A DNA stretch of 64,000 nucleotides from Sulfurimonas sp. HSL3-2 (lineage in GTDB: Bacteria; Campylobacterota; Campylobacteria; Campylobacterales; Sulfurimonadaceae), in contig NZ_CP147917.1 in NCBI RefSeq assembly GCF_039645965.1, positions 372,001 to 436,000 on the forward strand, written 5' to 3'. The notes under the pieces are model-generated. The model saw only the letters and a program-made list of their open reading frames with translations, had not been told where the DNA came from and did no database searches. Below are positions 1 through 64,000 of the stretch, piece by piece. Positions within the stretch are counted from its first letter, which is position 1; each line of letters opens with the position of its first letter. The position numbers and the translations under genes were made by a program.

Positions 1-533
1 GGTATACCCAAAAATCTTTTTGGCAGTCATATAGCAAATCAGCATATTTTAGAGAATCAAACTATAATCCGGAGCTTTTCGTAACGATCCCGACAGCTAT
101 GAGTGATGATGCTAAATTCATAAAAGCCCTAAAGCTGGGCATTGCGCATCAATCAAACGGAAGAGGAGGAGCTGAAGAGCGCTCTTGGAACTATATGAGT
201 GCAACAGTTCTTACACAATACAAAAATCTTTTTACAGAGTTTGAATTTTGGAGCAGATTGCCCGATGCCAGGGATTATAATCCAAACCTGCTGGATTATC
301 TCGGGCATGGATCTATAAAGTTTTCATTACCATGGGACAAAAATCTTTTTACATTACTACTGCGCTCAAACTTTAATGATCACGGCGCTGTAGATTTTAG
401 CTACAGCCATCCCATAAATGAGAATGACGATCTATTTTTATATATAAAAGCCTTTAGCGGATACGGTGAGAGCTTGATCGATTATGACAGGCACATCAAT
501 AAAGTAGGGATAGGTATCAGCATATCAAGATAA
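1..533 (+). CDS. pldA: Outer-membrane phospholipase A1 (OMPLA), C-terminal part; 5' end outside window
   Basis: The reading frame is open from the first bases of the window (codons from position 3) to the stop at 531-533, so the gene starts upstream. Residues just before and after the Met at 99 read as one protein. The stretch GIAHQSNG, followed by a Ser-Trp-Asn segment, matches the OMPLA active site (His, Ser and a downstream Asn). Alternating hydrophobic strands and a short C-terminal strand fit the 12-stranded barrel. The family hydrolyses acyl chains of phospholipids that have strayed into the outer leaflet of the outer membrane. The 3' end overlaps the convergent yaaA by 9 bp. Confidence 0.85.
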   Translation, partial: YTQKSFWQSYSKSAYFRESNYNPELFVTIPTAMSDDAKFIKALKLGIAHQSNGRGGAEERSWNYMSATVLTQYKNLFTEFEFWSRLPDARDYNPNLLDYLGHGSIKFSLPWDKNLFTLLLRSNFNDHGAVDFSYSHPINENDDLFLYIKAFSGYGESLIDYDRHINKVGIGISISR

Positions 534-1250
534 GATATCGTAGACTATCTCCGTTTGGTGTTTGATAGTTTTTATATCTCTTACATGTAAGCCTTCTATA
601 TCCAACTTGTTAAACTCTTCAAGTGATGTCACATTATGCTTCGCAGCTTCGCGCAGGGCTATTCCGCGGTAGGCTTTTGCCCAGTGGCTGACCGTCTTCC
701 CATCTTTTAAAAACTTCAGAGTCGTAAAGGATTTGTTGGGCTTATAGAATTTGTCGTAATATCCTGCACGAAGATCCAGTATCTCCTTATCGCCGAGGTA
801 AAGATCAAGCTGGTAGGAGAATCTGTCTTTATAAAACTTATCGGGTGCGATACTTCCTATATCGTTACCCTGTTTTACTTTATAGTTGGCGATGGTATCA
901 CCGCCGAGGATAGGTCCGTACAGATTTGAAAAAATGATAACGTTCTTTTTTAGATACTCTTTTGCATCGGGTTCAAGAGAATCGTAGCCGAGATAATCAT
1001 ATGCTACCCCACTGTATCTTTGGATGGCACACATCAGTGAATCCGTATCTAAGCCCTCAAGATACTGTTCGAACTCTTTTGGATTTTTTATCCCGAAAAG
1101 CTCTTTTAGCTCCTCTTCATCTTTGCGTAAAATTATTTCATTATAACTGTTTAGTATCTTTTCTCTTGCTTTATCTGAACAAAAAAGCTCTTTTTTTGTC
1201 TCATTTCCACCTATATTTTTACCTTCAGATGGAGAAAATAGTATTGTCAT
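525..1250 (-). CDS. yaaA: YaaA family peroxide-stress protein (UPF0246)
   Basis: The protein is about 241 aa if translation starts at the ATG at 1250, giving the usual N-terminus MTILFSPSEGK. An in-frame Met 11 codons upstream would add residues not seen in the family. Conserved family features include the PSEGK start, the NLYGPI segment and the DLRAGYY segment. YaaA in E. coli binds DNA and limits hydroxyl-radical damage by lowering intracellular iron during peroxide stress. A TATAAT lies on this strand at 1283-1288, about 32 nt before the start. The coding region contains one copy of the TTACATGTAA palindrome (581-590), read here as Leu-His-Val. Confidence 0.88.
   Translation of the reverse strand: MTILFSPSEGKNIGGNETKKELFCSDKAREKILNSYNEIILRKDEEELKELFGIKNPKEFEQYLEGLDTDSLMCAIQRYSGVAYDYLGYDSLEPDAKEYLKKNVIIFSNLYGPILGGDTIANYKVKQGNDIGSIAPDKFYKDRFSYQLDLYLGDKEILDLRAGYYDKFYKPNKSFTTLKFLKDGKTVSHWAKAYRGIALREAAKHNVTSLEEFNKLDIEGLHVRDIKTIKHQTEIVYDILS
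581..590. repeat. TTACATGTAA palindrome, copy 1
   Basis: Exact copy inside yaaA. The + strand continues GC, giving TTACATGTAAGC. On the coding strand it encodes part of Gly-Leu-His-Val-Arg. Confidence 0.9.
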
Positions 1251-1277
1251 CAAGTTTAAAACCTTATATTCATTTCT

Positions 1278-1307
1278 TTGCAATTATATCAATATTCTTG
1301 CTATAAT
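1278..1307 (+). promoter_or_regulatory. Predicted sigma-70-type promoter of the cyclic-nucleotide operon
   Basis: TTGCAA (1278-1283), 18 nt, then TATAAT (1302-1307) preceded by TGC. It lies 27 nt before the chosen start of the FecR gene and overlaps the divergent yaaA -10 region. Confidence 0.55.
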
Positions 1308-1334
1308 AGAGTATGAAAAATGGGAGATGACGGT

Positions 1335-2060
1335 ATGCGTTTAATAATGTTTTTGCTATTGAGTTCAATGCTTTCTTTTGCTATGTCCGCAGATAAAGCA
1401 GATATAAATACTACAAAAAGTATAGGTGTCATTGAAAATATTAAGGGTTCCGTCAAAGTCACGAAAGAGGGAAGCATAAAAAAGGTCAAGGCAAAAAAAG
1501 GGATGGATATCCAAAAAGGTGATCTTATCTCTACGGCTTCAACTGCAACGGCTCTTTTAAAATTGATAGACGGCTCATCCGTTATCTTGGACAACTCCTC
1601 ATCAATACATTTTATAAATACAAAAAATGTAGAGCAGACTACAGGCTCCATCTATTATAAGATAACTTCACGCAGTGCAAAAAACTCATTAAGCGTGAAA
1701 ACGCCTTTTGCCATCATCGGTATCAAAGGAACGACTTTCATAGTCAATTCACAAGACGATGATAAATCAGTCGCTCTAAAAGAGGGAAAGATCGGTATCG
1801 CTTCCATAAAAGAGGAGTTTGAACTTTATAGAAAAAAAGTTCAAGAGGAGTTTACGAAGTATAAAGACCAGCAGCAAGCTGCATATGAACAGTACTTAAG
1901 AGAGATGTCCGGTCAAAAAGCGGAGATGGTCAAAGAGTTTGAACTTTATTCCGGAAACAAAGTAGTCTTTGACGACCAAAAAGTCGTAGAGAGTGAATTT
2001 AGTGACGATACAAACGCTTCATTCGAACATTTTGACGATATCTTAAAATCTATGAAATGA
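1335..2060 (+). CDS. FecR-domain periplasmic/surface protein
   Basis: About 241 aa. The start at 1335 is chosen because GGGAG lies 8 nt upstream; the earlier in-frame ATG at 1320 has no ribosome site. The protein has an N-terminal signal peptide (hydrophobic LIMFLLLSSML followed by a small-residue cleavage site). A FecR domain follows at roughly residues 25-140, ending in the characteristic TPFAIIGIKGTTFIV segment, and a charged coiled-coil tail comes last. FecR domains in the TonB pathway are sensory, but stand-alone FecR proteins are commonly found beside CHASE2-cyclase genes. The stop overlaps the next start (ATGA), so translation is probably coupled to the cyclase. I infer that it supplies an extracytoplasmic signal to that cyclase. 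Confidence 0.8.
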   Translation: MRLIMFLLLSSMLSFAMSADKADINTTKSIGVIENIKGSVKVTKEGSIKKVKAKKGMDIQKGDLISTASTATALLKLIDGSSVILDNSSSIHFINTKNVEQTTGSIYYKITSRSAKNSLSVKTPFAIIGIKGTTFIVNSQDDDKSVALKEGKIGIASIKEEFELYRKKVQEEFTKYKDQQQAAYEQYLREMSGQKAEMVKEFELYSGNKVVFDDQKVVESEFSDDTNASFEHFDDILKSMK

Positions 2061-4102
2061 AACAAAAACTTCTTTATCTTTTAGTCCTCTTTCCTATACT
2101 CCTTACGAGTCTCGCTTTATACCATTATAAAGTCGAGCCGTTTGAAAGTTTCTCACTGCGTTTTAACGACATCGATTTCGATCTGCAAAAAAAGAGTCCC
2201 GATAAAAGGATAGTCTTTGTCGCAGTAGATGAGCAGAGCGTCAACAAGTACGGCAGGTGGCCATGGGACAGAGAGATACTCGCAGAGGGTATCTCAAAGC
2301 TTGATCAGGCTGACATCGTTTTGATGGATATGATCTTTTCTGAGCCGACGACAAAGAAAAAAGATATGGTATTGGCTGATTCCATAGCGACTTTAAACAA
2401 CAGTGTATGCGGTTTTTTTCTTCGTCAAAATGCGACTCAAAAGATCACTCAAGCTCAGGAAAACGTCCTGAGCGATTCTTCCTTAGACCTGCTTCAATCG
2501 CAGATAGCATCATTTGGCAATCCGAAATTCGTCTCTGCGGATAATGCAGAGATGAACATACTCCCTGTTTTAGAGAGCTGCAGCATGAGCGGGAGTTTTT
2601 CCACACTAAGAGAATCAGACCATCTTATGCGCTCTTACCCCATAGCGGTCTATTATGACAATATGCTGTTCCCCTCTTTAGGGATGCAGGGATTAAGACT
2701 GGCACTGGATCAAGATATAAAAAGAGTAGACCCTTTACATGTAAGCATTGGAAAATACAAGATAAACATCAATGAAAAAGGTTTTGTACGATTAAATTTT
2801 TATCAGCCTGATTCATACAATGAAGTCTCATTTTTAGATGTGGTGCAGGGTAAAGTAAAGCCCGAGTATTTTAAAGATAAGATAGTCATACTCGGTATTA
2901 CAGAAGTCGGTGCAGGGGATGTCGCAGCGACACCGATGGGTGCAATGTTCGGTCCTCTGCTTCACTATACGTTCATATCAAATCTGCTTTCAGGTCATCT
3001 GATCACGGAACCTCCTTATATCACTCCTATATTGATCATCTTGATGGTACTGTTGCCGTTTATCTTGTTCCTATTGATTAAAAAAGTCGTAAACAGGGTG
3101 ATCGTAGATATCATCGGGTATCTGCTTGTATATATCTTTGTAAGATATATATTTGTCGCCTACAATATATACAGTGATGCTTTTTATCCGCTTGTGGCGT
3201 TTATCCTAAGTACGGTCTCCATCGAAGTGATGGCGTTTACCATACAGGAAAAAGGCAGCCGCTTTATAAGAAACGCTTTTTCAAGTTACCTCTCCGCAGA
3301 CCTGCTGGATAAACTGATAAAAAATCCGCAGGCACTCTCTCTCGGCGGAGAAAAAAAAGAGCTCACTATCTTGTTTAGCGATATCCGCGGTTTTACGACT
3401 ATCTCCGAGTCTATGGATCCGGTAAGCCTGATCAAACTTCTAAACAGATACTTTACCCCTATGACAAATGCAGTCCTTGAAAACGGCGGGATGCTGGATA
3501 AATATATAGGAGATGCCGTTATGGCATTTTTTAATGCACCTGTCGATGTCCCCGATCATGCTGATGCTACATGTAGAGCCGCACTGCAGATGATCGATGA
3601 GTTAGACAAGCTGAATCATCAGCTGGCTAAAGAGGGGCTGAGTCCCATCCGTATCGGTATAGGGATAAACACGGATGAGGTAGTCGTAGGCAATATGGGT
3701 TCAGACACACGTTTTAACTATACGGTCATAGGCGATGGTGTAAACTTGGCCTCACGCGTTGAGGGGATCACAAAAAATTACGGTGTAAACATACTTATAA
3801 CGGAGTTTACACTTAAAGCGTTAAAAAGTGACTTTTTGACAAGGCTTATCGAACCGGTAAAAGTGAAGGGTAAAGATGAGGCTGTTTTGCTTTATCAACT
3901 GATGCCTTTTGATGATACGAATCTGAATATTAAAAAAAATTATGACGAAGCTTTAGAGTTATATAAAAACTCTAAGTTTGAAGAGGCTATAGTAATCTTT
4001 GAAAGATTGGTTAATGAATATGATGATAGTGTATCAAAGTATTTTTTACCGTTAGTTAAAGAGAAACATCCGTGGGGTGTACATAAGATGACTACAAAAT
4101 AG
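2057..4102 (+). CDS. CHASE2-domain class III adenylate cyclase, membrane-bound
   Basis: 681 aa. TM1 is at residues 4-22. A large periplasmic CHASE2 sensor follows to about residue 315, then three membrane helices (about 323-341, 349-369, 376-396). The class III cyclase domain spans about 433-615 and is followed by a short TPR-like tail. All catalytic positions are visible: metal-binding Asp in FSDIRGF (D442) and GDAVMAFF (D486); adenine-reading Lys (K482) and Asp (D560); transition-state Asn and Arg in GVNLASR (N563, R567). This favours ATP over GTP as substrate. The product would be cAMP made in the cytoplasm in response to a periplasmic cue. It overlaps the FecR gene by 4 nt and is followed 8 nt later by the HD-GYP gene. 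The coding region carries a TTACATGTAAGC copy. Confidence 0.88.
   Translation: MKQKLLYLLVLFPILLTSLALYHYKVEPFESFSLRFNDIDFDLQKKSPDKRIVFVAVDEQSVNKYGRWPWDREILAEGISKLDQADIVLMDMIFSEPTTKKKDMVLADSIATLNNSVCGFFLRQNATQKITQAQENVLSDSSLDLLQSQIASFGNPKFVSADNAEMNILPVLESCSMSGSFSTLRESDHLMRSYPIAVYYDNMLFPSLGMQGLRLALDQDIKRVDPLHVSIGKYKININEKGFVRLNFYQPDSYNEVSFLDVVQGKVKPEYFKDKIVILGITEVGAGDVAATPMGAMFGPLLHYTFISNLLSGHLITEPPYITPILIILMVLLPFILFLLIKKVVNRVIVDIIGYLLVYIFVRYIFVAYNIYSDAFYPLVAFILSTVSIEVMAFTIQEKGSRFIRNAFSSYLSADLLDKLIKNPQALSLGGEKKELTILFSDIRGFTTISESMDPVSLIKLLNRYFTPMTNAVLENGGMLDKYIGDAVMAFFNAPVDVPDHADATCRAALQMIDELDKLNHQLAKEGLSPIRIGIGINTDEVVVGNMGSDTRFNYTVIGDGVNLASRVEGITKNYGVNILITEFTLKALKSDFLTRLIEPVKVKGKDEAVLLYQLMPFDDTNLNIKKNYDEALELYKNSKFEEAIVIFERLVNEYDDSVSKYFLPLVKEKHPWGVHKMTTK
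2735..2744. repeat. TTACATGTAA palindrome, copy 2
   Basis: Exact copy within the cyclase gene, extended to TTACATGTAAGC on +. It is translated as Leu-His-Val-Ser within the CHASE2 domain. Confidence 0.9.
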
Positions 4103-4110
4103 GTTGCAAG

Positions 4111-5229
4111 ATGAATAAGAATGTTGAATCATCAGAGTTTATACAGATTATTTTTTCATACATAACAAAGATCTCGGCTGAACGTTCACCCGATGTCATA
4201 TTGATGCTGCTTGCCGATATGGGGCGCCAGCTTGTACACGCTGACAGATGTACGGTCTGGGTCGTTTCAAAAGATAAAAAGTCTTTATGGACAAAAGTAG
4301 CACACGGACTCGACTATATAACTATACCTATTGATTCGGGCATTGTCGGTGAAGCGGTCGTAAACAATAAGAGACTGATCATCGATGATGCGTATAATGA
4401 TGAGAGGTTTAACTCAGAAGTAGATAAACAAACCGGATATAAGACGAAGACTTTGCTGGTTATCCCTATGCATAACAGCGAAGGCGAGATCATCGGTGCC
4501 TTTCAAGTCGTCAATAAACTAGACGGCAAACTCTTTACAGAGGATGATCTTCATTATATCATGCTTGCATCTACATATGCGGCTGAGACCCTTACGACTT
4601 CACTATTGATGGAGGAGATAGAAGAGACGCAAAAAGAGGTCGTCTTTACTATGGGTGCGATCGGTGAGACTAGAAGTAAAGAGACAGGAAATCATGTCAA
4701 GCGTGTTGCAGAGTACTCCTATCTGCTTGCAAAGCTCTACGGAATGGACGAAGAGGAGTCCCTGCGTTTAAAAGAAGCTTCACCGATGCACGATATCGGT
4801 AAAGTGGCGATCCCTGACGCAGTGTTAAACAAACCGGGCAGATTTGATGAAGCAGAGCGTAAGATCATGGATACCCATGCCGAGCTTGGGTTTGAGATGC
4901 TAAAATCCTCAAGCCGTGCACTGCTTAAAACTGCTGCTATCGTTGCGTATGAACACCACGAAAAGTGGGACGGTAGCGGGTATCCGCGAAAACTCGCAGG
5001 CGAAGATATACATATATACGGACGTATAACGGCTTTAGCAGACGTATTTGATGCACTTGGAAGCGACAGGGTGTATAAGAAAGCGTGGGAAGATGAAAAG
5101 ATATTCGATCTTTTTAAAGAGGAGAGGGGAAAACATTTTGAACCTAAACTCATAGATCTGTTTTTCGAGCATAAAGAGAAGTTCTTGGAGATAAGAGAAA
5201 AGTTTGCTGACAGGTTTGACCATGAATGA
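4111..5229 (+). CDS. GAF-HD-GYP cyclic di-nucleotide phosphodiesterase
   Basis: 372 aa, cytoplasmic. The GAF domain (about residues 20-165) begins with a helix typical of GAF-HD-GYP proteins and could bind a cyclic nucleotide or another small ligand. The HD-GYP domain (about 178-365) has intact metal ligands: His195, His227-Asp228 in MHDIGK, His256, His282-His283 and Asp311. The GYP signature is in HHEKWDGSGYP (290-292). The family opens cyclic di-GMP to pGpG or GMP; some members act on 3',3'-cGAMP. It sits between a cyclase and a cyclic-nucleotide phosphodiesterase and overlaps the latter by 8 nt. A link in which cAMP is sensed by the GAF domain is my inference. Confidence 0.88.
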   Translation: MNKNVESSEFIQIIFSYITKISAERSPDVILMLLADMGRQLVHADRCTVWVVSKDKKSLWTKVAHGLDYITIPIDSGIVGEAVVNNKRLIIDDAYNDERFNSEVDKQTGYKTKTLLVIPMHNSEGEIIGAFQVVNKLDGKLFTEDDLHYIMLASTYAAETLTTSLLMEEIEETQKEVVFTMGAIGETRSKETGNHVKRVAEYSYLLAKLYGMDEEESLRLKEASPMHDIGKVAIPDAVLNKPGRFDEAERKIMDTHAELGFEMLKSSSRALLKTAAIVAYEHHEKWDGSGYPRKLAGEDIHIYGRITALADVFDALGSDRVYKKAWEDEKIFDLFKEERGKHFEPKLIDLFFEHKEKFLEIREKFADRFDHE

Positions 5230-5998
5230 GATAATTATACTCGGTGCATACGGTACAAAAGGAGAAGATGTGGGAACAAGTGCATTTTATATAGATGAAA
5301 AAAATGTGTTAGATGCAGGGAACCTTCTTATCCCTTTAAAAGAGAAATCAGCAGCAATAGAAAATATCTGGTTATCCCATTCGCACCTCGATCATATCAT
5401 CGATATTGCATATATACTTGACAGTTATTTTTCATCCAGAAAAAAAACATTAAAGATCCTTGGACTTCCAGAGACATTGGAAGTTGTAAAAGAGGACTTT
5501 TTAAATGACAGAGTATGGCCCGATTTCTCAAAGATCTCTCTTTTTGAATCAGATTTAAAATGTATCGAGTATGAAGAGATAGAACTTGGCAAAAGATACC
5601 GACTCTCTAGTGATTCATATATAGAAGCATATAAAACGGATCATACTGTACCAAGTTGCGGGTATGTGATCACGAAAAAAGAGGACTCTATCGTAGTCTC
5701 TTCAGATACATACAGTTTAGATACGACAATAGATATTATCAATACAAGAGATGATATAAAAACATTAGTAGTGGAGTGTTCTTTCCCGTCACGAATGGAA
5801 AAATTGGCATACGACTCTAAACATTTAACACCAAAAATACTATTTGAAAAACTAAAAGCTATGAAAAAAAATAATATTGACATTTATATCAATCATATAA
5901 AACCTCTTTTTTTAGAAGAGATGACTGAAGAAATCACCCGTTTTAAGGGCGCTTATAAGGTCAAAATACTAAAAGATGGAGAAAAAATTATTTTTTAG
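5222..5998 (+). CDS. Class II 3',5'-cyclic-nucleotide phosphodiesterase, metallo-beta-lactamase fold
   Basis: About 258 aa starting at the ATG at 5222, which overlaps the end of the HD-GYP gene; residues upstream of this Met are not family-like. The signature HSHLDHI (about residue 59 onward) is the metal-binding HxHxDH motif in the form seen in class II cAMP phosphodiesterases. A later Asp (SSDTYS) and His (INHIKP) provide the remaining metal ligands. The predicted reaction is hydrolysis of cAMP (or cGMP) to the 5' monophosphate. The position directly behind an adenylate cyclase operon supports cAMP as substrate. Generic MBL hydrolase is the alternative. Confidence 0.75.
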   Translation: MNEIIILGAYGTKGEDVGTSAFYIDEKNVLDAGNLLIPLKEKSAAIENIWLSHSHLDHIIDIAYILDSYFSSRKKTLKILGLPETLEVVKEDFLNDRVWPDFSKISLFESDLKCIEYEEIELGKRYRLSSDSYIEAYKTDHTVPSCGYVITKKEDSIVVSSDTYSLDTTIDIINTRDDIKTLVVECSFPSRMEKLAYDSKHLTPKILFEKLKAMKKNNIDIYINHIKPLFLEEMTEEITRFKGAYKVKILKDGEKIIF

Positions 5999-6008
5999 CA
6001 AAAAACTC

Positions 6009-6037
6009 TTGACATTGAAATATTTTTTGTCTATAAT
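6009..6037 (+). promoter_or_regulatory. Consensus sigma-70 promoter of the tRNA cluster
   Basis: TTGACA (6009-6014), exactly 17 nt, TATAAT (6032-6037), both perfect. The first tRNA begins 17 nt after the -10. A full -35/-10 pair is rare in Campylobacterota, so this is probably among the strongest promoters here. Confidence 0.9.
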
Positions 6038-6054
6038 TCTGGCTCAAATTCAAA

Positions 6055-6131
6055 GCCGGCATAGCTCAGTTGGCTAGAGCAGCTGATTTGTAATCAGCAG
6101 GCCCGGGGTTCAAATCCTCGTGCCGGCACCA
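6055..6131 (+). tRNA. tRNA-Thr (anticodon TGT), CCA encoded
   Basis: Full cloverleaf: acceptor GCCGGCA/TGCCGGC, D arm AGCTCAGTTGGCTAGAGC, anticodon loop with TGT, T arm with GGTTCAAATCC, discriminator A and encoded CCA. It is the first of a four-tRNA cluster that ends in tuf. Confidence 0.95.
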
Positions 6132-6178
6132 TTGAATTTCGAAACATCATCAATACAAAAACAATCCAAATAATCACT

Positions 6179-6263
6179 GGTGAGATAGTCAAGTGGCCAA
6201 CGACGGCAGACTGTAAATCTGCTCCCTATGGGTTCCCAGGTTCGACTCCTGGTCTCACCACCA
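6179..6263 (+). tRNA. tRNA-Tyr (anticodon GTA), CCA encoded
   Basis: 85 nt with the long variable arm expected of tRNA-Tyr. Acceptor GGTGAGA/TCTCACC pairs perfectly; anticodon GTA; encoded CCA. Confidence 0.95.
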
Positions 6264-6275
6264 CTAGATTAGGAT

Positions 6276-6352
6276 GCGGGCGTAGCTCAGTTGGCTAGAG
6301 CGTCAGCCTTCCAAGCTGAGGGTCGAGGGTTCGAGTCCCTTCACCCGCTCCA
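6276..6352 (+). tRNA. tRNA-Gly (anticodon TCC), CCA encoded
   Basis: Cloverleaf with anticodon TCC in loop CTTCCAA. The acceptor GCGGGCG pairs with CACCCGC except for a C6-A67 mismatch. Discriminator T, encoded CCA. Confidence 0.93.
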
Positions 6353-6420
6353 CTAATTTGGATTTTTTTACTAATCACCCCTAAACTAAAAATAAATCAT
6401 ATAAAAACCTTGTTTACATA

Positions 6421-6426
6421 TATAAT
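6421..6426 (+). promoter_or_regulatory. Possible internal -10 box before the second tRNA-Thr
   Basis: TATAAT in an AT-rich 90-bp gap between tRNA-Gly and tRNA-Thr(GGT), 17 nt before the tRNA. No good -35 is present, as is usual in Campylobacterota promoters. Confidence 0.45.
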
Positions 6427-6443
6427 AGTAGTAGATAAGTTAC

Positions 6444-6518
<75 letters not shown>

Positions 6519-6577
6519 GTTGATTATAAATTTTTTATTTTTATTTTTATATAAGCAATAATTGAATTTTTTTTGGA

Positions 6578-6583
6578 TATAAT
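6578..6583 (+). promoter_or_regulatory. -10 box of the tuf promoter
   Basis: TATAAT after a T-rich tract, 35 nt before the tuf ATG. No clear -35. tuf also has a strong GGAGG ribosome site (6609-6613). Confidence 0.6.
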
Positions 6584-6618
6584 TCCATTTCTATTCATAA
6601 ATACAGTCGGAGGACAAT

Positions 6619-7818
6619 ATGGCAAAAGAAAAGTTTGAGCGTAATAAACCGCACGTAAACATAGGTACGATTGGTCACGTCGATCATGGTAAAACTACTT
6701 TAACTGCAGCTATCACAGCAGTACTTGCAGTAACAAATGGTGCAAAAATGATGGACTATGATCAAATCGATAACGCACCAGAAGAACGTGAGCGTGGTAT
6801 TACTATCGCTACTTCACACGTAGAGTATGAAACAGATAAACGTCACTATGCGCACGTTGACTGTCCAGGTCACGCTGACTACGTTAAAAATATGATTACT
6901 GGTGCTGCTCAAATGGACGGTGCTATTCTTGTTGTTTCTGCTGCAGACGGCCCGATGCCACAAACTCGTGAGCACATCCTTCTTTCAAAACAAGTTGGTG
7001 TACCATACATCGTTGTTTTCATGAACAAAGAAGATATGGTTGATGATGAAGAACTATTAGAACTAGTAGAAATGGAAATCCGTGAACTTCTAGATCAATA
7101 CGAATTCCCAGGTGACGATACTCCAATCGTTGCAGGTTCTGCTCTTAAAGCTCTTGAAGAAGCAAAAAGCGGTACTTTAGGTGAATGGTCAGATAAAATC
7201 ATTAAACTAATGGCTGAAGTTGACGCTTACATTCCTGAGCCAGTTCGTGAAACTGATAAAGATTTCCTAATGCCAGTTGAGGACGTTTTCTCAATCTCTG
7301 GTCGTGGTACAGTTGTTACTGGTCGTATCGAGCGTGGTATCGTTAAAGTTGGTGATACTATCGAGATCGTTGGTATCCGTGACACTCAAACAACAACAGT
7401 TACTGGTGTTGAAATGTTCCGTAAAGAGATGGATCAAGGTGAGGCTGGTGATAACTGTGGTCTACTTCTACGTGGTATCGCTAAAGATGATGTTGAGCGT
7501 GGTCAAGTTCTTTGTAAACCAAAGTCAATCACTCCACACACAACTTTCGAAGCTGAGATCTATGTACTAAGTAAAGATGAGGGTGGTCGTCATACTCCAT
7601 TCTTCTCTAACTACCGTCCACAGTTCTACGTTCGTACAACTGACGTTACAGGTGCGATCACTCTACCAGAAGGTACTGAGATGGTTATGCCAGGTGATAA
7701 CGTTAAAATTACTGCTGAACTAATAAATCCAATCGCTATGGAAGAGGGAACTCGTTTCGCTATCCGTGAGGGTGGACGTACAGTTGGAGCAGGTGTTGTT
7801 TCTAAAATCATCAAGTAA
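6619..7818 (+). CDS. tuf: Elongation factor Tu
   Basis: 399 aa, full length. G1 is GHVDHGKT near residue 19, G3 is DCPGHADY and G4 is NKEDM. Domain 2 (about 215-300) and domain 3 (about 305-395) are complete and end in the expected [13 protein letters not shown] tail. EF-Tu delivers aminoacyl-tRNA to the ribosomal A site as a ternary complex with GTP. Codon use is strongly biased to GGT, CGT and GTT, as in highly expressed genes. It is the only tuf in the window; no second copy follows fusA. Confidence 0.99.
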
Positions 7819-7827
7819 TTGATGTCG

Positions 7828-7844
7828 CTTCCACTTGGTGGAAG
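7828..7844 (+). terminator. Hairpin after tuf
   Basis: CTTCCAC-ttg-GTGGAAG, 7-bp perfect stem, 9 nt after the tuf stop, followed by TGAATTTTAAATT. It could be a weak or partial terminator, or a processing site before rpmG, which follows 24 nt later. Confidence 0.55.
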
Positions 7845-7868
7845 TGAATTTTAAATTAGGTTAACACT

Positions 7869-8021
7869 ATGAGAGAAAACATCCACTTAGGTTGTGAGAA
7901 GTGTACACGTCGTAACTATCACACAACAAAAAATAAGAAAACTCATACTGAAAAATTTTCAGTACGTAAATTTTGTAAATTTTGTCGTGAGCATACTGTT
8001 CATAAAGAGATGAAATTATAA
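7869..8021 (+). CDS. rpmG: 50S ribosomal protein L33
   Basis: Small 50-aa gene. The protein begins MRENIHLGCEKC and carries two CxxC pairs (Cys9/Cys12 and Cys36/Cys39), so it is the zinc-binding form of L33. L33 lies near the E site of the large subunit. The position between tuf and tRNA-Trp/secE is the standard bacterial order. Confidence 0.96.
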   Translation: MRENIHLGCEKCTRRNYHTTKNKKTHTEKFSVRKFCKFCREHTVHKEMKL

Positions 8022-8056
8022 TTTTATAAGTAGAGTCTCTCTACTTATATGTTTGT

Positions 8057-8132
8057 AGGCGAATAGCTCCAATGGTAGAGCGCCGGATTCCAAATCCGAT
8101 GGTTGTGGGTTCGAGTCCCTCTTCGCCTGCCA
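8057..8132 (+). tRNA. tRNA-Trp (anticodon CCA), CCA encoded
   Basis: Acceptor AGGCGAA/TTCGCCT, anticodon loop TTCCAAA, discriminator G and encoded CCA. The outermost anticodon-stem pair is C-A. It lies between rpmG and secE as in many bacteria. Confidence 0.94.
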
Positions 8133-8200
8133 CTAGATTTTCAATAAATAATTCTTTAGAGACTTATTTATTGGAAATGTAATTGTAGATAGGATTGATA

Positions 8201-8383
8201 ATGAAAAGTTTAAATAGTTATATCAGAGATGCAAAGTTGGAACTTAGCAAAGTTATTTTTCCAAATAAAATGCAAGTCAAGCAAGCGTATATCTCTGTTG
8301 TTATCGTTGTAACATTTATATCGCTATTTTTAGCATTAGTTGATTTTATCATGTCTTCGACTGTTTCAGCTTTACTAGGTTAA
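8201..8383 (+). CDS. secE: Protein translocase subunit SecE
   Basis: 60 aa, the short single-spanning form. An amphipathic N-terminal helix carries ELSKVIFP, the conserved SecE segment, followed by one membrane helix (about residues 32-55). The ATG at 8201 has AGGA 6 nt upstream; an in-frame TTG at 8195 overlaps that site and is unlikely. SecE clamps the SecY channel. nusG follows after 11 nt. Confidence 0.95.
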   Translation: MKSLNSYIRDAKLELSKVIFPNKMQVKQAYISVVIVVTFISLFLALVDFIMSSTVSALLG

Positions 8384-8394
8384 GGAATATATAT

Positions 8395-8925
8395 ATGGCA
8401 CATCAATGGTATTCGATTCAGACATATTCTGGAAGTGAACGTAGTGTTAAAGCTGCAATAGAAAACATAATCATAGAGCAGGGTCTTCAAGAGTCTATTA
8501 AAGATCTGCTTGTTCCGACTGAAGACGTTATAGAAGTAAAAGAGGGTAAAAAGAAGATCTCTGAGAGATCTTTATACTCTGGCTATGTGTTCATCTATAT
8601 TGATTTAAACAATGAATTACAGCATCTTATCCAATCATTACCACGTGTATCAGGTTTTGTTGGTGAAGCAAATCACCCGACTCCACTAAGTGAAAATGAT
8701 ATTCAAGTTATTCTAGACCGTGCGAATAACCGTGCAGCACCTAAACCAAAAGTATTTTTTGATAATGGTGAAATGGTACGTATTATTGACGGTCCGTTTG
8801 CAAACTTTACAGGTACTGTAGATGAGTACGACTTAGAGCACGGTACGTTAAAACTTAACGTATCTATCTTTGGACGTGCTACGCCTGTGGATATATCGTA
8901 CACTCAAGTAGAAAAAATAATTTAA
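8395..8925 (+). CDS. nusG: Transcription termination/antitermination factor NusG
   Basis: 176 aa. The NGN domain (about 3-115) begins [17 protein letters not shown]. The KOW domain (about 120-176) contains [16 protein letters not shown]. NusG binds the beta' clamp helices, raises processivity and couples RNA polymerase to the ribosome or Rho. It is part of secE-nusG-rplK. Confidence 0.98.
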
Positions 8926-8945
8926 CTCAACAAAAGGAAAGCAAA

Positions 8946-9371
8946 ATGGCAAAAAAAGTCACTGGTTACATCAAACTTCAAATCAATGCTGGCGCTGCTA
9001 ATCCTGCACCTCCAGTAGGTCCAGCATTAGGTCAACGCGGTGTTAACATCATGGAATTCTGTAAAGCGTTCAATGAAAAAACAAAAGATAAAATGGGATT
9101 CAAAGTTCCTGTAGTCATCACTGTCTACAGCGACAAAAGTTTTTCATTTATTACTAAACAACCACCGGCATCACAACTGATTATGAAGGCTGCTGGTCTG
9201 AAAAAAGGTACTGACAATCCTCTAAAAAATAAGATTGGTAAAATAACAAAAGACCAACTTATGGAAATTGTTAAGACTAAAATGGCAGACTTAAACACTA
9301 CTGACGTAGAGATGGCAGCTAACACAATCGCTGGTTCTGCACGTTCTATGGGTGTTGAAATCGTAGATTAA
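8946..9371 (+). CDS. rplK: 50S ribosomal protein L11
   Basis: 141 aa with the N-terminal [15 protein letters not shown] segment that contacts thiostrepton-class drugs and the C-terminal 23S-binding domain. It forms the GTPase-associated centre with the L10-L7/L12 stalk encoded nearby. AAAGGAAA precedes the start. Confidence 0.98.
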
Positions 9372-9428
9372 TTTCTACCAGTGTACTAAAGATCAACGAC
9401 CGCATTGATTCATAATACGTACACGACC

Positions 9429-9448
9429 AGATAACTTTTAGGTTATCT
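9429..9448 (+). other. Hairpin in the rplK-rplA spacer
   Basis: AGATAAC-ttttag-GTTATCT, 7-bp stem, then TATAAT (9449-9454). It lies in a 112-bp gap, large for this operon, about 35 nt before rplA. It may be an RNA control element or a secondary promoter. Confidence 0.4.
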
Positions 9449-9483
9449 TATAATTTGCGGCAGAAATCTTAGGAGATATTCAA

Positions 9484-10179
9484 ATGGCAGGAAAACGTTA
9501 TAAACAATTAAAAGAAAAGATAGATACAACTAAAGTTTATTCAGTTGCTGATGCGTCAGTATCTGTTAAAGATCTTAAATCGGCTAAGTTCGATGAGACA
9601 GTAGAGATCGCATTAAACCTTAATGTAGATCCAAGACACGCTGACCAAATGGTTAGAGGTGCAGTAGTTCTTCCACACGGTACAGGTAAAGTTGTTCGTG
9701 TTGCTGTATTTGCTAAAGGCGTAAAAGCTGATGAAGCAAAAGCTGCTGGTGCTGATATCGTCGGTACTGATGATTTAGTTGAACAAATTCAAGAAGGTGT
9801 CTTCAACTTTGATGTAGTTGTTGCTGCTCCGGATTGTATGGGACTTGTTGGTAAAATAGGTCGTATTCTAGGGCCAAAAGGTATGATGCCTAACCCTAAA
9901 ACTGGAACAGTTACTCCAGATGTTGCAACAGCTGTTAAAAACGTAAAAGGTGGCCAGGTTGCATTCCGTGTTGATAAAAAAGGTAACATCCATGCAGGTG
10001 TTGGTAAAGTAAGTTTTGAAGCAGAAAAACTAGCAGAAAATATTTCTGCTTTTGTTAGTGCTATTAACAAACAAAAACCAGCAACAGCAAAAGGCCGTTA
10101 CATCAAAAATGGTGTATTAAGCCTTACTATGAGTCCGGCAGTGAAATTAGATGTAATGGAACTTGCTGACATCAGATAG
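9484..10179 (+). CDS. rplA: 50S ribosomal protein L1
   Basis: 231 aa, full length, with [15 protein letters not shown] about residue 130-145, the L1 signature. It forms the mobile stalk at the E site; L1 also represses its own operon in many bacteria by binding mRNA. AGGAGATATT lies just before the ATG. Confidence 0.98.
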
Positions 10180-10184
10180 TTTTT

Positions 10185-10207
10185 TTAGCCAAGATTTTCT
10201 TGGCTAA
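10185..10207 (+). terminator. Hairpin after rplA
   Basis: TTAGCCAAGA-ttt-TCTTGGCTAA, 10-bp perfect stem starting 5 nt after the rplA stop. The T-run is on its 5' side, so it is not a classical terminator on this strand. It may cause partial attenuation or protect the 3' end. Confidence 0.5.
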
Positions 10208-10290
10208 AGATTGTAAAGTCTTTATTTTGGGATATTTTTTTATCTTAAAATAAAGATTTTCATTTTGAAAATCTGAATTACTTGGACTAA

Positions 10291-10358
10291 AGACAGTTGG
10301 GGGCATCTGCTATGCAGTAGCTTAATAGGCCTTTCCCTCCCCGCTTGAAGTTATGTCT
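10291..10358 (+). promoter_or_regulatory. Structured rplJ leader, likely L10-binding autoregulatory element
   Basis: AGACA (10291-10295) pairs with TGTCT (10354-10358); GGGG (within 10299-10303) pairs with CCCC (10339-10342); an inner CTGC-tat-GCAG hairpin sits at 10307-10317. The outer stem closes 2 nt before the rplJ ribosome site AAAGGAGA. In other bacteria the L10-(L12) complex binds a kinked leader at this place to repress rplJL. The fold is seen here; the ligand is inferred. Confidence 0.55.
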
Positions 10359-10372
10359 GGAAAGGAGATACT

Positions 10373-10852
10373 ATGTTAAAGTCAAAAAAAGCTGAAGTAA
10401 TTGAAAAGTTAGCATCTTCATTAGCAAACTCGACTGCGGTTGTTGTCTGTGACTATAAAGGGTTAACTGTTTCTGAATTGGAACAATTACGTAAATCAGC
10501 AAAAGCAAAAGACACGAGTGTTCAGGTTGTAAAAAACACTTTAGCAACTATTGCTCTTGAAAAAGCCGGTATGACTGGTCTGGATCTTAAAGATACTAAT
10601 ATCTTTGTATGGTCTGATGATGTTATCGCTGCTTCTAAAGTCGCATCAGATTTCGCTAAAGCAAACGATAAGTTTACAGTTAAATCTGGTTACTTGGATA
10701 AAGAACCTGCTGATGCTGCTAAAATCGCTGCATTTGCTAAACTTCCAGGTCGTGAAGAACTTCTTGGTATGCTTGCAGCTACTTGGATGGCACCAATTGC
10801 TAATTTCACAATTGGTCTTGATGCACTTAGAAGACAAAAAGAGGAAGCTTAA
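10373..10852 (+). CDS. rplJ: 50S ribosomal protein L10
   Basis: 159 aa. The N-terminal 23S-binding domain has DYKGLTVSELEQLR and VVKNTLA; the C-terminal helix is where L7/L12 dimers dock. The leader upstream is structured. rplL follows after 74 nt, as in all bacteria. Confidence 0.98.
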   Translation: MLKSKKAEVIEKLASSLANSTAVVVCDYKGLTVSELEQLRKSAKAKDTSVQVVKNTLATIALEKAGMTGLDLKDTNIFVWSDDVIAASKVASDFAKANDKFTVKSGYLDKEPADAAKIAAFAKLPGREELLGMLAATWMAPIANFTIGLDALRRQKEEA

Positions 10853-10926
10853 TTTTTAAGCTTGCTGAATAAAAAATTAATATAACTGAATAAAGTTATA
10901 AAAAAAACAAATAAATGGAGAACATT

Positions 10927-11298
10927 ATGGCTGTTACTAAAGAAGACGTATTAGAATTCATATCTGGATTATCTGTACTTGAGTTGTCTGAACTTGTTAA
11001 AGAGTTCGAAGAAAAATTTGGTGTATCTGCACAACCTGTTGCTGTAGCTGGTGTTGCTGCTGATGCTGGTTCTGCTGCTGAAGAGAAAACTGAATTTGAT
11101 GTTGTTATCACTGATGCTGGTGACAAAAAAATCAACGTTATTAAAGTTGTTCGTGGTCTAACTGGTTTAGGTCTTAAAGAAGCAAAAGATGCAACTGAAA
11201 ACGTACCATCAACAATCAAAGAAGGTGTTGATAAAGAAACTGCAGAAGATGCAAAAAAACAACTTGAAGAAGCTGGTGCTAAAGTAGAAATTAAATAA
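10927..11298 (+). CDS. rplL: 50S ribosomal protein L7/L12
   Basis: 123 aa from the ATG at 10927 (GGAG 6 nt upstream); the in-frame ATG at 10915 overlaps that ribosome site and is rejected. The N-terminal dimerisation domain is followed by an Ala/Gly-rich hinge and the C-terminal GTPase-factor-binding domain with KIKVIKVVR-like and GLGLKEAKD segments. Confidence 0.98.
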
Positions 11299-11311
11299 TT
11301 ATTTAATTTCC

Positions 11312-11332
11312 TTGAAGGCATCCCGCCTTCAA
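11312..11332 (+). terminator. Hairpin 1 in rplL-rpoB spacer (attenuator-like)
   Basis: TTGAAGG-catcccg-CCTTCAA, 14 nt after the rplL stop, followed by AAAAGAAA rather than a U-run. It is probably a partial terminator setting the ribosomal protein to RNA polymerase ratio. Confidence 0.5.
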
Positions 11333-11340
11333 AAAGAAAT

Positions 11341-11384
11341 AGGCACTTTTGTGGTATGATTTACGTCATACTATAAAAGTGCCT
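11341..11384 (+). other. Hairpin 2 in rplL-rpoB spacer, possible RNase III site
   Basis: Outer stem AGGCACTTTT/AAAAGTGCCT (10 bp) and inner stem GTATGA/TCATAC (6 bp), followed by TTCTGTCG. In E. coli the equivalent spacer holds an attenuator and an RNase III processing hairpin; the same arrangement is seen here, the function is inferred. Confidence 0.5.
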
Positions 11385-11496
11385 TTCTGTCGTTTATATC
11401 CATATTAGCTTTAATTATGGTTCTGTTCAAGGACGCTTGAACACGATATTAATGATCTATCACTCATAGATTATGCACTAACTTACTTAGAGGTAG

Positions 11497-20155
<8,659 letters not shown>

Positions 20156-20163
20156 TTTCTCCC

Positions 20164-20173
20164 TTACATGTAA
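20164..20173. repeat. TTACATGTAA palindrome, copy 3
   Basis: Left arm of the post-rpoC hairpin, extended by GC on +. Confidence 0.9.
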
Positions 20174-20183
20174 GCAAAAATGC

Positions 20184-20193
20184 TTACATGTAA
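20184..20193. repeat. TTACATGTAA palindrome, copy 4
   Basis: Right arm of the post-rpoC hairpin, extended by GC on the - strand. Confidence 0.9.
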
Positions 20194-20278
20194 ATAATCT
20201 ATTCAATACTTTTAGAACAGTTTAATAAATACTTAAAATAAGCAAACTTTAATAGCTAATTATGTAAAATTACGCGTT

Positions 20279-20284
20279 TATAAT
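20279..20284 (+). promoter_or_regulatory. -10 box for rpsL-rpsG-fusA
   Basis: TATAAT 64 nt before rpsL in an AT-rich 193-bp gap after rpoC. No clear -35. It suggests that the str operon has its own promoter. Confidence 0.5.
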
Positions 20285-20348
20285 TCTCTCAGCCATATGG
20301 GATGAGAAAGAATTAAATTCTACTGGAACATTTTAAGAAAGGAATTGT

Positions 20349-20723
20349 ATGCCAACAATCAACCAATTGATTCGTAACGAGCGTAAAAAAGTGGTTAAAA
20401 AATCAAAATCACCTGCGTTAGTTTCGTGTCCACAACGTCGTGGTGTTTGTACTCGTGTTTACACTACTACACCAAAAAAACCAAACTCGGCTCTACGTAA
20501 AGTAGCAAAAGTTCGTTTAACTTCAGGATTTGAAGTTATTTCGTATATCGGTGGAGAGGGTCACAACCTTCAAGAGCACTCAATAGTACTAGTTCGTGGC
20601 GGTCGTATCAAAGACTTACCAGGGGTTAAATACCATATCGTACGTGGTGCATTAGATAGTGCTGGTGTTAAAGACCGTACTGTTGCTCGTTCTAAATACG
20701 GAACAAAAAGACCTAAAAAATAA
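20349..20723 (+). CDS. rpsL: 30S ribosomal protein S12
   Basis: 124 aa. It contains [12 protein letters not shown] and [14 protein letters not shown]; both Lys positions at which streptomycin-resistance changes occur are wild type. S12 sits at the decoding centre. AAAGGAATT precedes the ATG. Confidence 0.99.
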
Positions 20724-20781
20724 TTTTTCACGAATGTGACAGAGGCAGTAATGCTTTTGAGTAAATTATAAAATTAATTGA

Positions 20782-21267
<486 letters not shown>

Positions 21268-21282
21268 TAGTAACTTTTTGTC

Positions 21283-21305
21283 GAACTTCACCTTGTGTGA
21301 AGTTC
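21283..21305 (+). other. Hairpin 1 in rpsG-fusA spacer
   Basis: GAACTTCAC-cttgt-GTGAAGTTC, 9-bp perfect stem, 16 nt after the rpsG stop. No U-run follows. Confidence 0.5.
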
Positions 21306-21315
21306 TCACATATAA

Positions 21316-21359
21316 AACCTCTTTCATAAACTGAGTCTTATCATTTTATGAAAGAGGTT
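21316..21359 (+). other. Hairpin 2 in rpsG-fusA spacer
   Basis: AACCTCTTTCATAAA pairs with TTTATGAAAGAGGTT, 15-bp perfect stem with a 14-nt loop, ending 36 nt before fusA. Long perfect stems of this kind are typical RNase III substrates; role inferred. Confidence 0.55.
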
Positions 21360-21395
21360 CAGCTCTCAAATAAAAAAGTTTTTTAAGGTAAAATA

Positions 21396-23486
21396 ATGGC
21401 AAGATCACATAAATTAGAAGATGTAAGAAACATCGGTATTGCTGCGCATATAGATGCAGGAAAAACAACAACAACAGAGCGTATTTTATTCTATACAGGT
21501 GTTGAGCATAAGATCGGTGAGGTTCACGACGGTGCTGCTACAATGGACTGGATGGAACAAGAGCAAGAGCGTGGTATTACGATTACTTCTGCTGCAACTA
21601 CTTGTGAATGGGCTGGTAAACAGATCAACATTATCGATACTCCGGGCCACGTTGACTTCACTATTGAAGTTGAGCGTTCTATGCGTGTACTTGACGGTGC
21701 AGTTTCAGTTTTCTGTGCGGTTGGTGGTGTTCAACCTCAATCTGAAACAGTTTGGAGACAAAGAAACCGTTATGGCGTACCTTCAATCGTTTTCGTTAAT
21801 AAAATGGATAGAACTGGTGCAGACTTCTATGAAGTTGAAAGACAAATCCGTGATCGTTTAAAAGGTAATCCGGTTCCTATACAACTACCTATCGGTGCTG
21901 AAGACGGTTTCCAAGGTGTTGTTGACTTAGTGAAAATGAAAGCTATCGTTTGGGATCAAGATGCTGCAATGGGTTCAAACTACCACGTTGAAGAGATTCC
22001 TGCAGATATGCAAGAAAAAGCTGAAGAATACCGTGAAAAAATGATCGAGTCTATCTCTGAAGTTGACGGTAATGAAGTTCTTATGGAAAAATTCCTTGAG
22101 GGTGAAGAATTAACTGAAGATGAGATCGTTGCAGGTATCAAAGCAGCAACAGTTGCTATGCATATCGTTCCAATGACTGCTGGTACAGCGTTTAAAAACA
22201 AAGGTGTTCAAACTCTACTTGACGCTGTTGTCGCTTACTTACCGGCTCCGACTGAAGTACCACAAATCAAAGGTACTATGATGGATGACGAGACTCAAGA
22301 AGTTGTAGTTGAATCAACTGACAAAGGTCCGTTTGCATCATTAGCGTTTAAAATCATGACTGACCCATTCGTTGGACAGTTAACATTTATACGTGTTTAC
22401 CGTGGTTCTTTAGAGTCTGGTTCATATGTTCACAACTCTACAAAAGATAAAAAAGAGCGTATCGGTCGTATCATGAAAATGCATGCAATCAAGCGTGAAG
22501 AAGTAAAAGAGATCTACGCTGGTGAGATCGGTGCGGTTGTTGGTCTTAAATACTCAACTACAGGTGATACTTTATGTGCTCCTGAAGATATGGTTGTTCT
22601 TGAAAGAATGGATTTCCCAGAGCCGGTTATCTCTGTTGCAGTTGAGCCAAAAACAAAAGCTGACCAAGAAAAAATGGGTATCGCACTTGGTAAACTTGCT
22701 GCAGAAGATCCATCATTCCGTGTACACACTGATGAAGAGACTGGTCAGACAATTATTTCTGGTATGGGTGAGTTACACCTTGAGATCATCGTTGACCGTA
22801 TGAAACGTGAGTTTAAAGTTGAAGCAGAAGTTGGTGCTCCACAAGTTTCTTACCGTGAAGCTATCAAAACTGAAGTTACTCAAGAGTACAAATACGCAAA
22901 ACAATCTGGTGGTCGTGGACAATTCGGTCACGTATTTTTACGTATCAAGCCAAACGAAGCTGGTGCAGGTTTCAAATTTAACAACGAGATCAAAGGTGGG
23001 GTTATTCCAAAAGAGTACGTTCCTGCAATTGAAAAAGGTGTTAGTGAAGCGATGCAAGGCGGTGTTCTTGCCGGTTATCCGATCGAAGACGTTGAAGTTA
23101 CTGTATTCGACGGTTCATACCATGAAGTCGACTCTAATGAGATGGCGTTTAAACTTGCTGCTTCTATGGGATTCAAAGAGGGTGCAAGAAAAGCTGGTGC
23201 AGCAATTCTTGAACCATTGATGAAAGTTGAAGTTGAAGTTCCTGAAGATTACATGGGTGACGTTATCGGTGACCTTAACCGTCGTCGTGGTCAAGTTAAC
23301 AACATGGGTGACCGTGCTGGTAACAAGATCGTTGATGCATACGTTCCATTATCTGAAATGTTCGGTTACTCTACTGACCTTCGTTCAGCTACTCAAGGAC
23401 GTGCTACTTATTCTATGGAATTCCACCATTATGAAGAAGTTCCAAGAAACGTATCTGAAGAGATTATCAAAAAACGTAACGGATAG
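21396..23486 (+). CDS. fusA: Elongation factor G
   Basis: 696 aa, full length. G1 is [16 protein letters not shown]3 is DTPGHVDF and G4 is [10 protein letters not shown]. Domains II-V are complete, with SYREAIK in domain IV. EF-G drives translocation and, with RRF, ribosome recycling. No tuf copy follows, unlike E. coli. Confidence 0.99.
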
Positions 23487-23492
23487 TCTTTG

Positions 23493-23508
23493 CACTCCTT
23501 CGGGGGTG
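23493..23508 (+). terminator. Terminator-like hairpin with UUCG loop after fusA
   Basis: CACTCC-TTCG-GGGGTG, 6-bp stem (one G-T) capped by a UUCG tetraloop, starting 6 nt after the fusA stop. TTCCTCTACAATTAAATTTTTTT follows, so the T-run is displaced about 18 nt. Confidence 0.6.
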
Positions 23509-23581
23509 TTCCTCTACAATTAAATTTTTTTCTAGATATGCCGATATTTCTCTCGCTACATAATAACTGTTAGGAACTATA

Positions 23582-24253
23582 ATGTTAAAACTGTTTATTT
23601 TACCTCTATTATTTATATTTTCATTCGCACAAAATCCTGCTGTATACGCATTACTCGGTGATGTTGTTTATGATAACGTGAATGACATTAAAAAGCTTTC
23701 TGATATTCCCTCTTTTTCTCAGGATAAAGAAAAGATCACAGAGTATGCATTACAGTGTGAAGAGCTCAAAGAGAAGGGCTTCGCAATTGAATCCGGTGAT
23801 ACCAAATATGACAAGCTTACTTATCTGAACGAACTGAGAAGACTTTCTAAATTAAATGATGAGTTTGTCAGGCTTGCAAATTCAAAATTTAGAGAGTCTA
23901 TCGATAATAACGATACCGAGACTTTTAAAGAACTTGTGGATCTTAATATTGTAAATAAGCCGTCACAAAAAGAGAAATTAAGAGAGTTTATCTCAACTCA
24001 TGAAGCTGAGCTGCAAGACACACAGTACTATACTACTTATATCGATGATCTTGAAAAAGACAAGATAGAGCAGGCTCGTTTAAAGAAAATGAGAGAGGCC
24101 CAAGCGAAAAAAAACAAGTATTCAAATATAGAAAGAATACGCAATAGTGATAAAAAACGTCAGGAATCTTTACAAAAAGAGCTTCAGCAGATGGTCAACG
24201 AAAAAAAGAAAGAGATATATAAACAGCAAAAAGAGGGATTAGAAAACTACTAA
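23582..24253 (+). CDS. Exported coiled-coil protein of unknown function
   Basis: 223 aa. N-terminal signal peptide (LFILPLLFIFSFA, cleavage before QNPAVYA). The rest is almost wholly charged helix, with the last 70 residues a Lys/Glu/Gln-rich coiled coil. No enzymatic motif is seen. AGGAAC lies 5 nt before the ATG. The gene stands alone after fusA and its stop overlaps the convergent bpt by 4 bp. I do not recognise the family. Confidence 0.75.
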   Translation: MLKLFILPLLFIFSFAQNPAVYALLGDVVYDNVNDIKKLSDIPSFSQDKEKITEYALQCEELKEKGFAIESGDTKYDKLTYLNELRRLSKLNDEFVRLANSKFRESIDNNDTETFKELVDLNIVNKPSQKEKLREFISTHEAELQDTQYYTTYIDDLEKDKIEQARLKKMREAQAKKNKYSNIERIRNSDKKRQESLQKELQQMVNEKKKEIYKQQKEGLENY

Positions 24254-24963
24254 TCCCATCTGTCCTCTTCATACTCTAAAGGGCGTCCCTGGAGTGTTAA
24301 ATAGGGCTTAAACTGACTTTTATAAGACAGACTTTCACACTCCTCTACATAGTACCCCAGATATATCCATTTTTTACCGTTCATCTTCGCAAATGCTATT
24401 TGTCTATAGAGTGAATATTTTCCTATAGAGAGATGTCTATAGTCCGGATCATAATAAAAATATATGGATGAGACTCCGTTATCGAGTACATCGATAAGAT
24501 CTACACCGATTAGCTTGTCATCATCAAAATAGAGTACTTCGTATCCAAAGTCGTCATGTCCGCTTACAAATGATGTGTAGTAGTTTTTTGCATCTGTCTG
24601 GTTGTTATCCCATCCCTTCTTCTCATGCATATATTTATGATATTTGTTGAAAAGTTCTATGTGCTTTTGTGTAACAGTAGGCTGTTGAAAAACTGTTTTT
24701 AAGTGACTGTTCTTTTTAATAATTCTGCGCTCTGATTTTGAAAAATTATAGTTCTGTACATCGATCTTAATACTTTGACACTCGTTGCATCCTTCGCATA
24801 TCGGTCTAAAAAACATTTTGCCAAATCTACGCCAGCCTCTTTGTGTCAATGTGGTACAGTAAGATTGATTACACTCTGACAATATTTTATAGTGGGCAGT
24901 CTGTTCTTTATCTTTTAAATAGGAACAATTATCTGTTAGGGTACATTCTTTCAGTAGTTTCAT
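24250..24963 (-). CDS. bpt: Aspartate/glutamate leucyltransferase (Bpt, ATE family)
   Basis: 237 aa. The N-terminal ATE domain has a QRGWRRFGKMFFRP segment followed by a Cys cluster (CEGCNECQSIKI). The C-terminal GNAT-like part has SIYFYYDPDYRHLSIGKYS and YLGYYVEECESLSYKSQFKP, as in Bpt. Enzymes of this group move Leu from Leu-tRNA to N-terminal Asp or Glu, marking proteins for ClpS-ClpAP. A TATAAA at 24972-24977 on this strand is 8 nt from the ATG and no ribosome site is seen. Confidence 0.88.
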   Translation of the reverse strand: MKLLKECTLTDNCSYLKDKEQTAHYKILSECNQSYCTTLTQRGWRRFGKMFFRPICEGCNECQSIKIDVQNYNFSKSERRIIKKNSHLKTVFQQPTVTQKHIELFNKYHKYMHEKKGWDNNQTDAKNYYTSFVSGHDDFGYEVLYFDDDKLIGVDLIDVLDNGVSSIYFYYDPDYRHLSIGKYSLYRQIAFAKMNGKKWIYLGYYVEECESLSYKSQFKPYLTLQGRPLEYEEDRWD

Positions 24964-24996
24964 AGTGTAATTTTATACTAACTTCTATAAATAGTG

Positions 24997-25002
24997 TATA
25001 AT
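24997..25002 (+). promoter_or_regulatory. -10 box 5 nt before ATG (predicted leaderless start)
   Basis: TATAAT, then TTTGT, then the ATG at 25008; no Shine-Dalgarno. The transcript start predicted about 7 nt after the hexamer coincides with the start codon. Confidence 0.55.
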
Positions 25003-25007
25003 TTTGT

Positions 25008-25328
25008 ATGCTTGAATTTATAATAAAACATAAAATTATTTTATCTCGTACTATCGGCATCATCTTATTGGTAGTCGGCATCACTGCATTGTTTTGGGCA
25101 AAGCCTGATACTGCGTTAACGGAAAATGAGATAGCAGAAGCTAATATTGCAAGAATGGAAGCAAGTCTGCCTCAAAATGTAGTGTCATCTAAGAAGCAGC
25201 CTCAAACACCATCTTTTATGAAGGCGTATAAAGAGAAACAAAAAGAGCATATCCGCTACCTTGTAGTCGCTCTTATTATCTGTGGGATCGCTTTTATCGG
25301 CTACAGCTTTATAAGGAAGCGTGAATAG
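25008..25328 (+). CDS. Small two-helix membrane protein, unknown
   Basis: 106 aa. One membrane helix at about residues 10-28, a polar middle, and a second helix at about 84-100 ending in RKRE. Both termini are probably cytoplasmic. No recognised domain. The gene is divergent from bpt and ends 4 nt before the convergent prfB stop. Confidence 0.65.
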   Translation: MLEFIIKHKIILSRTIGIILLVVGITALFWAKPDTALTENEIAEANIARMEASLPQNVVSSKKQPQTPSFMKAYKEKQKEHIRYLVVALIICGIAFIGYSFIRKRE

Positions 25329-25332
25329 CTCC

Positions 25333-26433
25333 TTATTTTGTTTTGTTTTGAGCGATTAATACACCTTCTAGCATTGCATCGATGTCGCCGTCAAGTATGG
25401 CACTGACATTACTGAATGCTTCGTTGCTTCTTGTATCTTTTACCTGCTGATATGGTTGAAGAACGTATGAACGTATCTGATGTCCCCATCCGATCTCACT
25501 TTTTTCAACACCCGCTTCTTTTGCTTTTTGAAGTTCTAGTTCATACTCATAAAGACGAGACTTCATCATCTTCATCGCCGTTGCTTTATTCTTATGCTGA
25601 CTTCTGTCATTTTGACATTGGACAACGATTCCCGTTGCAATATGCGTGATACGAATAGCAGATTCTGTCTTATTGACATGCTGTCCACCGGCGCCTGAAG
25701 CACGGTAAGTGTCGATACGGATATCTTTATCCTCTATGACGATGTTTATGTTGTCGTCGATCTCCGGAGATACCATAACTGATGAAAATGATGTGTGGCG
25801 TTTTGCGTTAGAATCAAAAGGAGATATACGAACAAGCCTGTGGATCCCGTTCTCGACTTTCAGGTATCCATACGCATTCTCACCCGAGATTAGTATGGAC
25901 GCATCTTTTATCCCCGCTTCTTCGCCGCTTTGATAATCAAGCGTCTCAACCTTAAAGCCATGACGTTCTGCCCATCTTGTATACATCCTAAGCAGGATCG
26001 ACGCCCAATCCTGAGACTCTGTTCCACCGGCTCCCGGATGGATAGATACGATTGCATTGTTTGGATCGGTCTCACCGCTTAACAGTACGCTGATCTCCAT
26101 CTGACGTACGTAGTTCTCAAGGTTGTCGGCCTCTTCAAACAAAGTGTTTATCGTGTCTTCGTCGTTTTCCTCTTTTGCCATATCATACAGATCTTTAGCA
26201 TCGGTAAGTGCAGAAGAAGCATCTTTATATTTTTGAAGCTTTCTCTCTAATTGAGTTTTCTCTTTTTGGATCACTGCTGCATTAGCAGCATCGTTCCAAA
26301 AATCTTGAGAGTTTTCAAGCTCTTCGATCTCTTTTAGTCTTGTTTCTATCTTATTAGGCTCAACAACTCCTGCAATGTTTTTCATCTTTAACTGCAGTGT
26401 TTTTAATAGTTCAGTATATTCGTAATTATCCAT
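25333..26433 (-). CDS. prfB: Peptide chain release factor 2
   Basis: 366 aa from the ATG at 26433, the usual N-terminus; an in-frame Met 14 codons upstream lacks family residues. Domain 3 has the GGQ motif ([13 protein letters not shown]) that triggers peptide release, and the stop-codon-reading tripeptide Ser-Pro-Phe (ISPFDS). The frame is continuous through the place where E. coli prfB has its in-frame UGA, so the programmed frameshift that autoregulates RF2 is absent here. Confidence 0.97.
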
Positions 26434-26487
26434 AAAAGATTTCCCTAATGTTGTATAATTGCGATTATATATCACAGAGGCTTAAAA

Positions 26488-27309
26488 ATGAGAGTTTTTC
26501 AATCTCCCTTAGAACTAAAAAATGAGTTAAGAAGTTTAGATGCGAGTATTGGGTTTGTCCCGACAATGGGTGCACTTCACAACGGGCATATATCGCTTAT
26601 TAAAAAAGCAAAAGAGCAAAATGAGATCGTTGTCGTATCTATATTTGTAAACCCGACGCAGTTTTTAAAAGGGGAAGATCTAGACAAATATCCAAGACGC
26701 GAGCAGGCTGACAGACGTGTGTGCGAACTTGCAGGAGTCGATTATCTTTTTTATCCGAATGCAGATGATATCTATGGCAAAGATGAAGTCACTGTCTGTG
26801 CTCCAAATGTAAGAGGATATATACTTGAAGGGACATCACGTCCGGGTCATTTCAGCGGTGTTTTGACCGTTGTGATGAAACTTCTGAACATCGTCAATCC
26901 TAAAAATGCATATTTTGGAAAGAAAGATGCGCAGCAGCTGAACTTGATAACATTGATGGTCAAACAGATGTTTATGGATGTAAATATCGTGCCTGTCGAT
27001 ACAATGCGCGATGCAAACGGACTTGCACTCAGCAGCAGAAATGAATATTTGACTCCGATAGAAAAGGAGGAGGCGTTAAAAATACCTCTTTCACTTAAAA
27101 AAGCTACAAATATGGTGATGTCGGGTATTTACGATGTTAAACGCATAAAAGAAGAGATGACAAATATCCTTTTACCTAATGAGATATCTTATGTGGCCAT
27201 TGTCAGCAGAGAGTTTGAACCGCTTGAGAAAGTAATACCTGGAAACTCTATCGTACTTGTAGAAGCGGTAGTCGGCAGTACCAGACTACTGGACAACATC
27301 TGGCTTTAA
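26488..27309 (+). CDS. panC: Pantothenate synthetase
   Basis: 273 aa. The N-terminal Rossmann part has PTMGALHNGH and FVNPTQF; the substrate-binding GKKDAQQ and LSSRN segments follow. The enzyme joins pantoate and beta-alanine using ATP, giving pantothenate for coenzyme A. GAGG precedes the start. It is convergent with ftsI and overlaps its end by 24 bp. Confidence 0.96.
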   Translation: MRVFQSPLELKNELRSLDASIGFVPTMGALHNGHISLIKKAKEQNEIVVVSIFVNPTQFLKGEDLDKYPRREQADRRVCELAGVDYLFYPNADDIYGKDEVTVCAPNVRGYILEGTSRPGHFSGVLTVVMKLLNIVNPKNAYFGKKDAQQLNLITLMVKQMFMDVNIVPVDTMRDANGLALSSRNEYLTPIEKEEALKIPLSLKKATNMVMSGIYDVKRIKEEMTNILLPNEISYVAIVSREFEPLEKVIPGNSIVLVEAVVGSTRLLDNIWL

Positions 27310-29055
27310 GTAGTTCTCATCTACTAAAAGATCGACAATATCTTTAAATACAGGTACGGCAGTCTGTGCAGCAAAGTGGTTGTTCTTTGGTTGTACGACC
27401 ACCACTCCTATGGTGTATCTGTGCGTATCGTCATTCGCAAATCCCAAAAATGAAGTGTTGTATTTAAAAACATACTCTCCATCCTCGACTATGTGCGCAG
27501 TTCCCGTTTTTCCTCCGACTTCAAGTCCCGGAGTGATCGCTTTTGTACCTGTTCCCTCCTGAACCGTTTTGATGAGTATTTTTTTCATCCTTTTTGCGGT
27601 TGCCGGATCGATGACTTGATGGCTGGTATCTAAAGGTATCTTAGTCTCTTTGCCATCCTTGTCTATAAGTGACGAGACCAAAGTAGGGATCACCTCTCTA
27701 CCGTTATTATTAAACGCATTATATGCGTTGACAAGCTGTATAAGTGTCACTTTCATACCATACCCGTATGACGCCGTAGCTTTATATATCTCATCGTCTA
27801 GTTGTGAAGATGTAGGGATAGAACCCTCTTTTTCGTATGAAAGGTCGATGTTTGTCTTACGAGAGAGTCCAAAGCGGTTCAGACCTTCATAAAAATCGAG
27901 TCCGGTCAATCTTTGCGCCAGTTGCGCCATACCGACATTTGATGAGTAGACAATGACATTTTCTGCACTCAGCCAATCGAACTTATGCTCATCGGTTATG
28001 ACTTTTCTACCGATCTTGAACTTTCCGTTATGTCCGTTTACGAGATCATATGGATTGACAAGTTTCTTTTCTAAAAGCAGAGTAAAAGTTAAAGGCTTTA
28101 TAACCGATCCCGGTTCAAATGCGTACTCTATCGCCCAAGTGTTAAGAGAAGGGTAATCACTTTTTAGTATGTTTTGAGGAAGATATCTGTTAGAACTTGC
28201 AAGTGAAAGGATTCTACCGTCTTTTGATGACATAACTACAGCCATAATATGTTTGGCATCAAGCTTCTCTTTCATCTTGTCCAAGATTCTTTCGATCTTA
28301 ATCTGCAGGGTAACCGGGATGTTGAGTTTGACGTCAAGACCGTCTATACCGGGTTTTGTATAGCTGTCTTTGTTAAGTATCATATAGTTGTTTACATCTC
28401 TTGGAGCAAACTGTTTGGCATCCTGTTTTGATGAGAGTTCATCTTCATAGCGTTTCTCTACACCTTTAACACCGCGTATTTTTGTATAACCGTCATCTTC
28501 TATCTTATGTGGATAGCCGATAACAGGTGTTAAAAGGTTTCCATAAGGGTAGATTCGTGCTTCACCGCTTTCTATAATGCTCAGCCCCTGTAACGATCGG
28601 ATATGTGTTTTCGGATTTTCAATCTCTACAAACACTTTATAGCGTCTTAGTTCAAATGCCAGGTTTTTAAGATACTGTGCCTGCTTTGAGTTGATGTTAT
28701 AGCTCAGGACTACGACACCTTTCTTTTTATAAAGAAGTTTTTGTATCTCTTTTGGATCGATATTACTGTATATGCTGAAAAGCTGTATAAAAAGATTCTC
28801 TTTTTTAGGATCTATGTAATTTGTGTTAACAATAGCTTTGTAAAGCTTTTGTGTGGTTGCAATATGAAATCCGTCGGCACTTATGATATTGCCTCTTTTG
28901 GCGTTTGTCGTGTCGGAGGTGTAAAGGGAAGGGATGTCTCTTGGATTTATCGCCGTAAAAAGCATAACGCTTAAAAAGACGATAAAGCCTAGGACTATGA
29001 TGGAAAAAAGTAGAAATATCTTATTTGATTTAGTTCTATTAGAGATGTTTTGCAT
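27286..29055 (-). CDS. ftsI: Penicillin-binding protein 2/FtsI-type septal transpeptidase
   Basis: 589 aa. One N-terminal membrane anchor (about residues 12-33), a pedestal domain, and a class B transpeptidase domain from about residue 250. The active-site Ser is in PGSVIKP (SxxK); SSN is in VYSSNVGM; the KTGT triad is in GGKTGTAH. It cross-links septal peptidoglycan. It is the last gene of flgB-flgC-fliE-ftsI, 15 nt after fliE, an arrangement also found in Helicobacter, so a division enzyme shares transcripts with basal-body genes. Confidence 0.95.
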   Translation of the reverse strand: MQNISNRTKSNKIFLLFSIIVLGFIVFLSVMLFTAINPRDIPSLYTSDTTNAKRGNIISADGFHIATTQKLYKAIVNTNYIDPKKENLFIQLFSIYSNIDPKEIQKLLYKKKGVVVLSYNINSKQAQYLKNLAFELRRYKVFVEIENPKTHIRSLQGLSIIESGEARIYPYGNLLTPVIGYPHKIEDDGYTKIRGVKGVEKRYEDELSSKQDAKQFAPRDVNNYMILNKDSYTKPGIDGLDVKLNIPVTLQIKIERILDKMKEKLDAKHIMAVVMSSKDGRILSLASSNRYLPQNILKSDYPSLNTWAIEYAFEPGSVIKPLTFTLLLEKKLVNPYDLVNGHNGKFKIGRKVITDEHKFDWLSAENVIVYSSNVGMAQLAQRLTGLDFYEGLNRFGLSRKTNIDLSYEKEGSIPTSSQLDDEIYKATASYGYGMKVTLIQLVNAYNAFNNNGREVIPTLVSSLIDKDGKETKIPLDTSHQVIDPATAKRMKKILIKTVQEGTGTKAITPGLEVGGKTGTAHIVEDGEYVFKYNTSFLGFANDDTHRYTIGVVVVQPKNNHFAAQTAVPVFKDIVDLLVDENYLKPDVVQ

Positions 29056-29070
29056 TAAAGACTAGGCTGC

Positions 29071-29373
29071 TTAGATCTGAGTTCTACTGATCTCTTTGTA
29101 TGCGTTCAATGCTTTATTGCGTACCTCTAACATCAGCTTCATACTTATCTCCGCTTTATCTATCGCAAGTGCTGCTTGATGCAGGTCTTTTACTTGACCG
29201 GTAGCTATATCGCTCATCGCTTTTTCACTGTCTACTTGAAGGTTGTTTACCTCGTTCATAGCAGATTTTAGTTTGTCAGCAAAAGCTTCCCCGGCATTGG
29301 ATGTTTGTGAGGCAGGAGATTTTTGGTTTAAAAGGTCAGCTGTTGAGAGACCGTTAATATTGTTGATTGCCAT
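29071..29373 (-). CDS. fliE: Flagellar hook-basal body protein FliE
   Basis: 100 aa. The C-terminal half has the FliE pattern (LHQAALAIDKAEISMKLMLEV RN-type helices). FliE links the MS ring to the proximal rod and is needed for export. Spacing is 15 nt to both flgC and ftsI. Confidence 0.95.
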   Translation of the reverse strand: MAINNINGLSTADLLNQKSPASQTSNAGEAFADKLKSAMNEVNNLQVDSEKAMSDIATGQVKDLHQAALAIDKAEISMKLMLEVRNKALNAYKEISRTQI

Positions 29374-29388
29374 AATTTATTCCTTGTC

Positions 29389-29883
29389 CTACTGTAAAAG
29401 AGAAATAGCACTCGTTGCCATGTTCTTTGCACTTTCAAATGCTGCAACGTTAGCTTGATACGAACGTGTCGCTTCTACTAAATCGGCCATTTCCACAACA
29501 GGATTAATATTTGGATATGCCACGTATCCGTTTGCATCGGCATCCGGATGAGTCGGGTCATATTTCATCTTTGGTTTAGTATCATCGCGTGATATCTTGT
29601 CAACTACTACACTCATTATAGCAGGATTTACTTTACTGCCAGCTTGACCTTCATCTAAAGGGTCTTCGTATTTAGCAGAGTTTGTTTCGCCGTTGATCGC
29701 TTTATTTATAGCATCGTTAAAGTTAATGGCTTTAAATACGACCTCTTTACGGCGGTACGGACCACCCTCTTCAGTACGGGTAGTCTGTGCATTTGCTATA
29801 TTCGAAGAGATGACATCTACACGTGTTCTTTGAGCTGAAAGTCCGTAACCGCTAATATCAAAACTGCTTAAAAAATTACTCAT
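29389..29883 (-). CDS. flgC: Flagellar basal-body rod protein FlgC
   Basis: 164 aa. The N-terminal rod signature is SAQRTRVDVISSNIANAQTTR; the C-terminus VEATRSYQANVAAFESAKNMA completes the coiled rod domain. It forms part of the proximal rod. flgB ends 9 nt upstream. Confidence 0.97.
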   Translation of the reverse strand: MSNFLSSFDISGYGLSAQRTRVDVISSNIANAQTTRTEEGGPYRRKEVVFKAINFNDAINKAINGETNSAKYEDPLDEGQAGSKVNPAIMSVVVDKISRDDTKPKMKYDPTHPDADANGYVAYPNINPVVEMADLVEATRSYQANVAAFESAKNMATSAISLLQ

Positions 29884-29892
29884 AATCTATTC

Positions 29893-30324
29893 CTAACTTA
29901 ATTTACCGGAAGCGTCGATAACGCTTTTGAAGATATTTGCATCTTTTCTTATCGATGCGATCAGTGCATTGTACATAGTAGAGTTTTTACTCATTTCAGT
30001 AGTTTCGACGTCTATATCTACACTGTTACCGTCGTTTCTAGCCATATGTCCGTCTCTGTAAAACAGAGTTGCTTTAGAATTATCTGTCTCAGGAAGTGCA
30101 TTAAGATGTGCACCGTTAGTGTGTGCCATCTGTAATGTGTGAGATTGGTCATTAAAGATCTCTCTCTCTTTTTGCATAAGAGTATCTTCAAATCTTATAT
30201 CACGAGGTTTGTAAAACGGAGTGTCCGCATTTGCTATGTTCGATGCTATCATATCTTGACGCATAGAACGGTAATCAAGTGCTTGTGCCATTAAAGAGTG
30301 TGCTCGTGATATCTCAATACTCAT
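29893..30324 (-). CDS. flgB: Flagellar basal-body rod protein FlgB
   Basis: 143 aa from the ATG at 30324, preceded by AAGGAATTCAAG. An upstream in-frame Met 24 codons away lies across the predicted promoter and is rejected. The rod signature MRQDMIASNIANADTPFYK is clear. It is the first gene of the flgBC-fliE-ftsI operon. Confidence 0.95.
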   Translation of the reverse strand: MSIEISRAHSLMAQALDYRSMRQDMIASNIANADTPFYKPRDIRFEDTLMQKEREIFNDQSHTLQMAHTNGAHLNALPETDNSKATLFYRDGHMARNDGNSVDIDVETTEMSKNSTMYNALIASIRKDANIFKSVIDASGKLS

Positions 30325-30363
30325 CTTGAATTCCTTGTATGTTTTGTAACTATTTTTTAACAA

Positions 30364-30378
30364 GCAATTATTATTCCA
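30364..30378 (-). promoter_or_regulatory. Sigma-54-like promoter of flgB operon
   Basis: On the - strand TGGAATAATAATTGC: GG, exactly 10 nt, GC, close to TGGCAC-N5-TTGC. The -12 GC is 40 nt before the flgB ATG. Sigma-54 controls flgB/flgC in Campylobacter and Helicobacter, so the context fits. Confidence 0.6.
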
Positions 30379-30534
30379 TTTATTGGTATTTTCCACACTT
30401 TTAGTTAATTATAAGTTTGTAAGGATCAATTCGGATGAAAAAAGGGTGTTTAAGCATAGATTAATAATAACTGATGAATAATTATCATTAAGGTTACTAG
30501 TGTAATCCAATTTTTTATTTACAAGGAGTTCTTT

Positions 30535-30954
30535 ATGAAAAGAGCTGGTTTTACAATGATCGAATTGATCTTCGTTATCGTTATCTTAGGTATTTTAGCG
30601 GCTGTCGCTATTCCAAAACTTGCAGCTACAAGAAATGATGCAAAAGTTGCTTCTGAAGTTACAAGTGTTGCTCAAGCTTTATCAAACTTAGGTGCAGAAT
30701 ATACAGCAACAGGTGCGTTTGCTGCTAATTCACTTACTGAAGCAAATGCAGCTGTAAGTTGTGTTACGTTTACTGGAGCTACTCCTGATGGTAACGTGAC
30801 GCTTACTACGACAGTTCAAAATGCTACAAAATGTCCAACAGTAGTAGAAACAGAAGTTAAATCAAGATTGGTTAACAATGGTGTCCTTGGTGGGACTACA
30901 GCTGCTCCTGCTGCTAAAGATTATGCATTCGGCGGAACTGGCGTAGTTGAATAA
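30535..30954 (+). CDS. Type IV prepilin-like protein 1
   Basis: 139 aa. Prepilin leader MKRAG, then FTMIELIFVIVILGILAAVAIP, the class III signal cut by PilD with Glu5 conserved. A C-terminal globular part holds two Cys about 50 residues apart (CVTF and CPTV), which could form a disulfide. AAGGAG precedes the ATG. It is the first of three tandem prepilin genes; whether it is a major pilin or a pseudopilin of a type II secretion or DNA-uptake machine cannot be told from sequence. Confidence 0.88.
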   Translation: MKRAGFTMIELIFVIVILGILAAVAIPKLAATRNDAKVASEVTSVAQALSNLGAEYTATGAFAANSLTEANAAVSCVTFTGATPDGNVTLTTTVQNATKCPTVVETEVKSRLVNNGVLGGTTAAPAAKDYAFGGTGVVE

Positions 30955-31096
30955 TACATTTTCTCTTCTCCCCTTATGGGGGATGAGACTTCTTTACTTC
31001 TTTAAATTCAAAACAATCTTTATAATGCAGTTTTATTCCAAAATATAAATATATTTAATATATAGTTATTTATAGCTTATACATAAGGGGAATATT

Positions 31097-31516
31097 ATGA
31101 AAAATTCAAAAAATGCTTTTACAATGATCGAGCTTATTTTTGTAATAGTGATACTTGGAATACTCGGAGCTATCGCTTTTCCACGGTTATCTGCAACTCG
31201 AAATGATGCAATAGCAGCAGTGGAACTGATGAATGTTGCTCAAGGGCTTCATAATCTTTCTTCTGAATATATGTCTAAAGGGTCATTCGTTAATTACACC
31301 GTATCTGATGCTAATAAAACTGTAAAATGTTTTGTTTTCACATTAAATGATGCTACAGACGGGAATATTTCCATCGCTACATTAAATGCAGCTAACAGCA
31401 GGTGTTCACAGACAGTTTTAGATGCGGTAAAAATAAAAGCCGGACATAATGGTATAATTAATGCAGACGGTTCGATGAAGACATATGTGTTTAAGGGGGG
31501 AAGAGTAGTTGAATAA
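31097..31516 (+). CDS. Type IV prepilin-like protein 2, paralogue of protein 1
   Basis: 139 aa, same length and layout as the preceding gene, with two Cys in equivalent places (CFVF and CSQT). The leader is MKNSKNA with Ala rather than Gly before the cut at FTMIEL. AAGGGGAA precedes the start. It probably arose by tandem duplication of the first gene followed by strong divergence. Confidence 0.88.
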   Translation: MKNSKNAFTMIELIFVIVILGILGAIAFPRLSATRNDAIAAVELMNVAQGLHNLSSEYMSKGSFVNYTVSDANKTVKCFVFTLNDATDGNISIATLNAANSRCSQTVLDAVKIKAGHNGIINADGSMKTYVFKGGRVVE

Positions 31517-31541
31517 TATATTTTTTAAAAAAGGTTATAGG

Positions 31542-32000
31542 GTGAAAAAGTATAAAAATGCATTTACGATGATCGAAATGGTCTATGTTATTGTTATTCT
31601 CGGTATATTAGCCGGTATCGCGATACCAAAATTGGTTGCTACGAGAACAGATGCCGTTCTGGCAAACGGTCGTTCAGATGTGGCAGCTATTCGTACTGCA
31701 ATATCAACAGAGAGACAAAAACGTTTTATGAAAGGTGACAGTTCATATATCAGTGCTTTAGATAGCGGAGTCGGACAAAATGCAGCAGGTGTTACTATAT
31801 TTGACGGTAATGGAGTGGCAGGAAGTACACTTCTTACTTATGGAATAACAACAAAAAATAGCGATGGCGGCTGGATGAAGACAGGTGCTACTACTTATGC
31901 ATATAAAGTCGCCGGTGCTCAAAATACATTCACATATAATAATGCAGATGGTACTTTTAAATGTACTGCCGGAACATATTGCGATCAGTTGTCTAAATAA
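31542..32000 (+). CDS. Type IV prepilin-like protein 3
   Basis: About 152 aa. GTG at 31542 is chosen because AAGG lies 7 nt upstream and it gives a normal 7-residue leader ending KNA before FTMIEMVYVIVILGILAG. The helix N-terminus is pilin-like but the globular part differs from proteins 1 and 2, and its two Cys are near the C-terminus (KCTAGTYC). It starts 25 nt after the stop of protein 2. Confidence 0.82.
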   Translation: MKKYKNAFTMIEMVYVIVILGILAGIAIPKLVATRTDAVLANGRSDVAAIRTAISTERQKRFMKGDSSYISALDSGVGQNAAGVTIFDGNGVAGSTLLTYGITTKNSDGGWMKTGATTYAYKVAGAQNTFTYNNADGTFKCTAGTYCDQLSK

Positions 32001-32016
32001 ATAGTCAGTTTTAAAG

Positions 32017-32022
32017 TATAAT
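32017..32022 (+). promoter_or_regulatory. -10 box 6 nt before priA ATG (predicted leaderless start)
   Basis: TATAAT, 6 nt (TCTTTT), ATG at 32029, with no Shine-Dalgarno. Confidence 0.55.
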
Positions 32023-32028
32023 TCTTTT

Positions 32029-33870
32029 ATGAATTATTACTTACTCTCTTTATTAAACTCTCCGCTTCAGTCTCTTACTTATCAAAGTATAGAGCAAATA
32101 GAAGCGGGTGCAGTCGTAGATATCTCGTTAAACGGCAAGACAAAACAGGGCGTTGTTTTAGAGAAGATAGATAAACCTGTGTTTAACACTCTTGATATCT
32201 TACATGTAAGCAAACTCTATTTTTCAGACAAGCAGATAAAACTCGTACAGTTTATTTCCAACTATTACATCTGCTCACTCGGTGAAGCATTCTCGCTTTT
32301 AGTCCCTTTTGATAAAGAAATTACATGTAAAGATGTCGAGGCTGACTTCAGTGATGAGATAGAACTCTCAGCAAAACAAAATGAAGCTCTTTCATTTGCT
32401 AAAAGTAAAGATGTCTCTCTTCTTTTCGGAGACACGGGAAGCGGTAAGACAGAGATATACATGAAGCTCTTTGGCGATGTCATAAGAGAGGGAAAACGTG
32501 CGATATTTTTGATGCCTGAGATCTCACTTACTCCTCAGATGGAACAGCGTCTTGTCGCCCACTTCGGCTCACGTGTCGTGATGTGGCACTCTAAGATCAC
32601 AAAAGTTGCAAAAGAGAAGATATTAAAACGTATCCGAAGCGGCGAAGTCGATATAGTCGCGGGGGCAAGATCGGCACTTTTTACTCCGATGCAGGATGTG
32701 GGTGTGATAGTCGTAGATGAAGAGCATGACGACAGCTACAAATCCTCTTCCAAACCGCGATATAACGCGCGAGATATGGCGATATATATGGGACAGCTTT
32801 ACGGGGCTCGAGTACTTCTTGGAAGTGCGACACCATCTCTTGGCAGTTATGCGAAATTTCCCTCTTTCAGACTGAAAGGCGGTCACTTTGAATCGCGTAA
32901 AGAGTATATATATGAGACATCGTTAGAAGCGATAACACCTCTTATTGAAAATGAGATAAAAAAGACGAAACAAAAAGAGGGACAGAGTATCGTCTTTATT
33001 CCGACAAGGGCGAACTTTAAATACCTTATCTGTGCAAGCTGCGGACATAAATATCAGTGCCCGTACTGCAGTGTCGGGATGAGTGTCCATCAAAAGAGTA
33101 AGACGCTGAAGTGCCATTACTGTAATTTTGCGACTCAGATCCCTCAGGTCTGTCCAGAGTGTAAAGAACACTCTTTAAAAAGTGCCAGACTTGGGACTGC
33201 CGAGGCAGTCAAACATCTTCAAGAAAATCTAGAGAGCTTACATGTAGAGCAGTTTGATAGAGATGTGATCACTACGCAGAACAAGCTCATAAAAACACTT
33301 AAAAGGTTTAACGACAAAGAGATAGATGTACTTGTCGGGACACAGATGCTAAGTAAAGGGCATGACTATCATGATGTCACTTTGGCCGTAGTGCTGGGAC
33401 TTGATAATATGCTCAATATGAGTGACTACAGAGCACGGGAAAAGGCACTTTCTTCGCTTATTCAGATAGCAGGACGAAGCGGACGCAAAAAAGAGGCAAG
33501 GGTGATAGTCCAGACTTTTAATAAAGAGTTTTTTGAAGCTTACATAGATGATTATGAGAGATTTTTAAAAGATGAGCTGGAGTTTAGACGCGGAGTATAT
33601 CCGCCGTTTAAAAAGCTTTGCCGTATCTTGTTCGCGCATAAAAACGGAGCGAAAGCCCAAAGCGAGATGCTAGACACAGTAGAGAGATTAAAACATTTTA
33701 ATGATGTAGAGGTCGTCGGTTTCGGTGCATCGGCGATCGAAAAGATAGCGGATAAATACCGCTTTATGATACTTTTGCGCGCGACAAAAAGTACAGATAT
33801 CATCAAAGCTGTTCTTTCTGTAAAAAGTGAGACCGCACAGATAGATATGGATCCCATAGAATTCGCGTAA
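32029..33870 (+). CDS. priA: Primosomal replication protein N' (PriA helicase)
   Basis: 613 aa, shorter than the 730-aa E. coli protein mainly at the N-terminus. Walker A GDTGSGKT (134-141), DEEH box in VVVDEEHDDS, a zinc-binding block with four CxxC pairs (CASCGHKYQCPYC, CHYCNF, CPEC) and helicase motifs V-VI with QIAGRSGR. PriA reloads DnaB at stalled forks; dnaB lies three genes on. Contains TTACATGTAA at 32200 and 32321 and a variant at 33238. Confidence 0.96.
   Translation: MNYYLLSLLNSPLQSLTYQSIEQIEAGAVVDISLNGKTKQGVVLEKIDKPVFNTLDILHVSKLYFSDKQIKLVQFISNYYICSLGEAFSLLVPFDKEITCKDVEADFSDEIELSAKQNEALSFAKSKDVSLLFGDTGSGKTEIYMKLFGDVIREGKRAIFLMPEISLTPQMEQRLVAHFGSRVVMWHSKITKVAKEKILKRIRSGEVDIVAGARSALFTPMQDVGVIVVDEEHDDSYKSSSKPRYNARDMAIYMGQLYGARVLLGSATPSLGSYAKFPSFRLKGGHFESRKEYIYETSLEAITPLIENEIKKTKQKEGQSIVFIPTRANFKYLICASCGHKYQCPYCSVGMSVHQKSKTLKCHYCNFATQIPQVCPECKEHSLKSARLGTAEAVKHLQENLESLHVEQFDRDVITTQNKLIKTLKRFNDKEIDVLVGTQMLSKGHDYHDVTLAVVLGLDNMLNMSDYRAREKALSSLIQIAGRSGRKKEARVIVQTFNKEFFEAYIDDYERFLKDELEFRRGVYPPFKKLCRILFAHKNGAKAQSEMLDTVERLKHFNDVEVVGFGASAIEKIADKYRFMILLRATKSTDIIKAVLSVKSETAQIDMDPIEFA
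32200..32209. repeat. TTACATGTAA palindrome, copy 5
   Basis: In priA, extended to TTACATGTAAGC on +; read as Leu-His-Val-Ser. Confidence 0.9.
32321..32330. repeat. TTACATGTAA palindrome, copy 6
   Basis: Second copy in priA, 121 bp after copy 5, without the GC extension. It is in a different reading frame and encodes Ile-Thr-Cys-Lys. Confidence 0.9.
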
Positions 33871-33939
33871 AGTAGATCTTGAGTATATAAGTTATTATTT
33901 CAGTCCATATAACAAAGCAGTTTTTTAGTCCAAAACAGA

Positions 33940-33945
33940 TATTAT
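33940..33945 (+). promoter_or_regulatory. -10-like box 6 nt before ispG ATG (predicted leaderless start)
   Basis: TATTAT, 6 nt (ATCTTT), ATG at 33952; no ribosome site in the 30 nt upstream. Confidence 0.45.
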
Positions 33946-33951
33946 ATCTTT

Positions 33952-35016
33952 ATGATAAAAAGATACGAAACTAAAAAAATTTATGTCGGAAATGTTGCAG
34001 TCGGCGGTGATGCACCGATAAGTGTGCAGTCGATGACATACTCAAATACAAGAGATGTAGAAGCGACTGTCGAGCAGATAAACAGACTGCACTTTGCAGG
34101 GTGTGATATCGTTCGTGTAGCAGTACCTGACATGGAAGACGCACTGGCTCTAAAAGCGATCAAAGAACGTATCTCTCTGCCTCTTGTCGCAGATATCCAT
34201 TTTAATCATAAACTGGCTTTAGTAGCTGCGGAAGTAGTGGACTGTATCCGTATCAATCCAGGGAACATAGGTTCAAAAGATAAAGTACGTGAAGTCGTCA
34301 AAGCGTGTCAAGAGAGAAAGCTTCCGATTCGTATCGGCGTCAATGCAGGAAGTCTGGAAAAAGAGTTTGATAACAAGTACGGTCCTACGGCAGAGGCGAT
34401 GGTGGCTTCAGCGGAATACAACATCAAATTTTTAGAAGACTTGGGATTTGATGATATAAAGATCTCGCTTAAAGCCAGCGATGTTCAAAGAACGGTCGAA
34501 GCGTACAGAATGCTTCGTCCTAAAAACCATTATCCATTTCACCTGGGTGTGACGGAAGCAGGAACGATCTTTCATGCGACGATCAAAAGTGCCATCGGTC
34601 TTGGTGCGCTTTTACTTGATGGAATCGGCGATACGATGCGTGTCTCCATTACGGGGGAACTCGAAGAGGAGATAAACGTCGGGCGCGCGATACTCAAAGA
34701 CAGCGGAGCTGCACCTGAAGGGCTTAATATCATCTCTTGCCCTACATGCGGACGTATCGAGGCTGATCTGGTAAGTGCGGTGAGCGAGATAGAAAAAAGA
34801 ACGGCGCATATAAAAACACCTTTAAACGTTTCTGTTATGGGGTGTGTGGTCAACGCTATAGGTGAAGCACAGCATGCAGATGTTGCGATCGCGTATGGAA
34901 AAGGAAAAGGACTTGTAATGGTAAAAGGCGAGGTCGTGGCAAATCTTGATGAAGATAAACTGGTAGAACGTTTTGTAAACGAAGTTGAAAAGATGGCGGA
35001 AAATGACGGAAAATAA
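33952..35016 (+). CDS. ispG: 4-hydroxy-3-methylbut-2-enyl-diphosphate synthase (IspG/GcpE)
   Basis: 354 aa. TIM-barrel N-terminal part with [19 protein letters not shown], and a C-terminal 4Fe-4S domain with Cys in SCPTCGR and a third Cys in [11 protein letters not shown]. It converts MEcPP to HMBPP in the MEP isoprenoid pathway. The end overlaps dnaB by 14 nt. Confidence 0.97.
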
Positions 35017-36448
35017 TCTTTATAATTTAACATTTGAAAAATCGATACTTAGTTCGATAATCTTTGAGCCAAGACAGTTTGATGAGCTTGAATCTATGCT
35101 TCAGCATGATGATTTTTATCTGCCTGCACATCAGGATATCTACAAAGCGATGGTATCTCTTACTCGTAAAGATGAGCCGATAGATGAAGAGTTCATCAAA
35201 AAAGAGCTTTCCAAAGAGAAAAAGTTTGACGAGAGCGTTATGCTTGAAATCCTTTCGGCAAATCCGATCGCAAATATCAAAGCGTATGTAAACGAGATAA
35301 AAGACAAGTCTTTAAAACGTCATCTTTTAACGCTTACGACAGAGATAAAACGTGTTACTCTAGAGGAAGAGCTACCAAGCGACGAGGTCGTGAACCTTGT
35401 CGAGAAAAAGCTGTATGAGATAACACAGGATTCTCAGACAAGTGACTTTAAAGACTCTCCTACCGTGACGTATGACACTATGGAATACATCAAAGAGATG
35501 AAAGCAAGAGGTAACTCGACTCTTGTCGGTGTCGATACGGGATTTAACGAACTTAACAAGATGACGACAGGTTTTGGTAAGGGTGACCTGGTCATCATCG
35601 CTGCCCGTCCAGCGATGGGAAAAACATCTTTTGTCTTAAATACAGTGAACAGCTTGATAACAAAAGGCAAAGGTGTCGCATTCTTTTCATTAGAGATGCC
35701 GGCAGAACAATTGATGCTCAGACTCCTTAGTATCCAGACATCGATCTTTTTACAAAAGCTTCGTGTCGGAGACCTTAATGACGATGAATGGAGTCGTCTA
35801 AGCGCTGCTATAGACAATATGAACAGAGCAAAACTATTTGTGGATGATCAGGGTTCTGTGAACATCAACCAGCTTCGTTCAAAACTAAGAAAACTTAAAA
35901 ATCAGCATCCGGAGATCGAAGTCGCCGTGATAGATTACTTGCAGATCATGGCAGGAACGGGCGGAAAAGACCGTCACTTAGAGGTAAGTGAGATATCTCG
36001 TGGTCTGAAGATGCTCGCTCGTGAGCTTGGGATCCCTATACTTGCACTTTCTCAGCTGAACCGTGGACTTGAATCTCGTAACGATAAGCGTCCGATGCTG
36101 AGCGATATCCGTGAGTCGGGTTCTATCGAGCAGGATGCAGATATCATCCTCTTTGTCTATCGTGATGACGTCTACCTTTATAAAGAGGAAAAAGAGCGCG
36201 AAAAGGCTGCTAAAGCAGAAGGTAAAGAGTTTACTCCTACCTATGTCGAAAAAGAGGAAGAGGAAGCCGAGATCATTATCGGTAAGCAGCGTAACGGTCC
36301 GACAGGACACGTGAAACTAACATTCCAGAAGAAGCTCACTCGCTTTGTGGACTATACAAAAGGTGTCGAGACTGTTTATGAGAACATCGACACCCGGTCG
36401 GCTAATATCAATGTAGGAAACGATGTAGTTTCCATGCCAACGCTCTAG
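35003..36448 (+). CDS. dnaB: Replicative DNA helicase DnaB
   Basis: 481 aa from the ATG at 35003 inside the end of ispG; Met codons upstream are in the wrong context. The N-terminal DnaG-interacting domain spans about residues 5-105 and the RecA-like domain follows from about 170. Walker A is [10 protein letters not shown], Walker B is [10 protein letters not shown] and the arginine-finger region is [11 protein letters not shown]. It unwinds DNA as a hexamer at the fork. Confidence 0.97.
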
Positions 36449-36451
36449 GTG

Positions 36452-37708
36452 ATGATAGAGCGTCCGCAACTTCTTAACGGACGCGATTACCTTTACGCTT
36501 TTCTTCTTTTTGTTTTAATCTTTTTTATCTCACTCTCTATAGAGTATGTGGCATATAAAAAACTCTCCTCACAAGAAAGCGCGACTCTTACATGTACAGT
36601 TGTAAACCAGTATGAAAAGAGTAGAAACTCCCATAGTTACTATATTTTAAAACTTAACTGTGACGATACGTTGATATACACTTCTAAAGGACTTTATATC
36701 GGTGATATAGCCGGTAAAAGAATAGTCGCTCAGTTAGCACTGAACAGGCTTGATTTCCTGGGTTATCTAAAAGGGTTTTATGCAAAAAGCAAGATCTATC
36801 ATGTAGAAGAGATAGACGGTTTTAAAACAAGATTAAATTCTCTTATTTCATCGGAGCATGAAAATAAAGATATAGCGACTATCTATAAAGCGCTTTATAC
36901 CGCTTCACCTCAAGACAAAGAGCTGCGTCAAAAACTCTCATCACTCGGGATAAGCCATCTTATGGCGATAAGCGGGTTTCATCTTGGTGTACTGAGTGCT
37001 GTCTTGTTCTTTTTACTGGGATTGTTCTATAAAGCGCTGCAAAAAAGGTATTTTCCATATAGATCCGGTAACCGTGATCTTTTTATCATAGTCGCTCTGT
37101 TTCTGTTCTCATATGTCTGGTTCTTGGATTTTACGCCTTCGCTGCTTAGGTCGTTTACGATGCTCATAGTAGGATATTTTTTGTATGACAGAGGTCTGAA
37201 AGTGGTTTCGATGCAGACACTCTTTTTGACGGTACTGCTGCTTATAGCATTTATGCCGAAACTACTTTTTTCCATAGGCTTTTGGCTCTCTGTCAGCGGA
37301 GTATTTTATATATTTTTGTTTTTGATCCATCTGGAAGGGATGAAAAAGCTCTCTATCTTTTTGCTGTTACCTTTTTTTGTCTATCTGACAATGCTGCCAT
37401 TCTCTCTTTATATCTTCGGGACTTTTTCTCTGTGGCATCCGCTCTCAATTCTCTGGACGACACTCTTCACGCTTTTTTATCCGCTTAGCATCGTTTTACA
37501 TTTAGTAGGTTGTGGCGGGATTTTTGACGGATGGCTTTTGAAGTTACTCGCACTTGGAGGAAATCCGCAGACCTTACATGTAAGCGCTCTAGCCTTTTAC
37601 TTACATGGCGGCTTGTCACTCTTGGCTGTGAGATACCGGTTTTTCTTCTACGCTCTTACTCTTTACAGCTTTTTTATCTTGATATATGCGATGCAGAATG
37701 TAGCATAA
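36452..37708 (+). CDS. comEC: ComEC/Rec2 family DNA-uptake channel protein
   Basis: 418 aa (ATG at 36452; GTG at 36449, directly after the dnaB stop, is also possible). An N-terminal helix and OB-like domain are followed by the competence region LSSLGISHLMAISGFHLGVLS and about eight membrane helices. The C-terminal metallo-beta-lactamase-like domain of longer ComEC proteins is missing, as in other Campylobacterota. It transports single-stranded DNA across the inner membrane. Its last 93 nt run antiparallel to yihY. Contains one TTACATGTAAGC and one TTACATGTAC. Confidence 0.88.
   Translation: MIERPQLLNGRDYLYAFLLFVLIFFISLSIEYVAYKKLSSQESATLTCTVVNQYEKSRNSHSYYILKLNCDDTLIYTSKGLYIGDIAGKRIVAQLALNRLDFLGYLKGFYAKSKIYHVEEIDGFKTRLNSLISSEHENKDIATIYKALYTASPQDKELRQKLSSLGISHLMAISGFHLGVLSAVLFFLLGLFYKALQKRYFPYRSGNRDLFIIVALFLFSYVWFLDFTPSLLRSFTMLIVGYFLYDRGLKVVSMQTLFLTVLLLIAFMPKLLFSIGFWLSVSGVFYIFLFLIHLEGMKKLSIFLLLPFFVYLTMLPFSLYIFGTFSLWHPLSILWTTLFTLFYPLSIVLHLVGCGGIFDGWLLKLLALGGNPQTLHVSALAFYLHGGLSLLAVRYRFFFYALTLYSFFILIYAMQNVA
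37574..37583. repeat. TTACATGTAA palindrome, copy 7
   Basis: In comEC, extended to TTACATGTAAGC on +; read as Leu-His-Val-Ser. It lies 33 bp outside the overlap with yihY. Confidence 0.9.
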
Positions 37709-38479
37709 CTTCATCCCGTAGATGAAGATGATCCAAGAGATATAGATCCATAAAAACAGGAATATCACCATCGCAAACGAGCCGTACATCGTCGCGTAGG
37801 TCTTGTTATAGACGACATAGTAGATAAACGATGACTTGGCGATAGAGAAGATACTCGATGTAATAAATGACGCTATAAGAGAAGCTTTCGGCTCTATCTT
37901 GATGTTGGCTGCTATCTGATAGATAAGAAAAAAGAGCGCCCACACGATGAGGTAGGGAAATATCTTGATGATATTTATCCAGCCTGAAAGAATGCTCTCA
38001 TCGACAATGAGTGAAAGTTTGCCTGAGATGTAAAAAGAGACGCCCAGTGCAATAGGTGTCAGTGTGATAAGCGTCCAGTAGGTCGTCACAGATTCCCAGA
38101 CTGTTCTTTTTTGCGCATGAAAGATGCGGTTTACGATGTACTCGAAGTTTTGAAAAAAGAGCATCGAAGCGATGATGACACTGGCAAAACCGATCACTCC
38201 CATCTTCACGGAGTTCTTTAAAAAGCCGTCGATATAACCCATAATAGCCTGAGAGTTTACCGGCATAAGATTTGAAAATATAAATGTCTTTATGGTCTCG
38301 TAATGTTCACTGAAACTCGGAAGCGAAGTGATAAGCGTCATCACGATCATCAAAAGAGGGATGATGGTAAAGATGGTGTAAAAACTTAGACTCGCGGCAA
38401 AAAGAGTAAGCTCTTTATCTATAAAACCAAGTATGAATTTCTTTGTCTCATGGATGAGATGTTTTGTTTGTCTGTTCAT
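37616..38479 (-). CDS. YihY/BrkB family inner-membrane protein
   Basis: About 287 aa with six predicted membrane helices. FAASLSFYTIFTIIPLL is the conserved entry motif of this family (formerly and wrongly called ribonuclease BN). The function is unknown; transport has been suggested. The start is the ATG that overlaps the arsR stop (ATGA), so it is translated with arsR. The C-terminal 30 or so residues are polar and are encoded opposite the end of comEC. Confidence 0.85.
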   Translation of the reverse strand: MNRQTKHLIHETKKFILGFIDKELTLFAASLSFYTIFTIIPLLMIVMTLITSLPSFSEHYETIKTFIFSNLMPVNSQAIMGYIDGFLKNSVKMGVIGFASVIIASMLFFQNFEYIVNRIFHAQKRTVWESVTTYWTLITLTPIALGVSFYISGKLSLIVDESILSGWINIIKIFPYLIVWALFFLIYQIAANIKIEPKASLIASFITSSIFSIAKSSFIYYVVYNKTYATMYGSFAMVIFLFLWIYISWIIFIYGMKLCYILHRIYQDKKAVKSKSVEEKPVSHSQE

Positions 38480-38805
38480 TTTATGCCGCACCCGTTTTCA
38501 TTTGATGAACACTTGATAAATTTCGGCAGTTTAATATCGAGTGTTTTGATCTCTGCAAGAGCTTCCGCTCTGAATTTGTCAAGCGGAGTCCTAATAGAGT
38601 AGTAGGCCCATGTCCCGCGTCTGTCGACTCTTAAAAAGCCTGCGTCTTTTAGTATCTTTAGATGACGTGAGAGACGTGACTGTATCATCTCAAACGACTC
38701 TTGCAGGTCACATACACACATCGCTCCGTTTTCATCTATAAAACGAAGCAGTTTTACTCTTGTCTCATCATTGAGTGCCGATACCGTAGTTAAAAAAATT
38801 TCCAT
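38476..38805 (-). CDS. arsR: ArsR-family metalloregulator (arsenic-type)
   Basis: 109 aa. Winged helix with the metal-binding CVCDL (Cys30, Cys32) at the start of the recognition region, the arsenite/antimonite pattern, and SRLSRHLKILKDAGFL as the DNA-reading helix. The tail adds two more Cys (KCSSNENGCG). It represses DNA binding targets until As(III) binds. It is transcribed away from arsB and is coupled to yihY. There is no ribosome site before the ATG. Confidence 0.92.
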   Translation of the reverse strand: MEIFLTTVSALNDETRVKLLRFIDENGAMCVCDLQESFEMIQSRLSRHLKILKDAGFLRVDRRGTWAYYSIRTPLDKFRAEALAEIKTLDIKLPKFIKCSSNENGCGIK

Positions 38806-38810
38806 GGAAA

Positions 38811-38816
38811 ATTATA
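38811..38816 (-). promoter_or_regulatory. -10 box of arsR (predicted leaderless start)
   Basis: On the - strand TGCTATAAT, an extended -10, ends 5 nt before the arsR ATG (38805). Confidence 0.6.
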
Positions 38817-38831
38817 GCACAGATTTTAAAT

Positions 38832-38847
38832 ATCAAGATATATTGAT
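38832..38847. promoter_or_regulatory. Candidate ArsR operator
   Basis: ATCAA-N6-TTGAT, a perfect 5-bp dyad between the divergent arsR and arsB-side genes. It overlaps the -35 of the rightward promoter and lies just upstream of the arsR -10. The half-sites resemble those described for other ArsR repressors. Confidence 0.6.
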
Positions 38848-38871
38848 TTATTGATGAAAAGATGGTATAGT
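38843..38871 (+). promoter_or_regulatory. Promoter of the small Cys protein and arsB
   Basis: TTGATT (38843-38848), 17 nt, TATAGT (38866-38871). The -35 shares bases with the ATCAA-N6-TTGAT dyad. Confidence 0.6.
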
Positions 38872-38899
38872 TTTACATATAGAAGATAAAGGATAAGAT

Positions 38900-39166
38900 A
38901 TGCAAAAAACAGTAAACAGTCTAAAAGACGGTGTAAACATCTCATTTACGGGTGAAGTGAAAAAAGAAAATATTGTTGCTATGGTACAAAACTGCCAGAC
39001 AGGAAAATGTGACTGTATGAGCGATGAGACAAAAAAGAAGATCAAAAATATGGAAGTCTCGGGCACTGACGGAGAAGTAAATCTCAAACTAAGCGGAGAG
39101 ATAAAAAAAGAGGAGATCGAAGCGGCTTTGGCAAAATCGACAGTCGTTAACTCACAATGCTGTTAG
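38900..39166 (+). CDS. Small Cys-containing protein with internal duplication, in the ars locus
   Basis: 88 aa, no signal peptide. Two repeats 48 residues apart: VNISFTGEVKKENI (12-25) and VNLKLSGEIKKEEI (60-73). Cys at 32, 37 and 39 (CQTGKCDC) and a C-terminal Cys87-Cys88. This Cys pattern could bind As(III) or another soft metal. AAGGATAAG precedes the ATG. The gene overlaps arsB by 10 nt and shares its promoter, so a role in arsenic handling (chaperone or sensor) is inferred. I do not recognise the family. Confidence 0.75.
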   Translation: MQKTVNSLKDGVNISFTGEVKKENIVAMVQNCQTGKCDCMSDETKKKIKNMEVSGTDGEVNLKLSGEIKKEEIEAALAKSTVVNSQCC

Positions 39167-40419
39167 CAAGCACTCTTTTTTTAATAACGCTTGTCTTTAT
39201 CATCTGGCAGCCTAGAGGGCTTCAGATAGGCACGACTGCGGTTGTCGGAGCACTTGTAAGTGTGCTGCTAGGCGTCGTCAGTTATACGGATGTTTTAGTC
39301 GTGACTAACATCGTTTGGGACGCGACTTTGGCGTTTATAGGCATCATAATCTTGTCAATGGTGCTTGACGAGATAGGATTCTTTGAATACGCAGCACTTA
39401 AGATGGCACGTTTAAGTAGAGGAAACGGTAACTTGATGTTTGTCTACATTCTGCTTTTAGGAGCTGTAGTAGCGGCATTTTTTGCCAATGACGGAGCGGC
39501 ACTTATCCTTACCCCGATCCTTTTGGCAAAGATGAAACATCTAAAGATGAAACCCGTGCCCGTATTTGCCTTTTTGATGGCAGGCGGGTTCATCGGGGAC
39601 AGTGCTTCAAATCCTTTGGTGATCTCCAACCTTACAAACATCGTCACGGCCGGATATTTTCATATCGGATTTAGCGAGTATGCCAAAAACATGTTCCTGC
39701 CGAACTTACTGAGTATCGTTGCTTCCATTGCTGTATTATGGATCTATTTTAGAAAAGATATACCAAGCCGTATCGATATCTCTACACTTGCTGAGCCTCG
39801 TTCGGTCATAAAGAACATGACTATGTTCAAGCTCTCATGGTTCTTTTTGGCATTTTTAATGGTCGGGTATTTTATAGGTGACAGATATCATCTGCCGGTT
39901 TCACTTTTTGCACTCGGCGGAGCGATACTGTTTTTGCTTATTGCCAACCATTATAAAGCCGTAAAACCTCTAATGACCATCCGAGCTGCACCTTGGCAGG
40001 TCGTATGGTTTTCCATAGGGCTTTACGTAGTTGTCTACGGGCTTAAAAACGCGGGTATTACGGATATCATCGCTTCATGGATAAGCGAACTTATGAAACA
40101 CGGAGATACGGTTGCCATCATAGGAACGGGATTCTTATCGGCTATCATCAGCTCGATCATGAACAACATGCCGACCATTATGCTTATGGATATCTCTATA
40201 AACCAAGTGGGATACGCAGGTAACGAAGCTCTTGCCTATGCAAATATCTTAGGCTCTAACCTCGGACCGAAGATGACGCCTATAGGATCGTTAGCGACAC
40301 TGTTATGGTTACATGTACTTGCGCAAAAAGGGGTTAAGATAGGGTGGGGTGAATACATGAAAGTAGGTCTTGTGATCACTCCTCCGGTACTTTTAACGGC
40401 ACTTCTTGGACTTATCTGA
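39157..40419 (+). CDS. arsB: ArsB-type arsenite efflux permease
   Basis: 420 aa with about 11-12 membrane helices. ArsB/NhaD-superfamily segments include FFANDGAALILTPILLA, GFIGDSASNPLVISNLTNIV and SSIMNNMPTIMLM. ArsB exports arsenite or antimonite in exchange for protons. The start lies inside the small Cys gene. No arsC reductase is seen in the window. One TTACATGTAC variant lies near the 3' end, read as Leu-His-Val-Leu. Confidence 0.93.
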   Translation: MLLASTLFLITLVFIIWQPRGLQIGTTAVVGALVSVLLGVVSYTDVLVVTNIVWDATLAFIGIIILSMVLDEIGFFEYAALKMARLSRGNGNLMFVYILLLGAVVAAFFANDGAALILTPILLAKMKHLKMKPVPVFAFLMAGGFIGDSASNPLVISNLTNIVTAGYFHIGFSEYAKNMFLPNLLSIVASIAVLWIYFRKDIPSRIDISTLAEPRSVIKNMTMFKLSWFFLAFLMVGYFIGDRYHLPVSLFALGGAILFLLIANHYKAVKPLMTIRAAPWQVVWFSIGLYVVVYGLKNAGITDIIASWISELMKHGDTVAIIGTGFLSAIISSIMNNMPTIMLMDISINQVGYAGNEALAYANILGSNLGPKMTPIGSLATLLWLHVLAQKGVKIGWGEYMKVGLVITPPVLLTALLGLI

Positions 40420-40945
40420 TCTGTGATGCGAAGAGTGCTACTAAAAGATAGAGCATAGTAGTGGCTATATCTTTTACTCCGTTGATGGTTTTTAACGGCG
40501 TGAAAGATGCCAATACCCCAAAAAAAGCGGAGAGAATAACCGCACTTATAAGAGGCTGTGTAAGCGTTACATGTAAGCCGATAAACTGACATACCAGACT
40601 TACAAAAAAACTAAGCAGCAGGATAAACCAATAGCGTTTTGGACCGATACTGCAAGAGCATCCTATACCGGAACCCTTTAGCAGGTTTTTAAGATCCAAG
40701 TCAGTAAAAGTGAGAAAGATCATCGCCGGAAGCAGATTGTTTCTCACTATTTTATAGATCCTCTCCATCTCCTGCGTATCTCCAAAGACTCCCAGATATG
40801 ACAGTAAAGCCGTAGTCGCAAATATAAAGAGAACGATTGTGATATGTGATGAAAAAACTTTAAAACTGCTTGTTTGTTTCATATACCCGAAAAAGGTACC
40901 GATTATAGCAATAATTAACAGATATAATAGAGAAGATGTTATCAT
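40412..40945 (-). CDS. Membrane protein, possibly half-length DUF819-like
   Basis: About 177 aa from the ATG at 40945, five or six membrane helices. The segment NNLLPAMIFLTFTDLDLKNLLKG resembles the DUF819 pattern of a Pro-containing helix followed by a basic DLRxxL loop; the C-terminal GVKDIATTMLYLLVALFASQI is also similar. It is about half the DUF819 length, so this is a weak assignment. It overlaps arsB by 8 bp, convergent. Confidence 0.6.
   Translation of the reverse strand: MITSSLLYLLIIAIIGTFFGYMKQTSSFKVFSSHITIVLFIFATTALLSYLGVFGDTQEMERIYKIVRNNLLPAMIFLTFTDLDLKNLLKGSGIGCSCSIGPKRYWFILLLSFFVSLVCQFIGLHVTLTQPLISAVILSAFFGVLASFTPLKTINGVKDIATTMLYLLVALFASQIR
40567..40576. repeat. TTACATGTAA palindrome, copy 8
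   Basis: In the DUF819-like gene, extended by GC on +. On the coding strand it is read as Gly-Leu-His-Val. Confidence 0.9.
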
Positions 40946-40951
40946 AGTCAA

Positions 40952-40957
40952 ATTGTA
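40952..40957 (-). promoter_or_regulatory. -10 box 6 nt before ATG (predicted leaderless start)
   Basis: On the - strand TGCTACAAT, then TTGACT, then the ATG at 40945; no ribosome site. Confidence 0.5.
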
Positions 40958-40975
40958 GCATAAGCTTGAATGTGA

Positions 40976-40981
40976 GATAAT
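40976..40981 (+). promoter_or_regulatory. -10-like box 6 nt before ATG (predicted leaderless start)
   Basis: GATAAT, then AATCCT, then the ATG at 40988. Divergent from the preceding leaderless candidate. Confidence 0.45.
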
Positions 40982-40987
40982 AATCCT

Positions 40988-41296
40988 ATGTTTTATAATC
41001 TGGAATTTTCTTTTTGGTATCTGTTTTTAGGAGGGATCCTGACATATATGGTGTGGGGATTCATAGTCGCTTTTGAGGTCATACTCGGTATGAGCGGTTC
41101 AAAAATAGCGCTGAAGTGGATAAAAAAACACCATACTTACAAGATGCTCTATAATGAGGTCAAAGCTTTTTACCCGATGCTTCTTGTCGGATATCTGTTT
41201 TTAGAGATCATTCCTCATTATATCTTCAAGGCAGATCCCTTGGTCAAGTTTGATCTAGACAAGTTATTTAAGGAATTGTATGATAAAAATGATTGA
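40988..41296 (+). CDS. Small membrane protein, unknown
   Basis: 102 aa. Helix at about residues 8-32 and a second at about 60-77, separated by a basic loop; Asp/Lys-rich tail. No known domain. It overlaps the next gene by 17 nt, so the two are probably one operon with the DnaQ-like gene. Confidence 0.65.
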   Translation: MFYNLEFSFWYLFLGGILTYMVWGFIVAFEVILGMSGSKIALKWIKKHHTYKMLYNEVKAFYPMLLVGYLFLEIIPHYIFKADPLVKFDLDKLFKELYDKND

Positions 41297-41672
41297 AAAA
41301 CAGCATCTTATAAAAGAACCGCTGGAAAAAGATGCCCAAAAACTCGCACAATCTATATACAGTACCTATATCGTCAATGAAAAAGATCCTTACATGTACA
41401 TATCTTTAGAAAAACTATATAATCTGTTTAATCTTGATAAGAGTCCGGCCTCTTTAGATAGAATCAATGAGATATTTATGGATCTTACAGAACCCATAGC
41501 TGTAAAAGATTTTGAGTACGAAGGGAAAAAATATCCTGAGAAGATACTCACTTTTTGTACTTTTACCGAAGTTGAAAAAGACGGCGACGGACATATGGAG
41601 ATAGAATTAAACGAGATGTATCTTCATGCATTGAAATACTATATGATAGATCCTTTTTTAGAAGTGAAATAA
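41280..41672 (+). CDS. Soluble protein of unknown function upstream of a DnaQ-like exonuclease
   Basis: 130 aa. ATG at 41280 is chosen because AAGGA lies 5 nt upstream; ATG at 41289 is too far from it. The helix-rich sequence has a possible winged-helix-like middle (residues 35-80) but no signature I can name. It shares one base with the next start (TAATG). One TTACATGTAC variant is at 41390. Confidence 0.65.
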   Translation: MIKMIEKQHLIKEPLEKDAQKLAQSIYSTYIVNEKDPYMYISLEKLYNLFNLDKSPASLDRINEIFMDLTEPIAVKDFEYEGKKYPEKILTFCTFTEVEKDGDGHMEIELNEMYLHALKYYMIDPFLEVK

Positions 41673-42412
41673 TGGCAAAATATATAATTTTAGACACAGA
41701 GACAACAGGTGCGGGCGAAAATGACCGTATTATTCAGCTTGGATATATGGTTTTAGGTAACGGTGATATAGAGGTCCAAAACGAGTTCTGTTCATCAGAA
41801 GTCCCGATCTCTTTTGGGGCTATGGAAGTCCATCATATCACTCCTGATATGATAGTAGACAAGCCAGCATGTAATGAGACAACGGCCTACAAGAGGCTGC
41901 TTGAACTCAACACAGAAGATAACTACATCATCATCCATAATGCTCCCTTTGATATAGGTATGCTTGAAAAAGAGGGGTTTTCTTTAAACATGAAACTCAT
42001 CGATACTCTGAGATGTGCAAAACATGTGTATGAGGATGAAGAAGCGCATAGACTTCAATACTTTCGTTATAAGATGGGACTTTACAAAGAAGAGGAAGCC
42101 GAAGCAAAAAAACTCGGGATCGAGGTCAAAGCTCATGATGCCATAGGTGACGTACTTACGTTGAAGCTGTTTTTGAGCGAACTGAGAAAGTCTGTACAAG
42201 AGAAGTTTATCGGTGAAAACCCTGTTGAGAAGATGGTCTCTTTGACGAAGGAACCTATCTTTATAAAAACATTTAGATTCGGAAAGTACAAGGGCAGAGA
42301 GTTAGCCGCTGTCGCCTTGGAAGATGCAGGATATCTAAGATGGATGCTGAAATCTATGGACCCGCTTGATCCTGACTTGAGATACTCGATAGAAAAAGTG
42401 CTGGTCAACTAA
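41672..42412 (+). CDS. DnaQ-like DEDDh 3'-5' exonuclease with C-terminal FGKYKG domain
   Basis: 246 aa. Exo I is ILDTETTGAGE (Asp/Glu pair), Exo II is IIHNAPFDIGML and Exo III is HDAIGDV (His and last Asp), so all DEDDh catalytic residues are present. Residues 200-246 form a second small domain, FGKYKGRELAAVALEDAGYLRWMLKS, found fused to exonucleases and helicases. It may be a proofreading or repair nuclease; it is not attached to a polymerase gene. Coupled to the unknown gene upstream. Confidence 0.88.
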   Translation: MAKYIILDTETTGAGENDRIIQLGYMVLGNGDIEVQNEFCSSEVPISFGAMEVHHITPDMIVDKPACNETTAYKRLLELNTEDNYIIIHNAPFDIGMLEKEGFSLNMKLIDTLRCAKHVYEDEEAHRLQYFRYKMGLYKEEEAEAKKLGIEVKAHDAIGDVLTLKLFLSELRKSVQEKFIGENPVEKMVSLTKEPIFIKTFRFGKYKGRELAAVALEDAGYLRWMLKSMDPLDPDLRYSIEKVLVN

Positions 42413-42489
42413 AGCGCTTGTAATATCGACTCAAAACACTGTTTTACAATTATGTAAAAAATTCAAATTTATTTTTTATATTTTACTAC

Positions 42490-42495
42490 TATAAT
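42490..42495 (+). promoter_or_regulatory. -10 box 6 nt before ATG (predicted leaderless start)
   Basis: TATAAT, then TATCCT, then the ATG at 42502; no Shine-Dalgarno. Confidence 0.55.
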
Positions 42496-42501
42496 TATCC
42501 T

Positions 42502-43842
42502 ATGAAACTAGATGATCTAAAAAATAAAACTATTTTACTATTTGGTAAGCCGAGAGCCTTTAATCAAGAGGAGTTCGCATATCAGCTTCAAACTCTAAAC
42601 GTTGCTCTGGCAGAGGGATACAGTGATGATGTCTCATACATCGTAGAGGGCAGGCTTATCACTCCGTATGAGCAAAACGAACTGGACAGACTCTATGAAG
42701 AGGGAGTCAGAGACAAGTTCGCAGAGATTGACGAGTTGGAAAAGACCATTATTGAAAATATTGATGCCGATTCGCTGTTGATGAGTCTAAAACTCTCCCG
42801 CGACAGAGACAGACTTCTCTCATATATTAAAAATTCCAAAGTAAGCAACACTCTTTTTTTAAAACTGATAAAACTTTACGACTGGCAAAATGAGGGATTT
42901 TTTGAAAATGATGAGAACCGTGACGTCACCGCTGCACTGATATCGAGATTTTACGAGAACATAGAGAGAAATCATAATGTCCAGTATGCGACGCTGGGAC
43001 TTATGCATCTGGTAGAACAGACTAAAGATGAAAGCCTCATAGAGGCTATAAGCATGCTTTCTCCGATAAAAAACGGCTTTTCAAACTCCTCTTTATATCC
43101 CATTATTTTGGAAATAGCAAAGAATAATGCAACTCCAAACTCTGTTTTAAAGATGCTGCTGAAAAACGGGAATCTGGAGATCAAAAAGATCATAGCCTCA
43201 AAAGATGATCTGGATAAAAATGTGCAAAATATGCTGTTTACTCTTAATGAGGATGAGGTAAATATATCGTTGTGTAAAAATCCGAGTCTTGATGTAGATC
43301 TGGCAAAACAGCTGCAAGAGAGCTATCCTGATATTATCGCAGAAAACATCACACTCGATGATAATTTTTTTGAGTATTTTTTACAGGTCTCTCCTAAGCA
43401 TCTGGCAAAAAACAAAACTTTGACTAAACAGATGCAAGGCAGGCTTTTGTCACTAAGTGACAAAGAGGTAACTGCGTCTTTAGCGACGAATTCAAATATC
43501 GATGAGAATATCGCTGATGAGATATTGCTTCTGGGTGACGGTGAGATCAATCTCTCACTCTTCTCAAACGAGATGGTAAAAGAGGAGAATCTAAGAGAGG
43601 CTTACCTGCATGAAAAGAACTACCTTTCTCTTGCAGGAAACTCGAAGACACCTGAGGATATTTTACGAAAGCTGGCGTATGAAGGGGATATAGAGATCAT
43701 TAAAGCCTTATGTAAAAACCCTTCGACTCCCGTAGATCTTCTGTACGAGTTCAGACTCGATCAAAGACTCGAGCGCTTAGTGAGCCAGAATGAAGCATTT
43801 ACAAATCATATAAAAACAGAGAACATAGGATGGAAAGATTGA
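42502..43842 (+). CDS. BRCT-like N-terminus plus LRV-type helical repeat protein
   Basis: 446 aa, soluble. Residues 8-70 (KTILLFGKPRAFNQEEF to SYIVEGRL) resemble a BRCT fold as in DNA ligases and RFC1. From about 200 to the end are repeats of 25-35 residues of leucine-rich-variant type, clearest in LAGNSKTPEDILRKLAYEGD and ALCKNPSTPVDLLYEF. Such repeats usually mediate protein contacts. It overlaps the MoxR ATPase gene by 13 nt and starts the operon. Suggested role: adaptor or substrate-recognition subunit of the MoxR-VWA pair. Confidence 0.75.
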   Translation: MKLDDLKNKTILLFGKPRAFNQEEFAYQLQTLNVALAEGYSDDVSYIVEGRLITPYEQNELDRLYEEGVRDKFAEIDELEKTIIENIDADSLLMSLKLSRDRDRLLSYIKNSKVSNTLFLKLIKLYDWQNEGFFENDENRDVTAALISRFYENIERNHNVQYATLGLMHLVEQTKDESLIEAISMLSPIKNGFSNSSLYPIILEIAKNNATPNSVLKMLLKNGNLEIKKIIASKDDLDKNVQNMLFTLNEDEVNISLCKNPSLDVDLAKQLQESYPDIIAENITLDDNFFEYFLQVSPKHLAKNKTLTKQMQGRLLSLSDKEVTASLATNSNIDENIADEILLLGDGEINLSLFSNEMVKEENLREAYLHEKNYLSLAGNSKTPEDILRKLAYEGDIEIIKALCKNPSTPVDLLYEFRLDQRLERLVSQNEAFTNHIKTENIGWKD

Positions 43843-44828
43843 AAGCAAGCGAGATAAAAAGTTCCATAGAAGCGATGGTAGAGCAGAAGATACCGACATT
43901 TCTCTGGGGTGCACCGGGGATCGGAAAATCATCTATCATAAGACAGATCGCCGAGCAAAGCGGTATAGGTTTTATAGACCTGCGTCTCTCTTTGATGGAT
44001 CCTACAGATCTAAAGGGGATCCCGTTTTACGATAAGCATGAACACTCAGCCGTATGGGCGGCTCCTTCGTTCTTGCCAAAAGAGGGGGAGGGGATACTTT
44101 TTTTGGATGAACTCAACTCCGCACCTCCTGCGGTTCAGGCCTCCGCATATCAGCTGATATTAGACAGAAAGGTAGGTGAGTATGAGCTTCCATCAGACTG
44201 GGCTATCGTGGCTGCGGGAAACAGAGAGAGCGACAGAGGTGTAGTATATCGGATGCCCTCACCCCTTGCAAACCGCTTTGTGCATCTAGAGATGGATGTC
44301 GATGTGGATGACTATAAAGAATGGGCGTTTAAAAGCGGTATCGATGAACGCATCATCGCATATATCGGGTATAAAAACGAGAACCTTTTTACATTCGATG
44401 CGACAAAAAACGAGAAAAGTTTTGCAACACCGAGAAGCTGGGAGTTCGTGGATAAGGTGATAAAATCATCAATGAACGAAAAACTGCTTTTAGGCAGTGT
44501 CGGCGGAGCGGTCGGACATGATATTGCAGTGGATTTTTTGAGTTTTTGCAAAGTCGCGGACAGACTGCCGAACATCGAGGCGATACTTGCCTCGGGTGAG
44601 GGCGAGTACCCAAGTGATGTGGATGTACTTTACGCTCTGAGTGCAGGACTCGTCTCAAAGACTTTGCAAAATGAGGAGCACGTAGACAATCTTCTTCGTT
44701 ATACTTTAGAACTGCAAAGCGAGTTTGCAGTTATGATAGTTCAGGAATTGCAGCGCTACGGTGTCAGAATGGAGCACTCTCCGGAGTTTACAAACTGGGT
44801 ACGAAAGTTTAGTTACCTCCTCTCATGA
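43830..44828 (+). CDS. MoxR-family AAA+ ATPase
   Basis: 332 aa. Walker A GAPGIGKS (27-34), Walker B GILFLDELN about residue 90, sensor-1 Asn in AAGNRESD and an arginine-finger region in PLANRFVHLE. MoxR ATPases work with VWA proteins to mature or remodel enzyme complexes. The VWA partner follows with a 4-nt overlap, and the repeat protein precedes with a 13-nt overlap, so all three are co-translated. Confidence 0.92.
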   Translation: MERLKASEIKSSIEAMVEQKIPTFLWGAPGIGKSSIIRQIAEQSGIGFIDLRLSLMDPTDLKGIPFYDKHEHSAVWAAPSFLPKEGEGILFLDELNSAPPAVQASAYQLILDRKVGEYELPSDWAIVAAGNRESDRGVVYRMPSPLANRFVHLEMDVDVDDYKEWAFKSGIDERIIAYIGYKNENLFTFDATKNEKSFATPRSWEFVDKVIKSSMNEKLLLGSVGGAVGHDIAVDFLSFCKVADRLPNIEAILASGEGEYPSDVDVLYALSAGLVSKTLQNEEHVDNLLRYTLELQSEFAVMIVQELQRYGVRMEHSPEFTNWVRKFSYLLS

Positions 44829-45997
44829 GCCTACTTGGTAAGATATCTCAGGCAAAAGCCAAACTCTTGGTCGATTACCCCTACTTCGGCACGCTCGCAA
44901 GCAGACTGGAACTGGTAAAAAATGAGAATATCTCTGCATTTTTAAGCGACGGGATGAGGCTGGAATATAACGACGAATATCTGGAGTCTTTAGAGATAAG
45001 CGAGTTGGAGTTTGCTCTTAGTAACGGTGCGATGCATATGGTACTTTCCCATCAAAACCGTAAAAACTCCCGTTACGGATGGCTTTGGCAACTGGCAACC
45101 GACTATGCCATAAACTCTATGCTTGTGCAAAATGGTCTTGATATGCCATATGGTGTGAACTATGATACGCGGTTTGAGGGACTGTATGCCGAGGAGATAT
45201 ATGAGATCCTGCGTGATGAGATAAAAAACGAAGAGTTCAGCGATGACGAGAGTGACGAGACGGGATTCAATGAAGATAATAAACGTCACAACAACAGACA
45301 AAACAGTTCCAATAGCAGCGATAAAAAAGATGAGAATGCACCGAAGATGGAGGTTGAGAACATCGTAGATGAAGAGCTTCTCTCCAAGATAAACGAGAAA
45401 CTGATCGAAGATGAACTTACCCGCGGCGATCTGCCTTTAGGGTTAGAGAGGTTCTTTGATCTGATATTTTCCTCCAAGATAGACTGGAGAGAGGAACTAA
45501 GAGATGCTATCGACCGGTTTTATAAAGATGATTACAGAGTCCTGCCGCCTGCTAAAAAGCTGCTTTATCTCGGTACCTATCTGCCTTCGCTTACAAGCAA
45601 CAGGTTTAAGCTCACTATCGCCATAGACAGTTCTGGCTCAGTAGATGAACAACTGTTAAGCTCATTTATGAGCGAGGTAAACTCGATAATGCTGAACATC
45701 TCAAACTATGAGATAGATATCATAGTTGCGGATGCAAAGGTGCACTCTCACGATACTTTTTATGAAGGGGATGAACTTCTATACACTTTAAAAGGCGGCG
45801 GCGGAACCGACTTTAGGCCTGTCTTTGAGTACATCGAGCAAAATCTGTATGACACCTCTTTACTTCTGTACTTTACAGACCTCGATGGAGTGTTTTATAA
45901 AGAGGAACCGCTTTATGAGGTGGTCTGGATATCGGCTAAAGAGAGTGATGTGCCATACGGAAGGGTCATACTTTTAGATCAGCTGAATAAGACCTGA
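44825..45997 (+). CDS. VWA-like protein with degenerate metallopeptidase domain (DUF2201 type)
   Basis: 390 aa. The N-terminal domain follows the DUF2201_N pattern (WQLATDYAINSML, FEGLYAEEIYEIL), but the usual HExLH is NGAMH (67-71): the first His and catalytic Glu are missing, while His71, His76 and Asp93 remain. An acidic Asn/Ser-rich linker spans 135-175. The VWA-like domain has a MIDAS start DSSGS (268-272) and GGGGTDF. It is probably a non-catalytic binding protein handled by the MoxR ATPase. Overlaps the convergent response regulator gene by 19 bp. Confidence 0.85.
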   Translation: MSLLGKISQAKAKLLVDYPYFGTLASRLELVKNENISAFLSDGMRLEYNDEYLESLEISELEFALSNGAMHMVLSHQNRKNSRYGWLWQLATDYAINSMLVQNGLDMPYGVNYDTRFEGLYAEEIYEILRDEIKNEEFSDDESDETGFNEDNKRHNNRQNSSNSSDKKDENAPKMEVENIVDEELLSKINEKLIEDELTRGDLPLGLERFFDLIFSSKIDWREELRDAIDRFYKDDYRVLPPAKKLLYLGTYLPSLTSNRFKLTIAIDSSGSVDEQLLSSFMSEVNSIMLNISNYEIDIIVADAKVHSHDTFYEGDELLYTLKGGGGTDFRPVFEYIEQNLYDTSLLLYFTDLDGVFYKEEPLYEVVWISAKESDVPYGRVILLDQLNKT

Positions 45998-47220
45998 TTC
46001 TTTCCGCTGTTTTTTGCATTATACAGCTGCATATCTGCCGTGTTCACACTCTCTTCAAAACTATCTTCAGGCGATGTGCATACACCCACAGAGATAGTAA
46101 AAGAGAACTCGGTATCACCGTTTTTGATATAACCGTTCTCTATCTTTTTTCTTATCGATTCCATTTTTTGTACCGCTTCATTTGCACTGATATCTTTTAA
46201 GAGCAGACAAAACTCCTCTGCACCGAATCTTGCCACTATATCTTCAGCTTCGACACTGCTGCTCAGTGTCTGAGCGAGATGGACGATCGCTTTGTCTCCC
46301 GCGTCATTTCCGTATGTTTCGTTTATCTTTTTAAAGTTATCGATGTCGAGCATGACGATGGCAAAGTTTTGTTCGTTTTGTTTTGCTTCGCTAAAGTACT
46401 CTTGACCATTTTTATAGAAATATCTGCGGTTGTATAGGCCTGTTAAAAAGTCTCTGTTGGCACTGTTGGTTATCATCTCAATGTTTTCCAGAGCTTCTAT
46501 GGAGTTGTTGAGCCTGCATGAAAACTCCTCTTTTGAAAAGGGCTTGTATATGTAATCGTTTGCTCCGTTTTTCAAAAAAAGTGCCGTTAGCTCATCATCT
46601 TTATTTGATGAAAGAGCGATGACACTGAGCTCGTTTTTAGAGTGAGTCTTTCTTATCTCTTTTAGGAGTTCGAGCCCGTCCATTACAGGCATATTGTAGT
46701 CTGTTAGAACGATCTTTATATCGGGGTGTGTTTGAAGCATACCCAGAGCTTCCTCTCCGTGAGCAACGGTATAGACGTTAAAAAAGAGATTTTTTACCAT
46801 CTTTTGCAATTGATTTCTAAACACTAACGAGTCATCGACGATCAGCACTTTATGATTTTGATTTTTTAAAAGACGCATAATGGTTGAGATAATGTAGTCG
46901 ATGTTTTCTACGCCGTCTTTTTTTATGTAGTCGATTACATCCTTTTGCAGGATCGCCTTTCTCAGCTCTTTATCTACATTGGCACTTAAGACGATCGATT
47001 TGATGTTTTTAGAGATCATAAAGTCGACTATCTCTCCGTTTGGTGCATCAGGCAGATTAAGGTCAAGAAGTGTTACAAAGTACTCATATTTTTTGGTAAA
47101 AAGTTTAGCTTCCTGCATTGAAAAAGCCAGGTCGATCTCAAAGTCCAGACTATTTTTTAGTTTTTTTGCAATTAGTTTTGCCAGTGTTTTATTATCTTCG
47201 ACAATCAAAATTCTATGCAT
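45979..47220 (-). CDS. REC-REC-GGDEF response regulator
   Basis: About 413 aa from the ATG at 47220 with GGGAG upstream. The first receiver (1-115) has Asp in LLDLNLP. The second (about 125-240) has VDDS, phospho-Asp in TDYNMP and Lys in IYKPF. The GGDEF domain (about 255-413) has RFGAEEF: Ala replaces the second Gly, and no RxxD inhibitory site precedes it. Predicted diguanylate cyclase of reduced or uncertain activity. No kinase gene is adjacent. Confidence 0.88.
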   Translation of the reverse strand: MHRILIVEDNKTLAKLIAKKLKNSLDFEIDLAFSMQEAKLFTKKYEYFVTLLDLNLPDAPNGEIVDFMISKNIKSIVLSANVDKELRKAILQKDVIDYIKKDGVENIDYIISTIMRLLKNQNHKVLIVDDSLVFRNQLQKMVKNLFFNVYTVAHGEEALGMLQTHPDIKIVLTDYNMPVMDGLELLKEIRKTHSKNELSVIALSSNKDDELTALFLKNGANDYIYKPFSKEEFSCRLNNSIEALENIEMITNSANRDFLTGLYNRRYFYKNGQEYFSEAKQNEQNFAIVMLDIDNFKKINETYGNDAGDKAIVHLAQTLSSSVEAEDIVARFGAEEFCLLLKDISANEAVQKMESIRKKIENGYIKNGDTEFSFTISVGVCTSPEDSFEESVNTADMQLYNAKNSGKNQVLFS

Positions 47221-47344
47221 ATATTTCACTCCCTGTTATTAGTGATATTGTATCTTCTATAAGGTTAATTAAGGAGTAATTATTGCTTTTTTATATACTA
47301 TTTATTTGACTTAATGTAAAATGAAATAAATAAGAGGTGGTTTG

Positions 47345-50209
47345 TTGCATAGTATTATCAGATTTACATATATTGCCCTATTTATTTTTGTCAGTTCATT
47401 AGTTATTTATGTTTCTCATATGTATAAAAAAGATCTGGCAGATGTCAAAATCGTCGAGTATTTTACAAACAAATCCAAAGAACTAAACAAAGAGATAAAC
47501 AAATTAATACTAAATAGAGAAGAAAATCAACTCTTGATAGTGCAGCAGTTGGTATTAGATAGTAAAGTTCTGCATATTATGAAGACAAAAGAGTTCGACT
47601 CGGAAAGTATGCAGTATATAGCAGATAAACTGGAGAGAAGTGCAGGTCTAAAAGATACATGGTTTCAGTTTATCGATAGAAACGGTACGAGTATAGCTAG
47701 AAGCTGGAATGATAAACGAGGGGATGATCTGTCGATCATCCGTGACGACGTACTCAGTATGATCAATAAACCGAGGATCATCAACAGTATAAGCGTCGGC
47801 CGGTATGATATGACTTTTAAGACGATGATGCCGGTCTATGATGAAAAACATAGGTTTTTAGGCGCAATGGAGTTGATCTCGAACTTTGATTCCATCTCGG
47901 CAAAGCTTGAAAAACAGGGTTATAGATCTGTCTTCCTTGTAGATAAAAAGTACAAAAAACAGCTCAAGTATCCAAGAACGGGAAGATTTGTAAAAGATTA
48001 CTATGTCGCCAATCAGGATGTAGATGAACAACTGTTAAGTTTTATAAAAAGCAAAGGGTTGGATTATTTTATATCACCGTACCACAGTTATGTCATAGAG
48101 GATGATACAGTAGTCTTTAATTATGCACTCTTTGATAAAAAAGAGCAGTTGATAGCGAACTTCCTGTTGTTTAAAAAGGTCTCTTCATATGGTCTCAACG
48201 AGATAAACGAGACAAAAAACAAGATGAATATCATCACAGCGATCATCTTATTATTGGTAATGGTCGGTTTTTACGTATTGTCTATCAGTAATATTGCGAG
48301 TATAGAGATAGACAAGAGCTTTTACAAATTGGCAGCCCTGTTTATAATCGTATATTTTCTCTATTTTATTCTTGTGAGTTTGTATTATAAAGACCAAAAA
48401 AACAGATATATAAGCGCATATAACAATCAGATCAAAATTGATTTTGATAATATCAAAGCAAAATATGCAAATATGGCGGATTTGATATTTAAGACCGACA
48501 TACAGACCCCTGCAGTGTTAAAGGCATTGAAATCAGCACAGACAAATGCTACAAGGGATCAGGCGAGAGAGGAGCTGTATGATGTTTTAAAATATGATTA
48601 TGAACTCTTTAAAAGCATCGGTGTGAGACAGCTTCATTTTCATCTCAAAAATAACGAAAGCTTTTTAAGGTTTCATAAGCCCAGAGAGTATGGTGACGAT
48701 CTTTCGGGTATCAGAGAAACGGTAATGTGGGTGAATAAATATCATGAAAAGGTCGAAGGGTTCGAAGAGGGGGTTCATTCAAACGGATTTAGATATATAT
48801 ACCCTATCTTTGATGAATATGACCCTTCAAATATCTTTTATCTTGGAAGTGTAGAAGTATCTTTTAGTTCATTTTACTTTATTAGAGATCTGGCTCAGTC
48901 GTATAATTTTAGAAGCACATTACTGGTAAAGACAGATATCATAGAGAAAAAAACTTTGAAAGGTTCTTTGTCATACTATACCGATTCGGATTATATGGGC
49001 TGGTCTTTTGACCGAGCCATTTCGGAAAAGTTGAAAAATCTCTCTATAGATGCAGATTTGTCGCTTATCGATAAAGGGAGATATCAATATATAAAAGAGA
49101 ATATAGAAAAAGGGGAAATCTTTTCTATAGAGACGCAAGACAAGAGCAATTTCTTTACGTTTGTACCGCTTCAAAATCCGATAACTAAAAAGGTGATCGG
49201 GGTGTTAGTACTGCAAAAAGACAAAGGCCTCTTTGTAACGCTTCATAACAATATGTATACTGCGCTGCTGGTAGGATTTATATTTTTGTTATTTGTATTT
49301 TTATATATGTACAAAGAGATAAGTATCAAAAAACAGTATAGACTACTACTACGTAAAACACAGCGCATATTGGACACGCAAGATTCGATAATAATCATAC
49401 TTGACGATAAAGAGATAGTAGATATCAACAAAAAGTTTTTGGATTTTTTTGGATTTGATTCACTTTATGAGTTTAATCTTCATTACAGCTGTATCACGGA
49501 TAAGTTTTTGGACGACAGCCGTTTGTTCGATCTACACGGATTTGAAGACAAGAAAGAGTGGGTCCGTGAACTGGAAAAAATGGATAGTAAAGATAAGATC
49601 GTCTCGATGATGGATAAAAATGGTGAGGTACACTTTTTCTCTATAAAAGACAGCAAGCTTGACGATAACTACCTCTTAGAGTTTTCGGATATAAGCGATA
49701 CTATGAAAGATAAATTCCAGTTTATCAACAAAGCATATAAAGATCATTTGACACAGGCTTATAATAGAGAATATTTTGATTCTCATATAAACAAGATCAT
49801 CGATAATCTAAAATATGATGATGTTCTGGGGATCATATTCTGTGATATAGACTATTTTAAAAATGTAAACGATACATATGGACATGAAGTCGGTGACAAA
49901 GTCCTGAAAAAGATGGTCGACATCATCCGTAAAAACACAAGAGCGGATGATATCATCGTTCGCTGGGGCGGAGAAGAGTTTGTTGTTTTTCTTTATGTGG
50001 AATCTATGGATATCTTAGTAAAAATAGCAAATAATCTAAGAGAAGCGATAGAGAAAGAACACTTTGAGGAAGTAGGCGGTCTTACTTGTAGTTTTGGTCT
50101 GAGTCAGTATATGAAAGGTGAAAAAATATTAGAGTCGATAAAAAGAGCTGATGAAGCACTTTATGAAGCTAAAGCAAGCGGTAGAAACCGTGTCAGATTT
50201 AAGTTTTAA
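47345..50209 (+). CDS. Membrane diguanylate cyclase with two sensor regions and PAS-like module
   Basis: About 954 aa. The start is TTG at 47345 with GAGGTGG 5-8 nt upstream (TTG at 47342 also possible). TM1 about 7-25, periplasmic domain to about 290, two helices near 300-320 and 330-352, second periplasmic domain to about 640, TM4 about 642-662. A PAS-like module spans about 675-790 and GGDEF about 800-955. The active motif is RWGGEEF with an inhibitory RxxD (RADD) 5 residues upstream, so feedback by c-di-GMP is expected. Followed 9 nt later by a phosphomannomutase gene. Confidence 0.88.
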   Translation: MHSIIRFTYIALFIFVSSLVIYVSHMYKKDLADVKIVEYFTNKSKELNKEINKLILNREENQLLIVQQLVLDSKVLHIMKTKEFDSESMQYIADKLERSAGLKDTWFQFIDRNGTSIARSWNDKRGDDLSIIRDDVLSMINKPRIINSISVGRYDMTFKTMMPVYDEKHRFLGAMELISNFDSISAKLEKQGYRSVFLVDKKYKKQLKYPRTGRFVKDYYVANQDVDEQLLSFIKSKGLDYFISPYHSYVIEDDTVVFNYALFDKKEQLIANFLLFKKVSSYGLNEINETKNKMNIITAIILLLVMVGFYVLSISNIASIEIDKSFYKLAALFIIVYFLYFILVSLYYKDQKNRYISAYNNQIKIDFDNIKAKYANMADLIFKTDIQTPAVLKALKSAQTNATRDQAREELYDVLKYDYELFKSIGVRQLHFHLKNNESFLRFHKPREYGDDLSGIRETVMWVNKYHEKVEGFEEGVHSNGFRYIYPIFDEYDPSNIFYLGSVEVSFSSFYFIRDLAQSYNFRSTLLVKTDIIEKKTLKGSLSYYTDSDYMGWSFDRAISEKLKNLSIDADLSLIDKGRYQYIKENIEKGEIFSIETQDKSNFFTFVPLQNPITKKVIGVLVLQKDKGLFVTLHNNMYTALLVGFIFLLFVFLYMYKEISIKKQYRLLLRKTQRILDTQDSIIIILDDKEIVDINKKFLDFFGFDSLYEFNLHYSCITDKFLDDSRLFDLHGFEDKKEWVRELEKMDSKDKIVSMMDKNGEVHFFSIKDSKLDDNYLLEFSDISDTMKDKFQFINKAYKDHLTQAYNREYFDSHINKIIDNLKYDDVLGIIFCDIDYFKNVNDTYGHEVGDKVLKKMVDIIRKNTRADDIIVRWGGEEFVVFLYVESMDILVKIANNLREAIEKEHFEEVGGLTCSFGLSQYMKGEKILESIKRADEALYEAKASGRNRVRFKF

Positions 50210-50218
50210 GGTGATCCT

Positions 50219-51577
50219 TTGAGTATTTATAGAGAGTATGATATACGCGGGATTTTTGAAAAAGAGTTGAATGAAGCAACAGTCGTTCGCATAGGGTATG
50301 CACTTAGTAAACGAATAGAAGGCGATCATGTGGCCGTGGGATATGATGCGAGAAGTCATTCTCCTGTCCTATTCGAATACTTGGTCCGCGGACTCAATGC
50401 AGGCGGAAAAAAAGTGCTAGATATGGGAATGGTTCCCACACCTGTAAACTATTTTACGAATTATCAAGAGTGGGACGGTATCACACCAAGTGCTTCAGTA
50501 ATGATAACCGGTTCGCATAATCCAAGTGAATACAACGGTTTTAAGATCACCGTAGATAAGGCACCGTTCTTTGATGAAGATATCTATGAACTGGGACACG
50601 AAGTGGAAGCAATGGATATGCCCCGTGAAGCAAAACGGAGCATAATGAAGATAGACCCCGTTACCCGTTATGTGGAGTTTATGCTAAAAGAGTTCTCGCA
50701 TCTTCGCGGTATGAAAGAGCGTATAGTATATGACTGTGGAAACGGCGTTGCCGGAATTGTGACGGAGAGGATATTTAACGGACTGGGCTTACATGTAAAG
50801 GGAATATATATCGATCCTGACGGAACTTTTCCAAATCATCATCCGGATCCTTCAGTAGAGCATAACCTCGAAGATATTAAAAAGCTTTTGGCTAGTGAGG
50901 GCGATATCGCTTTTGCTTATGACGGAGATGCTGATCGCATCGCAGTCCTTACGCATAAAAATAATATAAAGGGCGATATGATGGCTCTTTTATATGCGAT
51001 GAAGATAGATAATCCCGTGGTTGTCGGCGATGTAAAATGTTCTCAGGTGATGTATGATGAACTTGAGCGCTGCGGCGGTAAGACTGTTATGTATAAGACT
51101 GGACACTCGAACATCAAGGTGAAGATGAAAGAGGTGGATGCTGATCTTGCCTGCGAAGTAAACGGACATGTATTTTTTAAAAACCGCTACTTCGGATATG
51201 ACGATGCTATCTATGCGACGCTCAGGATGCTGGAACTTGTTCATGATGGGATCGATCTCGATGCAGAACTGGCACGTCTTCCCGAGGTATTTTCGACCGA
51301 AGAGATAAATATCGAGGCGACCGAAAAAGAGAAGTTCAAGATTATAGAAAAGTTAAAAGAACTGCTTCAAAATCCTCCTTCGGATTTTCCTCATATAAAA
51401 GATATCATCGATGTAGACGGTGTGAGGGTTGTCTTTGATACGGGATGGGGATTGGTGCGTGCAAGTAACACTACACCGGCCTTGGTGACTCGTTTTGAGT
51501 CTACAAGTAAAGAAGATGTCAAAAAATATGAGACAGTACTCAATGATTTAATACAAAAAGCAAAGGAATTATTATGA
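50219..51577 (+). CDS. Phosphomannomutase/phosphoglucomutase (AlgC/ManB family)
   Basis: 452 aa. TTG start at 50219 giving MSIYREYDIRGIF, the standard N-terminus; AAGGTGATCC lies just before. Active-site Ser is in TGSHNPSEYNG, Mg loop DGDADR, sugar-binding EVNGHVFF and the C-terminal phosphate loop RASNTTPALVTRFES. It interconverts hexose 1- and 6-phosphates for surface polysaccharide synthesis, in line with galU at 60 kb. Overlaps the lipoprotein gene by 4 nt. One TTACATGTAA copy, read as Leu-His-Val-Lys. Confidence 0.95.
   Translation: MSIYREYDIRGIFEKELNEATVVRIGYALSKRIEGDHVAVGYDARSHSPVLFEYLVRGLNAGGKKVLDMGMVPTPVNYFTNYQEWDGITPSASVMITGSHNPSEYNGFKITVDKAPFFDEDIYELGHEVEAMDMPREAKRSIMKIDPVTRYVEFMLKEFSHLRGMKERIVYDCGNGVAGIVTERIFNGLGLHVKGIYIDPDGTFPNHHPDPSVEHNLEDIKKLLASEGDIAFAYDGDADRIAVLTHKNNIKGDMMALLYAMKIDNPVVVGDVKCSQVMYDELERCGGKTVMYKTGHSNIKVKMKEVDADLACEVNGHVFFKNRYFGYDDAIYATLRMLELVHDGIDLDAELARLPEVFSTEEINIEATEKEKFKIIEKLKELLQNPPSDFPHIKDIIDVDGVRVVFDTGWGLVRASNTTPALVTRFESTSKEDVKKYETVLNDLIQKAKELL
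50789..50798. repeat. TTACATGTAA palindrome, copy 9
   Basis: In the phosphomannomutase gene, extended by GC on the - strand; read on + as Leu-His-Val-Lys. Confidence 0.9.
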
Positions 51578-52563
51578 AAAGATTTATGTTGATACCCGCA
51601 GCACTGTTCTTATTATCGGGATGTGCACAGAAGATGCAAGTGAAAGTGCTGCAACCTGCAGAAGTGGCCTCGGCATCTAAAGTCAAAAAGATAGCGGTCT
51701 CAAAGTTTAAAAACGACAGAGTGAATCTCTCCAGCAAGATAGAAGCGAAGCTCTTTGAATATAAACTGGACGATAAACCCTATTTTAATGTTGTAAGCAG
51801 ACAGGATCTAGATAAGGTCATAGAGGAGCAAAAGATGCAAAACAGCGGTCTTTTTGATCCCTCTACAGTCGTGGAAGTAGGGAACCTTACAGGTGCAGAT
51901 GCGATCATAGCCGGTGATGTCTCAAGCCCTTCGCATGAAGATACAAACTTTTTTGAGACAAGAACGAAATGCGATAAAGAAAAATGCTGGGAGATAAAAG
52001 TAGGATGTCTTAAAAGAGTATTTTCTCTGACATCGGAAGTAAGACTCATAGACGCAAAGAAAGGGGATGTGATCTTTGCCGATACTGTTACGAAAAACAG
52101 CAGCTATAAACACTGTTCAGATGATTCAAATGTTCTTTTTTCACAAAATATGGCTGCTCAGGTACTCGCAGAGGAGATAGCGGACAGTTTTGTGTACAAA
52201 CTTCTTCCTCACTACGCATACTTTAGTGTGGAGCTTCTTGACGAGGGAGATATCGAGTATAGTGATGCACAAAAAAAACTTCTAAAAAATGCTTTATTGT
52301 ATATCGAACAAAATAGACTTGACAAGGCGGAGGCTCTTCTACTGGAACTTATCGATTCGACTGCCCAAAAAAGTTATGTCCCTATCTACGATCTCGGTGT
52401 CATAAAAGAGGCACAAGGGAAGCTTCAAGAAGCAAAAGAACTTTATTATAAGGCAGATAGCATTACAAAAGAACCTGTAAGAGAGTTAAACGATGCGATC
52501 AACCGTATTAACAGAGTCATTGAGCAGAACACTCAGGCTTTAAATCAGATAAATAACAGGTGA
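51574..52563 (+). CDS. CsgG-like lipoprotein with C-terminal TPR-like region
   Basis: 329 aa. Lipobox LLSGC (Cys17). The middle (about 38-215) follows the CsgG/FlgO-type pattern: IAVSKFKND, FNVVSRQDLDKVIEEQ, TGADAIIAGDV. Three extra Cys lie in the central loop (KCDKEKCWEIKVGC). The last 90 residues are helical with a TPR-like YDLGVIKEAQGKLQEAKELYYKA. Outer-membrane location is inferred. It sits directly ahead of an LPP20-like lipoprotein. Confidence 0.8.
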   Translation: MKRFMLIPAALFLLSGCAQKMQVKVLQPAEVASASKVKKIAVSKFKNDRVNLSSKIEAKLFEYKLDDKPYFNVVSRQDLDKVIEEQKMQNSGLFDPSTVVEVGNLTGADAIIAGDVSSPSHEDTNFFETRTKCDKEKCWEIKVGCLKRVFSLTSEVRLIDAKKGDVIFADTVTKNSSYKHCSDDSNVLFSQNMAAQVLAEEIADSFVYKLLPHYAYFSVELLDEGDIEYSDAQKKLLKNALLYIEQNRLDKAEALLLELIDSTAQKSYVPIYDLGVIKEAQGKLQEAKELYYKADSITKEPVRELNDAINRINRVIEQNTQALNQINNR

Positions 52564-52568
52564 GCAGT

Positions 52569-53543
52569 ATGAAGTTTACAATAATAGCAGCTATTCTTCT
52601 CTTCTTTACGGGATGTTACAGCGATCTGCCTATAGAGGTAGAACAAAAGCCTGTAAGTTCATGGATAAGTAATCCTCCTAAATCAGACAGTTCGACTCTT
52701 TATGCTTTAGGCGAAGGTAAAGACCAGTATGAAGCGCTTGCAAACGGATTGAGTCAGATGGTCTCGACCTTAAGTGTGTCGGTAAAATCACAATATGATG
52801 CGACGACGAAAGTAAAAAATGTAAACGGTGTCGAACTTTACACCAACGATGTAGAGCAGAAGGTAAGCAGCAGTGTCAAAGAGTTAAGAGTCCCAAGCTA
52901 TGAGATCATAAACTATGAACAGGTCGGTTTTAACTCTTACGCTGTTTTGATAAGGTCTGATAAAAAGCTATTTTTTCAAAGCATAAAAAATGAGGTCGAC
53001 AACACTATAAAACTGTTAAAAGATGATGAGAAATCGTATAAGTCATCAAATATATTAAAACGTCTGGCATTTTATAAACAAACTTCTGCTTCAGTAGATG
53101 ATCTGGTATATCGATCAATCGTCCTTAAAGTGTTAAATCCGGAGTTTGATGAGAGTTACATCATCAATGAGGCATCAAGATTCAAAACGGCTTATATCTC
53201 TTTAAAATCAAAGATATCCTTTAGTATAACCGCGGATAAAGATAGCCAAAATCTAGTACCGGTAGTAAAAGAGGTCTTGACTGCAAAAGGGTTTAAGATC
53301 ACGAAACAAAATAGCGGACATCATTTACATGTAGGCATCAGATCAAACATCGTCTACACTACTGCGTATGGATTTGATTTGGCGCGAAGTGCCGTGGATA
53401 TTAGTATAAAAGACAGTAGTAACCAAACTGTCCTCGCCAAAAAAATAGATATAACAGGACAGTCGACACAAGGATATGAAGTAGCAAAGCAGAATATCGC
53501 ATCAAAATTGAAAAAATATATTATTGATAGTGAAATATTATAA
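52569..53543 (+). CDS. LPP20-family lipoprotein
   Basis: About 324 aa from the ATG at 52569; GTG at 52560 would add three residues. Lipobox FFTGC. The first half has the LPP20 pattern (WISNPP, LYALGEGKDQYEAL). The C-terminal half (residues 215-325) is a separate domain with HLHVGIRSNI, encoded by a TTACATGTAG variant. LPP20 proteins are Campylobacterota surface antigens and FlgP, linked to flagella, belongs to the same group. Overlaps or abuts the CsgG-like gene. Confidence 0.8.
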   Translation: MKFTIIAAILLFFTGCYSDLPIEVEQKPVSSWISNPPKSDSSTLYALGEGKDQYEALANGLSQMVSTLSVSVKSQYDATTKVKNVNGVELYTNDVEQKVSSSVKELRVPSYEIINYEQVGFNSYAVLIRSDKKLFFQSIKNEVDNTIKLLKDDEKSYKSSNILKRLAFYKQTSASVDDLVYRSIVLKVLNPEFDESYIINEASRFKTAYISLKSKISFSITADKDSQNLVPVVKEVLTAKGFKITKQNSGHHLHVGIRSNIVYTTAYGFDLARSAVDISIKDSSNQTVLAKKIDITGQSTQGYEVAKQNIASKLKKYIIDSEIL

Positions 53544-53621
53544 TTAATATAAATTTTACATATAATTAATTATAAGTTAGTTACTATTCTAAACTTTTAA
53601 CTATTGAAGGAAGTTTGGAAT

Positions 53622-53978
53622 ATGCTATTTTACTTAGCTCTGTTTTTGGCATTTTTGTATTTTAAAATTGCACGCGTTCATAAAAAAGAGGAAATTCTTA
53701 CCCGTTCTATCAAGCTCCTGCATATCTTGACAGGAGCTGCCATTGCCGCTATTTTAGTTTATGGGACTCTTTATATAGAGTGGTATTTTTTTGTTCCGTT
53801 TATATTTATATTCGCAACTATGGCATCTTTAATGGTGACAACTATTCAGTTGGGTATATTTGTTGACGGTAAGCCTCTGCTTGGGATCAGTCGCGTATAT
53901 ACGTTTTTTCCGTTATTTAGTGTCAGTATTCTCTTCTTTTCATCCTTACTTTGGATATCTAAAATAAGTTTTATCTAG
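53622..53978 (+). CDS. Small integral membrane protein, unknown
   Basis: About 118 aa from the ATG at 53622 (AAGGAAG 9 nt upstream). Four predicted membrane helices cover most of the chain. No recognised family. It lies alone between the lipoprotein pair and pyrC. Confidence 0.7.
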   Translation: MLFYLALFLAFLYFKIARVHKKEEILTRSIKLLHILTGAAIAAILVYGTLYIEWYFFVPFIFIFATMASLMVTTIQLGIFVDGKPLLGISRVYTFFPLFSVSILFFSSLLWISKISFI

Positions 53979-54029
53979 ATTTTTATATGGATTTGATATA
54001 CTTATTACCATGATAAAACAAGGAAAATA

Positions 54030-55037
54030 ATGAAAACTCATACTCTTTTAATGCCCCTAGACATGCACCTGCATCTTCGTGACGGAGTCATGCTGGAAAA
54101 TGTAGCACCACTAAGTGCTTACAGTTTCAGCGGTGCTTTGGTCATGCCCAATCTCGTTCCCCCGGTAACGACAAAAGAGGATGTTATCGCTTATAAAGAG
54201 CGTATTATGGCTTCTGTTCCAAACGATTACTTTGAACCGTATATGACACTTTTCTATCAAAACTACGACAAAGCGTTTCTTGAAAGTGTAGTCGACGATA
54301 TCTTAGCAATCAAACTTTATCCAGCAGGTATTACGACAAACTCGGAAGGCGGCGTGAAATCTTTTGATATCGAAGCTATGCGTCCGACATTAAACGCGAT
54401 GAGCGAGTTGGATATACCTCTTTGTATACATGGAGAGACTGACGGTTTTGTAATGGACAGAGAAGCTGAGTTTATGAGCATCTATGAGCTTTTAGCACAA
54501 AATTTTCCTAAGTTGAAGATAGTGATGGAACATATTACGACAAAAGCAGCTGTCGATATGCTCGATAAATATGAGAACCTTTATGCGACGATCACGCTTC
54601 ATCATCTTTTGATCACTTTAGATGATGTGGTCGGCGGGATGATGAAACCGCATCTTTTCTGTAAGCCTATAGCTAAACGCCCCGAGGATAGAGAAGCTCT
54701 TTTAAAAGTAGCTCTTGAGGCACATCCCAAAGTGATGTTCGGTTCAGATTCTGCTCCTCATCCTCAGCATAAAAAAGAGTCTTGCGGATGTGCTGCGGGT
54801 GTGTTTACTGCCCCGATCGCTCTGCAGGTCTTATGTGAAGTGTTCGATGAATTTAATGCCTTAGAAAACCTGCAGGATTTCGTGAGCGATAATGCTCAGC
54901 GTATTTATGGTATCTGTCCTGAGTTTAAAGAGATCACATTGGTCGATCTGCCTTTTACAGTACCGGAAAGTTATTCGGGAGTGATCCCTATGTACGCAGG
55001 CGAAACTATAGGATGGTCAATAGAAAGTGTCGAGTAA
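54030..55037 (+). CDS. pyrC: Dihydroorotase (PyrC type)
   Basis: 335 aa. Metal ligands in DMHLHLRDG, carbamylated Lys in AIKLYPAG, His in CIHGETDG and MEHITT, and the catalytic Asp in FGSDSAPHP. It closes carbamoyl-aspartate to dihydroorotate in pyrimidine synthesis. AAGGAAAAT lies before the ATG. The end overlaps the response regulator by 11 nt, which ties pyrimidine synthesis to a signalling operon. Confidence 0.96.
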
Positions 55038-55689
55038 AATCCTGCTTTTAGAAGATGACCTTCTTCTATGTGAGACCATTGCAGACCTGTTAGAAGATGA
55101 CGGATATGAAGTCAAACAGTGTAAAAACGGTCAGGAGGTCTTGGATCTGACATACAAAGAGAGGTTTGATCTTTATCTTCTGGATATCAATGTCCCGATA
55201 ATAAACGGGCTTGACCTTCTCCGTGAACTTAGAAATTCAAACGATAAGACTTCAACCATCTTTTTGACATCACATAAAGAAAAAGAGATGCTCTCTCTCG
55301 GCTTTCAAAACGGTGCGGATGACTATATAAAAAAACCGTTTGACTCACATGAACTTCTTTTACGCATAAAAGCTGTGCTTAAACGTTATCAAGGCGATGA
55401 GAACGAGTGTTTCGGTGTTTTGTGCAACGACAAGAAAAGAAAACGCATTCACTTCAATAAAAAAGAGCTTGACCTTTCACAAAAAGAGTATTTGCTTCTG
55501 GCACTGCTGATGAAAAACGCTAATGAGGTCGTTACAAAAGAGATGATCGTCGATGAACTTTGGAATACCAATGAAGATGTGAGTGACGGCGCCATCCGTG
55601 TCTATATCAATCGATTGAAAAACTTTCTGGAAGATGGGATGATAGAAAACATACGCGGGGTAGGTTACAGACTTGTTTTACAACCTTAG
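55027..55689 (+). CDS. OmpR/PhoB-family response regulator
   Basis: 220 aa, GTG start inside the end of pyrC ([11 protein letters not shown]); no later Met keeps the receiver intact. Receiver with acidic pocket LLEDD, phospho-Asp53 in LLDINVP, Thr in FLTSH and Lys in IKKPF. The C-terminal winged helix ends [12 protein letters not shown] and IRGVGYRL. The sensor kinase follows with a 17-nt overlap. Confidence 0.95.
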
Positions 55690-56503
55690 AAGATATATCT
55701 TTTTATATTATTTTATAACCGTTCTTATCTTCGGCGGAGGATTTTGGTACGCCAAAGACAGCGCAAGGTTTGTAGATATCTACATTTTGGTAATAGTGTT
55801 TTTAATACTTATAGTCATCTCCGGAATAGTTATATCCAAATTATCTATCGAGCCTTTGGAAGAGTACATCACAAATCTTGAAGAGCTCTCTCGCGATACT
55901 CTGCATGAACTTAACCTGCCAATCTCTACTATCAGGACAAACGTCGATATGATAGAGAAAAAACTAACCGATGAAAAATCTCTGAAACGTTTAGAACGCA
56001 TTAAAACTGCGTGTGATATGCTGACGCAGAGATATAATGAACTTGACTATATGATCAAAAAACAGACGAAAAGAGAGGTCGTCGAGGAGTTTGATCTCAA
56101 AGAGCTTGTAGAAGAGCGTGTAGAGTTTTTACGTAATATCTATTATGACATAGTATTTACACGGGATTTAGAAAGTTTTGTTATAAATATGGATAAAATC
56201 GGGCTTAGCAAAGTCATAGACAATATCATAGATAATGGTGTAAAATACTCTCAAAATGCCAAAAAGATCGATATAACGCTTAAAAATAAAATATTAAGTA
56301 TCAAAGATCACGGAATAGGCATCGATGAAGTGGTATTGCTTCGTATTTTTGACAGATATTACCAAAATGATGACAGTATGCCGGGTTTTGGAATCGGACT
56401 TTATATGGTAAAAAGATTTTGTGATACAAATCGCATAAAACTCAATATAGAATCAAAAAAGGGTAGCGGGACTACTATATTTTTAGACTTTAAAGGTTGT
56501 TAA
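55673..56503 (+). CDS. Sensor histidine kinase, short sensor
   Basis: 276 aa, TTG start at 55673. Two membrane helices (8-27 and 35-56) with only a few residues between them outside, so the stimulus is probably sensed in the membrane or by a partner. Phospho-His78 is in RDTLHELNLPIS. N box IDNIIDNGVKYS, G1 DHGIGID, G2 GFGIGLYM. No HAMP domain is evident. Its stop shares one base with the exbB start. Confidence 0.92.
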   Translation: MFYNLRRYIFLYYFITVLIFGGGFWYAKDSARFVDIYILVIVFLILIVISGIVISKLSIEPLEEYITNLEELSRDTLHELNLPISTIRTNVDMIEKKLTDEKSLKRLERIKTACDMLTQRYNELDYMIKKQTKREVVEEFDLKELVEERVEFLRNIYYDIVFTRDLESFVINMDKIGLSKVIDNIIDNGVKYSQNAKKIDITLKNKILSIKDHGIGIDEVVLLRIFDRYYQNDDSMPGFGIGLYMVKRFCDTNRIKLNIESKKGSGTTIFLDFKGC

Positions 56504-56952
56504 TGGAAACATCGGATTTTTTAACTTACGCAGAAAACACTCTTGACTATGGGATTATGGGAATACTCTTTATTATGAGTATCGTGACTTTATGGCTATT
56601 TATAGAAAGACTTATGTTTTACAAATCTGTAAAAATTGAGGATTATGATAATAAAGATGCATTAGAGTTAGACCTTAGCGACAATCTCTCGACCATCGGT
56701 GCTATGGGTGCAAATGCCCCGTATGTAGGACTTTTAGGTACTGTTATCGGGATCATGCTGACTTTTTACTCTCTTGGTGATATCGGTGCGGTCGATGCTA
56801 AAAAGATCATGATGGGACTTGCACTGGCACTTAAAGCAACGGCACTGGGACTAGTAGTGGCTATTCCTGCTATTTCGTTTTATACGATTCTGCTTCGTAA
56901 GATGGAAAAGATCGTGACAAAGTTTGATATCGCTCGTGAGGCAAAAAAATAG
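56503..56952 (+). CDS. exbB: ExbB/TolQ/MotA-family proton channel protein
   Basis: 149 aa from the ATG at 56503 (TAATG junction with the kinase gene). Three membrane helices; conserved GANAPYVGLLGTVIGIMLTF and the second signature GLALALKATALGLVVAIPA. With ExbD it powers TonB from the proton gradient. No tonB gene follows in the window. Confidence 0.93.
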   Translation: METSDFLTYAENTLDYGIMGILFIMSIVTLWLFIERLMFYKSVKIEDYDNKDALELDLSDNLSTIGAMGANAPYVGLLGTVIGIMLTFYSLGDIGAVDAKKIMMGLALALKATALGLVVAIPAISFYTILLRKMEKIVTKFDIAREAKK

Positions 56953-57333
56953 ATGAAGCCAAGAAGAAAGTTTGATCAGATAAACGTCATACCGTTTATC
57001 GATATAATGCTCGTACTTCTGGTTATGGTCCTCACTACTGCTACATTTGTAAAACAGGGAATCATTCCTGTAAACCTCCCAGAAGCGAAAACAAAAGAGA
57101 AAAACGACCTGCAAAAAGAGGTGGCTATTTACGTGAATAGCAAGGGTGAGATATATTACGAAAAAACTAAAGTGACTCTGGATGAGTTGGAGAAAAAACT
57201 ATCGACTATCTCTAAGACGCAGACTGTCGTTTTAAGAAGTGATAAAGAGTCAAGATTTCAGGATTTTGTGAGTGTTATGAACATATTAAAACGTTTAAAC
57301 CACGAGCAGCTGTATATCGTTACGAAAGATTAA
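56953..57333 (+). CDS. exbD: ExbD/TolR-family protein
   Basis: 126 aa directly after exbB. Short cytoplasmic N-terminus, one helix with the functional Asp in IPFIDIMLVLLVM, and a periplasmic domain. Partner of ExbB. The gene ends the pyrC-RR-HK-exbB-exbD run; a chemoreceptor gene is convergent 35 bp on. Confidence 0.93.
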   Translation: MKPRRKFDQINVIPFIDIMLVLLVMVLTTATFVKQGIIPVNLPEAKTKEKNDLQKEVAIYVNSKGEIYYEKTKVTLDELEKKLSTISKTQTVVLRSDKESRFQDFVSVMNILKRLNHEQLYIVTKD

Positions 57334-57368
57334 AAGACCGGAGATCCCGATCTTTTCTCCTGTATATC

Positions 57369-59351
57369 TCACGTTTTAAACTGTTCAAGTTTTCCGTTTA
57401 GTTCTTCAGTCAGTGAGTTTAGATGTTCAGAAGCAGAAGCTATCTCTTCGACATTTCTTGCATTTGTAGATGATATAGAGTTGATCTCTTCCATCTTAAT
57501 CACGATAGTCTCCATATGGTTACCTGTTGTTTCAAAATCTTTCGATGTCTTATCGCTTGCATGTACAGCAGATAATACGATCTCGACAGTATGATTGATC
57601 TTATCTTCCACATCTTCTGATATTTTAGAAAGTTCCTCTATCTCTCTTGAGTTCTCACTCATTTTCCCTGATGCATCTATGATCGATTGAACGACTACGT
57701 TGATTGTCGCGTTGATCTCAGTAAGAGATTTTTGAGTACGTTCTGCAAGTTTTCTTACTTCGTCCGCAACTACGGCGAAACCGCGTCCATGCTCACCTGC
57801 ACGAGCCGCTTCAATGGCAGCATTCAATGCTAAAAGATTTGTCTGTTCTGCGATATCGGAGATGATCTCCAAGACACTTTTAACTTCACTTGCATCCCTT
57901 GAAAGAGCTTCCATATTGCGAGAAAGTTCTACTTCTGTCTGTGCAGTCTCTTGGACTTTTGAAGTCAGAGAGATGATGTTGTCTCTTGCACTTTTCAGGT
58001 TTTCATTTGCTTGAATGATATTCTCTTTACTTCCTTGTGCATCAGATATAGCAGAGAGGATCTCAGATTTGATATTACTTGCATAGTCTGTTGCTTCATT
58101 GACTATCTTCACAGAACGTTCGACGTTTGTACCGACATTGAGTGATGTAGTCGACAGCTCATGAGATATCGCGGCATTTTCTGATGATGATGTCTTAGAG
58201 TTTTCGATGAGGTTACGAAGCTGGTCTAAAAAGCGGTTAAAGCTTTTTGCCATCTCATTAATCTCTTGCGGAGCGTCTTCATCTACATGTAGCGTAAGAT
58301 TGTTCTCATTTCCTATTCTTGTCAGAGTGTTTTTAAACTTATTAAGAGGTTTGTTCAGACCGTTCTTAATGATATATACCGCAACTATCAATCCAAATAT
58401 AAGACCGAATATAAGTGCATTTATCATAACTGTTTTTGAACTGCTTAAAGACTCCATAGAGGTGTTGCTTAGATTGACTGTTCCATCAAGACCTGCATCG
58501 TTGACCGTTTCAACATAGTTAAGAGCATTCGCTCCGTTTTGAGCTACGGCTTGAGCATACTCTTCAACCTGTAAAGACACGCTATGCAGTTTCTTAAGTT
58601 CATTTTTATAGTCGTTAAGTGCATCCTCAGCACGGTTGATAGCTTTAAGATCACTTTTTGAATGTGTTATTCTTTTTAATTCGGCATAAAGTGCATCGAT
58701 CTTATCAAATGTTTTCAAGCCGTCTTGCAGTATTTTACTATCTCTTCTTGCAGCTGATTTGAAGTTGGCGACTCTAACCTCATTGCCTAACAGACTTGAA
58801 TCATAAAGAAGATGAATCCTTTTTAGTTTTTCGTCCGATTTAGAGCCTTTTTTTAGTTCCTCTTTCTGCTTAGCTATCAGATCATTTGTTGTCGTAACAA
58901 AAACATTTGCACTCTTATCTAACTGAGCTCTAATCTCATTTTTACGTTTAAATGCCTGATCTATAGAGTCTAAAGCAGATTGATATTTTGAGATAGCTTC
59001 TTTAAGCGGTTGAATCTCTTTTTTTAGTTTTACGAGATTTGGAAAGTTTTTTACGTGCTCCTCCGCCTCTTTTATATATTTGTCAACCTGTGCAAAGTCT
59101 TCATCTATCTTTGATTTGTACTTTTCATCTTCAGAATACAAAAACTTGCCAGAGTTGATACGTACACCTGCAAAGTGACTTGCTACTTCAGAAAGTATCT
59201 GAACCTCTTTAACATACTGTTTTGCCAATTTATCTGAATTGTTGACAGCACTAACTATGCTGCTGACCCCAAAAAACCCCATGATCAACAGGATCAATAG
59301 GAGCATACCGTACCCGATACTGATCTGTTTACTTAAACTCATTTTATTCAT
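57369..59351 (-). CDS. Methyl-accepting chemotaxis protein, HBM-like sensor
   Basis: 660 aa; ATG at 59351 has AGGG 6 nt upstream. TM1 about 10-32, a long all-helical periplasmic region (about 33-310) like a helical bimodular sensor, TM2 about 312-333, HAMP to about 390, and the signalling tip [37 protein letters not shown]-type hairpin near 510-545. There is no C-terminal receptor pentapeptide for CheR. The ligand is unknown. Confidence 0.93.
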
Positions 59352-59444
59352 TTTATACCCTGCTATTTAAATGGTGCGCAGATTCTAACAGAATCCATAT
59401 TAAGCGTTGTTTGTTATTATTTACTTATATTTTTAACATAAGGA

Positions 59445-59687
59445 TTAATAAACGTTTTTCTTCATTAAGGTGATCGGCGGCTTTTTATCTTCCGTTTTAT
59501 TTTCATCTGTGAAGTTTAAATCGGTTTTTACAGTGACATTTGTATCAAATACCTTTTTCTTTTCCTCTTTAATATCATGAAACAGAGTCGTTGCAATGAA
59601 AAACAGGATCATAATGACTACGATGCCTGCATAGAAAAGAAGATAGTTCTTTATCTGTCCCGATTCAAACGGATTGTCTATCTTCAT
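59445..59687 (-). CDS. Small single-span membrane protein downstream of galU
   Basis: 80 aa. One helix at about residues 16-36, then a charged Lys/Asp-rich tail. Its ATG overlaps the galU stop (ATGA), so it is translated with galU. I do not recognise the family; it is too short and lacks the Pro repeat of TonB. Confidence 0.7.
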   Translation of the reverse strand: MKIDNPFESGQIKNYLLFYAGIVVIMILFFIATTLFHDIKEEKKKVFDTNVTVKTDLNFTDENKTEDKKPPITLMKKNVY

Positions 59688-60514
59688 GATTGGAGTTTTT
59701 CTTTTTCAAAAAAGTAGTTTGTAGCTTCTACGAAACCTTCAACACTTCCGCAGTCGAATCTTTTACCTTTAAACTTGTAAGCGATCACTTTTCCCTGTTT
59801 TGCCATCTCTAAAAGAGCATCTGTGATCTGGATTTCTCCGCCTTTACCCGGTTTGGTCTCTCTAATCACATCAAATATATCGGGAGTAAGGATGTAGCGC
59901 CCTATGATAGCAAGGTTTGTAGGTGCATCAGCAGGTTCAGGCTTTTCGACCATATCTGTGACTCTGACGACATCCTCTTCTATAAAGTCACCGGCAATGA
60001 TCCCGTATTTACTAGAGTTTTTAACGTCTATTTCGTCAACAGCGACGATACAGCACTCATATTTTTTATAAAGTTCCGACATCTGAGAAAGTACAGAGTC
60101 TCCTCCATTATTGTCACACAGATCATCTGCAAGTATGACACAAAACGGTTCTTTTCCTATAAGTGTCTCACCCGAGAGTATCGCGTGACCAAGACCTTTC
60201 ATCTCTATCTGTCTTGTGTATGAAAATGTACATCTGTCGATCACGTCACGTATCTCGGTCAGGTAATGCTCTTTTGAAGTCCCTTTTATCTGATGCTCTA
60301 ATTCGTAAGAGATATCAAAATGATCCTCTATTGCACGTTTACCGCGTCCAGTGACTATCGCCATGGTGTTACATCCGGCTTGTATAGCCTCTTCTACACC
60401 ATACTGTATAAGCGGTTTTGTAAGGATGGGAAGCATCTCTTTAGGCATAGCTTTTGTAGCAGGTAAAAACCTTGTACCGTAACCTGCCGCAGGAAATAAA
60501 CATTTTTTGATCAT
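59684..60514 (-). CDS. galU: UTP-glucose-1-phosphate uridylyltransferase
   Basis: 276 aa. Nucleotide-binding N-terminus FPAAGYGTRFLPATKAMPKEML; ILADDLCDN; VEKPEPADAPTNLAIIGRYI; KRFDCGSVEGFVEA. It makes UDP-glucose for lipopolysaccharide and capsule. The phosphoglucomutase-type enzyme at 50 kb could supply glucose 1-phosphate. AGGATAATTT lies before the start. Confidence 0.96.
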   Translation of the reverse strand: MIKKCLFPAAGYGTRFLPATKAMPKEMLPILTKPLIQYGVEEAIQAGCNTMAIVTGRGKRAIEDHFDISYELEHQIKGTSKEHYLTEIRDVIDRCTFSYTRQIEMKGLGHAILSGETLIGKEPFCVILADDLCDNNGGDSVLSQMSELYKKYECCIVAVDEIDVKNSSKYGIIAGDFIEEDVVRVTDMVEKPEPADAPTNLAIIGRYILTPDIFDVIRETKPGKGGEIQITDALLEMAKQGKVIAYKFKGKRFDCGSVEGFVEATNYFFEKEKLQS

Positions 60515-60627
60515 AAATTATCCTATATTTAATAAGTCCGTAATTATATCTTTATATTTTTTAATGCAAGTTTGTATAAAGAGAATCCAAATTATAATAA
60601 ACAGCAATAAAACAATAAAGGTTATGA

Positions 60628-60951
60628 ATGAGCGTATTACTAGAGTTTGCTATGTTTCCTACATCGGATGAGTGCAGGGAAGGGGCTTCTGTGTCTAAAC
60701 AGGTAAGTAAGATCATCGATGCCATTGACAAGTCGGGTGTAAATTATCAACTGACACCGATGGGTACCGTAGTAGAGACAGACACTATGAGAGAAGCATT
60801 GGATATTATAGAACTGGCGTATGCTCAGTTGGAAGATTGTGAAAGAGTTTACTCCTCTTTAAAGTTTGACATCAGAAAAAATACAAAAAACAGGCTAAAG
60901 AGCAAAATAGAATCGGTTCAAAGGAACTTAAACAGGGAAGTAACCACATAA
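60628..60951 (+). CDS. MTH1187-family thiamine-binding protein
   Basis: 107 aa, the usual length. MSVLLEFAMFPTS and YQLTPMGTVVETD are the family signatures (DUF77). Members bind thiamine or its pyrimidine in a ferredoxin-like fold; the pathway is not settled. Basic C-terminal tail. AAAGG lies before the start; no thi genes are nearby. Confidence 0.88.
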   Translation: MSVLLEFAMFPTSDECREGASVSKQVSKIIDAIDKSGVNYQLTPMGTVVETDTMREALDIIELAYAQLEDCERVYSSLKFDIRKNTKNRLKSKIESVQRNLNREVTT

Positions 60952-60973
60952 TCGCGTGAATTTCGGTCTTTCC

Positions 60974-61002
60974 TTGTGTTTTACCTTTTATTCAGTTATA
61001 CT
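60974..61002 (+). promoter_or_regulatory. Predicted promoter of the cold-shock gene
   Basis: TTGTGT (60974-60979), 17 nt, TATACT (60997-61002). The implied start near 61009 gives a leader of about 146 nt, similar in length to the E. coli cspA leader. Apart from this the 203-bp gap holds no clear gene. Confidence 0.45.
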
Positions 61003-61154
61003 TCAGGCAACAAAAGATGATTCGAGTTATATCTTTGGCCTGCTTTCTATTGATGACTTCCAGTTAACAGTTAAAAACACCTAAAAGAAAATTCATAATT
61101 AGATTTTAAAATCACTTCAGCAATGTGGTGTGTCTAAACAAAAAAGGTATTACA

Positions 61155-61373
61155 ATGGCAACATTAGTTAATGGAACAGTTAAATGGTTCAACAGTGAAA
61201 AAGGTTTCGGATTTATCGAACAAGAAAATGGTGGAAAAGATGTATTCGTACACTTCCGTCAAATTAACAGCAACGGATACGGTCGTGTATCACTAGACGA
61301 AGGTCAAAAAGTGACTTTCGAAGTTGGTGAAGGCGAAAAAGGTCCTCAAGCAGAAAACGTTACAGCTCTGTAA
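61155..61373 (+). CDS. Cold-shock domain protein (CspA family)
   Basis: 72 aa from the ATG at 61155 ([13 protein letters not shown]); an earlier in-frame ATG 30 nt upstream adds residues before the domain. RNP1 is KGFGFIEQ and RNP2 is DVFVHF. The residue after RNP2 is Arg where most have Ser. It is an RNA chaperone that melts mRNA secondary structure. Codon use is highly biased, suggesting strong expression. Confidence 0.96.
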
Positions 61374-61380
61374 TCTTTCT

Positions 61381-61401
61381 TTGAGCGGGTCTTCCGCTCA
61401 A
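61381..61401 (+). terminator. Hairpin after the cold-shock gene
   Basis: TTGAGCGG-gtctt-CCGCTCAA, 8-bp perfect stem, 7 nt after the stop and preceded by TTTCT. The run after it is not T-rich, so termination efficiency is uncertain. Confidence 0.6.
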
Positions 61402-61444
61402 TCCATACACACTTCTTAATTTAAATCACGACAAACTTATTTTC

Positions 61445-61454
61445 TTACATGTAA
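61445..61454. repeat. TTACATGTAA palindrome, copy 10
   Basis: Intergenic copy between the cold-shock and the lysine-rich genes, without the GC extension. Confidence 0.9.
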
Positions 61455-61470
61455 CATAACGTATAAAACG

Positions 61471-61656
61471 TTACGCTACTTTTTTGAGAACTTTCTTAGC
61501 TACTTTTTTCGCTTTTTTCGCAGTTGTTGGTTTTTTCTTCAACACTATTTTTGCAGCCTGTTTTGCTACTGGTTTAAGTTTCTTTCTAGAAACTACTTTT
61601 TTCGCTGCTTTTTTTACAACTTTTTTGACCTCTTTTTTCTTTAGAGCTTTTGCCAT
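61471..61656 (-). CDS. Lysine/alanine-rich histone H1-like small protein
   Basis: 61 aa, about 40 percent Lys, with repeated KKVxKK/AKKV blocks, Ala, Val and a single TTAKKAKK segment. AAGGA lies 8 nt before the ATG, and the composition is like the C-terminal tail of eukaryotic H1 and chlamydial Hc1. It probably binds DNA or RNA non-specifically as a nucleoid protein. A reading frame on the opposite strand exists but is only the complement of the Lys codons (poly-Phe). Confidence 0.7.
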   Translation of the reverse strand: MAKALKKKEVKKVVKKAAKKVVSRKKLKPVAKQAAKIVLKKKPTTAKKAKKVAKKVLKKVA

Positions 61657-61766
61657 TTTGTATATCCTTTTAAGATTTTTTTCTCACATCACTATGTAAA
61701 ATAGTAATATAATATGACTATTGTATAGAATATATGTATATATGTCAACTTTTTATAGAGATTTGC

Positions 61767-61772
61767 TATAAT
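61767..61772 (+). promoter_or_regulatory. Extended -10 of the small HTH-like gene
   Basis: TGCTATAAT, 20 nt before the ATG, with AGGAGAAA between, so this gene has a normal leader. Confidence 0.55.
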
Positions 61773-61792
61773 TTGTAATATTAGGAGAAATA

Positions 61793-62089
61793 ATGACATT
61801 TATCGAGTTTAAAAAACTTTTGCTTGATGCTGATATCACTTTGCCGAAGTTCAGTAAACTTATAGGCGTAAGCGAAAAAAATCTTCAGGCATATAAAAAA
61901 AAAGGTGAAGTGCCAAATACGATAGCTGTCATAGTGAGCTGTTTCGCACATATGAATCAATCGAAAATAGACTATAGAACACTTGTTGACTCTCTTGGAC
62001 TTAAGCCGAAAAGTAAGAAGGGATCAGGTTTTGCAACTAAGAAAAAAGAGACAAAACCTATGAAAAATAGCGATACTGAAAGTAAATAA
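61793..62089 (+). CDS. Small putative HTH protein with basic tail
   Basis: 98 aa. Residues 5-55 read like an XRE-type helix-turn-helix (ITLPKFSKLIGVSEKNLQAYKKKGEVPN), the loop and second helix matching the consensus. The C-terminal 30 residues are Lys/Ser/Thr-rich and probably disordered. It is divergent from the H1-like gene. It may be a small nucleoid or regulatory protein; target unknown. Confidence 0.65.
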   Translation: MTFIEFKKLLLDADITLPKFSKLIGVSEKNLQAYKKKGEVPNTIAVIVSCFAHMNQSKIDYRTLVDSLGLKPKSKKGSGFATKKKETKPMKNSDTESK

Positions 62090-62172
62090 ACGAGAGATAT
62101 CTAAGAAGCTTAAGATTATGTTTTATAATAATGCTAAAATTAAAATAAACAGAATCTTAATAGAGGGAAATA

Positions 62173-62178
62173 TATAAT
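62173..62178 (+). promoter_or_regulatory. -10 box 5 nt before ATG (predicted leaderless start)
   Basis: TATAAT, then TCCAA, then the ATG at 62184. A GAGGG is present but 17 nt from the start, too far to serve. Confidence 0.5.
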
Positions 62179-62183
62179 TCCAA

Positions 62184-63641
62184 ATGAATAAATTTATAAC
62201 TTTCTTATCCAAACTCAGCTTCTGGCGATATGTCGCGACGTTTACATTATTGGCAATAATCATCTCTGAACTTTTGATATTTCTTCAAAACTTTTTGCTG
62301 ACAGGAAGTTGCTTTGATAAGAGCCATTTGATAGTCGGCTTTATTACGCCTGCTATAGTCGGTTTTATTGTATTTATCATATCCGCTTATTTGATCCGTT
62401 ACTTAACAGACATCCAAAAACAGCTTCAAAATGTTCAAGAGGTTGCAAACATCGGTTTTTGGGAGTTTGATGTAAGAACAAACTCTCTGTATTGGAGTGA
62501 TGAGGTCTATAAGATATTTGGACTGCACCCACAAGAGTTCGAAGCAACGTATGAGGGATTTTTAAAGTATGTCCATCCGGATGACAGAGACTATCTAACA
62601 AAAGAGTATGCTGCTTCGATAGAAGAAAAACGCGATTACAATGTAACTCACAGGGTCGTTCAAAAAAGCGGGATCATCCGCTATGTAGAGGAAAAATGTA
62701 AACATTACTATGATCTGCAAGGGAATGTTATAAAGTCTCTCGGTACTGTTTATGATGTCACAGACAGGGCACTTAGTTCGGATAAGATGCAGAAGCTTTT
62801 TGATCTGCAGACAAATATCGTCATTCAGACCAATGGAAAAGTCTTAAAAAAAGCCAACCAGTCATTTTTAACTTTTTTTGATTTCTCTTCACTTGAAGAG
62901 TTTTTAAAAGTATATAGCTGTATATGTGACAGGTTCGTTGAAAATGACAAGTTCTTTCATCTGGGAAAAGTACCGGAGGGTAAAATATGGACAGAAGTGC
63001 TTGCAACGACACCTGAAAAAGAGCGTGTGGTCTCGATGCTGGACAAAGAACTTGTCGCACATGCTTTTAGCGTTTCTGTAAACCACTTTGAAGATGATGA
63101 TTATATTGTCTCGTTTTCCGATATCAGCGAAACTATTTTAGAGCAGCTTTCTTTACAGAAAAAAGTTTTTCATGACACTCTTACCCATGCATATAACAGG
63201 TATTTTTTTGAAAATAATATAAAGATCATCAAAGAGGCTGTTTATAAAAATGATAAATATCTAGGGCTTATAATGTTTGATATCGATAAGTTTAAAGATG
63301 TAAACGATACTTATGGACATAATATAGGCGACATTGTTTTAAAACGTCTTGTACAAGTAGTCAAAGAGTCGATAAGAGAAAATGATATATTGATCAGATG
63401 GGGCGGTGAAGAGTTTATCGTCATTTTAGAGATCGAGTCGATTGACAAGTTAAAACAAGTGGCAGAACATATTAGAATGAAAGTTGAAAACTATAACTTT
63501 ATTGAAGTCAACCAAATTACATGTAGTTTCGGAATAACACTGCACAAACATAATGAAACAATGGATCAGACGATAGAACGTGCAGATAAAGCTTTATACA
63601 GTGCTAAAAACAGCGGTAGAAATAAAGTTTCCCAGGAATAA
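62184..63641 (+). CDS. Membrane-anchored PAS-PAS-GGDEF diguanylate cyclase
   Basis: 485 aa. Two membrane helices (about 15-35 and 48-70). PAS of the PAS_3 type at about 85-195 (IGFWEFDVRTNSLYWSDE, YVHPDDRD). A second PAS-like module follows (about 203-320; FDLQTNIVIQTNGKVLKKAN, YSCICDRF) of the same kind as in the 47-50 kb protein. The GGDEF domain (about 325-485) has RWGGEEF and an RxxD inhibitory site (REND) 5 residues before. Active cyclase with feedback expected. Confidence 0.9.
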   Translation: MNKFITFLSKLSFWRYVATFTLLAIIISELLIFLQNFLLTGSCFDKSHLIVGFITPAIVGFIVFIISAYLIRYLTDIQKQLQNVQEVANIGFWEFDVRTNSLYWSDEVYKIFGLHPQEFEATYEGFLKYVHPDDRDYLTKEYAASIEEKRDYNVTHRVVQKSGIIRYVEEKCKHYYDLQGNVIKSLGTVYDVTDRALSSDKMQKLFDLQTNIVIQTNGKVLKKANQSFLTFFDFSSLEEFLKVYSCICDRFVENDKFFHLGKVPEGKIWTEVLATTPEKERVVSMLDKELVAHAFSVSVNHFEDDDYIVSFSDISETILEQLSLQKKVFHDTLTHAYNRYFFENNIKIIKEAVYKNDKYLGLIMFDIDKFKDVNDTYGHNIGDIVLKRLVQVVKESIRENDILIRWGGEEFIVILEIESIDKLKQVAEHIRMKVENYNFIEVNQITCSFGITLHKHNETMDQTIERADKALYSAKNSGRNKVSQE

Positions 63642-63714
63642 TACAGGAACATAAGATCTATCTATTTTCTTTTTTTTGTTATTGTTTTAGTCATTATAAT
63701 CACGAGGACAAAAT

Positions 63715-64000
63715 ATGAAAAAAGAGATGGTAGACACCAGAGTACCGCAGATTATTATATTGTACTGGATCATCAAAATAGCCTCGACTACATTGGGTGA
63801 GACCGGAGCGGACATGTTCTCTATGACATTTCAGTTCGGATACGCTTCTACTATCATCATCTTTATGACGATTTTTTTACTTTTCTTCGCCGTTAAACTT
63901 TCACTGAAAAGATATGAGCCTCTGACTTACTGGCTGACCTTTACAGCTACGGCTATCGTAGGAACCGCAATATCAGATTTTATAGACAGGAGCCTTGGTC
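63715..64000 (+). CDS. Polytopic membrane protein, start only (COG4705-like)
   Basis: The gene runs off the window after 95 codons. Seen so far: MKKEMVDTRVPQIIILYWIIKIASTTLGETGADMF-type start, then two more helices and a loop RYEPLTYWLTF. The N-terminal WIIKxxxTTLGETGAD pattern is typical of the COG4705 membrane-anchored proteins of unknown function. TATAAT (63695-63700) and CGAGGA lie upstream. Confidence 0.75.
   Translation, partial: MKKEMVDTRVPQIIILYWIIKIASTTLGETGADMFSMTFQFGYASTIIIFMTIFLLFFAVKLSLKRYEPLTYWLTFTATAIVGTAISDFIDRSLG

Follow-up and report, generated by a model that had tools for sequence, protein, structure and literature searches.

Pairs of a MoxR-type AAA+ ATPase and a VWA protein are widespread, and how they choose their clients is mostly obscure. 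MoxR systems have been described as maturation chaperones (PMC3893208), and in the NorQ–NorD structure (PMC13036017) a finger of the VWA partner reaches into the MoxR ring, and hydrolysis of ATP twists this partner. Jumbo phages are known to carry a related pairing, of MoxR with a metallopeptidase–vWA protein (PMC7824862). In the window studied here, a 64,000-nucleotide stretch of the Sulfurimonas sp. HSL3-2 genome, such a pair is joined to a third gene (g1) predicted to encode an LRV arm headed by a BRCT domain, an unusual architecture for bacteria. In this lineage of sulfur-oxidising Campylobacterales, a conserved third protein with recognisable interaction domains has become fixed beside the ring and the metallopeptidase domain has lost its active site, so that the triad offers a testable case of client selection.

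Layout, linkage and inheritance of the triad

All three genes lie on the + strand, and their open reading frames agree with the positions and overlaps (13 nt between g1 and the MoxR gene, 4 nt between the MoxR and VWA genes) given in the initial annotation. The leading gene, g1 (42502..43842), encodes the 446-aa BRCT–LRV protein that we propose as an adaptor, and the fetched loci contain 132 distinct homologues of it. It is followed by the gene for a MoxR-type AAA+ ATPase of 332 aa (43830..44828), which scores above the cut-off for Pfam AAA_3 (7.8e-8), and by that for a 390-aa protein (44825..45997) combining a DUF2201 metallopeptidase-like region (Pfam DUF2201_N, 1.2e-30; DUF2201, 4.9e-23) with a VWA domain. 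Promoter and terminator scans of the locus gave no useful excess over shuffles, and an Rfam search returned no match there. A TATAAT lies seven bases 5' of the g1 ATG (42490-42502), which the promoter scan did not flag, and there is no evident ribosome-binding site; going by these letters, a leaderless transcript for g1 is possible.

The three genes are linked, occur in the same genomes and evolve under purifying selection. In g1, MoxR and VWA alike, dN was far below dS in every comparison that allowed dS to be estimated (dN 0.11 and dS 1.33 when g1 was compared with that of a congener, G148). Given that the same arrangement also recurs through Campylobacterales, the triad is not a product of chance. 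Among 249 Campylobacterales genomes, 58 carry g1 (G105 only partly), and these belong to families f1, f4, f6, f7 and f22. MoxR of the A type, a class which for both MoxR and VWA was assigned by hand, has 57 carriers, of which 55 also have g1 (p=6e-49, a value that ignores relatedness). Both genes are thus present in 55 of the 60 genomes having either, and several of the exceptions fall at contig ends or in incomplete genomes. The A-type VWA gene accompanies g1 in 54 of the 249 genomes. Within loci, MoxR starts at most 300 nt downstream of g1 in 112/125 testable cases, with overlaps of 13 or 10 nt in 64, which bears out the suggestion that this is a recurring three-part MoxR system; VWA comes no more than 1.5 kb after in 49/67 loci. 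In several Sulfurimonas and f6 genomes VWA is found elsewhere and g1–MoxR are kept together. It is g1 that stands apart in further genomes, G006 and G118 among them, other families have some loci with g1 away from both partners, and G192 has kept VWA with g1 and MoxR both absent. An apparent g1–MoxR fusion in G117 (L021 447-2930, an 827-aa ORF) was rejected, the junction being a run of N at an assembly gap.

In the g1 tree, f1 and f4 are monophyletic and f6/f7 nearly so, and the tree largely follows taxonomic families, which suggests that inheritance has been mostly vertical. The architecture of g1 is uniform over the aligned homologues. Among the matches listed from a search of a phylum-wide sample, none came from outside Campylobacterales. 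A genome-collection scan with a 10-row g1 alignment returned 80 loci, and all records named to taxon were Campylobacterales, mostly Sulfurimonas and Sulfuricurvum. Judged by these searches, g1 is a Campylobacterales family.

Domain architecture of the three proteins

As a single-sequence query against Pfam, NCBIfam and the PDB, g1 alone gave nothing useful and no family. The AlphaFold2 model of the full protein (mean pLDDT 91.5) comprises a β-α-β-β-α-β-α N-terminal unit and a helical solenoid of about ten two-helix repeats. In the predicted models, residues 1-88 (42502..42765) have the BRCT fold β1-α1-β2-β3-α2-β4-α3. When the N-terminal 89 residues were modelled separately (pLDDT 89.3), the 50 PDB matches listed by Foldseek were all BRCT domains or BRCT-containing entries, the best being RFC1 (2ebu, E 3.8e-4, prob 1.00, TM about 0.6), and the whole g1 model likewise matched the RFC1 BRCT domain with prob 1.00. 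Aligned by hhalign with LigA BRCT domains from Campylobacterales, the g1 N-terminal profile scored 86.7%, with 30 column-shuffled decoys at <=1.9%, and the Pfam BRCT model was matched by 3/30 g1 homologues (best 0.056). Support for a BRCT domain is therefore strong at the level of predicted fold and modest at the level of sequence. Conservation of g1 beside MoxR and BRCT similarity of its N-terminus, the two points on which the initial annotation had made its proposal depend, were both found.

A Ser/Thr–Gly signature followed by a Lys marks phosphate-binding BRCT domains, although not all BRCT domains. In g1, Gly15 is invariant, the preceding position 14 is L, F or V in 29/29 sequences, and the α2 position has no Lys and is mostly E or Q. 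Since the Thr/Ser and Lys of the phosphate site are missing, we infer that the g1 BRCT more likely mediates protein-protein contacts than recognises phosphate or DNA ends.

The BRCT domain is followed by a family-specific helical middle (residues 89-198, 42766..43095), recognised from the alignment and model by LLMSLKLSxD..., FENDENRDV and an invariant R149, and then by an LRV/ARM-like solenoid (residues about 199-440, 43096..43821). The solenoid consists of roughly ten repeats, each of two helices and ~25 aa, and its LAxNPSTPxxIL motifs are common to thirty aligned homologues. Pfam LRV_2 was matched by 24/30 of these and LRV by 15/30 (best 1e-12); the window copy searched alone had no Pfam LRV match. 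With Foldseek the whole model matched 1lrv with prob 1.00 and ARM/importin-alpha solenoids weakly. Taken from its repeats and its predicted structure, the C-terminal arm is an LRV solenoid, as had been read from the window. It shares this fold with the LRV protein 1LRV, from which g1 differs in having an added BRCT domain and only two cysteines, which are far apart. Short LRV-only proteins of about 175-190 aa occur in genomes without full-length g1 (L086 5929-6456, L087 4809-5375, L106 3779-4354).

In MoxR, the key residues of Walker A (GAPGIGKSS, 43908..43934), Walker B, sensor 1, the Arg finger and sensor 2 vary little or not at all among 129 distinct homologues. The MIDAS of the VWA domain (DSSGS, 45626..45640) is similarly preserved, its DxSxS, T and D positions being invariant in 105/105 aligned sequences, of which 104 are from Campylobacterales loci and one is from Allomeiothermus. 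The N-terminal part of the same protein carries a degenerate HExxH site, NGAMH (residues 67-71, 45023..45037), with N in place of the first His in 98/105 of that alignment; paralogue B of this genome has NCVMH and paralogue C HTLLH. Outgroup DUF2201 proteins, ten of them encoded on plasmids and four in phages (Actinomycetota, Deinococcota, Cyanobacteriota, Betaproteobacteria and phages of these groups), keep HExxH in 14/14, and so the loss in the triad looks derived. The proposal that the VWA partner is peptidase-dead thus holds and, given the lack of catalytic residues, its metallopeptidase-like domain most likely binds the client or keeps structure rather than cutting.

A putative remodelling machine and the alternatives

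We favour a model in which the triad is an ATP-driven, chaperone-like protein-remodelling machine with g1 as its dedicated substrate adaptor, and give it a probability of about 0.6. By analogy with NorQD, MoxR would form a hexameric ring on which the VWA protein docks, turning ATP hydrolysis into mechanical work on the client, and the MIDAS metal site would serve as a protein-protein contact. The dead peptidase domain may be a binding or structural part of this assembly. The g1 protein would be a third subunit dedicated to this assembly; with its curved LRV solenoid and BRCT head it may bring in or orient the client, or anchor the ring on it. It is the domain type of g1 that suggests this role, and a regulatory or inhibitory function of the LRV arm is the alternative. 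The model is favoured because the MoxR motifs and MIDAS are intact, g1 is linked to MoxR, the genes co-occur, and g1 has predicted BRCT and LRV folds. It gains further from the observation that g1 and MoxR usually stay joined where VWA is elsewhere and are both missing from G192, and from the parallels offered by NorQ–NorD, the MoxR maturation chaperones and an LRV-containing cluster in Allomeiothermus. The separation of g1 from its partners in some loci, and the existence of paralogous pairs in the same genome that have no g1, speak against it.

A narrower form of this model, in which g1 selects a metalloenzyme or respiratory complex for maturation, has precedent in NorQD (NO reductase) and CoxD (CO dehydrogenase). 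It also draws on the two further MoxR–DUF2201-VWA pairs, B and C, of this genome (G000; 1537360-1539497, L051 7319-9513, and 1498485-1500519, L052 7390-9562). Among Campylobacterales genomes, nifH is present in 11/12 carriers of pair B and 17/18 of pair C, lying 14-105 kb from the pairs in most genomes checked (211 kb for one C pair), and it is possible that B and C are a nitrogenase-linked MoxR system. The g1-linked set, however, shows no association with nifH (15/58 observed, 12.6 expected), for which reason a nifH link of the g1 system was rejected, and no recurrent metalloenzyme-maturation gene was recognised beside this set, so that we regard the narrower form as doubtful. Far less credible is that the triad is a biological conflict (defence) system. 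In the MoxR–vWA ternary conflict systems a third partner (VMAP, iSTAND, FtsH or a beta-propeller) is accompanied by variable effectors (PMC7159879, Kaur et al. 2020), and the triad resembles these in its three-gene layout, with a further gene beside MoxR and vWA. However, its third gene is unrelated: the only domains found are BRCT, LRV and DUF2201, with none of the four partner types and no effector. Nor does it show architectural turnover, g1 being of one build throughout a family inherited largely vertically, and its recurrent neighbours look like housekeeping genes. PADLOC gave no meaningful match to the three genes (weak generic ATPase matches for MoxR, none for VWA, and 0.022 to Cas11f for g1), and the triad fits no known defence system.

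It had also been suggested that the machine acts on DNA or repair substrates. In one version its targets would be repair or replication complexes on DNA, with the BRCT domain directing it to a repair protein or DNA end and ExoX and Pif1 working alongside; in favour of this, the best fold matches of the g1 N-terminus are RFC1-type BRCT domains. An ExoX-like DEDDh exonuclease gene (41672..42412, + strand; Pfam RNase_T 1.3e-17, ExoX-like_C 2.5e-7) lies just upstream in the window; in this genus and in Sulfuricurvum it has the same orientation as g1 and is no more than about 1.3 kb from it. The linkage is, however, clade-restricted, being confined to a section of one family, and several further Sulfurimonas loci have the gene on the opposite strand, kilobases from g1. 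A Pif1-like helicase gene lies downstream of VWA on the same strand in Sulfurimonas and Sulfuricurvum loci. In ten loci of the Sulfuricurvum type (L036, L090, L099, L152, L154, L156, L162, L175, L177, L180) the two genes overlap by 8-26 nt at the VWA stop, and they remain linked in loci with VWA away from g1–MoxR (L053, L063, L066). Against this, Pif1 occurs in 134/249 genomes, 88 of which have no g1; family f4 retains the triad but lacks the helicase almost throughout, and the copy in this genome is at 1,809,713, about 1.4 Mb away. We therefore rejected Pif1 as a core part of the system on distribution, and treat both ExoX and Pif1 as leads rather than parts of it. Together with the absence of the phosphate-site residues from the g1 BRCT, these distributions leave the suggestion of a DNA or repair substrate weak and unsupported, and we consider remodelling of repair or replication complexes unlikely. 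Slightly less probable still is the composite proposal of a bacterial AAA+ remodelling machine that, equipped with a purpose-built BRCT–LRV adaptor and with the pseudo-peptidase as co-chaperone, would act on a DNA-maintenance complex; if true, such a client would be a use of MoxR–VWA not described before.

Relation to described MoxR–VWA systems

The triad shares intact AAA+ ring motifs and an intact VWA MIDAS with NorQ–NorD, RavA–ViaA and other MoxR–VWA chaperones. It differs from them in that their VWA proteins are of a different build, they have no BRCT–LRV third subunit and their clients are known. The jumbo-phage pair (PMC7824862) and the plasmid and phage DUF2201 VWA proteins are like the triad in that MoxR is paired with a VWA protein that is metallopeptidase-like in its N-terminal domain, but all 14 phage and plasmid proteins checked retain HExxH and no BRCT–LRV gene was present in the neighbourhoods inspected. 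A literature search on DUF2201–MoxR with LRV or BRCT found no description of a BRCT–LRV partner, in keeping with the view that g1 is not a described MoxR partner. MoxR and metallopeptidase–vWA pairs are therefore already known, and what is new is the BRCT–LRV partner and the dead peptidase.

Eight neighbours checked as third genes beside other plasmid DUF2201 pairs contained no LRV or BRCT. The one parallel found is in Allomeiothermus silvanus pMESIL01 (L210 6893-10477), where an LRV protein of 10 repeats lies directly beside a DUF2201 VWA protein and MoxR, as in the triad. Unlike in the triad, this LRV protein has no BRCT head, the peptidase motif is intact (HELEH) and the order is LRV–VWA–MoxR. 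On the strength of this single case, LRV arms may have joined MoxR–VWA pairs more than once.
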